Source of the DNA: a virus
Direction: 5' to 3' (one strand)
IMG/VR virus record: IMGVR_UViG_3300017917_000251
Span: 1-34,697 of that record
Length of the DNA: 34,697 nucleotides
Position 1 is the stretch's first letter; each line of letters begins with the position of its first letter. The position numbers were made by a program, and so were the translations under genes. The notes beneath the pieces were generated by a model. The model did not search any database. It was not told where the DNA came from and was given only the letters and a program-made list of their open reading frames with translations. Below, piece after piece: positions 1 to 34,697 of the stretch.

Positions 1-63
1 GAGCAAGACAAAAAAGAGAGAGCAGAGCGCAGACGAATGGCTAAGGAGTGGTTGAGTGAATAA
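1..63 (+). CDS. C-terminal end of an upstream gene (partial)
   Basis: Frame 1 is open from the window edge to a TAA at 61-63 and encodes 20 charged residues (many Lys, Arg and Glu) ending in WLSE. The stop overlaps the helicase start by 8 bases, and the helicase ribosome binding site lies inside this reading frame, which suggests translational coupling in one operon. Too little is visible to name it. A replication partner such as a helicase loader would fit the position, but that is only inference. Confidence 0.5.
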   Translation, partial: EQDKKERAERRRMAKEWLSE

Positions 64-1279
64 TACAGAGTCAAAGTTAATTAGCGCAGTTTTAGAGGAC
101 AAACAAATCCATGTTCTTCTTCAGGCAAATGTTGAGACAATGTTACGGACACACAATGACATTTGGAACTTCATCCGTCTTTACTCTGAAAACAATCAAG
201 CACTTCCTCCAGCAGACTTAGTTAGAGAAAAGTTTCGTGACTTTGAACCAGTTCCAGGTGTTGGTTCAACCAAACACCATCTAGCAGAACTACAGACAGA
301 ATACCTAAACGATAGTCTAAAAGATATTCTTCGTAATGCTGCTGGAGAAGTTCAGACTGGTAATGGAACAGAAGCACTAGAGCAACTAATTACAAAAACA
401 TCTGAACTTAAAAAGAACACTGCAGCAATCCGTGACATTGATGCTACTGATCTTGAAGATGCTGTTGCTTATTATGAAAGAGTTAAGAAGCAAAATGAGT
501 TAGGTGCAGTAGGAATCAAGACTGGTCTACCAGGATTTGATAACTATCTTCCTGCAGGAATTATGCCAGGACAACTTGGAGTATTCCTTGCCTATCCAGG
601 TATTGGTAAATCATGGATGGCACTTTACTTTGCAGTGCAGGCATGGAAGCAAGGTAAGTCGCCAATGATTATCTCACTTGAAATGTCTGAGACAGAAGTT
701 CGTAACCGTGTGTTTGCAATTATGGGTGAAGGCCTTTGGTCACATCGCAAGTTGTCAAACGGTGAGGTTGAAATTGATATGCTTCGTAAGTGGCATGCTA
801 ATAAGGTTGCAGGTCGTCCTGAGTTTCATATCATCTCAAATGACTCTGGCGGGGAAGTAACACCATCTGTTATTCGTGGAAAGATTGACCAATATAAGCC
901 AGACTTTGTTGTGGTTGACTACCTTCAGTTGATGAGTCCAAACCAGAGGGCTGACAATGAAACGGTAAAGATGAAGAATCTTTCTCGTGAACTTAAACTA
1001 ATGTCTATCAGCGAAGAAGTACCTATTATTGCTATCTCATCTGCTACACCCGATGATGTTAAAGACCTTAGTACACCTCCAACACTTGGACAAACAGCAT
1101 GGTCTAGACAGATTTCATACGATGCTGACTGGCTATTAGCACTTGGTCGTGGAACTAACAGCGACATTATTGAATGTGTATTTAGAAAGAACCGTAATGG
1201 TTTTATGGGTGACTTCTTAGTGCAGGTAGATTTTGATAAGGGCTACTACAGATATAAGGACTTTGAAGATGGCAAGTAA
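56..1279 (+). CDS. dnaB: Replicative DNA helicase, DnaB family
   Basis: Predicted hexameric 5'-3' replicative helicase, 407 aa. An N-terminal helical domain (about 1-120) precedes a RecA-fold motor. Visible motifs are Walker A AYPGIGKS (179-186), Walker B FVVVDYLQL (284-292), the IIAISSATPDD strand (about 324-334) in the DnaB Gln-motif position, and RKNRNGFMG (377-385), which matches the basic finger near the DnaB C-terminus. The GTG start at 56 has a good AAGGAG seven bases upstream (43-48). The primase gene overlaps its end by 11 bases. The N-terminal domain is less typical than the motor and the protein is shorter than bacterial DnaB, as in many phage versions. Confidence 0.93.
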   Translation: MNNTESKLISAVLEDKQIHVLLQANVETMLRTHNDIWNFIRLYSENNQALPPADLVREKFRDFEPVPGVGSTKHHLAELQTEYLNDSLKDILRNAAGEVQTGNGTEALEQLITKTSELKKNTAAIRDIDATDLEDAVAYYERVKKQNELGAVGIKTGLPGFDNYLPAGIMPGQLGVFLAYPGIGKSWMALYFAVQAWKQGKSPMIISLEMSETEVRNRVFAIMGEGLWSHRKLSNGEVEIDMLRKWHANKVAGRPEFHIISNDSGGEVTPSVIRGKIDQYKPDFVVVDYLQLMSPNQRADNETVKMKNLSRELKLMSISEEVPIIAISSATPDDVKDLSTPPTLGQTAWSRQISYDADWLLALGRGTNSDIIECVFRKNRNGFMGDFLVQVDFDKGYYRYKDFEDGK

Positions 1280-2192
1280 TCTTTATAGCGAAGAACAGAT
1301 CCGTAGAGTTCTAAACGGTGCTGGTGTTGAGATTGAGGCAGAGTTTGGCAATGACTTTATTGTTTATTGTCCTTACCATAACAACAGTAGAACCCCTGCA
1401 GGAGAAGTAGCAAAAGATAGTGGCTTATTCTTTTGCTTTGGTTGCCAAACAACAAAGAACCTAGAAGAGTTCATTATGTTTACTACTGGCAGATCATATT
1501 TTGAAACTGCTCGTTACATTAAAAGTAAAGAGACAGAAACTAATATTGAGGCCGTAGTCAATAAGGCTATGTATGCAGCACCTGATTTTGTCCAGTATGA
1601 TGAAGTTCTTATTAAGCGTTTGAATAATCAAGCACTTGAGTCGCCTAGAGCAATGAGATATTATGCTGGACGATCTATTACTGAAGATTCTATTAAGAAA
1701 TTTTCTTTAGGTTATTCAGAGAAACAAGATATGGTAACAATACCAGTTCACTCTCCAGATGGAATGACTATTGGTTTTGTTGGTAGGTCTGTTGAGGGTA
1801 AAGAGTTTAAAAATACTCCAGGTCTTCCAAAATCAAAAGTATTGTTTAACTTGCACAGAGTTAAAACCTCTAGTATTATATATGTAGTGGAATCATCTTT
1901 TGATGCTATCCGCTTAGACCAAGTAGGTTTCCCAGCAGTTGCAACTCTGGGTGCTAATGTTTCTGCATCGCAAATGAAACTATTAGAAAAGTACTTCAAC
2001 AATGTTGTACTAGTTGCAGACAATGATGAGGCTGGCACTATCATGAAAGACAAGTTAATTGAAAAACTTGGCTCTCTAGTTAGCGTAATCAACATAGATA
2101 AAAAATACAAAGACATTGGTGATATGGATGATGATGCAATCAGGGGTATTGAATTCCAGTTTGACAAATCTATATCATCTATGCTAAACTAA
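1269..2192 (+). CDS. dnaG: DnaG-type DNA primase (short phage form)
   Basis: Makes RNA primers for lagging-strand synthesis. A CHC2 zinc-binding site is visible at C34-P-Y-H37 and C56-F-G-C59. A catalytic TOPRIM core follows with E208 (VVESSFD) and D251/D253 (VADNDEAG), plus a KDIGDMD motif near 281-287. At 307 aa it lacks the large C-terminal helicase-binding domain of bacterial DnaG. I use the ATG at 1269; an upstream in-frame start at 1233 would lie deeper inside the helicase and adds 12 residues without family character. The position directly after dnaB fits a coupled helicase-primase pair. Confidence 0.92.
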   Translation: MASNLYSEEQIRRVLNGAGVEIEAEFGNDFIVYCPYHNNSRTPAGEVAKDSGLFFCFGCQTTKNLEEFIMFTTGRSYFETARYIKSKETETNIEAVVNKAMYAAPDFVQYDEVLIKRLNNQALESPRAMRYYAGRSITEDSIKKFSLGYSEKQDMVTIPVHSPDGMTIGFVGRSVEGKEFKNTPGLPKSKVLFNLHRVKTSSIIYVVESSFDAIRLDQVGFPAVATLGANVSASQMKLLEKYFNNVVLVADNDEAGTIMKDKLIEKLGSLVSVINIDKKYKDIGDMDDDAIRGIEFQFDKSISSMLN

Positions 2193-2216
2193 TATAAACA
2201 ACACGAAGGAGAAAAA

Positions 2217-2873
2217 ATGAGCGTAGTAAAGGGACTCAAGAATATCAATGCCCTGCTTGATAAGCCAAAGTATGACGAAAACTCACCAAAGGTAAAGTGG
2301 CTTAAACTTGCCGATGGTCAATCAGTAAAGATTCGCTTTATTGAAGAACTAGATGAAGACTCAGCAAACTATAATGAGTCTCGTGGACTTGCACTAGTTG
2401 TCAAGGAACACACAAATCCAAAGGACTATAAGCGTAAGGCTGTAGACACAATGGAATCTGAAGGCCGTGACTGGGCTGAAGAAATGCACCGTAAGGATCC
2501 AAAGGCTGGCTGGAGAGCACGTCTTCGTTTCTATTGCAATGTACTTGTAGATGATGGCATTGAAGCACCGTATGTGGCTATTTGGTCAATGGGTGTTAGC
2601 AAGCAGTCTGCATTCAATACTATTCGTGAGTATGCTCTTGAAACAGGAAGCATCTCAAACTTGGTTTGGAAGGTAAAGCGTAATGGTCAGGGAACTGAAA
2701 CATCTTACACACTTATTCCTTCTGCTCCAGATAAGGAACCGTTTGATTGGTCTGCGGTTCAGCCATTTCCATTGGAACTTGCACTAAAGAAGATTCCATA
2801 TGCGGAACAAGAAGCATTCTATTTGGGCTTTGATGGTCCAAGCACCTCGTCTGCAACAAACACAGACTGGTAA
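2217..2873 (+). CDS. Probable single-stranded DNA-binding protein
   Basis: A 218-aa protein between primase and polymerase, with AAGGAG just upstream. It starts with a helical stretch (MSVVKGLKNINALL), then a lysine-rich beta region, and ends in a flexible Ser/Thr tail closing in Asp-Trp. Phage gp32-like ssDNA-binding proteins and bacterial SSB often end in a short acidic or aromatic tail that recruits partners, so the tail and the location support an SSB role. I do not see a clear zinc site or an unambiguous OB-fold signature, so the call rests largely on context and overall composition. Confidence 0.6.
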   Translation: MSVVKGLKNINALLDKPKYDENSPKVKWLKLADGQSVKIRFIEELDEDSANYNESRGLALVVKEHTNPKDYKRKAVDTMESEGRDWAEEMHRKDPKAGWRARLRFYCNVLVDDGIEAPYVAIWSMGVSKQSAFNTIREYALETGSISNLVWKVKRNGQGTETSYTLIPSAPDKEPFDWSAVQPFPLELALKKIPYAEQEAFYLGFDGPSTSSATNTDW

Positions 2874-2876
2874 TAG

Positions 2877-5800
2877 ATGAACTACGTAGGCTTACATGTA
2901 CACACACACTATTCATTATTTGATGGTGTTGCTACTCCAGAAGAATATATTGACCGAGCAGTTGAACTTGGTATGCCAGCATTGGCTATCACAGATCACG
3001 GAACCTTATCTGGGCATCGGGAACTGTACCGAATTGCAAAAGCAAAAGGTGTAAAGCCTATTCTTGGCGTAGAAGGATATTTTTGTGTTGATAGATTTGA
3101 TAAGAGGGCAAAGGCAGAACGCACTGATCCAACTGATCTAGTTTATAATCACATTATCCTTCTCGCTAAGAACCAACTTGGTTTAGAGAATCTAAACAAG
3201 ATTAATGAAATCGCTTGGACTGAAGGATATTTCAATAAGCCACGCTTTGACTTTGAAGTTCTTGAAAAGTACTCAGAAGGCATTATTGTTTTATCTGGAT
3301 GTTTGAGTGGTATCATTGCAAAAGCATTAGAGCATGGTGAGTATGCTCAGGCTAAGAAGCATATTGAGTGGTTTAAGCGTGTATTTGCCGATGACTTCTA
3401 TATGGAGTTAATGCCACATAATGGTGCAGAAGTAAATAAGCAGTTAGCAGATTTGGCTGATGAATTTAAGATTCAAACTGTTGTTACTCCAGACTGTCAC
3501 CATGTTGACGAATCACAAAAAGAAATTCAAGAATTTAAGTTGCTTATGAACTCACACACAAAGGTTCAGAAAGATGCAACATATGAAAAATCAAAGAAGC
3601 AAGATGGCATGATGAAGCGTCTTGACTATCTTTATGGCGAAGACCGACAAATGTCATTTAATAAGTTTGATATTCACCTTCTATCCTATGACGAGATGAA
3701 GGTAGCCATGGAATCCCAGGGTATTGTCAGAGAAGATATGTATATCAACTCTATCGCTATCGCTGATAAGGTAGAAGACTATAATATTAAAGATGGTTTA
3801 AATCTATTGCCAGTACAGTATAAGAACCCTGATAAAGAACTTAAAACACTTGCTATGGAAGGTTTGAAGGCTCGTGGTTTGGACAATAACCAAGAGTATC
3901 TAGATCGCCTAGAAGAAGAACTAGAGATTATTAAGAATAAAAACTTTGGTCCTTACTTCCTTGTAGTGCAGAATATGATTGGTTGGGCTAAGAAAGAAGG
4001 AATTCTTGTAGGTCCAGGTCGTGGTTCTGCTGCTGGCTCACTGCTTTGCTATACTCTTGGCATTACAGACATTGATCCAATTAAGCATGGACTTTTGTTC
4101 TTCCGTTTTATTAATCCAGAGCGTAATGACTTCCCTGATATTGATACAGATATTCAAGATACTCGCCGTGAAGAAGTTAAAGATTATCTAGTTAGACAAT
4201 ACCGACATGTTGCATCTATTGCTACATTCCTAGAGTTTACAGGAAAAGGAATTGTTCGTGATATTGCACGAGTTCTAAATATTCCTTTGTCAGATGTAAA
4301 CAAGGTTTTGAAAACAGTAGATACTTGGGATGACTTCTGTAACTCAAAGACAACACGAGAGTTTCGTGAAAAATATCCAGAGGTAGAAGTGTACGGAGAG
4401 CAACTTCGTGGTCGTATCCGTGGTACAGGTATTCACGCTGCTGGTGTTGTTACTGCAAAAGAGCCAATCTTTAGACATGCACCAATGGAAACACGATCAT
4501 CTACTGGAAGTGATGAGCGTATTCCTGTTGTAGGTGTTGACATGGAAGAAGCAGAAAGAATTGGTCTAATTAAGATTGATGCGTTGGGTCTTAAGACTCT
4601 TAGCGTACTTAAAGATACTATTGATATGGTTAAAGAAAATCATTATGTAGATATTGATTTGCTTTCAATTGATATGAATGATAAAGATGTATATGAAATG
4701 TTATCAAGCGGATATACAAAGGGTGTATTCCAGTGTGAAGCAACACCATATACCAACTTGCTTATAAAGATGGGTGTTAAGAATCTTGATGAACTTGCAG
4801 CATCAAATGCTTTGGTTCGCCCAGGTGCTGCAAATACTATTGGTAAGGATTATATTGACCGCAAGCATGGTCGTCAAAACATTAATTACCTTCACCAAAT
4901 CTTAAAACCATTTACGGAGGATACATATGGCTGCATTCTTTACCAGGAACAAGTTATGCAAGCATGCGTACAACTTGGCGGTATGTCCATGTCGGAAGCA
5001 GATAAAGTTAGAAAAATCATTGGTAAGAAAAAAGATGCTAAAGAATTTGATGTATTCAAAGATAGGTTCGTTAGTGGTGCTAGTAAGTATATTGCCCCTA
5101 ATGATGCTCTGGATCTTTGGCATGATTTTGAAGCGCATGCTGGGTATTCGTTCAACAAGTCGCATGCCGTTGCCTACTCTACTCTCTCGTATTGGACGGC
5201 GTGGCTAAAATATCATTACCCACTAGAATTTATGTTTGCACTTCTTAAGAATGAAAAAGATAAGGATGGAAGAACGGAGTATTTGATTGAAGCAAAGAGA
5301 ATGGGTATTCCGATTAAACTACCCCATATTAATGATTCGGATACAGATTTTAAAATTGAGGGTAAAGGTATTCGGTTTGGACTCAGTGCTATCAAGTTCA
5401 TTTCTGATACGATTGCAGAAAGATATATACAGGCACGACCATTTCGTTCGTACAAAGAACTTGAAGAATTCACTTTCACAAAGGGAAACGGAGTAAACTC
5501 TCGTGCACTTCAAGCACTAAGAGTAATTGGTGCTGCAACATTCCCTGACAATCCTAGAAATGATGATGAGATTAAAGAAAATCTTTATGAGTATCTAAAC
5601 TTGCCAGAGTTTAATATCACCATTCCTTCTCACTACTATGCATTTATTAATGATGTTGAAGAGTTTGAAGAAAAAGGATCATTCATTTTGCTTGGAATGG
5701 TTAAGGCTATCAAGCGTGGAACAGGTTGGTCAAGAGTAGAAGTTCTTGATAAGACTGGATCAGTTGGTATATTTGATGAAGAGCAGACAACCATTGAAAC

Positions 5801-6149
5801 TGGAAAAACATATTTGTTATTGGCAACAGACAATAGAATTGTCTCTGCAATACCAGCAGATGAGATTAGAACATCTTCAAATGCATTAGTTAAGTTTTTA
5901 GGATATAAGCAGTTACCATACAAGGATGAAGAAATGTATGTAGTATCTTTTAAGCCTAGGGTAACTAAGGCAGGAAAGAAGATGGCAACACTTACTCTTG
6001 CAGATACATCAAGAGACCTTCATCCAATCACAGTATTCCCTACTGCATTTTCAAAAGCATATATGCACATTGAAGAGGGTAAATCGTATAAGTTTAGTTT
6101 TGGCAAAACAAAAGATGGAACAATAACACTGGAGGATATAAATGCTTGA
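2877..6149 (+). CDS. dnaE: DNA polymerase III alpha subunit (DnaE-type, family C)
   Basis: Main replicative polymerase, 1090 aa. The N-terminal PHP domain shows HVHTHYSLFDG (7-17) and ITDHGT. The palm has the FPDIDTD motif (419-425, catalytic D423 and D425) and a third acidic residue in LIKIDALGLKTL (D568). The loop GPGRGSAAGS is the family nucleotide-binding signature. An OB-fold region lies near the C-terminus (about 950-1085). There is no inserted DnaQ-like exonuclease, so proofreading would need the PHP domain or a host factor. The start is five bases after the preceding stop. MazG overlaps its 3' end by 8 bases. Confidence 0.96.
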   Translation: MNYVGLHVHTHYSLFDGVATPEEYIDRAVELGMPALAITDHGTLSGHRELYRIAKAKGVKPILGVEGYFCVDRFDKRAKAERTDPTDLVYNHIILLAKNQLGLENLNKINEIAWTEGYFNKPRFDFEVLEKYSEGIIVLSGCLSGIIAKALEHGEYAQAKKHIEWFKRVFADDFYMELMPHNGAEVNKQLADLADEFKIQTVVTPDCHHVDESQKEIQEFKLLMNSHTKVQKDATYEKSKKQDGMMKRLDYLYGEDRQMSFNKFDIHLLSYDEMKVAMESQGIVREDMYINSIAIADKVEDYNIKDGLNLLPVQYKNPDKELKTLAMEGLKARGLDNNQEYLDRLEEELEIIKNKNFGPYFLVVQNMIGWAKKEGILVGPGRGSAAGSLLCYTLGITDIDPIKHGLLFFRFINPERNDFPDIDTDIQDTRREEVKDYLVRQYRHVASIATFLEFTGKGIVRDIARVLNIPLSDVNKVLKTVDTWDDFCNSKTTREFREKYPEVEVYGEQLRGRIRGTGIHAAGVVTAKEPIFRHAPMETRSSTGSDERIPVVGVDMEEAERIGLIKIDALGLKTLSVLKDTIDMVKENHYVDIDLLSIDMNDKDVYEMLSSGYTKGVFQCEATPYTNLLIKMGVKNLDELAASNALVRPGAANTIGKDYIDRKHGRQNINYLHQILKPFTEDTYGCILYQEQVMQACVQLGGMSMSEADKVRKIIGKKKDAKEFDVFKDRFVSGASKYIAPNDALDLWHDFEAHAGYSFNKSHAVAYSTLSYWTAWLKYHYPLEFMFALLKNEKDKDGRTEYLIEAKRMGIPIKLPHINDSDTDFKIEGKGIRFGLSAIKFISDTIAERYIQARPFRSYKELEEFTFTKGNGVNSRALQALRVIGAATFPDNPRNDDEIKENLYEYLNLPEFNITIPSHYYAFINDVEEFEEKGSFILLGMVKAIKRGTGWSRVEVLDKTGSVGIFDEEQTTIETGKTYLLLATDNRIVSAIPADEIRTSSNALVKFLGYKQLPYKDEEMYVVSFKPRVTKAGKKMATLTLADTSRDLHPITVFPTAFSKAYMHIEEGKSYKFSFGKTKDGTITLEDINA

Positions 6150-6459
6150 TGATATGGCAGTAGAACTGCACAAGAATGCAATTGATAAAGGATTCTGGCC
6201 TGAAGAGGTTGATGATATTTTTATTGCAAAACAACTAATGATGATTGTATCTGAAGTAACTGAGGTTATGGAAGCAATCCGTAAAGACAAAGGCGAAGAA
6301 GAAATCACAAAAGAGTTTGCAGATATTATTATTCGCACACTAGATTTATATGCTGGGGTTGTAGAGGCAGGATACACAACGCTGTCTCTTGATCATGCTC
6401 TAAGTGAAAAGGTAGAGTTCAATAAAACTCGTCCAGAAAAGCACGGGGTACGATTCTAA
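6142..6459 (+). CDS. mazG: MazG-like nucleotide pyrophosphohydrolase
   Basis: A small all-alpha NTP pyrophosphatase, 105 aa. The metal-binding pattern is visible as SEVTEVMEA followed by EFADIIIRTLD, matching the ExxE...ExxD signature of the MazG/dUTPase-2 superfamily. It is preceded by GGAGG six bases upstream. Phage MazG proteins are thought to remove aberrant nucleotides or alter host (p)ppGpp and nucleotide pools; which applies here cannot be told. It sits between polymerase and recombinase, in line with a nucleotide-metabolism job during replication. Confidence 0.88.
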   Translation: MLDDMAVELHKNAIDKGFWPEEVDDIFIAKQLMMIVSEVTEVMEAIRKDKGEEEITKEFADIIIRTLDLYAGVVEAGYTTLSLDHALSEKVEFNKTRPEKHGVRF

Positions 6460-7475
6460 TGTCAGTAACAATGGAAGAAGTATTAGCACAACTTAACCCT
6501 AAGTTGCGTAAGACTATTATGGTTGGAGATTCAGTTCCCCCAACAGAATATGCAGAAACACCTAGTTTTGGTCTTAATAAGGCTCTAGCAGGTGGGCTTC
6601 CTTATGGTAGGCAAGTTCTTATCTGGGGTTCAAAGTCGTCTGCAAAGTCTTCTCTATGCCTTCAAATGATTGGTTTAGCGCAGAAAGAAGGAAAGATCTG
6701 TGCATGGATTGATGCAGAAATGTCATACGATAAGGCTTGGGCAGAGCGACTAGGTGTAGATTCGTCTAAACTAATTTACTCACAGGCTCGTACAATTAAT
6801 GAGATGGTTGATGTAGGAACAAACCTTATTAATGCTGGAGTTGATATTGTAGTTGTTGACTCAATTACATCTTTACTTCCTGCAATTTATTTTGAGAAGG
6901 ACTCAGATGAACTCAAGCAACTTGAAAATACAAAACAGATTGGTGCAGAGTCTCGTGACTTTAGTAACGCATGGAAGATGATTAACTATGCTAACAATAA
7001 AGTTAAGCCAACGCTGTTTGTGCTGATTTCTCAGTCACGCAATAATATTAATGCAATGTATACAAGCCAGCAGCCAACAGGTGGGCAGGCAACTAAGTTT
7101 TACTCGTCAACAGTTATCAAACTGTTCTCATCAGAATCAGATAATCAAGCCATTAAGGGCAAGATTAAGATTGGTGATAAGTTGATTGAAGAAAAGATTG
7201 GAAGAAAGATTCGTTGGGAACTGCAGTTCTCTAAAACTTCTCCAGGATTCCAATCAGGCGAGTATGATTTTTATTTTAGAGGAGATGAAGTTGGTATTGA
7301 TTCTATTGGAGACCTTGTTGATACAGCAGAGTCTTCAGGACTAGTCAATAGAACTGGTGCTTGGTATCAACTAGAAGATGGCACAAAGGTGCAAGGTAGA
7401 GAAGGCTTTATTGCTCGTGTTAAGGAAGATCTTGATCTACAAGAGTCACTAAAGAAGAAACTCTCAAATGGCTAA
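6459..7475 (+). CDS. recA: RecA/UvsX-like recombinase
   Basis: ATP-dependent strand-exchange protein, 338 aa. The P-loop is GSKSSAKS (57-64), with Ala where RecA has the glycine before the lysine, closer to UvsX (GPSKSFKS) than to bacterial RecA (GPESSGKT). WIDAE gives the catalytic glutamate E87. Walker B is IVVVDSITSLLP. The L2 region and PTGGQATKFYSS follow as in RecA. The start ATG overlaps the mazG stop codon by one base. With the neighbouring nucleases and resolvase it forms a recombination and repair module. Confidence 0.93.
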   Translation: MSVTMEEVLAQLNPKLRKTIMVGDSVPPTEYAETPSFGLNKALAGGLPYGRQVLIWGSKSSAKSSLCLQMIGLAQKEGKICAWIDAEMSYDKAWAERLGVDSSKLIYSQARTINEMVDVGTNLINAGVDIVVVDSITSLLPAIYFEKDSDELKQLENTKQIGAESRDFSNAWKMINYANNKVKPTLFVLISQSRNNINAMYTSQQPTGGQATKFYSSTVIKLFSSESDNQAIKGKIKIGDKLIEEKIGRKIRWELQFSKTSPGFQSGEYDFYFRGDEVGIDSIGDLVDTAESSGLVNRTGAWYQLEDGTKVQGREGFIARVKEDLDLQESLKKKLSNG

Positions 7476-7653
7476 CCAAGACTTTAAAATCTTTGAAGGA
7501 AAATTTCCTTGTAAGAAATGTAATGAAGAGGTAACTTCTTTACGCCTTTGGCTTGAGTCTGGTGATGCTACTTGGATGTGTACAAAGAAGCACATGTCAA
7601 AAGTAAACCTAATGCCAAAGAAAAAGAAAAAGGCGGACTTTATAAATGAGTGA
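7468..7653 (+). CDS. Small zinc-finger protein
   Basis: A 61-aa protein overlapping the recA 3' end by 8 bases and the next gene by 8 bases. It contains CKKC (15-18) and, some 20 residues later, CTKKH, a likely Cys3His or Cys4-like zinc site, followed by a lysine run (PKKKKK) that could touch nucleic acid. I cannot assign a specific function. Its position inside the recombination block suggests an accessory DNA-binding role. Confidence 0.72.
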   Translation: MANQDFKIFEGKFPCKKCNEEVTSLRLWLESGDATWMCTKKHMSKVNLMPKKKKKADFINE

Positions 7654-7930
7654 ACGCTCTGAGTCAAAGCGTATTGGCGCTAAGCAACACAAGAACTCTG
7701 GTAGAAATAACACCAAGGGTGATGCTTCTTGGCATAACTTTGTTGTTGACTTTAAAGAGTGCTCAAAGTCTTTTACTTTAAATCAAGATGTTTGGGCTAA
7801 GGCTGTGACAGATGCATTAAGAAAGAGCATGGATCCAGCCTTAATCATTGTTCTTGGCGAGGGTACTCAGAAGGTTAGACTTGCTATAATTGAATTAGAT
7901 ATGTTAGAACAGTTAATAGAGGGAGAATAA
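7646..7930 (+). CDS. PD-(D/E)XK nuclease, Hjc-like Holliday junction resolvase candidate
   Basis: A 94-aa protein with the layout of small archaeal-type or phage junction resolvases: KRIGAKQHKNSGR (8-20), then KGDA with D26, then VVDFKE in which D35-x-K37 forms the (D/E)xK catalytic pair, then KSFTL and an aliphatic core strand ALIIVLG. These match the order G..SG..KGD...(D/E)xK..KS seen in Hjc-like nucleases. A separate RuvC-like protein is encoded at 9354, so the two may act on different branched substrates. Confidence 0.7.
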   Translation: MSERSESKRIGAKQHKNSGRNNTKGDASWHNFVVDFKECSKSFTLNQDVWAKAVTDALRKSMDPALIIVLGEGTQKVRLAIIELDMLEQLIEGE

Positions 7931-7931
7931 A

Positions 7932-8243
7932 ATGACAGAAGGTACAGGACAAACAACGCTAGAAATGGTAAATGGTTTGGCAGAGATTGCAGAGTTTATG
8001 GAAGATGAAGAGTTAACTACAGCACTATCAATGATTGCTAAGTTAATTATAAAGCCAGACATTCCTGCCCCAGTAGCAAGTATTGAGATTGTAAGGCTTC
8101 AGGCAATTGCAGGGAAGTTGGCTCTAAAGGCTACATGGATGGCAAATGTTGATAAGAATAACCGTGCAAAGAAGAATATTTACTATACAGCAGCAGAAGC
8201 AGTAAACAACTTGGTCTCAGCATTAAAATATATAATGCGCTAA
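7932..8243 (+). CDS. Hypothetical helical protein
   Basis: A 103-aa mostly alpha-helical protein of unknown function. It begins two bases after the nuclease gene, with AGAGGGAG upstream. No cysteine pairs, nucleotide-binding loop or membrane segment is visible. The regular spacing of hydrophobic residues (for example IVRLQAIAGKLALKA) suggests a helical bundle. Location points to a replication or recombination accessory protein. Confidence 0.65.
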   Translation: MTEGTGQTTLEMVNGLAEIAEFMEDEELTTALSMIAKLIIKPDIPAPVASIEIVRLQAIAGKLALKATWMANVDKNNRAKKNIYYTAAEAVNNLVSALKYIMR

Positions 8244-8245
8244 CC

Positions 8246-8254
8246 TGGTATACT
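8246..8254 (+). promoter_or_regulatory. Extended -10 promoter for the Cas4-like nuclease gene
   Basis: TGGTATACT, an extended -10 element (TGn plus TATACT at 8249-8254), lies just after the preceding stop codon. No -35 box is recognisable. Transcription would start near 8261, ahead of the AAAGGA ribosome binding site of the gene at 8275. Confidence 0.5.
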
Positions 8255-8274
8255 TATATAAACAAAGGATGATT

Positions 8275-9090
8275 ATGACTAAGAATTTACTACACTCGGT
8301 GATGCTTAAGCCTACTACGAAAAAGAATAATATTCTTGATAGCGATGCATTGATTGAAAAGATCAAGCACGGATACATTATTAATCGTGGGCCAAAACAT
8401 ACACAGAAGAAAACATTTGCTCCATCAACAATTGCTTACTCTCATGGAGAGTGTCCAAGATATTGGTATCTTGCATTTGATGGTGCTACATTTGAAGATA
8501 ATGCAGATGCGTATGGAGCAGCCAATATGACTGCTGGAACATTGTCACATGCAAGAATCCAAAATGCAATGATGAATGCTGGAATTGTTAAGGTTTACCG
8601 TGATGACAATAATGAAGAAACAACAGAGTTTAAGATTCGCTATGATGATCCTCCAATCTTTGGATATGGGGATGTTATGCTTGATTGGGAAGGCGAAGAA
8701 ATCGTTGGAGAAATCAAGACAATGCTTAACGAAGGTTTTGAGTATCGTAAGAATTCAATGAAGCCAAAGACTGGTCACTTGATTCAGTTACTTATCTATA
8801 TGAAAATTCTTGGTAAGAAGAAGGGTGTTCTTATTTATGAGAATAAGAATAATCATGAACTTTTAGTTTTGCCAGTAGAGGTTGATGATAACTATCGTCA
8901 GTGGATTGATAATGCTTTTCAGTGGATGAGAGAAGTCCGTAAGGCTTGGGAAGATAGAACTCTTCCTACTAAGAACTATCGCTCTAACTCTAAGATTTGT
9001 AAGACCTGTCCTATTCAGAAGGCGTGTGCTGATGCTGGTGAGGGCGTAGTTAAGATTAAATCAATGGAGAAACTAGTTGAAACTATGTAA
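8275..9090 (+). CDS. Cas4/RecB-like Fe-S exonuclease (PD-(D/E)XK)
   Basis: A 271-aa nuclease with all Cas4 landmarks. Four cysteines for a 4Fe-4S cluster are C60 near the N-terminus and C242, C245, C251 near the C-terminus (CKTCPIQKAC). The RecB-type active site is H92, D133 (YGDVML), E146-x-K148 (GEIKT) and the QxxxY helix (QLLIY, 171-175). These proteins resect DNA ends with 5' or 3' polarity, which would feed the RecA-like recombinase. I take the second ATG (8275) because AAAGGA at 8264-8269 is spaced five bases from it and abuts the first ATG (8269). No Cas1, Cas2 or repeat array is present. Confidence 0.85.
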   Translation: MTKNLLHSVMLKPTTKKNNILDSDALIEKIKHGYIINRGPKHTQKKTFAPSTIAYSHGECPRYWYLAFDGATFEDNADAYGAANMTAGTLSHARIQNAMMNAGIVKVYRDDNNEETTEFKIRYDDPPIFGYGDVMLDWEGEEIVGEIKTMLNEGFEYRKNSMKPKTGHLIQLLIYMKILGKKKGVLIYENKNNHELLVLPVEVDDNYRQWIDNAFQWMREVRKAWEDRTLPTKNYRSNSKICKTCPIQKACADAGEGVVKIKSMEKLVETM

Positions 9091-9367
9091 CAGATGTGAT
9101 GCATACTTTGAACCTAAAGTAAGTTATCAGATATATTGCAGCGATACATGTAGAGATGAATCTACTAGAGAAAAGATTGCTGAAAGATATCAACTAACTC
9201 GCAGGCAAAAAAGGATTGGTAAAATCCGAAAGTGTCTTGGTGGGTGTGGAGTCTCATTATCAATATATAATGACTCTGGTTTCTGTTCTAATTGTAATGT
9301 AAGTGAAAAAGAAGTAGCAAAAATGCTTAAAGAGTTAAAGGGGTTTATTGAATATGAGCAAGAATAA
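9077..9367 (+). CDS. Double zinc-ribbon protein
   Basis: A 96-aa protein with two likely zinc sites: CNRC (4-7) with CSDTC (21-25), and CLGGC (53-57) with CSNC (70-73), separated by a basic helix rich in Arg and Lys. It starts at a TTG seven bases after GGAG and overlaps the nuclease gene by 14 bases. A nucleic-acid-binding accessory role is likely but no family can be named with confidence. Confidence 0.7.
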   Translation: MKLCNRCDAYFEPKVSYQIYCSDTCRDESTREKIAERYQLTRRQKRIGKIRKCLGGCGVSLSIYNDSGFCSNCNVSEKEVAKMLKELKGFIEYEQE

Positions 9368-9944
9368 ATGGGGAATTCAAACCACTCCAGAAAGAATTTG
9401 TGCTATTGATGCCAGCACAAACAGTCTTGCCTATGCAACATTCCATGGTGGCTACTTAAAAGAATATGGAAAGATTTACTTTGAGGGTAAAGATATATAT
9501 GAAAAAGTTGGAGATGCTGCAGTAAAAACAAGACTCTACTTTGAAAAATATATAAATGTTGATGCTATTGTAATTGAGCATACAGTATTTATGAACAGCC
9601 CTAAAACTGCTGCTGATCTTGCTTTAGTGCAAGGTGCTTTGCTTGGGGCAGCAGCAATGAGTGGCATAACAAGTGTTGGTAAGGTATCTCCAATTACTTG
9701 GCAAAACTATCTTGGAAACAAGAAGTTGACTAAGGAGGAGCAGTTAGCAATTAGATCTGCTAATCCTGGCAAGTCTGAATCTTGGTATAAGTCATTTGAA
9801 CGCAACTTCAGAAAAGAAAGAACTATTAAATTAATTGAGATTAACTATGATAAAACTATTAATGATAACGATGTTGCAGATGCCTGCGGTATTGGTCATT
9901 GGGCCATAAATAACTGGGGAAAGGCAATAGGTGTTGACAAATAA
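9354..9944 (+). CDS. ruvC: RuvC-like Holliday junction resolvase
   Basis: RNase H-fold endonuclease, 196 aa, predicted to cut four-way junctions. The acidic catalytic residues are recognisable: D19 in AIDAS, E75 in IVIEHTVF, and D173/D177 in the C-terminal NDVADACGIGHW. A conserved-looking SPITWQNYLG lies between them. The ATG at 9354 is preferred (AGGGG ten bases upstream); a TTG two codons earlier is possible. It overlaps the zinc-ribbon gene by 14 bases. Length is close to bacterial RuvC (about 170 aa) with a short insertion. Confidence 0.88.
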   Translation: MSKNKWGIQTTPERICAIDASTNSLAYATFHGGYLKEYGKIYFEGKDIYEKVGDAAVKTRLYFEKYINVDAIVIEHTVFMNSPKTAADLALVQGALLGAAAMSGITSVGKVSPITWQNYLGNKKLTKEEQLAIRSANPGKSESWYKSFERNFRKERTIKLIEINYDKTINDNDVADACGIGHWAINNWGKAIGVDK

Positions 9945-9945
9945 A

Positions 9946-10104
9946 ATGATGGCTGGTAAACTATATACAAGCGAAGTTTGGCTAAGAAAGCGATACCTTA
10001 TGGATAAGAAATCCCCAGAAGAGATTGCAAAAGAATGCGGGGCAAGTGTAGAAACAATCTATGTTTACCTTGCTAAATTTGGACTAAGGAAGTCAAGACG
10101 ATGA
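9946..10104 (+). CDS. Small helix-turn-helix protein
   Basis: A 52-aa basic protein starting one base after the ruvC stop. Its sequence fits a helix-turn-helix of the sigma-region-4 or resolvase type: SPEEIAKECGASVETIYVYL, followed by a basic tail (KFGLRKSRR). Two consecutive ATGs (9946, 9949) are possible starts. It could be a small transcription regulator or a DNA-binding accessory. The stop overlaps the next start (ATGA). Confidence 0.72.
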   Translation: MMAGKLYTSEVWLRKRYLMDKKSPEEIAKECGASVETIYVYLAKFGLRKSRR

Positions 10105-10226
10105 ATAAAATACAAAAAGCATTTGTTGTAGCAACAATAGTTGGTGCAGTAGGAGTTAGTTATGCACTCTATACACTTAAAGGATTACCAGAATCATTTG
10201 ATTGGGATAGTGACGATGAGCAATAA
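10101..10226 (+). CDS. Tiny membrane protein
   Basis: A 41-aa peptide starting in the ATGA overlap with the HTH gene. Residues 7-24 form one hydrophobic membrane segment, followed by an acidic C-terminus (DWDSDDEQ). Function unknown. Such peptides are common in phage operons and can be lysis, superinfection or host-envelope factors. Confidence 0.55.
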   Translation: MNKIQKAFVVATIVGAVGVSYALYTLKGLPESFDWDSDDEQ

Positions 10227-10458
10227 TCTTAACATTACGGTTGACCAAGTAAATCATCCTACTCACTATACCTCAGACCCATCTGGTGTTGAGTGTATTC
10301 AGATTACTCGCCATCGTAATTTTAATATTGGTAACGCATTTAAGTATCTATGGAGAGCAGGACTTAAGGATGAGTCTAAAACTATTCAAGATCTTGAGAA
10401 GGCAATCTTTTATATTAAAGATGAAATTAATAGACTAGAGGGAAAGTATGTCAACTGA
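10216..10458 (+). CDS. DUF3310 family protein
   Basis: An 80-aa protein matching the DUF3310 pattern: VNHPTHYTS near the N-terminus, then GVECIQI, then GNAFKYLWRAGLKD and the DLEKAIFYI helix. The family is widespread in phages, sometimes labelled as a nucleotide kinase-like protein, but its activity is not established. I start at ATG 10216, which overlaps the upstream peptide by 11 bases, rather than the longer in-frame ATG at 10162 that lies inside that gene. Confidence 0.85.
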   Translation: MSNNLNITVDQVNHPTHYTSDPSGVECIQITRHRNFNIGNAFKYLWRAGLKDESKTIQDLEKAIFYIKDEINRLEGKYVN

Positions 10459-10984
10459 AGAAGATTTAGTCAAGCATCTTGATGAGGTAAATACAGTTGT
10501 ATCTGAATACCTAAAGGGAAACGATCCAACAATTATTTCTAAAGAACTATCAATTCCCAGAACAAGAGTTGTTACTCTTATTAATGAGTGGAAGGCTATG
10601 GCATCTGACAATGCTGCTATTCGTGCTCGTGCAAAAGAGGCATTAGTTGGTGCAGATACCCACTATAGTAAATTGATTAGTAAATCATATGAGGTTATTG
10701 ATGAGGCAACAATGACCAACAATCTTAGTGCAAAGACTGCTGCAATTAAACTTGTCATGGATATTGAATCTAAGAGAATTGACATGCTTCAAAAGGCTGG
10801 ACTACTTGAGAATAAAGAACTTGCTGAAGAGATGGTTGAGATTGAACGCCGTCAAGAAGTTCTTGTAGGAATATTAAGAGACATTGCTTCGGAGCATCCA
10901 GAAGTAAGAGATATCATTATGCAACGCCTATCTGCAATTGCAAGAGAAGGAGAAGTGATTACAGTTGTCCACGATGTTCAATGA
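10448..10984 (+). CDS. Probable terminase small subunit
   Basis: A 178-aa protein directly upstream of, and overlapping, the terminase large subunit. An N-terminal helix-turn-helix (KGNDPTIISKELSIPRTRVVTLI, about 23-45) is followed by long helices able to oligomerise. This is the usual plan of small terminase subunits, which recognise packaging sites and load the motor. Assignment rests on context and fold pattern, since small subunits diverge strongly. Confidence 0.7.
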   Translation: MSTEEDLVKHLDEVNTVVSEYLKGNDPTIISKELSIPRTRVVTLINEWKAMASDNAAIRARAKEALVGADTHYSKLISKSYEVIDEATMTNNLSAKTAAIKLVMDIESKRIDMLQKAGLLENKELAEEMVEIERRQEVLVGILRDIASEHPEVRDIIMQRLSAIAREGEVITVVHDVQ

Positions 10985-12752
10985 TTTTCTAGAAGTACTA
11001 AAAGAAAATCACTTTATTGAAAAGCCTGTAGATGCAAAGACATTTGTTGAGTCTCCAGACTACCTTGGACAGCCACCACTTTCAGATATTCAGTATCAAA
11101 TTGTTGAGGCTATGAGCCAGATCTATCGCAAAGAAGATCTAATTGACCTGCTTGGACAAGCAGAAGGTGAAGCATACTATAAAAAGTTTACAAAAAATGA
11201 GATTATCTTGCAACTTGGCAAGGGTAGCGGTAAGGACTTCGTATCTACAGTAGCGTGTGCATATGTAGTATACAAACTTCTATGTCTAAAAGATCCAGCC
11301 GTTTACTATGGCAAGCCTGCTGGAGATGCTATTGATATTATTAACGTGGCTATTAACGCTCAACAGGCTAAGAATGTTTTCTTTAAAGGTTTTAAGACAA
11401 AGATTGAAAAGTCACCTTGGTTTGCTGGCAAGTATAATCCAAAGGCAGACTCTATTGAGTTTGATAAAGCAATTACAGTTTACTCTGGTCACTCAGAGCG
11501 TGAATCTCATGAGGGTTTGAACTTGTTTATGGCAGTACTTGATGAAATTTCTGGTTTTGCTAGTGAGGTAGGAACTGGTAATGAGCAGGGAAAAACTGCG
11601 GACAATATTTATAAAGCATTCCGTGGTACTGTAGATTCTCGTTTTCCTGACCTTGGTAAGGTTGCACTACTTTCATTCCCCCGCTACCAAGGAGACTTTA
11701 TCTCTCAAAGATATGAGTCTGTTATTGCTGAGAAAGAAACTATTGAGCGTAAGCACACATTCATTATGAATGAAGACCTTCCTCATGATGATCCAGGGAA
11801 TAGGTTTGAAATTTCTTGGGATGAAGATACTATTATTTCATACAAAATTCCAAAGGTATTGGCATTTAAAAGACCAACATGGGAAGTAAATCCTACTCGT
11901 AAGATTGATGATTTTAAGATAGCATTCTATACAGACTTGGCAGATGCTATGATGCGTTTTGCCTGCATGCCTACATATGCCTCTGACGCATTCTTTAAAG
12001 ATAGAACAAAACTTGAAAGGTGCATGACACTTAGAAATCCATTAGACCAATTTAGAAGGTTTGATGAGTCATTTAAACCAGACCCAGATAAGATTTACTA
12101 CCTACATGCTGACCTTGCACAAAAGCATGATAAGTGTGCGGTAGCAATTGCTCACGTAGATAAGTGGGTAAATGTTCAAGTAATTAAAGACTATGAACAG
12201 GTTGCTCCAATGGTAGTAGTAGATGCAGTTGCTTGGTGGGAACCAAGAGCAGAAGGTCCTGTAAACCTATCAGATGTTAAAAACTGGATTATGAATCTTC
12301 GTAGACAAGGTTTTAATATTGGTATGGTTTCTTTTGACCGTTGGCAATCATTTGATATTCAAAATGAATTGCAGGCTGTTGGTATACGAACTGAGACTGT
12401 ATCTGTAGCAAAGAAACATTATGAAGACTTGGCGATGATGATTTATGAAGAGCGTGTTGCTATTCCAATGATTCCATTATTGCTAGAAGAAATGGCTGAG
12501 TTAAAGATTATGAAGGGTAATCGTGTTGATCACCCTAGAAAGAAATCTAAAGACTTGGCTGACGCTGTATCTGGAGCCGTATTTGGGGCTATATCACATA
12601 CCCCTAAGACTACTAATACAGTTATTGAAGTCCATACATGGTCATCATCTTCCGCTCAACTTGCGGAGAAAAGACAATCTATGGTAGAATTAGAACCTAA
12701 GCAAATGACGGACGATGTTCGTGATTTCTTAGATAAATTCAATCTAATATAA
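10965..12752 (+). CDS. terL: Terminase large subunit (DNA-packaging ATPase/nuclease)
   Basis: Packaging motor, 595 aa from the TTG at 10965. The ATPase shows a P-loop LGKGSGKD (about 84-91) and Walker B LFMAVLDEIS (about 186-195). The C-terminal RNase H-like nuclease shows YYLHADLAQKHD with a catalytic Asp, MVSFDRWQS, and a terminal acidic motif DLADAVSGAVFG. Start choice is uncertain: AAGGAG at 10947-10952 is 12 bases from the TTG and 21 from the ATG at 10974 (three codons later). No portal gene follows; the next gene encodes an exported protein. Confidence 0.93.
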   Translation: MSTMFNDFLEVLKENHFIEKPVDAKTFVESPDYLGQPPLSDIQYQIVEAMSQIYRKEDLIDLLGQAEGEAYYKKFTKNEIILQLGKGSGKDFVSTVACAYVVYKLLCLKDPAVYYGKPAGDAIDIINVAINAQQAKNVFFKGFKTKIEKSPWFAGKYNPKADSIEFDKAITVYSGHSERESHEGLNLFMAVLDEISGFASEVGTGNEQGKTADNIYKAFRGTVDSRFPDLGKVALLSFPRYQGDFISQRYESVIAEKETIERKHTFIMNEDLPHDDPGNRFEISWDEDTIISYKIPKVLAFKRPTWEVNPTRKIDDFKIAFYTDLADAMMRFACMPTYASDAFFKDRTKLERCMTLRNPLDQFRRFDESFKPDPDKIYYLHADLAQKHDKCAVAIAHVDKWVNVQVIKDYEQVAPMVVVDAVAWWEPRAEGPVNLSDVKNWIMNLRRQGFNIGMVSFDRWQSFDIQNELQAVGIRTETVSVAKKHYEDLAMMIYEERVAIPMIPLLLEEMAELKIMKGNRVDHPRKKSKDLADAVSGAVFGAISHTPKTTNTVIEVHTWSSSSAQLAEKRQSMVELEPKQMTDDVRDFLDKFNLI

Positions 12753-12756
12753 ACTT

Positions 12757-12771
12757 CCAGCACCTTGCTGG
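12757..12771 (+). other. Short hairpin before the ribosome binding site of the exported-protein gene
   Basis: CCAGCA-CCT-TGCTGG forms a perfect 6-bp stem with a three-base loop between terL and the gene at 12794. No T-run follows, so it is unlikely to terminate transcription. It could protect the 5' end of a processed mRNA for the downstream exported protein. Confidence 0.4.
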
Positions 12772-12793
12772 GGAAATACAAACGAGGAGAAAG

Positions 12794-14506
12794 ATGAATT
12801 CATTCAAGAAACTCGCATTGGGCCTTGCTGCAGCAGTGTCCTTCGCAACCCTTTCTGCCCTGCCGACACAGGCTGCTGTTAACGCAGATGTAGTCTCAAT
12901 TGATTCAGCAGTAGATGCTGTATTCGCTGGAGAGTCTGCAACTGCGGTAATCACTGTATCGTTCTTGGCACAAACAACAAGTGACACAGTTACCATTACT
13001 TCAGGGGCTACTAGCCTACCTGCAGGTGCTGCTAAACTTGCAACATTATCAGTAGAAGAAACATCAAGCGCAGTTGTTGCACTTGGCTCTGGTAATTTTT
13101 CTGCAGACATTGCTTCATCAGCAAACTCTGTAACATATGTAACTGCTAAGATTAAGGCAACAGTAGATGCTCCAACAGTTGCAGGAACTTATGTATATAA
13201 GTTTACCCCTGCTCTTAAGGCTGGCTCAACTGGTCTAGTAAACTCAGCACCTATTGTTTGGACAGTTACAGTAACTGCTCCAGATACTAAGGCTTCAGCA
13301 GGAACAACAACATCAATCCTTAATAAGGGTGAGACAATTTCAGCAACTGCTGATGCAGAAGTATTTGCTCCAAAGGCAACTGCTTCAGATGCAGTAGCAG
13401 TTATTGTTGTAACACAGAAGAACGCAGCAGGCGCATCAGCATCTGAATCAATGACAGCAATTGTTAGCGGTTCAGGTATGATCGGAACTGGTTCAAACCA
13501 TTCAACAATTACTGCACAAGGTCGTGCACTTACAGTTGCTAATGGACAATATATTGGTATCTTTTCTGATAATACATCAGGAGTAGGTACAGTAACAATC
13601 ACATCTGCATCAGGTGTTGTCCTTGCAGTTGAGAAGGTAATTTTCTACGGAGATATCGCTGCTATTACAACAACAGTAAAGCCTATTCTTGCAGCAGGTT
13701 CAAACTCTGAGGCAGTCGTTGCAGTAGCATACGATGCAGCAGGTGTTCCTGTTGGAAATGGTACACTTTATGTTGTTTCTGATTCAGCATCAGTAGTTAG
13801 CAATGCATACACACAGATCACAATTGTTGACGGTGTAGCAAAGGGAACTCTTACAGGAGTTAATACAGGAACAGCAGGTATCAAGGTATCAACAGGTTCA
13901 ACAGCAACAACAACTGGAGCGGTAGTTTCAAACACTGCATCTACTCGTGTTGAAGGAACTGTATCATCTGTTAAGATTGCTTTTGATAAGGCTACATATG
14001 CAGCAGGAGAACTTGCTACAATTACTGTAACACCTCTAGATGCTAAGGGTCTTGTACTTTCAGGCAAGACACACGCTAATCTGTTTGCAGCAGGTGGAAT
14101 TACTTCATCATATGCATTTGGAGCATTTAGCGATACACTAACTGCAGCATCAGTGACAACAGATGCAAATGGCGTAAAGACATATAAGGTTTATATGCCA
14201 CTTACAGATGTTGCTATTAAGGTAACTGCTACAGGTGGATCATCATTGCCAATTGCTGGTCAGGTAGAAGTATCTGCTACAGCAAATGTAGTGACAGGAT
14301 CATCTGCAACTAATGCAACTTTGGCTGCACTTATTGCACAAGTAACTGCTATGCAGACAATGTTTGATGCAATTAAGGCTGAGGCTAAGGCAGCAGCAGA
14401 TAAGGCGATTGCAGACCGTGCTGCTTATGTAAAGCAATACAATGCACTTGCAACAAAGTGGAACAAGGCTCATCCAAAGAGCAAGATTGCACTTCTAAAG
14501 AAGTAA
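12794..14506 (+). CDS. Exported beta-rich surface-type protein
   Basis: A 570-aa protein with a clear Sec signal peptide: basic MNSFKK, a hydrophobic core, then TQAAVNA around residues 26-32. Most of the rest is rich in Thr, Val, Ala, Ser and Gly, like tandem Ig-like beta-sandwich domains (for example KATYAAGELATITVTPLDAKG around 400). A helical C-terminus (about 505-570) is Ala/Lys rich and ends in basic residues. GAGGAGA lies seven bases before the ATG. The gene stands alone, closed by the terminator at 14522-14551. It resembles bacterial surface-layer or adhesin proteins more than a known virion protein. Possible roles are host-surface disguise or a fibre; neither is proven. Confidence 0.75.
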   Translation: MNSFKKLALGLAAAVSFATLSALPTQAAVNADVVSIDSAVDAVFAGESATAVITVSFLAQTTSDTVTITSGATSLPAGAAKLATLSVEETSSAVVALGSGNFSADIASSANSVTYVTAKIKATVDAPTVAGTYVYKFTPALKAGSTGLVNSAPIVWTVTVTAPDTKASAGTTTSILNKGETISATADAEVFAPKATASDAVAVIVVTQKNAAGASASESMTAIVSGSGMIGTGSNHSTITAQGRALTVANGQYIGIFSDNTSGVGTVTITSASGVVLAVEKVIFYGDIAAITTTVKPILAAGSNSEAVVAVAYDAAGVPVGNGTLYVVSDSASVVSNAYTQITIVDGVAKGTLTGVNTGTAGIKVSTGSTATTTGAVVSNTASTRVEGTVSSVKIAFDKATYAAGELATITVTPLDAKGLVLSGKTHANLFAAGGITSSYAFGAFSDTLTAASVTTDANGVKTYKVYMPLTDVAIKVTATGGSSLPIAGQVEVSATANVVTGSSATNATLAALIAQVTAMQTMFDAIKAEAKAAADKAIADRAAYVKQYNALATKWNKAHPKSKIALLKK

Positions 14507-14521
14507 TCTAGTCCAACAATT

Positions 14522-14551
14522 AGGGGAGTCTAGCGATAGGCTCCCCTTTTT
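14522..14551 (+). terminator. Rho-independent terminator after the exported-protein gene
   Basis: Two ten-base arms (14522-14531 and 14538-14547) pair with a single G-U wobble around the loop AGCGAT, followed by TTTTT (14547-14551). It ends transcription of the gene at 12794 just before a new promoter. Confidence 0.9.
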
Positions 14552-14563
14552 GTTGTATAAAAA

Positions 14564-14572
14564 TGATATAAT
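14564..14572 (+). promoter_or_regulatory. Extended -10 promoter for the fibre-like gene
   Basis: TGATATAAT: an extended TGn motif plus a perfect -10 box TATAAT at 14567-14572. No good -35 box is seen because that position falls in the terminator. Predicted start near 14579, about 18 bases before the ATG at 14597. Confidence 0.65.
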
Positions 14573-14596
14573 AGGGTTATCAAACATCTTGGAAGG

Positions 14597-17047
14597 ATGG
14601 CCCTCATAAGAAATATCCTGCTCCGTAGTGGATTGGTGGGATTTTTAGTAGTGCTTTGGTTGGTATTTGCACCTGGGGAACAAGCACATGCTGATGTAGT
14701 CAGTACTATTCAGGTATCACCTTCAGAGACAAGTATAGCCACAATATCAGTAGATACACCAGTAATCGTACATACTTCAGTAGATAGCGCAACAGCCATA
14801 ATTGAGGTAGCCCAGGCTACAATTACTCAGGCTGAAACTGCAACGGCAGTCATACAAACCCAAGCAACAGCCATTACAAGCCCTACAGAGACCATTACAG
14901 CCACTATCGCACAGGCTCAGACCTCTATTCAACAGGCACAGACAGTAGTAGATAGTGCTACTGTGGCTGTCAATAATGTTATTTCTACACAGAATTACTT
15001 GGCTCAAGCAGTAGAAACTCAAACAGTAAGATCACAAACAGTGGCCTCAGAGTCAGCAACAGTCCTATCTTTGACAGATAGCATGACAGTTCTTAATGGA
15101 CAAATTGATAGTCAAACTGCTTTAGTTAGAACAGATAGCGCTACAGTTCTTAGCCGTCAAGGTGACGTTGCATTAATAGAAAATCAAATTAGACTTCAAA
15201 ATGCTGGAAATCCACAGACTACTGATCTTCCAAAAGATGACGACTGGGCTTTTCTAATGACACTTCCATATGCCCTTCGTCTTGGAGATAGAACATACAC
15301 AGATGTATATGCTGCCACTAATGGTTTGATATCTTTTGGAGAACCTCAAGGGTGGGGAGGAAATGCTCCAGCAGTTTACGTTAACTTCCGTGATTGGTGG
15401 AATGTTGATTCTGATACATACCTTAAATATTCAACAACAATTAATAGTCTTTTAGTTGAATGGAATGTTGTTCCTTATGGATCTAGATCTTCTAATACAT
15501 CAAAAACACAATTAACTTTTGATGCTGATGTTAATCCTATTACTGGAGAATGGATTGCAAATATTTCTTCAGTTGGAATGCCTGGTAATAATACAACAAG
15601 CCCAGTTCAAATTAATAAAATTGTAAATAATCAACTTCAATCATCAACTATTCCAATAACAGTGCAGCAGAACTCTGGAAATACATTTAACTTTACAGCA
15701 AGTATAACAAATCCTAACTATACCGAATATACTCCACCACCAGCAAATAGCAATCTTGCTGCACAACTAACAACTGCACAATCTAATTTATCTACAGCAC
15801 AGTTGGCTTTAACTACAGCACAACAAACCCTTGCTGGATTAATGTCAAATAAAAATGCATTACAGTCTCAAATTACAGCAGCCCAACAAGCATTACAAAC
15901 AGCACAAGCAAATTTAATAACAGCAAATCAACAAGTTGTTTATTGGCAGGGTCAGGTTGAAACAGCGAAATCACAATTAGATTCAGCATTGAGCCTTGTT
16001 AGCCAGTCTATTAATACAATGAATTCAGATGTTAATGCAGCAGACTCTATTGTAGATGCAACTCTTGCTGCAGAGGAATCAGTTAGACAAGCCCAAGCAA
16101 GAGCAGCAGCAGAAGAGGCTGCTAGAATTGCTGCACAACAAGCATATGAAGCAGAGCAGGCTAGAATTGCTGCAGAAGCAGCAGCCGCTAAAGCAGAGGC
16201 AGAAGCCAAGGCAGCAGCAGAGGCTGCAGCAAAAGCAGAGGCAGATAGAATTGCTGCAGAAGAAGCAGCAAAGAAAGCAGAAGCAGATCGTATCAAAGCC
16301 GAAGAAGAAGCAGCAAAAGCCAAGGCAGAGGCAGATAAGGCAGAAGCAGATAAAAAAGCAGCAGAATTAGAGGCAGCCAAAGCAGCAGAAGAAAAAGCAA
16401 AAGCAGAGGCAGAGGCTAAAGCAAAGGCTGAAGAAGATGCTAAAAAGTTAGCAGAACAAAAGGCTGCAGACGAAGCAAAGGCTAAAGCCGAAGCAGAAAA
16501 AGCAAAGGCTGAAGCAGATGCTAAAGCAGCAGAACAAGAAAGATTAGATAAGTTAGCAGAAGAAGCCAAGGTAGGTAAAGAATTATCACAAGAAGAAAAG
16601 GCTGTGATTGTAGAAGCATTAATAGCAGATCTTAAGCCTGGTGAATCCCTATCTGCAGCAGAAGTAAAAGCATCTGGTGTTTCATATGCAGACCTTCCAC
16701 CGTCAACACCAGTAGAACTTCGTACTGATGAAAATGGAAATGCACTTATTATTACTGCAGAAGTTGCTGCTCAAGTTGAACTGGTTCAAGATCCAGGTGC
16801 ATTACTTGCAACAGCATTTACAGATCCAGGAGCAGCATTAGCAGCACTAGGAAGTATTGGAGCAGATATGACTCCAGCAGAAAGAGAAGAAGCAACTAAT
16901 ATGGTAGTTGCAACAGTTGTGGCAACGGGAGCAGCACTAAATGCTGTTGGCCTTGCAACAGGTGGTTCTGCGCCAGCAGGTGGAGGATCATCAGGACCAA
17001 GTGGTGGAACAAACTCAGGCGGTTCAAGGAGGAATGAAAGATGGTAA
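14597..17047 (+). CDS. Large exported coiled-coil protein with TolA-like repeat (fibre-like)
   Basis: An 816-aa protein. Residues 1-34 are a signal peptide or membrane anchor (hydrophobic 11-25, AHADV after it). Residues 35-205 are Gln/Thr/Ala heptad-like helix. Residues about 206-385 form a beta domain with YTDVYAATNGLISFG, reminiscent of nidogen-like domains. About 390-490 is a second coiled coil. About 500-680 is an Ala/Glu/Lys repeat like TolA. A Gly/Ser-rich tail ends in basic residues. GGAAGG directly abuts the ATG, so spacing is poor and the true start is uncertain. It may be a long adhesin or spanning protein. It overlaps the next membrane-protein gene by 7 bases. Confidence 0.75.
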   Translation: MALIRNILLRSGLVGFLVVLWLVFAPGEQAHADVVSTIQVSPSETSIATISVDTPVIVHTSVDSATAIIEVAQATITQAETATAVIQTQATAITSPTETITATIAQAQTSIQQAQTVVDSATVAVNNVISTQNYLAQAVETQTVRSQTVASESATVLSLTDSMTVLNGQIDSQTALVRTDSATVLSRQGDVALIENQIRLQNAGNPQTTDLPKDDDWAFLMTLPYALRLGDRTYTDVYAATNGLISFGEPQGWGGNAPAVYVNFRDWWNVDSDTYLKYSTTINSLLVEWNVVPYGSRSSNTSKTQLTFDADVNPITGEWIANISSVGMPGNNTTSPVQINKIVNNQLQSSTIPITVQQNSGNTFNFTASITNPNYTEYTPPPANSNLAAQLTTAQSNLSTAQLALTTAQQTLAGLMSNKNALQSQITAAQQALQTAQANLITANQQVVYWQGQVETAKSQLDSALSLVSQSINTMNSDVNAADSIVDATLAAEESVRQAQARAAAEEAARIAAQQAYEAEQARIAAEAAAAKAEAEAKAAAEAAAKAEADRIAAEEAAKKAEADRIKAEEEAAKAKAEADKAEADKKAAELEAAKAAEEKAKAEAEAKAKAEEDAKKLAEQKAADEAKAKAEAEKAKAEADAKAAEQERLDKLAEEAKVGKELSQEEKAVIVEALIADLKPGESLSAAEVKASGVSYADLPPSTPVELRTDENGNALIITAEVAAQVELVQDPGALLATAFTDPGAALAALGSIGADMTPAEREEATNMVVATVVATGAALNAVGLATGGSAPAGGGSSGPSGGTNSGGSRRNERW

Positions 17048-17211
17048 AACTAATCAAGGATATTCTTGATCAACAATGGACCCTCCTAGGCATGTTTATT
17101 GCTTGGGTGGTTTTAGACGGATCTGCAAAGACCGTAGTTGGTTATGGAATTTTATTGACAACAATTACTTGGATACTTAGTTATCCAATTAGAAATAGAG
17201 GGGAGGACTAA
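17041..17211 (+). CDS. Small two-helix membrane protein (holin-like)
   Basis: A 56-aa protein with two predicted transmembrane helices (about 13-27 and 31-47), short charged ends and a basic/acidic tail (RNRGED). It begins inside the end of the fibre-like gene and stops one base before the next gene. Size and topology are those of small holins or their partners. Its pairing with the holin-like protein at 17213 suggests a holin/antiholin-type duo, which is inference. Confidence 0.6.
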   Translation: MVKLIKDILDQQWTLLGMFIAWVVLDGSAKTVVGYGILLTTITWILSYPIRNRGED

Positions 17212-17212
17212 A

Positions 17213-17512
17213 ATGAATAGTATCACAAATATTTGGAATATACTTATGCGTATTGTTGCGGTATTTGCAGCAAATGCACTAGCAGTAATTGGTGCTGGAG
17301 CAATCGCAGGTATTTCAGTAGCAAAGGCTATGACAGTTGCTGGACTTAGTGCAGTAGCAGTTGTAGTTGAGAAATTGGCTCGTGCATTTATGGATGACGG
17401 TAAACTTACAAGAGATGAAATCAATGCAGCATTTTCTACCACAGATAAAAATGCAGTAACAGTGCAGGATGCAGCAGTTGAATCACGCAGAAAAAGATCA
17501 AAGACAGCATAA
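17213..17512 (+). CDS. Putative holin-like membrane protein
   Basis: A 99-aa protein with a long hydrophobic N-terminal half (about 9-52, one or two helices rich in Ala, Val and Gly), then MDDGKLTRDEINAAF (about 63-77), an EF-hand-like acidic loop, and a basic C-terminus (RRKRSK). The layout of membrane segment, DGKLT-type motif and charged tail recurs in actinophage proteins annotated as holins. GGGGAGGA lies before the ATG. Confidence 0.6.
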   Translation: MNSITNIWNILMRIVAVFAANALAVIGAGAIAGISVAKAMTVAGLSAVAVVVEKLARAFMDDGKLTRDEINAAFSTTDKNAVTVQDAAVESRRKRSKTA

Positions 17513-17519
17513 TTAAACA

Positions 17520-17561
17520 TGTTTGACCCTGTTTGACAGCCCCTCTTCAGAGTGCTATACT
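17520..17561 (+). promoter_or_regulatory. Consensus sigma-70-type promoter with tandem TGTTTGAC repeats
   Basis: A -35 box TTGACA (17533-17538), a 17-base spacer and a -10 box TATACT (17556-17561, preceded by TGC) form a near-perfect vegetative promoter. TGTTTGAC occurs at 17520-17527 and again at 17530-17537, exactly ten bases (one helical turn) apart, and the second copy overlaps the -35 box. The pair could be a regulator site. It drives the HslV-like gene. Confidence 0.9.
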
Positions 17562-17592
17562 TAGATATAAGCATTTTGGGAGGGGTTTCTGC

Positions 17593-18123
17593 ATGACATG
17601 TATTGCAGTAGTTCGTGATGAAGTAAACAATAAAATTTTTATGGCTGGAGATCGTGGGGCATCAGATGATGGTACTATTCTAGCACTAACTGCACCAAAG
17701 GTGTGGAAGTTAGGTCCTTATCTAATTGGTTATGCTGGTTCAATGGATGGTGAGCGTCTTCGTTATAACTTTAATCCCTATGTACCTGATATTAAAGATA
17801 CTGATAAGTTTATGCAGACTAAGTTTATTAAACAACTTAAGCAGTTCTATACTGATTGGTGGGTAGATACTGGAAAAGATTCAGACTTTGGTTTGATTAT
17901 TGCTGTGCGTGGTCAAATCTATGAGCATAGTTCTGCCGATATGTCTTTATCTAAATACACACTTCCCTATCTTGCAATGGGTTCAGGGGCTGAGTATGCT
18001 TATGGTTATTTAAATGCCACAGAGAAGGCAAAAGATGCAAGAAAACGTGTAGCAGGTGCAGTAAATTCTGCAATTAAATTTAGTCCATCTTGCATGGGTC
18101 CAGTTGACGTAGTAAGCATCTAA
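17593..18123 (+). CDS. HslV/proteasome-beta-like Ntn-hydrolase (threonine peptidase)
   Basis: A 176-aa protein the size of HslV. After Met removal the N-terminus is Thr1 (TCIAVV), the proteasome nucleophile. AGDRG gives Asp19 and TAPKVWKLG gives Lys35. Their 16-residue spacing equals Asp17/Lys33 of HslV. YLIGYAGSMDGERL and AMGSGAEYAYG match HslV strands and the late GSG motif. The ATG at 17593, with GGGAGGGG upstream, exposes the catalytic Thr; a longer in-frame TTG start at 17533 would bury it and sits on the -35 box. No HslU-like ATPase is visible, so it may use a host ATPase, self-assemble, or be a non-proteolytic relative. Confidence 0.85.
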   Translation: MTCIAVVRDEVNNKIFMAGDRGASDDGTILALTAPKVWKLGPYLIGYAGSMDGERLRYNFNPYVPDIKDTDKFMQTKFIKQLKQFYTDWWVDTGKDSDFGLIIAVRGQIYEHSSADMSLSKYTLPYLAMGSGAEYAYGYLNATEKAKDARKRVAGAVNSAIKFSPSCMGPVDVVSI

Positions 18124-18138
18124 GGGTATACTTGTAAT
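18104..18138 (+). promoter_or_regulatory. Promoter for a leaderless transcript
   Basis: TTGACG (18104-18109), a 17-base spacer and TATACT (18127-18132) lie in the end of the HslV-like gene. The ATG at 18139 follows the -10 box by exactly six bases, so transcription should begin at or next to the start codon with no ribosome binding site. Confidence 0.8.
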
Positions 18139-18339
18139 ATGGAAGAAACACTAGTAGATAAAGAGTGGGAAGATTTTGATAAGTGGATTCGTGAGGGTTT
18201 AGAGCGGGGATGGATTACAGAACCGTATTGTAATACTCATGATGGTGGTTATCAATATATGTCAGAAGAAGAAATAGCAGAATGGGATGAGGGTGGAGAC
18301 CCTTGTTGCCATGTCGTCCGATTAATGATAGGAAATTAA
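18139..18339 (+). CDS. Small acidic protein, probably leaderless mRNA
   Basis: A 66-aa, strongly acidic protein rich in Trp, Glu and Asp, with CNTHDGG around residue 31 and PCCHVVRL near the end. The three cysteines and two histidines could bind a metal. The motif YCNTHDG is seen in small actinophage proteins of unknown function. There is no ribosome binding site; a near-consensus promoter places the transcript start at the ATG. The stop is directly followed by the next ATG. Confidence 0.7.
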   Translation: MEETLVDKEWEDFDKWIREGLERGWITEPYCNTHDGGYQYMSEEEIAEWDEGGDPCCHVVRLMIGN

Positions 18340-19011
18340 ATGAAAATAAAGTCAGTAGTAGGAAGTGTATTGTTAATAGTTAGCGCTTTTACATTTGTAT
18401 CAGCACCAGTATCATACGCAGGAGAATGCTCAGCAGCAGATCCATGTCATACATATGCTATGGTAAATGACGCTGGAATTGTAACAAACATTATTGTTTG
18501 TCAACCTTCTGTTTGTGGCTCAGGAACATTTGCTGGAGTGCGAGTAGTTCCACAAGTTGCAGCAGATCCTGTTACACATCAGAGCCAGGCTGGGTATCTT
18601 GCAAATCAAGGAAGTACACCAGTTACAGAACATAATGGGGTTTTTACTGTAACTAATGATCAACCAACTGTAACTTCAAATGTAACACAAAATGTAACTA
18701 ATACAGAAATTGTATCAACATCATTTGAACCAGGAGTAAAGCAATCCTTTACTTTTAACGATACAATTGGTCAGCCAGGTGGTCGTCCAGTTATGAAAAC
18801 TGAACCAATGGATAACTCTATTGGTGCAACATTGTCTTATTCAAAGATTAGAAATTCAGAATCTTCAACCGCTGTTTCTGGAGAATCAATTACATTTGAT
18901 GAAAGGCAAACAGAAGAGGCTGTAGAACTAGAGTTGATGATTCAAGAACTAACAAAGTTACTTGCTAACTGGAATTGGTTTAAAACATCTCTCTTTGGTT
19001 GGTTCCTATAA
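18340..19011 (+). CDS. Exported hypothetical protein
   Basis: A 223-aa protein with a signal peptide (MKIKSVVGSVLLIVSAFTFVS, cleavage near SYA-GEC). Four cysteines follow at about 30, 36, 54 and 59, which could form disulfides outside the cytoplasm. CHTYAMVNDAGIVTNIIVC resembles a repeat found at the start of some phage tail-associated proteins. The middle is Thr/Val/Asn rich, and the C-terminus (about 190-223) is amphipathic and ends in a Trp/Phe-rich stretch. It could be surface-attached or virion-associated; no family is certain. This is the third exported protein in this block. Confidence 0.65.
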   Translation: MKIKSVVGSVLLIVSAFTFVSAPVSYAGECSAADPCHTYAMVNDAGIVTNIIVCQPSVCGSGTFAGVRVVPQVAADPVTHQSQAGYLANQGSTPVTEHNGVFTVTNDQPTVTSNVTQNVTNTEIVSTSFEPGVKQSFTFNDTIGQPGGRPVMKTEPMDNSIGATLSYSKIRNSESSTAVSGESITFDERQTEEAVELELMIQELTKLLANWNWFKTSLFGWFL

Positions 19012-19021
19012 AGTAAGGTTT

Positions 19022-19094
19022 TGGGCTGTAACTCAGTTGGTAGAGTGGCGAACTGTTAATTCGCAAGTCGTAGGATCGAGGCCTACCAGCCCAG
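19022..19094 (+). tRNA. tRNA-Asn (GTT)
   Basis: Cloverleaf with 7-bp acceptor TGGGCTG/CAGCCCA, anticodon stem GCGAA/TTCGC with loop CTGTTAA (anticodon GTT), T arm GTAGG/CCTAC and discriminator G. CCA is not encoded. A TATAAA box at 19007-19012 could start transcription just before it. Confidence 0.95.
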
Positions 19095-19272
19095 CAGTGT
19101 AGTGACTAACACTCGGTTATACCAATCGTGAATAAGGTATGTAGGAACTGTCACGAAAAGACAGACGCCACTAACCTTGGCGCAGTGACAACAGTGTCCA
19201 TGGTTGCTACTACTCGTAGGATATCTAGTATAGAGTCAGTAGGGGGATGCTAGTCACATTCTGCCTACATAA
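19095..19272 (+). ncRNA. Possible structured RNA between tRNA genes
   Basis: This 178-base spacer has no convincing gene but many helices. ATGTAGG (19139-19145) pairs with CCTACAT (19264-19270). Inside lies TGTCAC (19149-19154) with GTGACA (19185-19190), enclosing CGCCA (19166-19170) with TGGCG (19178-19182). GTGACTA (19102-19108) can instead pair with TAGTCAC (19251-19257), which would cross the outer helix. ATACC/GGTAT (19120-19140) gives another hairpin. It is either a phage small RNA, processed with the tRNAs, or a decayed tRNA tract. I do not recognise a known RNA class. Confidence 0.4.
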
Positions 19273-19344
19273 GTCTCCATCGTCTAATGGTTAGGACTCC
19301 AGGTTTTCAACCTGGCAACAGGGGTTCAACTCCCCTTGGAGATA
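19273..19344 (+). tRNA. tRNA-Glu (TTC)
   Basis: Acceptor GTCTCCA/TGGAGAT (one G-U pair), D arm GTCT/GGAC, anticodon stem CCAGG/CCTGG with loop TTTTCAA (anticodon TTC), T arm AGGGG/CCCCT and discriminator A. CCA is not encoded. Confidence 0.94.
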
Positions 19345-19348
19345 CTAT

Positions 19349-19422
19349 GCGGATGTTGCATAATGGTAGTGCCTCTGCCTTCCAAGCAGATAGTGCCAGT
19401 TCAATTCTGGTCATCCGCTCCA
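19349..19422 (+). tRNA. tRNA-Gly (TCC) with encoded CCA
   Basis: Acceptor GCGGATG/CATCCGC, anticodon stem TCTGC/GCAGA with loop CTTCCAA (anticodon TCC), T arm CCAG/CTGG, and discriminator T at 19419 followed by genomic CCA (19420-19422). It is the only tRNA here with CCA in the DNA. Confidence 0.94.
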
Positions 19423-19423
19423 A

Positions 19424-19495
19424 TCTCCCTTCGTCCAACTGGCAGGACTCCAGTTTCTGGCACTGGCAATCTTGGTTCAAATCCAGGGGGGAGAG
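19424..19495 (+). tRNA. tRNA-Gln (CTG)
   Basis: Acceptor TCTCCCT/GGGGAGA (one G-U), D arm GTCC/GGAC, anticodon stem CCAGT/ACTGG with loop TTCTGGC (anticodon CTG), T arm CTTGG/CCAGG and discriminator G. Only one base separates it from the CCA of tRNA-Gly. Confidence 0.9.
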
Positions 19496-19501
19496 CAAAA
19501 G

Positions 19502-19510
19502 TGGTATAAT
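19502..19510 (+). promoter_or_regulatory. Extended -10 promoter for the Hsp20 gene
   Basis: TGGTATAAT: TGn plus perfect TATAAT at 19505-19510, seven bases after tRNA-Gln. No -35 box is recognisable. It gives an untranslated leader of about 50 bases ending in AAAAGGAGAAAA before the ATG at 19568. Confidence 0.7.
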
Positions 19511-19567
19511 AGTATTGTACTGCCTACGGGGGTACATAAATTAACTCGCTGAAAAGGAGAAAATAAA

Positions 19568-19996
19568 ATGAGTTATGTAAATGTAACAACAAACGGCCTT
19601 GGGCCAACATGGTTAAACGATCCATTCTTTATTGGATTTGACAAAATGTTTAACCGTCTAACACATTCAACAAATCAACAATCTGGATTCCCTCCATACA
19701 ATGTTCGTAAGGTAGATGAGGATACTTTTGTTGTAGAACTTGCAGTAGCAGGTTACAATAAAGAATCACTTGACATTACTGAGCATGATGGGGTACTTAC
19801 CATTAAGGGTGAGCGTCCAGAAGATGTTGAAGAATATATCCACAAGGGTATTGCAGGTAGAAAGTTTACTCGTACCTTTACCCTTGCAGAATATATGTAT
19901 GTTGACAGCGCTGATCTAAATGATGGAATGCTTTATGTTATAGTTAAGCGTGACATTCCAGAAGAGAAGAAGCCTAAAACAATCTCAATTAAGTAG
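19568..19996 (+). CDS. Small heat-shock protein, Hsp20/alpha-crystallin family
   Basis: A 142-aa ATP-independent chaperone. The alpha-crystallin core is visible as YNVRKVDEDTFVVELAVAGY, LDITEHDGVLTIKGER, then GIAGRKFTRTFTLAEYMYVDSADLNDGMLYVIVKRDIPEE, ending with the short IxI-type tail ISIK. Phages of several groups carry Hsp20, where it is thought to aid virion assembly or host stress management. It has its own promoter and strong ribosome binding site, and the hairpin at 20011-20091 follows. Confidence 0.93.
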   Translation: MSYVNVTTNGLGPTWLNDPFFIGFDKMFNRLTHSTNQQSGFPPYNVRKVDEDTFVVELAVAGYNKESLDITEHDGVLTIKGERPEDVEEYIHKGIAGRKFTRTFTLAEYMYVDSADLNDGMLYVIVKRDIPEEKKPKTISIK

Positions 19997-20010
19997 TACA
20001 ATATAGTTGT

Positions 20011-20091
20011 CCCCACACAGGACCTTAGTGATGGTATAGTTACCCATTTACTTATGACCTGGGCCATCGTGCTTGGAATACCTGTGTGGGG
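20011..20091 (+). other. Long-armed hairpin after Hsp20 (RNA element or terminator)
   Basis: CCCCACACAGG (20011-20021) and CCTGTGTGGGG (20081-20091) are perfect 11-base inverted arms. The 59-base loop can fold further: GATGG (20030-20034) with CCATC (20064-20068), or GGTA/TACC (20033-20044). The T-rich tail that follows (CTTCTAATTTTT) is interrupted, so this is an imperfect terminator at best and may be a stable RNA. Confidence 0.6.
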
Positions 20092-20107
20092 CTTCTAATT
20101 TTTGGTG

Positions 20108-20113
20108 TATAAT
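20108..20113 (+). promoter_or_regulatory. -10 box before the HNH gene (near-leaderless)
   Basis: A perfect TATAAT lies nine bases upstream of the ATG at 20123, with no ribosome binding site between them. The predicted transcript would start within a few bases of the ATG. Confidence 0.55.
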
Positions 20114-20122
20114 TATAAAACC

Positions 20123-20398
20123 ATGTCAGAAAAAGAATTGGCAGTTTTAAATAAACAGCAATTCAAACAGCGTCTGAGAGCAATTAAAGAGGCTAGTGGG
20201 TGTGTTGACTGCGGAGAATGTAATCATATAGTTTTAGATTTTGATCACTTGCATGATAAAAAATATAATATATCTAGAATGATTCATGATGGATTTTCGT
20301 GGGCAGCAATTAAAAAAGAAATTTCAAAATGTGAAGTAGTATGTGCAAACTGTCATAGGATAAGAACTTATAACAGATTGACAAGCAAGACTGCTTAA
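20123..20398 (+). CDS. Small HNH-type endonuclease
   Basis: A 91-aa protein with a compact HNH fold signature. CVDCGEC and CEVVCANCH provide two CxxC zinc knuckles; LDFDHLHDKK contains the catalytic D-H; and CANCHRIRTYNRL supplies the final His and basic residues. The whole protein is the nuclease domain with a short N-terminal helix, as in free-standing phage HNH genes. I start at ATG 20123; an in-frame GTG at 20102 lies before the -10 box and is unlikely. It could be a homing-type or packaging-associated nuclease. Confidence 0.85.
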   Translation: MSEKELAVLNKQQFKQRLRAIKEASGCVDCGECNHIVLDFDHLHDKKYNISRMIHDGFSWAAIKKEISKCEVVCANCHRIRTYNRLTSKTA

Positions 20399-20407
20399 TG
20401 CTATAAT
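20378..20407 (+). promoter_or_regulatory. Consensus promoter for the endolysin gene
   Basis: TTGACA (20378-20383), an 18-base spacer, and TGC-TATAAT (box 20402-20407) form a fully consensus promoter. The -35 lies inside the HNH gene. TTTAGGAGG follows, giving a strong ribosome binding site for the ATG at 20435. Confidence 0.92.
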
Positions 20408-20434
20408 TAAAAGACTAACTTTAGGAGGTTATAT

Positions 20435-21226
20435 ATGGCTGTAAAAGGCTCAGTAGATGCAATCATTGAGGTTGCTAAGAAAGAAATTGGAACAATTGAA
20501 GGTCCAAAAGATAATGAAACAAAGTATGGTAAGTGGAGTGGTGTAAACTTTCAACCATGGTGTCAGTCATTTGTTTCTTGGTGTGCTTTTACATCTGGAC
20601 TAGATCCAAAGAAGTACCCTAAGACTGCTTCAACAGTAGCAGCAGCAGACTTCTTTAAGAAGAATAATCGTTGGGCTGATGCTCGTAATGATGATCCAAC
20701 TCCAGGTGACTGGATTTATTTTGATTTCCCAGATGATGGGGTCAATCGTATTTCACATGTAGGTCTTTGCATTAAGAACAATGGCGATGGAACAATCCAA
20801 GTTATTGAAGGAAACACTTCAGGAACTGCAAAGGGAGACCAGCGCAATGGAGGAATGTGTGTAGAGAAGACTCGTGCATATGTAAAGAACAAGAAGGGCA
20901 TTCTCAATGCCGTTGTAGGTTGGGGTCGTCCAGTCTATGCGGGAGAAGAAAATGCTCCGTTGCTATCTAAAGGTGGGGTAGTTGCAGAAGTATCAGCAGC
21001 ACCAACACCTGCAAAGAAGGCACCTGCTAAATCAGCACCAAAACTATTTAAGGTTGGAGCAAAGGGTCCAGGAGTAAAGACAATTCAATCACTGCTTGGT
21101 ATTAAAGCAGATGGTTCGTTTGGTCCAGGAACTGAAAAGGCTGTTAAGGAATTTCAAAAGAAGTCTAATCTTCCAGTAACAGGACAAGTAGATTCAAAAA
21201 CACTTCAGGCACTAAAGGCTAAGTAA
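20435..21226 (+). CDS. Endolysin: CHAP-like peptidase with peptidoglycan-binding domain
   Basis: A 263-aa cell-wall hydrolase for host lysis. The N-terminal CHAP/NlpC-type catalytic domain (about 1-170) shows PWCQSFVSWC with nucleophile C43, ISHVGL with H108, and VIEGNTSG with E125/N127. A flexible Ala/Pro/Lys linker (about 175-200) joins a PG_binding_1 domain (about 200-263: GPGVKTIQSLLGI, DGSFGPGTEKAV, FQKKSNLPVTGQVD). There is no signal peptide, so release needs a holin; candidates are at 17041, 17213 and 26682. Expression should be strong. Confidence 0.93.
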   Translation: MAVKGSVDAIIEVAKKEIGTIEGPKDNETKYGKWSGVNFQPWCQSFVSWCAFTSGLDPKKYPKTASTVAAADFFKKNNRWADARNDDPTPGDWIYFDFPDDGVNRISHVGLCIKNNGDGTIQVIEGNTSGTAKGDQRNGGMCVEKTRAYVKNKKGILNAVVGWGRPVYAGEENAPLLSKGGVVAEVSAAPTPAKKAPAKSAPKLFKVGAKGPGVKTIQSLLGIKADGSFGPGTEKAVKEFQKKSNLPVTGQVDSKTLQALKAK

Positions 21227-21408
21227 TGCCAATCTATGAATATAAGTGTGAATGCAATGGTAATTTAATTGCATTTAACACAAGCATTTCAAATTATAAA
21301 GAGAGTTATCCTTGCGAGGAGTGTGGTGCTGATATGAAACGGCACTACACCCCCGTGGGTGCTCAGTTCACTGGTTCGGGTTTTTATTCCACAGATAATA
21401 GAAAGTAA
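21226..21408 (+). CDS. FmdB-like zinc-ribbon protein
   Basis: A 60-aa protein starting one base inside the endolysin stop. MPIYEYKCECNG, then YPCEECGADM and a Gly/Ser-Phe tail (GSGFYSTD) match the FmdB-type putative regulatory family, whose N-terminus is nearly invariant and which ends in a GSGFY motif. It probably binds one zinc through paired cysteines. The role in phages is unknown; transcription or translation regulation is suspected for bacterial members. Confidence 0.87.
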   Translation: MPIYEYKCECNGNLIAFNTSISNYKESYPCEECGADMKRHYTPVGAQFTGSGFYSTDNRK

Positions 21409-21411
21409 GGG

Positions 21412-21423
21412 TATACTATGAGT
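21412..21423 (+). promoter_or_regulatory. -10 box positioned for a leaderless start
   Basis: TATACT (21412-21417) is followed by six bases and then the ATG at 21424. No clear -35 box is seen. Confidence 0.5.
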
Positions 21424-21675
21424 ATGATGACAAAAGAAGAAGCAGTAGAGGTTCAATGGCAACTTTCTCCAGTAGATCGTTGTGATTCATGTGCAGCAGA
21501 AGCGCTAGTAAAGGTCACAGGTATTGCAGGAGAACTACTGTTTTGTGGTCATCACTACAACAAGATTATGGATAATCCTGAAGGTTATAAGAAAATGATG
21601 GCTTTTGCCATTACAATTCTTGATGAGCGGGATAAACTTATCCAAAACAAACTAAAGGATAAAGATTATGTATGA
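21424..21675 (+). CDS. DUF7455-like actinobacterial small protein
   Basis: An 83-aa protein with the pattern DRCDSCAAEALVKVTGIAG then ELLFCGHHYNK, matching the actinobacterial family in which CxxC and CxHH form a metal site. The C-terminal half is helical. I choose ATG 21424, six bases after TATACT, over ATG 21418, which directly abuts the -10 box; a third in-frame ATG is at 21427. The family is widespread in actinobacteria and their phages, with unknown function. It overlaps the nuclease gene by 8 bases. Confidence 0.83.
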   Translation: MMTKEEAVEVQWQLSPVDRCDSCAAEALVKVTGIAGELLFCGHHYNKIMDNPEGYKKMMAFAITILDERDKLIQNKLKDKDYV

Positions 21676-22075
21676 GTATTATGTTAGAAAAGTAGAGAAT
21701 GTCGTAGATGGAGACACTATTGATGTTCTTATTGATTTAGGGTTTGATATTTTATTTGCATCTCGTGTAAGATTGGCTGGTATTGATACCCCTGAATCTC
21801 GTACATCTGATAAGGCTGAGAAAGTTCTTGGTCTAGAGGCTAAGGAATATCTTAAGAAGGCTCTTAAAGATGCAAAGTCTGTTGTTATTAAGACTGAGAA
21901 GATGGACTCATCTGAAAAGTATGGTCGCATTTTGGGCTGGGTATATATTAATGGAGACACAGTATCTCTTAATGATATGATGATCAATGACGGTTATGCA
22001 TGGGGATACTTAGGTGATACTAAAGTCAAGGACTTTGAGGCACTAGCAAAGGCTAGAAAGAAGTCTGGAAAGTGA
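21668..22075 (+). CDS. Thermonuclease-like (SNase-fold) nuclease
   Basis: A 135-aa nuclease of the staphylococcal nuclease family. VVDGDTIDV (D14, D16), RVRLAGIDTPE (R35, D40, E43) and KYGRILGWV (R87) are the conserved Ca2+ and catalytic residues. NDMMINDGYAW is the typical C-terminal helix region. No signal peptide is seen, so it probably acts in the cytoplasm, for example in host DNA breakdown or repair. Overlaps the thioredoxin start by four bases (GTGA). Confidence 0.92.
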   Translation: MYEYYVRKVENVVDGDTIDVLIDLGFDILFASRVRLAGIDTPESRTSDKAEKVLGLEAKEYLKKALKDAKSVVIKTEKMDSSEKYGRILGWVYINGDTVSLNDMMINDGYAWGYLGDTKVKDFEALAKARKKSGK

Positions 22076-22329
22076 AAAGCATATTTTATTTTACTGCAGA
22101 CTGGTGTAACCCATGTAAGAAAACTAAGCCTATTGTTGAAGAACTTAATCGTGAATCAGCAGATGTAAAGTTTCAAGTCATAGATGCTGACTCAGAGATT
22201 GATTTAGTTAAGGCATTTGAAGTACGCTCTATTCCTACATTTATTGTTATTGAAGATGGGAAAGAGATTAAGCGGACTACTGGTGCACAAACAAAAGAGC
22301 AACTAGAAGGTTTAATGTACGATGAATGA
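22072..22329 (+). CDS. Thioredoxin-like protein
   Basis: An 85-aa thioredoxin-fold protein. The active site is ADWCNPCKK (C12, C15) and the cis-proline loop is SIPTFIVI, followed by GKEIKRTTGAQ. It starts at GTG overlapping the preceding stop. Shorter than bacterial thioredoxin (about 105 aa), as in many phages. It may supply electrons to a ribonucleotide reductase or serve as a processivity factor, but neither partner is seen here. Confidence 0.92.
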   Translation: MKSIFYFTADWCNPCKKTKPIVEELNRESADVKFQVIDADSEIDLVKAFEVRSIPTFIVIEDGKEIKRTTGAQTKEQLEGLMYDE

Positions 22330-22651
22330 GGAATACCCCGACATTTTTGATATGCTAATTTTAAATGGTGCTATTGAAGTTGTCGGGGTAGACCCTATTT
22401 CTGGAGAGTTCTTATACTCAATGACAGAAAAAATGATTGAGATTATGCCTGAAGTCTATGAAGAACACATGCATGAGGTAAATAGCCAAATCATGAAACT
22501 CTGGCAAGAGGGCTTTGTTTCTGTTGATCTTTTAGATGAAAATCCTATGGTAAACCTGACGAATAAGGCCTTTGACCAAAAAGAACTGGCTAAAATGGAT
22601 CCAGAGTCACTAGAATTTTTAAGAGAAATTAAGAGAGTTTTAGCAAAGTAA
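22322..22651 (+). CDS. Conserved phage hypothetical protein
   Basis: A 109-aa acidic protein overlapping the thioredoxin gene by 8 bases. It contains a beta-hairpin-like PISGEFLYSMTEKM, then long helices (VYEEHMHEVNSQIMKLWQEGFV) and an acidic, charged C-terminus. No metal or nucleotide site is visible. Its place before the head-associated gene fits a virion assembly or scaffolding helper; this is a guess from context. Confidence 0.6.
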   Translation: MNEEYPDIFDMLILNGAIEVVGVDPISGEFLYSMTEKMIEIMPEVYEEHMHEVNSQIMKLWQEGFVSVDLLDENPMVNLTNKAFDQKELAKMDPESLEFLREIKRVLAK

Positions 22652-22664
22652 ACTCTGCTATAAT

Positions 22665-22673
22665 CAGTATATA
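22665..22673 (+). promoter_or_regulatory. Extended -10 promoter before the head-associated gene
   Basis: TGCTATAAT (box 22668-22673) follows the preceding gene by about 15 bases. The -35 region is weak. CTAGGAGG before the ATG at 22691 is a strong ribosome binding site. Confidence 0.65.
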
Positions 22674-22690
22674 GGTCTAGGAGGATCGTC

Positions 22691-23755
22691 ATGCCATATA
22701 AGGTAGGAGCAAAAGGCTCATTTGGGTGTTCTGGCTACCCTGCTCTCAAAGAGGGCACAAATGAAGTGATGGGCTGCCATACATCAAGAGCAGAAGCAGC
22801 AGCACAAATTTATGCTATTAATCGCAGTGAGGGAAATATTGGCAAAGCGATGCCTAACCTTAAAGAGGGCGACTTTGCAATGACTGCACACGGTGGAGAT
22901 GAAGAATTCCACATTGGTCAAGTTGTTCATGTTATGCGTGAAGGTATGCTTGGAATTCCTGGTGGAGAATATACACTTGAAGCAACTCCAGAAAATCCAG
23001 CAGTATTAATTCAACTATTTGAACAAGAAGAAAGCGGACTATGGGAAGCAACAAGAACATATTCAGCATGTATGATGAGTTTATTTATTCCCATTGATCC
23101 TCTTCCAGTTGAGCCAGAGTTAACTGTAGAAGATATGCCAAACATGAATGCTCAGCCAGACCTAGTTGATGCTTATGATGCATCAATTGGTAAGTCACAG
23201 TGCTGTCCAGATGAAATTGAAAAGAAAGCACCGTGTTGGGATGGGTATGTAATGCGTGGCATGAAGCCTGGTGAAGGTGGGAAGATGGTTCCTAACTGTG
23301 TGCCTGCAGCAAAAGCAGATGATCTTTGGGAAGATGATGACACTGTTGTTTATGAAGCAGACTCATTACAAAAGGCAGAAGGATATTCGCCACCTGCAGG
23401 AGCAAGATCTGCTGCTCGTAGAGCAATTAAATTTAAAGAAGATGGTAAGGCTAATGGTGCAGGAACTGCAGTTGGCTGGACAAGAGCGGGACAGTTAGCA
23501 AGAGGAGAGACAATCTCTCTTAGTACTGTTAAGAGAATGTACTCATACTTCTCACGCCACGAAGTAGACAAGAAGGGCAAGGACTGGGGAAACACGGCAA
23601 ATCCTTCTAATGGATACATCATGTGGTTAGCATGGGGCGGAGATGCAGGATTCTCTTGGTCAAGATCAATTGTTAATCGTGAGAAAGATAAGGCATTGTT
23701 TGCTGATTTTGGTAAAGATTATACAAAGACTCAGACAGATAGGTACTCTCTATAA
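22691..23755 (+). CDS. Three-module phage mosaic protein, possibly head-associated
   Basis: A 354-aa protein built from pieces usually found in separate phage proteins. Residues 1-50 (KVGAKGSFGCSGYPALKEGT, VMGCHTSRAEAAAQIYAIN) match a small module common near capsid protease genes. Residues about 165-210 hold CCPDEI, CWDGYVMRGMKPGEGGKMVPNC, a second recurring module. Residues about 235-345 (PPAGARSAARRAIKF, GTAVGWTRAGQLA, TVKRMYSYFSRHEVDKKGKDW, IMWLAWGGDAGFSW) match a domain seen alone or attached to phage portal or protease proteins. Function unknown; head assembly or DNA association is plausible. Confidence 0.72.
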   Translation: MPYKVGAKGSFGCSGYPALKEGTNEVMGCHTSRAEAAAQIYAINRSEGNIGKAMPNLKEGDFAMTAHGGDEEFHIGQVVHVMREGMLGIPGGEYTLEATPENPAVLIQLFEQEESGLWEATRTYSACMMSLFIPIDPLPVEPELTVEDMPNMNAQPDLVDAYDASIGKSQCCPDEIEKKAPCWDGYVMRGMKPGEGGKMVPNCVPAAKADDLWEDDDTVVYEADSLQKAEGYSPPAGARSAARRAIKFKEDGKANGAGTAVGWTRAGQLARGETISLSTVKRMYSYFSRHEVDKKGKDWGNTANPSNGYIMWLAWGGDAGFSWSRSIVNREKDKALFADFGKDYTKTQTDRYSL

Positions 23756-23889
23756 TGGCAAAGAAGAAGTCATTTGCATTTAATCCAACACAAATTAAAG
23801 ATGGCTGGATTGTTAAAATGCGTAAAGACGGCACTATCAAGAAAAAGATTGAACCTTGGGAGCCAGGCAAACCTAAAAAGGATAAGTAA
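23755..23889 (+). CDS. Tiny basic protein
   Basis: A 44-aa lysine-rich protein (MAKKKSFAF at the start, GKPKKDK at the end) beginning in a TAATG overlap with the preceding gene and ending two bases before the next. The middle, DGWIVKMRKDGTIKKKI, looks like a small beta-hairpin. It may bind nucleic acid or be a minor virion protein. Too short to classify. Confidence 0.62.
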   Translation: MAKKKSFAFNPTQIKDGWIVKMRKDGTIKKKIEPWEPGKPKKDK

Positions 23890-23891
23890 CT

Positions 23892-24317
23892 ATGGAATAT
23901 ATCGTAGTTGTGGGCTTGACAATCCTTTCCACCTGGTCTATAATTAGAATAGTAACAAAGAGTAAGTATAGAAAATCTCATAGAATTATCTATCGTCAAA
24001 GCGATATGCATAAGATGATGAAGAAGTTCTTTACTTATGATTTGCCACAGCAGGAAAGCCCTTCATCTCAGTTGCAAAAGCGCAGGGAAGAGGGTACAAT
24101 TAAAGTGCTAGTTGTAGAAGATCAAGCATACTGGGTAGCCAGTAACATATTTTATGTTGCTAATGTAGAGAATGGTAATCCTATACCAGAGACTGCAAAG
24201 CCAGTAGATACAACTAATATGACAAAAAAAGATGTTGACAAGATGTTATTCATATTGGATAACTTAAGGAGTGGGAACAAAAATGATAGTGGCAGTACAG
24301 GGAACAAACGATTTTAA
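23892..24317 (+). CDS. Membrane-anchored hypothetical protein
   Basis: A 141-aa protein with one N-terminal membrane helix (about 3-20), a basic stretch (KSKYRKSHR), then a soluble domain including EGTIKVLVVEDQAYWV and NIFYVANVENGNPI. The C-terminal 12 or so residues overlap the next gene. The soluble part may be a small beta domain. No catalytic motif is visible. Confidence 0.65.
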   Translation: MEYIVVVGLTILSTWSIIRIVTKSKYRKSHRIIYRQSDMHKMMKKFFTYDLPQQESPSSQLQKRREEGTIKVLVVEDQAYWVASNIFYVANVENGNPIPETAKPVDTTNMTKKDVDKMLFILDNLRSGNKNDSGSTGNKRF

Positions 24318-24633
24318 TGATTATCAGGTATTCCTTCGTGCAATGAGCGTTGCTCTTTCTGGCATGAAGGATGATGATACTGAGTTTGTTATTTATTCAG
24401 TAGGCCCAGCAAAAGTTAATTCTTTTGTTTCAGAGTTCTCAAACCTTTCCGAAAGAGGCATGAAGGCTCGTGGGAAAAAGATTAAATTCTATAAGGCACC
24501 TGCTTCATGGGTTGAAGAAAATATGAATTATGTAAACTACTTTGCATTCTTAACTACTCCAAAGCAGGCAAACTCAAAACTTGTTGCACAGGCAGAACTT
24601 AATAATGTTGAAGTTGGAATCTTTAGATACTAA
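24283..24633 (+). CDS. Rossmann-like protein, possible SLOG family
   Basis: A 116-aa protein. MIVAVQGTNDFNDYQVFLRAM resembles the first strand, GT loop and helix of SLOG/DUF2493-type nucleotide-binding domains (pattern V.GTR.F.DY..L). Later VNYFAFLTTPKQANSKLVAQAELNNVEVGIF fits the family's last strand-helix, in which a nucleotide-related ligand is sensed or cut. Start at ATG 24283, 11 bases after AAGGAG; a GTG at 24271 lies inside that site. It overlaps the preceding gene by 35 bases. Moderate confidence only. Confidence 0.5.
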   Translation: MIVAVQGTNDFNDYQVFLRAMSVALSGMKDDDTEFVIYSVGPAKVNSFVSEFSNLSERGMKARGKKIKFYKAPASWVEENMNYVNYFAFLTTPKQANSKLVAQAELNNVEVGIFRY

Positions 24634-24644
24634 AAGGGGTAAAG

Positions 24645-24854
24645 ATGATCATAAAAGACTTAGATACAATGGAAAAGATTGTATCAAAAAATAGCAACCT
24701 CAAGTGGGTTGGCTGGGATGTTCTAGAACTCAAGAAAACTAATCTTGGCAGAACAGACGTAAATGGAATTCGTATCAACAATCAGTGGTACATCAAAAAA
24801 ACTTTTAGTCCTTCTCGTAATGGCTGGGAGATTCCAGGCAAGTATAAGGAGTAA
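24645..24854 (+). CDS. Small conserved-looking hypothetical protein
   Basis: A 69-aa protein with AAAGGGGT upstream. It has a helical start (TMEKIVSKNSNLKWVGWDVLEL) and a two-strand region (GIRINNQWYIKKTFSP, GWEIPGKY). No cysteines, membrane segment or known motif. It lies two bases before the whiB gene and is probably co-transcribed with it. Confidence 0.65.
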   Translation: MIIKDLDTMEKIVSKNSNLKWVGWDVLELKKTNLGRTDVNGIRINNQWYIKKTFSPSRNGWEIPGKYKE

Positions 24855-24856
24855 AC

Positions 24857-25141
24857 ATGAAGCAGCATCTATGGAAAGACGATGCTCCATGTAAAGATCT
24901 TGATACTAATATATTCTTTGATAGATACGAAGATGAACCTGAGTCTAGGTTTTTGGTTGATGCTCTATGCATGCAGTGCCCATTAGCAAGAAAATGTTTT
25001 GCAAATGGTGTTTCTGGTAAGGAGTGGGGTGTTTGGGGTGGAGTATATCTTGAAGATGGTAAGCCATCTAGAGAGTTTAATAACCATAAAACCAAGGCAG
25101 ACTGGGCAGATACATGGCAAGTTTTAACAATGGATAATTAA
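24857..25141 (+). CDS. whiB: WhiB-family iron-sulfur transcription regulator
   Basis: A 94-aa protein with the four cluster-binding cysteines C12, C38, C41 and C47 (C-x25-C-x2-C-x5-C), then GKEWGVWGGVYL with the hallmark G-[VI]-W-G-G turn, and a positively charged tail. WhiB proteins are restricted to actinobacteria and their phages; several bind the primary sigma factor and either repress or redirect host promoters. This gene is among the strongest evidence for an actinobacterial host. Confidence 0.95.
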   Translation: MKQHLWKDDAPCKDLDTNIFFDRYEDEPESRFLVDALCMQCPLARKCFANGVSGKEWGVWGGVYLEDGKPSREFNNHKTKADWADTWQVLTMDN

Positions 25142-25372
25142 ATGTATACAGATTCAATGAAGAGAGCATTTCATGCAGTACAACCTCCAAAAGGGTTTAC
25201 TGTTCAACTTATTGACAATGAACACTTCCTTACTATAAAATTAGATGAGAAGCATTTTGTTGGATTAACGCATGATGAAAAGATTGCAGCCTTGCAATAT
25301 GTTGTTCAACTTAAAAAGGCTTTAGAGATGGAAGGGGCAATTGTTTTGGTAACTAGAGAGGCGTTAAAGTGA
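25142..25372 (+). CDS. Small hypothetical protein
   Basis: A 76-aa protein starting directly after the whiB stop codon. It has a beta hairpin (FTVQLIDNEHFLTIKLDEKHF) followed by a long helix (DEKIAALQYVVQLKKALEMEG). The absence of its own ribosome binding site and the immediate adjacency suggest coupling with whiB. Function unknown. Confidence 0.65.
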   Translation: MYTDSMKRAFHAVQPPKGFTVQLIDNEHFLTIKLDEKHFVGLTHDEKIAALQYVVQLKKALEMEGAIVLVTREALK

Positions 25373-25800
25373 GTAACAGTATCCTAGTAGTTATACTTTC
25401 ATCTATATTGTTTTGTTTTGTTATTGGATATTTTGTAGTTCTAACTAAGTTAGTATCTACAAAAAGGTCTTTAGGAAAACTTTATGTTGATAACTTTGCC
25501 TTAGAAGAATATATTAAAACTTTAAAAAATATCAAAGAAGATAAAAGTGATCAACAAATTCATCAAGAAAATTTTTTAAAGTTCCTCTCGGATTCAAGAG
25601 ATTGGGCTTTTGATTATATTGAAGAAGTTCAAAATGGTATTACTAAATTTGTTAGTGATATTGAACCAGAGATTAACTACTTTAATGAGTATGGTGATAT
25701 AGCATCAATGAGTCCAAACTACTATTCATTAAAAAAAATATCAGAGGCGTATGAAGAGTTAAAGAAATTACTGCCAGAGGAGCAAGTAGATGAAAAGTAA
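25369..25800 (+). CDS. Membrane-anchored coiled-coil protein
   Basis: A 143-aa protein from a GTG start in a GTGA overlap. One N-terminal transmembrane helix (about 5-28) is followed by helical, acidic, coiled-coil-prone sequence (LEEYIKTLKNIKEDKSDQQ, AYEELKKLLPEEQ). The shape resembles small spanin or Rz-like subunits and also structural stalks. Function cannot be assigned. Confidence 0.62.
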   Translation: MSNSILVVILSSILFCFVIGYFVVLTKLVSTKRSLGKLYVDNFALEEYIKTLKNIKEDKSDQQIHQENFLKFLSDSRDWAFDYIEEVQNGITKFVSDIEPEINYFNEYGDIASMSPNYYSLKKISEAYEELKKLLPEEQVDEK

Positions 25801-26506
25801 GAAGGTAGTATTTAGACCACAGAATAAAATAGTTGGTGCTATTGGTTTTAGTCCTAAGCCAGCAAAAAACTATCTTCCAAAATGGTATAAAGATATGCCA
25901 GCATTCCATAAACTTGATAATGGTTCAGAGGCACCGACTGCATTAAGATGTATACCATTCCTAGACTCTTTTACTTCGGGATACATCTATGAGTTAGCCT
26001 GTGATGTTAACATTAAATATGATGGAAGAAATGAATCAACTGGAGAGGACTTAATATCTTACACTTGGGCTGGAGATCTTAGGCCAATTTCAACAAGAAA
26101 AGAAGAATTTGGTACTCCAAATCTTTTCCCAAATTTTGATGGCTATTATAATATGGAGATTCACTGGAATAGTTTTTGGGAACCGCAAACGCCTACAGGA
26201 TATAGCACAATGTATCATCATCCAAGCAATAGGTTTGACTTGCCATTCCATACTATGACGGGAATTATTGATACAGATAGTTGGCCAATTCCAGGACCAG
26301 TTCCATTCTTGCTTAAGAAAGGTTTTGAGGGGGTTATTCCTGCGGGAACCCCAATTATTCAGACTACATTTATTAAGCGTGATGACTGGGAGTCTTCAGT
26401 AGACAAATTTAATGAGGATGAGTATGTTAATAAAGTCTACAAAGTAAAAAGAAAGTTTGTAGGTGGGTACAAGAAGGCCTACTGGTCAAGAAAGAATTAC
26501 TCATAG
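25790..26506 (+). CDS. DUF6065-like protein, copy 1
   Basis: A 238-aa protein with a beta-rich, cupin-like pattern: LPKWYKDMPA, RCIPFLDSFTSGYIYEL, an EIHWN strand, HHPSNRFDLPFHTMTGIIDTD, IPAGTPIIQTTFIKRDDW. A second protein at 30441 shares CxPFLDxxTxGY, HPxNRFDLPF, GIIDxD and KRDxW, so they are paralogues. Related proteins are found in tailed phages and in bacteria near glycan genes. No enzyme activity is established. It overlaps the preceding gene by 11 bases. Confidence 0.75.
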   Translation: MKSKKVVFRPQNKIVGAIGFSPKPAKNYLPKWYKDMPAFHKLDNGSEAPTALRCIPFLDSFTSGYIYELACDVNIKYDGRNESTGEDLISYTWAGDLRPISTRKEEFGTPNLFPNFDGYYNMEIHWNSFWEPQTPTGYSTMYHHPSNRFDLPFHTMTGIIDTDSWPIPGPVPFLLKKGFEGVIPAGTPIIQTTFIKRDDWESSVDKFNEDEYVNKVYKVKRKFVGGYKKAYWSRKNYS

Positions 26507-26513
26507 GAGAAAT

Positions 26514-26672
26514 ATGAAAGACATATTACTATCAACACTAACAGGTTTTGGATGCGGTGTCGTGTTCGCAGCATTCAAATTGCCAGTACCAGCACCACCA
26601 GTTTTTGCGGGAGTCGCAGGAATTATTGGTCTATGGATTGGCTTTACAGTACTAACACAAATCATATCCTAG
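26514..26672 (+). CDS. XapX-domain membrane protein (DUF1427)
   Basis: A 52-aa protein with two predicted helices and the XapX pattern: GFGCGVVFAAFKLPVPAPPVFAGVAGIIGLWIG. The start is ATG 26514, with AGGAGAA five bases upstream; a longer reading frame from GTG 26463 overlaps the end of the preceding gene and lacks this site. Function of the family is not known. Confidence 0.88.
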   Translation: MKDILLSTLTGFGCGVVFAAFKLPVPAPPVFAGVAGIIGLWIGFTVLTQIIS

Positions 26673-26681
26673 GAGGAATAT

Positions 26682-26969
26682 ATGAATAAGAAGACACAAG
26701 CACTACTGGCATCTTATGGTCGCTCAGTACTTGGTGCAGGAATCGCACTATACATGGCGGGAGTAACAGATCCAAAGGATCTATGGACAGCACTAGTTGC
26801 AGCCCTAGCGCCAGTAGCACTTAGAGCAATTAACCCTAACGACAAGGCATTTGGTGTACTTCCAGATGTTGAGGTTGTAGAGAAGGCTCTTAAGACTGCT
26901 AAGGCACCAGCCAAGAAGAAGGCGGTAGCAAAGAAGGCTCCAGCAAAGAAGAAGCCTACTTCCAAGTAA
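26682..26969 (+). CDS. Membrane protein with histone-H1-like basic tail
   Basis: A 95-aa protein: an amphipathic N-terminus (MNKKTQALLASYGRSVLG), two hydrophobic helices about 17-52 (GIALYMAGV, LWTALVAALAPVALRAI), INPNDKAFG, then an Ala/Lys/Pro tail (AKKKAVAKKAPAKKK) like histone H1. The N-terminal half matches a recurring actinophage membrane protein. It may be a holin or a virion-associated protein. CTAGGAGG lies before the ATG, and the strong terminator at 26989 follows. Confidence 0.68.
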   Translation: MNKKTQALLASYGRSVLGAGIALYMAGVTDPKDLWTALVAALAPVALRAINPNDKAFGVLPDVEVVEKALKTAKAPAKKKAVAKKAPAKKKPTSK

Positions 26970-26988
26970 GCAATATTCTTTATAGAGA

Positions 26989-27017
26989 AACGGACTTAGA
27001 AATAGGTCCGTTTTTTT
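26989..27017 (+). terminator. Rho-independent terminator ending the plus-strand block
   Basis: AACGGACTTA pairs with TAGGTCCGTT around a GAAA tetraloop (one G-U wobble), followed by TTTTTTT up to 27017. It separates the plus-strand operon from the convergent minus-strand glycosyltransferase gene, whose stop is at 27019. Confidence 0.95.
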
Positions 27018-27018
27018 A

Positions 27019-28932
27019 TTACCCTAAATGATGAGCCTCTGCCTTATATAAGATATAGATATTTTTATATCCTTTTTCATGAAATCCTTGGCATAGAACT
27101 ACCATTTCACAATCAAACTCCCCAGTTACTTTATTAATCCAATGGTGCCTAACACCTTCTTTGAATGCCTTTGCCCTGTATAAACACAAACCATTTGATG
27201 TTGAGTAATACTTTCCATACTGTTTGCTTTCATAGTCAGGCTCTATCTCAGACTTATCTGGATTGTATACTGCGCTGGTTCTTGTGGCCCACCAATCGTA
27301 ATGCTTTCCATTTTTTCTTAGTGATATGGTAGACACAATATCAAAGTCAGGTTCTTTGTTTTTAAAGTTAAGTAGTTCTTGTGCGTGATCATTGCTATAC
27401 ATAACATCACCCTCAACCATAAGAACATAATCCATCTTATCAAGGAAGCCACCAGCCTCTATCGCCTTGTTTCTTGCCTTTGATAAGTTTTCAACACGCT
27501 GTGCGCTTTTGACTGACTCAAAATACTCTGTATCAATGTTCTCAGTAATAATAGAAACACCTTTAAAGAATGACCAATCTTTTAAAAATAGTTGTTGTTT
27601 TGTTTGATCAGTAGAATCATTCTCATATATTGATAGGTAAAAGTTAAAGTTTGGGTTGCTCTTAACCATCTTAACCAACTGTGAATGAAACCTATTAATA
27701 TTGTTTGCTCTATTTCTTATGATAGAATAAACTAGGATATTTTCTTTTTTCTTGTTGTCAACTTTAGGCTTAGATCTTTTTGGTACAGAGTTTAAAATAT
27801 CATTGATAAAGTTAGCATAAGTCTTCTTAATCTTTTTCCAGTCATAAGTTTTGCCATGTGCGTAGCCTTGTTGTGACAAACGAGTATAAACCTTTTTATT
27901 TGTTAGTGTTTCTACGGCATCCTTAATATCATTCAAAGATTCAGCAATAATCATTGACTCTTCAATTTCGTTAGCAGCAAAACCTCTTGCACCAACCTGA
28001 GATGTAATAATTGGTATTCCATAACTTAAAGCCTTCATCATCTTTAGATGGGTTCCAGATCCAGAATCCATTGGATTAATAAAAGCAAAAGAGTTTTTAA
28101 AATATAGATGTAACTCTTCATCACTTACATGACCTAATACTTGCAGATTATTAGAGTATGTAGAATTTTTAATTGCATTGCCAGCACTGCCCAATATAAT
28201 AAAGTTATAGTCAGGCATCATTTTTGCAAGCGGTATAAGTTTCTTAGCAGCCTCAACATTAGGTGGATGACCACTACCAACAAAGATAATATCTTTTGAT
28301 TTCATTCTCTCTACTGGGTCAGTAAAATCCTGAGCAACTGCACCATTAGGAATATATATAGACTTTTTTATTTTCCCATAAGTATCTTCAAGTTCTTTGA
28401 TATCTTTTTTTGAACAATATGTAGTTGCTATACTATTAGAAATAATTGACTTTTCTATACCTTCTACTATAGCAATAACCTTTGAATTATTTGGATATAA
28501 CTGTTGTGCCATAGTGAGTTCAGCATTATGTGAGTTATAAACTATTGGAACATCTCCCATGTCCTGTACTAGTGGTGCAACGGACATATGGTCAACAATA
28601 ACTAGGTCAGCATATGCTGCAAGTTCTTTGGCCTTTTTTGTAAATGAAGAGAGTTCATCTTTTAATATTTCAAAACAAATATCATGATTAACTTTAGCAA
28701 AATCTTTTATTAGGCTTCTGTATTTCTTTAATGCTACGGCAGATATCTCTGGCTGTATCTGATATATACTTTCGGATATTTGTTTTTCAAAAGCATCACC
28801 ACCCCAAACAAAAGAAAGAAAGGTTACTTCGTGTGCAGATAATGCTTCAGCAAGGGTAGCAGTTCTTTCTTTACCACCACTGTTCTTTGTCCAATCACGA
28901 AGGTTAGCACTTATTATTAATATTTTAGCCAT
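27019..28932 (-). CDS. Two-domain glycosyltransferase: GT4-like fused to GT69-like
   Basis: A 637-aa protein. The N-terminal GT-B domain (about 1-375) shows the GT4 layout with IIFVGSGHPPNVEAAKKLI, FAFINPMDSGSGTHLKMMKALSYGIPIITS and the usual E/K/R positions near 300. The C-terminal part (about 395-637) has LSIYENDSTDQT, RVENLSKARNKAIE and YVLMVEGDVMY, resembling GT69 (CAP59/CMT1-type) mannosyltransferases with a D-x-x motif. It could add two sugars in sequence to a virion or envelope glycan. It starts inside the end of the methyltransferase gene (16-base overlap), so both are one operon. Such fusions are uncommon in phages. Confidence 0.82.
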   Translation of the reverse strand: MAKILIISANLRDWTKNSGGKERTATLAEALSAHEVTFLSFVWGGDAFEKQISESIYQIQPEISAVALKKYRSLIKDFAKVNHDICFEILKDELSSFTKKAKELAAYADLVIVDHMSVAPLVQDMGDVPIVYNSHNAELTMAQQLYPNNSKVIAIVEGIEKSIISNSIATTYCSKKDIKELEDTYGKIKKSIYIPNGAVAQDFTDPVERMKSKDIIFVGSGHPPNVEAAKKLIPLAKMMPDYNFIILGSAGNAIKNSTYSNNLQVLGHVSDEELHLYFKNSFAFINPMDSGSGTHLKMMKALSYGIPIITSQVGARGFAANEIEESMIIAESLNDIKDAVETLTNKKVYTRLSQQGYAHGKTYDWKKIKKTYANFINDILNSVPKRSKPKVDNKKKENILVYSIIRNRANNINRFHSQLVKMVKSNPNFNFYLSIYENDSTDQTKQQLFLKDWSFFKGVSIITENIDTEYFESVKSAQRVENLSKARNKAIEAGGFLDKMDYVLMVEGDVMYSNDHAQELLNFKNKEPDFDIVSTISLRKNGKHYDWWATRTSAVYNPDKSEIEPDYESKQYGKYYSTSNGLCLYRAKAFKEGVRHHWINKVTGEFDCEMVVLCQGFHEKGYKNIYILYKAEAHHLG

Positions 28933-29600
28933 TTGTCTCTTTCTTTGTCGGTATTGATTAGATACTTATTAACCCAGATCTGATCTTCAATGTCACTACC
29001 CCACTCATATTGCTTAGCAACTAGTACAAATGCATTTCTTTGTAATAGTTCAGCAATCTCATCATTATTTCTATGATTTTTATGAGTACTATATTTTTCA
29101 GTTTCAAGGTGAAACAGTTTTACATTATTCATATGCTTAGTAAATCCTTCAAGGAATTGATAAGTATATCCTTCAATGTCTACCTTAACAATATCTAAAT
29201 ACTTATAGTCAAGGTTATTAGACTCAATAAAGTTGTCCATTGTTGTTACGGGAACTTCAATAACCTCATGCTTATACTCTTTGCGTCTAAACTTTTTATT
29301 ATATATAGAAGATGATCCAGAATAGTCTTTATCTTCTGATATCACAGAATAGAACTTAGTTGTACCTATATAGTTTGATATAGCAGTTTCAAAAACATTA
29401 AAGTCTGGATATTTATTTTTTGTTTCTTCCGCTGCTTCTTTTCTAGCATCAATAGCATAAATATGAATGCCGTTCAATCTTTCTTTCATAAGGTAGGCAT
29501 CATCGCCATCTCTTGTTCCAACATCAATAATAATGTCAGCATCTTCACCAAAGAATATCTTATAGTATTCAATCACTGGTGATATCCAGTCAACGCTCAA
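28917..29600 (-). CDS. FkbM-family SAM-dependent methyltransferase
   Basis: A 227-aa methyltransferase. IIIDVGTRDGDDAYLMKE is the SAM-binding strand and loop, HIYAIDAR gives the acidic ribose contact, and VPVTTMDNFIES, DIVKVDIEGYTYQFLEGF is the FkbM family core. These enzymes O-methylate sugars or small substrates, here plausibly the glycan made by the neighbouring transferases. Starts at TTG with AGGGG six bases upstream. The next gene starts 16 bases inside its end. Confidence 0.88.
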   Translation of the reverse strand: MSVDWISPVIEYYKIFFGEDADIIIDVGTRDGDDAYLMKERLNGIHIYAIDARKEAAEETKNKYPDFNVFETAISNYIGTTKFYSVISEDKDYSGSSSIYNKKFRRKEYKHEVIEVPVTTMDNFIESNNLDYKYLDIVKVDIEGYTYQFLEGFTKHMNNVKLFHLETEKYSTHKNHRNNDEIAELLQRNAFVLVAKQYEWGSDIEDQIWVNKYLINTDKERDKWLKY

Positions 29601-29625
29601 GTTCTACCCCTAAACTGTTTTAATA

Positions 29626-29652
29626 ATTATACCATCATGCTATACTTTTAAT
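29626..29652. promoter_or_regulatory. Divergent promoters for the glycan genes
   Basis: On the minus strand, TGGTATAAT (box at 29631-29626) lies 25 bases before the methyltransferase TTG. On the plus strand, TGCTATACT (box 29641-29646) lies exactly six bases before the ATG at 29653, so that transcript should be leaderless. The two -10 boxes are only nine bases apart, so RNA polymerase probably occupies one direction at a time. Confidence 0.72.
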
Positions 29653-30312
29653 ATGGACTTTGTTTATATTTGTCGTAATGGACAAAATGAAGAACTTAGA
29701 TATTCAATTAGATCAGTTGTAAAATATTTTAAGTCTTCTGAGATTTGGGTTGTTGGCGGAAAGCCAGACTGGTATTCTGGCAACTATATACCTGTTGAAG
29801 ATATTGGAAATAAGTTTTATAATATAAATAATTGTTATAAAAACATTATTAATGATAATAGAATAAACAATGATTTTATTATAATGAATGATGATTTTTT
29901 CTTGCTATCAAGCAATAACAATTATAAATATTATGATGGCATAATGAAAGATAAAATTATTAGCCATGTAGAACTGCACGGAAACTCGTCTTACGCAAGA
30001 GCCTTGAAGGGCTGTGTAACGGCCTTAAAAGAGCGGGGTATAGAGGAACCCCTAAACTATGATGTTCATACCCCTATGGCCCTTAATAAGGCAAATTTAG
30101 CACAGGTAATAGACCTCTCTTTAGCCCCAAGATCTATGTATGGCAACCTTTTTATATCTGATGGAATAAATACTAATGATGTAAAAATATATAAGAACTC
30201 AAAGAACATTGATTTAAGTAAAGATTTTATATCTACAGAAGATAACTCTTTTATTTTAATTAAAGATAAACTAGAAGAGTTATTTCCAGAACCGTCTAGA
30301 TTTGAAAAGTAA
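29653..30312 (+). CDS. Stealth-type sugar-phosphate transferase
   Basis: A 219-aa protein with the Stealth-family landmarks. DFVYICRNGQNEELRYSIRS (2-21) matches the first conserved region, and FIIMNDDFFLL (75-85, N79 D80 D81) matches the region where the catalytic Asp residues of hexose-1-phosphate transferases (like GlcNAc-phosphotransferase) lie. Stealth proteins build phosphodiester-linked capsules. Shorter than bacterial members (over 300 aa), so later conserved regions may be missing. Has a leaderless promoter. Confidence 0.78.
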   Translation: MDFVYICRNGQNEELRYSIRSVVKYFKSSEIWVVGGKPDWYSGNYIPVEDIGNKFYNINNCYKNIINDNRINNDFIIMNDDFFLLSSNNNYKYYDGIMKDKIISHVELHGNSSYARALKGCVTALKERGIEEPLNYDVHTPMALNKANLAQVIDLSLAPRSMYGNLFISDGINTNDVKIYKNSKNIDLSKDFISTEDNSFILIKDKLEELFPEPSRFEK

Positions 30313-30315
30313 TTG

Positions 30316-30387
30316 CGTCCCTGGTAGGATTTGAACCTACGACCTTTACCTTAGAAGGGTACTACTCTTCCGCTGAGTTACAGAGAC
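30316..30387 (-). tRNA. tRNA-Arg (TCT)
   Basis: Read on the minus strand: acceptor GTCTCTG/CAGGGAC, anticodon loop CTTCTAA (anticodon TCT) on a stem with TACC/GGTA pairing, T arm GTAGG/CCTAC and discriminator G. It starts just after the divergent palindromic promoter at 30399-30417. CCA is not encoded. Confidence 0.92.
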
Positions 30388-30398
30388 ATTTTGATTTA

Positions 30399-30417
30399 TG
30401 ATATACTAAGTATATCA
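30399..30417. promoter_or_regulatory. Palindromic back-to-back promoter
   Basis: TGATATAC-TAA-GTATATCA is a perfect 8+8 inverted repeat. Each arm contains an extended -10 element (TGATATACT), on the plus strand for the gene at 30441 and on the minus strand for tRNA-Arg. The palindrome could also be a repressor operator, since it overlaps both -10 boxes. Confidence 0.75.
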
Positions 30418-30440
30418 CTATAGGGGTTTTTAATCAAATT

Positions 30441-31169
30441 ATGAAAAAAATAAAATCAAGAGCATTGGATGTATTGGTTCATAGAACAGAAGATGGAATT
30501 GTTCCATCATCAACTGTTGTTCCAGAGTGGTTTAAAAAGATTCCAGCGGAATACAATGATTTTAATAGTGATATGTCTGGACAGTATCCAACTCTTTTTA
30601 CAAGATTTAAAAGCACAGTAAAAAAGTGTGTGCCTTTTCTTGATACATTGACTGCAGGTTATATGATCTGTCTTCCTCAAGATATTGAGGTTATCAACAC
30701 AAATGGAGAATGCTTTATTAACTATGGAATAGAAAGAAACACAACTTTATTTTTTGATAAAGATTTACCATTTAGATCAAATGGTATTCCTACTCCAGCA
30801 CTATGTCTTGGTCAAACATGGAGATTTCACACAGCCTATACAGTAAAAACCCCCAAAAATTATAGTATATTGATAACGCATCCGCTAAATAGATTTGATT
30901 TACCATTCAACACACTCTCTGGAATAATTGACTCTGATAAATATGATAGAGATTTAGTTATAACATTTTTTATTAGGTCTGATTTTAATGGAATTATTGA
31001 AAAAGGAACACCTATTGCACAAATAATTCCAATAAAAAGAGATCGTTGGTCAATGAAAAAAGAAAAGCCAGGAAAACTTGAAGAGCAATATGTTAAAGAT
31101 TTTAAGATACTTTCAAAAATTAATAGAGCATATCAATCATTAATTTGGACTAAAAAAGTATATAAGTAG
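30441..31169 (+). CDS. DUF6065-like protein, copy 2
   Basis: A 242-aa paralogue of the protein at 25790. It shares KCVPFLDTLTAGYM, HPLNRFDLPFNTLSGIIDSD, IEKGTPIAQIIPIKRDRW and a final WTKKVYK with the other copy. Its place inside the glycan island, next to Stealth and glycosyltransferase genes, suggests that these proteins act on or bind modified carbohydrate, but that is inference. Its stop codon falls within the 3' end of the convergent tRNA at 31167. Confidence 0.78.
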   Translation: MKKIKSRALDVLVHRTEDGIVPSSTVVPEWFKKIPAEYNDFNSDMSGQYPTLFTRFKSTVKKCVPFLDTLTAGYMICLPQDIEVINTNGECFINYGIERNTTLFFDKDLPFRSNGIPTPALCLGQTWRFHTAYTVKTPKNYSILITHPLNRFDLPFNTLSGIIDSDKYDRDLVITFFIRSDFNGIIEKGTPIAQIIPIKRDRWSMKKEKPGKLEEQYVKDFKILSKINRAYQSLIWTKKVYK

Positions 31170-31240
31170 AGCAGGTAGGACTTGAACCTACGATAACCGA
31201 ATTATGAGTTCGGGGCCTTAACCAACTTGGCTACTGCTCC
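31167..31240 (-). tRNA. tRNA with CAT anticodon (Met, or Ile2)
   Basis: Minus strand: acceptor GGAGCAG/CTGCTCT (G-U at the first pair), D arm GCC/GGC, anticodon stem CCGAA/TTCGG with loop CTCATAA, T arm GTAGG/CCTAC and discriminator A. The loop suits either elongator Met or Ile2 (lysidine-modified). It lies five bases after the GT-A gene and may be co-transcribed. Its 3' end overlaps the stop codon of the convergent gene. Confidence 0.93.
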
Positions 31241-31245
31241 TCTAG

Positions 31246-31932
31246 TTATTGATTATTTAAACTATTCCAATATAAATTATAATAGTTTATGTCAATAGGA
31301 AATCTCTTTACATGTTCTGCAACTGCTCCAGTATGAGCATACAAAGGCAGATTTGTTTTTTTAAGTTTTCTAAAAAACGAAATATCTTCTCCTAAAAAAG
31401 ACTGTTCTGTATGTTCTTCTAAAAATAATGAGTATCCATCAGATACGCTTCTCATCTTTTCAACTATAGACTTATGCATAAGAACTAGTCCAAAACCAGC
31501 GTAGTCAACTTTAATTACCTCATCTTTTGGTAAAGGGTGTATATTATGAATATCAATACTTCCTTCATGGTCAAGATATATTGCTGGTAAAGGTTGAGAC
31601 ATACTTACTTCGCCGTCTGCTGCTACAAAGTACACTCCAGTTACAATTGGTTTTTCTTTTTTATCTGCAAGATTCCATAATTTTTTAAAAGTTTCTGGAG
31701 TAAGAACAATATCTGAGTCTACCCAAAACAGCCAATCTGTTTTAATATTATCTGCCCAATGATCAAAAACCTCTTGTCTCTGTCTGGCTATTTGATTTCC
31801 ATGAATTCTTGCTATGTAATTAACTGGAACTCCTGACCCTAATACGGATGTTAATAGTCCATTTGCAAACTTGCCATCAACAAGGCCATTATCGCACCAA
31901 GCAATCATCAAACTTTCATTTTTGTTTTTCAT
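31246..31932 (-). CDS. GT-A-fold glycosyltransferase
   Basis: A 228-aa protein. LFWVDSDIVLTPETF carries the DxD-type metal-sugar site, VDYAGFGLVLMHKSI is a family-typical acceptor-side strand, and FLGEDISFFRKL with a late His (EHVKRF) fits the GT2/GT-A catalytic core. The first 40 residues (IAWCDNGLVDGKFANGLLTSV) resemble phage glycosyltransferases that open in the same way. It probably extends the same surface or virion glycan as the neighbouring island. Start overlaps the preceding stop (ATGA). Confidence 0.82.
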   Translation of the reverse strand: MKNKNESLMIAWCDNGLVDGKFANGLLTSVLGSGVPVNYIARIHGNQIARQRQEVFDHWADNIKTDWLFWVDSDIVLTPETFKKLWNLADKKEKPIVTGVYFVAADGEVSMSQPLPAIYLDHEGSIDIHNIHPLPKDEVIKVDYAGFGLVLMHKSIVEKMRSVSDGYSLFLEEHTEQSFLGEDISFFRKLKKTNLPLYAHTGAVAEHVKRFPIDINYYNLYWNSLNNQ

Positions 31933-32201
31933 TTTCTCACCTTTGGCTTTGGCATTCTTTCTTTAATTAATTCAACTACCTTATCCATGCCTTCAGCGTA
32001 AGCACATGCATCATCTTTAGCCCAATAGAGTGTACCATCTGCATTGAATGAAGAACCACGATAAACTAGGTAGTCATGCTTAACTTTTTCAATAATTTCA
32101 ATCAGTTGTTTGCGTTCATATGCCACAGCCTTGCTGCAACCTGCACAAGGGCAAGCCCATTGAAATCTATCTGGGCCAGGCGTTTGATTTGGATCAGCCA
32201 C
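31929..32201 (-). CDS. Small Cys-containing hypothetical protein
   Basis: A 90-aa protein with CPCAGC near residue 17, a potential metal site, and a helical middle (RKQLIEIIEKVKHDYLVYRG). The C-terminus is basic (PKPKVRK). It overlaps the membrane peptide upstream by 8 bases and the glycosyltransferase downstream by 4. Function unknown. Confidence 0.65.
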   Translation of the reverse strand: MADPNQTPGPDRFQWACPCAGCSKAVAYERKQLIEIIEKVKHDYLVYRGSSFNADGTLYWAKDDACAYAEGMDKVVELIKERMPKPKVRK

Positions 32202-32331
32202 TTACCAATACCCCCACTAATACACCAATAATAAACATTCCTAAACCAATTGTCCAATGATATGAGTTCATCATATAGTCTTTAATAATCTTATCACGAA
32301 TATCTTTTGGAACATCATAACTATTTTTCAT
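32194..32331 (-). CDS. Small membrane protein
   Basis: A 45-aa protein with a hydrophobic C-terminal helix (GLGMFIIGVLVGVLV). The start at 32331 is six bases after AAGG; an adjacent ATG at 32334 is possible, and longer frames reach 32388. The start overlaps the end of the 27-residue peptide gene. Unknown function. Confidence 0.6.
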   Translation of the reverse strand: MKNSYDVPKDIRDKIIKDYMMNSYHWTIGLGMFIIGVLVGVLVSG

Positions 32332-32404
32332 CATAATCCTTATTCTGTACATAAGAAACAATCCATCCAAAAATAAAGCCAATGCCAAGTGAAAGTGGAT
32401 CCAT
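32321..32404 (-). CDS. 27-residue membrane peptide
   Basis: MDPLSLGIGFIFGWIVSYVQ, then a charged tail. One hydrophobic helix. The ATG lies in a TAATG overlap with the preceding zinc-ribbon gene, and the next gene begins inside it. Translation coupling supports it, but with so short a frame the call is tentative. Confidence 0.5.
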   Translation of the reverse strand: MDPLSLGIGFIFGWIVSYVQNKDYDEK

Positions 32405-32532
32405 TAGATATTTCTCGCTAACCAAAACATCTCTTTATCACAAGGGCATGTAATTGAATCTCCAAGGTCATGTACTTCAGACTCAATAGTAATAATTGTC
32501 TGGCATTCATCACACTTATAAATCTTTTTCAT
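32404..32532 (-). CDS. Small zinc-ribbon protein
   Basis: A 42-aa protein with CDEC (7-10) and CPC (29-31) on either side of a beta-rich stretch (TIITIESEVHDLGDS), a probable zinc ribbon. The start overlaps the end of the gene at 32516 by 17 bases. Such single ribbons are frequent in phages, often with unknown partners. Confidence 0.65.
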   Translation of the reverse strand: MKKIYKCDECQTIITIESEVHDLGDSITCPCDKEMFWLARNI

Positions 32533-32755
32533 TTTCTAACTCCAATCTTTCATCTCTTTTCCAATGTATATATGATTTAATATATACAGCAGCATATGCT
32601 AAAGCCATTGCGATAAAACCATATTGATCAGTTGCTAAAGCATATGCAATCCATAAACATTCATTGACACATAAAATTAACCATCCCCAGATAGTTTTGC
32701 GACCAACTAAGAATATACCAGTTACACCAATTGCTGCAAGTATCCAAGACCACAT
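32516..32755 (-). CDS. Small three-helix membrane protein
   Basis: A 79-aa protein with hydrophobic helices near 2-17, 22-40 and 46-63, then a charged tail (WKRDERLELENEKDL). The pattern RKTIWGWLILCVNECLWIAYALATDQYGF resembles a recurring phage membrane protein with some likeness to PnuC-type transporters. It could alter nutrient uptake or act in lysis. The start overlaps the preceding stop (TAATG). Confidence 0.65.
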   Translation of the reverse strand: MWSWILAAIGVTGIFLVGRKTIWGWLILCVNECLWIAYALATDQYGFIAMALAYAAVYIKSYIHWKRDERLELENEKDL

Positions 32756-32865
32756 TATTGCACGACCTGAACTGGAATCATTATCTTACATCTTTCACAA
32801 TAGCGATAGGTTGCACCAGTAAATGGACAAGAACCAGCAGGCACAAGGGTGTGTTCAGAAAACAT
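32755..32865 (-). CDS. Tiny cysteine-rich protein
   Basis: A 36-aa protein with CPFTGATYRYCERC, three cysteines that could hold zinc with the upstream His. There is no clear ribosome binding site for ATG 32865. The frame extends upstream to include a further Cys (IKCMFSEH), so an unusual start codon is possible. The stop is within a TAATG overlap with the next gene. Confidence 0.5.
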   Translation of the reverse strand: MFSEHTLVPAGSCPFTGATYRYCERCKIMIPVQVVQ

Positions 32866-32878
32866 ACACTTGATAGAT

Positions 32879-33109
32879 TTAATTAGATTGATTAACTTCA
32901 ACTTCGTTTTGTCCTCTCGCAATAGCAGCAGAAATCTTAAATGCTTTCTGGGTACGGCGGGATTTATTTAAACCCTTTGCTGCCCAAAGATCGGAGGTAG
33001 CAAGAATATCCATTGCAATCTGCTCTCTAATCTCTTTAACAGTAAACACAATAAAGTCCCAAACTTGTGCTTTTTGTTCATCTGTTAGTTCTTCTGTCCA
33101 GTTAGTCAT
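32879..33109 (-). CDS. Small helical hypothetical protein
   Basis: A 76-aa protein with AGGAG four bases before ATG 33109. It is mostly helical (EELTDEQKAQVWDFIVFTVKEIREQIAMDIL), with a basic patch (KSRRTQKAFK). No catalytic motif. A TTG further upstream (33124) is a less likely start. It overlaps the preceding zinc-ribbon gene by 8 bases. Confidence 0.65.
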   Translation of the reverse strand: MTNWTEELTDEQKAQVWDFIVFTVKEIREQIAMDILATSDLWAAKGLNKSRRTQKAFKISAAIARGQNEVEVNQSN

Positions 33110-33206
33110 CTGACTCCTCTTCAAACTCTCTTAATGCATTTTTGTTTTTAAAGCAGTTGTTGCAGTCGCCATTGATTAACCTAGACCCACAATCCCCACA
33201 AAACAT
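33102..33206 (-). CDS. Leaderless zinc-ribbon peptide
   Basis: A 34-aa protein: MFCGDCGSRL, then GDCNNCF, giving two CxxC pairs of a classic zinc ribbon, followed by an acidic tail (EFEEESDD). On the minus strand TATACT (33218-33213) lies exactly six bases before the ATG, with TTGCAA (33241-33236) 17 bases further upstream. No ribosome binding site is visible. Confidence 0.68.
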   Translation of the reverse strand: MFCGDCGSRLINGDCNNCFKNKNALREFEEESDD

Positions 33207-33259
33207 ATATACAGTATATCCTAATTCCTCAGTCTTTGCAAGTGTGATACCATTAACCT
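33207..33259. promoter_or_regulatory. Divergent leaderless promoter region
   Basis: The minus-strand promoter (TTGCAA, 17-base spacer, TATACT, six bases, ATG 33206) is fairly clear. On the plus strand TGATACCAT (box TACCAT, 33248-33253) precedes ATG 33260 by six bases, a weaker extended -10. TTGCAA is self-complementary and sits between the two -10 boxes. Confidence 0.6.
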
Positions 33260-33418
33260 ATGTGCCCAATTTGTAAAAATACAGCAACACCAGTTATTTA
33301 TGGTCAAGTAACACCAGATCTAATAGACCTATCTAAGCAGGGTACAGTCATAATAGGTGATATTAATGCCATAGATAAACCTAGTTGGTACTGCGAATAC
33401 TGCACAGAAGCCTTTTAG
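33260..33418 (+). CDS. Small zinc-ribbon protein on the plus strand
   Basis: A 52-aa protein beginning MCPICKNT and ending WYCEYCTEAF. The two CxxC pairs are about 40 residues apart, with a central beta stretch (GTVIIGD). The sequence order fits a known type of small zinc-binding protein in bacteria and phages. It appears leaderless. Its stop overlaps the stop of the convergent HAD gene by four bases, and it is the only plus-strand gene in this block. Confidence 0.7.
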   Translation: MCPICKNTATPVIYGQVTPDLIDLSKQGTVIIGDINAIDKPSWYCEYCTEAF

Positions 33419-33879
33419 TCCCTATTGCCATCCCAATCACCAATCTTAGTGGTTGGAATACCATACTCAAACCATAACTTTAACACTGCTGGGTTATCAT
33501 CAATGGCATGGATAACATTCCAATGCTTCTTAATACTAAGAAGAATATCTTTCTTTACTTCATAATCAGGTCTGAAGTCACCATCTTTACGCATATATAA
33601 AGCGTGGTGTCCAATATCATTCTTTGCTAACCAGTATGAAGTAACACCACGCCATGTTTCTCTGCGGGATGTAACAATAATTACATGATGCTGATCAAAG
33701 AAAGCCCTATTAAGCATCTCAACCACTTCGGCATTTGGCTCAGCATCAATTGATTCAGCATGAAAAGTATCAAAGTCTTTCTTAAAATTAGGACTGTGAT
33801 GAATGTTTCTAATGTGATGTAGGTATGGATCAACATTTGCTAGTGTTCCGTCAACATCAAATATTACTGCTTTATGCAT
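33415..33879 (-). CDS. HAD-superfamily phosphatase (PNKP-like)
   Basis: A 154-aa protein. IFDVDGTLA provides catalytic D8 and D10, VIIVTSRRE the second motif, a Lys lies in VKKDIL, and IHAIDDNPAVLKLW the final acidic motif. The overall layout resembles the phosphatase half of polynucleotide kinase/phosphatases, where it removes 3'-phosphates from nucleic acid. No kinase P-loop is present. The start overlaps the HNH gene by 8 bases. Confidence 0.85.
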   Translation of the reverse strand: MHKAVIFDVDGTLANVDPYLHHIRNIHHSPNFKKDFDTFHAESIDAEPNAEVVEMLNRAFFDQHHVIIVTSRRETWRGVTSYWLAKNDIGHHALYMRKDGDFRPDYEVKKDILLSIKKHWNVIHAIDDNPAVLKLWFEYGIPTTKIGDWDGNRD

Positions 33880-34324
33880 TTTTTAAAATCCTTACTATGT
33901 CATGGAACTTGTCAAAGTCACAAACATTTCTACCAAAGTTGGCAAACCTAGTTGTGATAACAATATTCTCTTTTGTATAATCTCCGTTTACATCAATCTT
34001 ATCTATACTAGGACACATAGGGTGCTTTGGCATCCAGTCGGGATGAGTTTTGTATAGAAGGTCTAAGTCTAAGTCTACACCAAACCAATAGCATTTGCCA
34101 AGTTGTTTATCCCAAACCTCTTTCAGTTCTTCTGGTGTTACATATATCTTTGCAGGAACCCACTGCTGTTGTTGTGAACCAGCCACACCACCAACACTAG
34201 AGGCCTTTCCTTCCATCCTACGCTTATTGGTAGACGAATTAATTACGGTCCAATTACCATCAGCGTCTTGGCGTACACCATTAGACAGAATGGTAGACCA
34301 AAGTTTTTTAAAGTGATCTCTCAT
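33872..34324 (-). CDS. HNH-like endonuclease
   Basis: A 150-aa protein. GKCYWFGVDL, then PMCPSIDKIDVNGDYTKENIVITTRFANFGRN, is the layout of phage HNH-type nucleases in which PSIDKI...GYT.eNI.. follows the zinc/catalytic region. The start ATG 34324 overlaps the previous stop (ATGA), favoured over a TTG at 34387. The N-terminal half is extended with a Gln/Gly loop. Could be a homing or packaging-related nuclease. Confidence 0.72.
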   Translation of the reverse strand: MRDHFKKLWSTILSNGVRQDADGNWTVINSSTNKRRMEGKASSVGGVAGSQQQQWVPAKIYVTPEELKEVWDKQLGKCYWFGVDLDLDLLYKTHPDWMPKHPMCPSIDKIDVNGDYTKENIVITTRFANFGRNVCDFDKFHDIVRILKNA

Positions 34325-34539
34325 ATATTGCGAGTACGCCACATCATATACTTGTTTACCAACTTGCCATAAAATGTCGGGGTACAACGCTTAATGCCAT
34401 CTTTACCCCAATGGTCAAGCATAAACAATGAAAGCCTAGCCTTATCCTTAGTACGAATATATGCACCACATGTCCAACAAGTTTGTGAAACATACTTTGA
34501 CAACTTCTTGTCAAAATCAATTTTTGTCTGGTATGTCAT
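34321..34539 (-). CDS. Small Cys-containing protein
   Basis: A 72-aa basic protein with CWTCGAYIRTK, a likely metal-binding or DNA-binding pair, and a further Cys in IKRCTPTFYG. The start overlaps the membrane peptide gene by 23 bases. The stop overlaps the HNH gene start, indicating translational coupling. Function unknown, possibly a partner of the HNH protein. Confidence 0.65.
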   Translation of the reverse strand: MTYQTKIDFDKKLSKYVSQTCWTCGAYIRTKDKARLSLFMLDHWGKDGIKRCTPTFYGKLVNKYMMWRTRNI

Positions 34540-34633
34540 AAATAGACTTATAACCTTTCTTAACTACCCAAATAGCAAACTCAATATTAGCCACAATATA
34601 GCCAGCAAGCATTCCAAATAAGAACTTAAGCAT
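34517..34633 (-). CDS. Small membrane peptide
   Basis: A 38-aa peptide with one hydrophobic helix (FLFGMLAGYIVANIEFAIWVV) and a basic, polar C-terminus. AAGGAAGT lies upstream. It overlaps both neighbours, and the coding frame is supported by that coupling rather than by a known family. Confidence 0.55.
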   Translation of the reverse strand: MLKFLFGMLAGYIVANIEFAIWVVKKGYKSIYDIPDKN

Positions 34634-34697
34634 GTACTTCCTTATGTTCTTTCTTAAGATGATTAGTCAAGGTTTGGTGTGCAAATGGTGATCGTGA
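34626..34697 (-). CDS. C-terminal end of a downstream-strand gene (partial)
   Basis: The minus-strand frame is open from the window edge to TAA at 34626 (23 residues). The end, FAHQTLTNHLKKEHKE, looks like the second half of a C2H2-type zinc finger (H...H near the end), as in small actinophage proteins. Overlaps the next gene start by 8 bases. Confidence 0.5.
   Translation of the reverse strand, partial: SRSPFAHQTLTNHLKKEHKEVHA

Follow-up and report, generated by a model that had tools for sequence, protein, structure and literature searches.

An HslV/BPH-like Ntn hydrolase from a separate actinophage clade, with its promoter inside a predicted leader hairpin

Phage-encoded HslV-like proteins are already known, and what is new here is a separate, abundant actinophage clade of such proteins together with a promoter-hairpin element preceding the gene. 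The window, which refers to the whole 34,697-nucleotide stretch analysed (IMG/VR record IMGVR_UViG_3300017917_000251), encodes a 176-residue protein (Table 1) that is almost certainly a proteasome-type Ntn hydrolase of the HslV/BPH group, as judged from homology and fold. The combined explanation that accounts best for the data, and which is considered probable on balance, is a hydrolase of the HslV/BPH branch that forms a putative ring and whose translation is gated by the promoter hairpin.

Table 1. Positions in the window of the protease gene, its leader elements and neighbouring genes.
Feature	Position	Strand	Evidence
Terminase	10965-12752		53.5% identical to Streptomyces phages
Holin-like gene, 99 aa, directly upstream; marks the hairpin slot	17213..17512	+	phrog_443 holin 1e-4 (weak); phrog_26427 'nuclease' 9e-25
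-35 box TTGACA, 5' foot of hairpin	17533..17538	+	Promoter scan; conserved in 44-row leader alignment
Hairpin 5' arm, expected to be missing from own-promoter RNA	17538..17559	+	Folding, covariation
Extended -10 TGC-TATACT, apical part of hairpin	17553..17561	+	TG and TATACTT (nearly) invariant in leader alignment
Hairpin 3' arm, contains Shine-Dalgarno	17566..17587	+	Folding, covariation
Shine-Dalgarno GGGAGGGG, paired in read-through RNA	17578..17585	+	Unpaired probabilities
CDS, proteasome/HslV-like Ntn hydrolase, 176 aa	17593..18123	+	Frame, phrog_1040, profile, fold, N-terminal conservation
Conserved gene for a small acidic protein, 66 aa, usually the following gene	18139..18339	+	Family F7, 50 members among 81 loci
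Hsp20 small heat-shock protein	19568..19996	+	PF00011 5e-17
Endolysin (CHAP + PG-binding)	20435..21226	+	Domain matches
WhiB-like regulator, actinobacterial host indicator	24857..25141	+	PF02467 1e-10

The predicted product of the frame begins with MTCIAVV, and the residues of interest, with Met counted, are Thr2, Asp20, Lys36, Gly46 and Gly130-Ser131-Gly132, Thr2 becoming Thr1 if Met is removed. An earlier annotation made from the letters alone (the sequence-only reading) had proposed an HslV/proteasome-like peptidase here. Its coordinates, frame and start were correct, the 16-residue spacing of Asp19 and Lys35 (Thr = 1) and the YAGS and GSG motifs were all found in the protein, and the observation is confirmed, with the interpretation as an HslV/proteasome-like peptidase supported by sequence profiles and a predicted structure. 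A 196-aa ORF starting from TTG 17533 was rejected as spurious, as this TTG is the -35 box and the relatives begin at Met-Thr.

Judged by sequence, the likeness to proteasome/HslV proteins is not due to chance, because phrog_1040 ('peptidase HslV family') matched over the full length with an E-value of 4e-21 and the family profile matched the PDB sequences of BPH (1.4e-13) and HslV (2.5e-12) in nearly full-length alignments with Thr1 placed on Thr1; actinobacterial PrcB scored below both. Pfam PF00227 (Proteasome) alone gave 16.1 bits, below its 22.4-bit cut-off, and the curated HslV model TIGR03692 gave 16.5 bits versus a cut-off of 157.75, which leaves the protein outside HslV proper.

AlphaFold2 returned a pLDDT of 36 with the close family A1 only (12 rows, >80% identical), and the addition of distant phage relatives with 24-33% identity, giving a 34-row alignment, led to a confident model (pLDDT 92.5, pTM 0.89). 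Foldseek ranked BPH at the top and HslV next, and VIA-align gave Z 20.0 to both BPH 5ovt and HslV 6kr1 over ~165 residues, with Z 18.6 for the M. tuberculosis proteasome (PrcB). The model, in which helices 53-59 and 70-88 are both present, is a proteasome-type Ntn sandwich and not one of the other folds that would have spoken against the sequence-only reading.

Thr comes immediately after the start codon in 361/361 relatives with a readable N-terminus, a number that refers to loci rather than independent genes, some being overlapping copies of one contig; orthologues lacking Thr at the mature N-terminus, named beforehand as a reason to abandon the assignment, are therefore not the case. Lys36, Gly46, Gly130 and Gly132 are invariant across these relatives, and the Asp20 position is occupied by Asp in 334, as in the window protein itself, and by Glu in 27. 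Two features of group I, i.e., the Ntn sandwich fold and the equivalents of Thr1, Asp17, Lys33 and Gly47, were both found, with the Asp equivalent varying as just described. The replacement of the catalytic-triad Asp by Glu (e.g., in L050, L063 and L074) represents, as far as the sequences tell, some active-site drift, which is counted against the best explanation.

The gene is under strong purifying selection, with dN/dS values of 0.03-0.14 among relatives. In total, 478 IMG/VR stretches were matched by the close-family patterns, and the clade is common and widespread in WhiB-encoding actinophages. The same patterns had no match in the bacterial genomes searched, and the query L151 matched no viral contig; an A1 scan across 396 Actinomycetota genomes likewise returned no match, although it had no positive control and is uninformative.

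Previous work by Fuchs, Alva and Lupas (2021) uncovered 22 new proteasome homologues including PPH and AAH, both of which occur in phages (PMC8665760). AAH was commonest in Actinobacteria, and neither an actinobacteria-specific phage with AAH nor a genomic context hinting at function was found (PMC8665760). In our tree, the nearest neighbour of the clade was a putative AAH-like set (support 94/89, the bootstrap not being settled), recognised as such by its taxonomic spread, which takes in Streptomyces, Frankia and Rhizobium among others. On sequence grounds, the protein belongs to a deep, separate actinophage clade of a known kind, whose kinship to AAH is suggested by the tree. The result is a large actinophage clade, apparently related to AAH, with a conserved neighbourhood (holin-like, Hsp20 and endolysin genes) and a conserved control element. 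AAH-like homologues were also observed on Streptomyces, Frankia, Actinoplanes and rhizobial contigs (L287-L366), with matching forms in IMG/VR contigs.

The branch of the clade itself has a support of 99/100 and a length of 4.05 changes per column. Such a long branch would suit a proteasome-fold monomer that carries out another reaction, either as a specific processing protease or as a ligase like connectase, which is a precedent for such use of the fold (PMC8665760). This is considered unlikely, given that both helix pairs are present and the connectase-type insertion is absent.

The protein of the HslV/BPH group differs from each of its known counterparts. It shares the group I architecture with AAH (PMC8665760), whereas its identity to the AAH-like set is 24-33% and its GxG motif contains Ser where Cys is usual. 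PPH, a homologue found in phages and their hosts, is likewise borne by phages without an ATPase neighbour, but with ~140 residues and no helix H2 it does not, as described (PMC8665760), cover the window protein, which has 176 residues and retains H2. The PHROG 1040 proteins of Escherichia phage Eps7 and of Vibrio and Aeromonas phages share full-length homology, the Met-Thr start and a stand-alone gene, in contrast to an identity of at most 31% to any annotated phage record that sets the window protein apart as a separate actinophage clade. BPH (PDB 5ovs, 5ovt and 5ovu) and HslV have in common with it the fold (Z 20), Thr1, Asp, Lys and GSG, but the identity is 18-26%, no HslU was found, and the ring of the window protein is putative. 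PrcB (20S beta) bears a propeptide before Thr1, whereas Thr directly follows the start codon here. BFVD contains a structural relative from Gordonia phage Daredevil, so the fold is present in at least one cultured actinophage.

Following removal of Met by the host methionine aminopeptidase, Thr1 would be exposed and would work with Asp19 and Lys35, with Gly45 providing the oxyanion hole; the residues are in place, and the chemistry is the one proposed. The product would most likely be a BPH-like closed ring with no need for a dedicated phage ATPase, and the ring might clear unfolded or damaged proteins during infection alongside the phage Hsp20. Confidence in an ATP-independent ring protease is low to moderate. 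Among the three functions that the sequence-only reading had offered, a putative self-compartmentalised protease fits best, and nothing suggests a toxin/antitoxin-type role.

The third proposal, hijacking of the host 20S proteasome, found no support. In its broader form, the protein would bind to an ATPase of the host (Mpa/ARC, ClpX or another one) or become part of the host 20S core and thereby redirect degradation, and this is in line with a fold that is the same as that of PrcB and with actinobacterial hosts, in which a proteasome is usual. It is nevertheless rather improbable, since the profile is closer to BPH and HslV than to actinobacterial PrcB, the propeptide is lacking, and relatives are also carried by phages that infect Salmonella, E. 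coli, Vibrio and Aeromonas, hosts that are not known to have a 20S proteasome. The earlier statement that no ATPase partner lies in the window held in AAA-type profile searches. PF07724 (AAA_2; ClpX/HslU-type ATPase) had no match in 13 phage records, which may be fragments, and 14/14 control genomes were positive; two sub-threshold AAA matches also appeared. A host ATPase is a possible partner of the protease. The protein is small with Thr directly at the start, and should be easy to express.

The near-consensus promoter noted earlier is indeed present (TTGACA-17-TATACT, 11/12 matches, with an extended -10 TG), but the hairpin wrapped around it had been missed. The transcription start would lie at ~17568, as predicted from the -10 box. 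Positions 17538-17587 are predicted to fold in RNA into a hairpin whose foot holds the -35 box; the extended -10 is close to the tip, and the Shine-Dalgarno falls within the 3' arm. Folding of 17525-17612 gave -30.7 kcal/mol (z -3.1), and none of 200 shuffles was as stable. Comparison of 29 window genes showed the protease leader to be the outlier (z -5.2), with its Shine-Dalgarno region 0.03 unpaired versus at least 0.29 in the others. Two further candidate explanations were dropped, an RNA thermometer being disfavoured by a stem of ~-27 kcal/mol, far too stable, and a general promoter cassette or repeated promoter family being ruled out by model R1, which found one strong copy per genome. 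An Rfam search of 17000-19600 returned tRNAs only.

The pairing is maintained across 41 distinct leaders, in which 94.1% of cells are paired and 22 two-sided changes were counted, compared with 6.0 after shuffling and at most 9 with the partners slid. G-U pairs make up 104/612 pairing cells, an indication of RNA pairing rather than of a DNA palindrome. An operator in the DNA, bound by a promoter-covering repressor, would explain why the inverted repeat exactly spans the -35 to -10 region; it is very unlikely, as the G-U pairs and the varying arm lengths suit RNA pairing and the arms lack a constant motif. Confidence in RNA pairing of the leader is high.

In the proposed mechanism, the protease gene would be transcribed from its own host-sigma-type promoter, and the hairpin would hide the Shine-Dalgarno in read-through RNA originating in the holin-like and structural genes upstream. 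The RNA from its own promoter would be devoid of the 5' arm, so the hairpin could not form and the protein would come from this promoter only. Predicted folding is consistent with this, with the Shine-Dalgarno having an unpaired probability of ~0 in read-through RNA and 0.4-0.8 in own-promoter RNA. Pairing and covariation are observed, while synthesis of the protease from own-promoter RNA rather than from late read-through RNA is what we infer; confidence in translational gating by the leader is moderate. Read-through from upstream is assumed, and it would be reduced because of intrinsic terminator-like hairpins at 14522 and 17085. Should the leader function in this way, the phage avoids making protease from read-through RNA, which suggests that timing matters.

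Leaders of this type have been reported for T4 e, soc, 49, I-TevI and segB and for Aeh1 mobE, in which the ribosome site is hidden in read-through RNA and free in RNA from an internal promoter (PMC3014915, PMC2988022). The layout of T4 gene e is found here as well, with the Shine-Dalgarno within the hairpin and the 5' arm outside the own transcript if its start is taken from the -10 box. As in the gene e, soc and I-TevI leaders, the gene's own promoter is inside a hairpin, here predicted to mask the Shine-Dalgarno in read-through RNA, whereas the T4 leaders use a T4 late promoter and the present one a host sigma70-type promoter; the sequence is unrelated, the gene is a different one, and the present element belongs to a particular genome slot.

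The chief alternative to gating is transcription termination. In this reading, the hairpin would primarily act as an intrinsic terminator for the operon upstream, which the promoter and Shine-Dalgarno of the next gene just overlap. Its strong, G+C-rich stem and its location where the holin-like transcription unit ends, a place it keeps despite gene insertion, are compatible with this. The U tail is weak, however, with just 4 T among the 8 positions following the stem in 35/44 aligned leaders (commonest TTTCTG), the terminator scan does not list the hairpin while listing the U-tailed one at 14522 in the same phage, and the Shine-Dalgarno of the next gene, inserted genes included, is always in the 3' arm. 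With the weak tail and the constant Shine-Dalgarno counting against it, termination as the main role is somewhat unlikely, and gating is preferred. The listed classic terminator (14522-14547) is located between the Ig-like and coiled-coil genes.

Among 110 distinct leaders, the hairpin was present in 49/49 located directly after the holin-like gene and in 0/53 after the endolysin gene, the remaining ones following inserted genes or lying where a contig ends. The counts are not independent events, since the two large groups probably represent two phage lineages. The hairpin is dispensable for protein function because about half of the relatives have a plain promoter instead. Where a gene of family F35 (L022, L025, L026, L048 and L049) or F70 (L073) lies between the holin-like and protease genes, hairpin and promoter precede the inserted gene. 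The idea that the hairpin is part of the protease gene itself was dropped, as the element follows the slot. It may be, although this is held to be a little short of probable, that a fixed slot in freshwater actinophages carries a hairpin-folded promoter that insulates any inserted gene (protease, F35 or F70) from read-through translation, similar to T4 lysozyme and independently reached. The inserted genes encode unannotated proteins of ~250 aa with no Pfam match, F70 also occurring in L029.

The usual gene order across 81 loci is terminase, Ig-like, coiled-coil, small protein, holin-like, protease, small acidic, secreted/subtilase, Hsp20, HNH and endolysin; in the window, tRNAs precede Hsp20. 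Hsp20 lies at most 3.5 kb downstream in 65/87 distinct loci, and in the sister lineage without the hairpin the endolysin gene is directly upstream of the protease gene. WhiB was found in 13/13 records searched, the window's own included, and is an actinophage marker in the literature (PMC6802176, PMC10202952). Together with the 53.5% identity of the window's terminase to Streptomyces phages, this gives good support for an actinobacterial host, and a freshwater host resembling Nanopelagicales is conjecture.

Several further observations were made in this region. A predicted secreted subtilase (PF00082, 1.8e-7; L057:1428-2390) follows the protease gene in 32/81 loci and alternates with the secreted protein F19, which is the one present in the window. 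Two perfect 12/12 sigma70-type promoters are located at 20378-20407, upstream of the endolysin gene, and at 23916-23944. Streptomyces phages Yaboi and Gilson (~130 kb), which have a related terminase, carry other cargo downstream, including an annotated ClpP-like protease.
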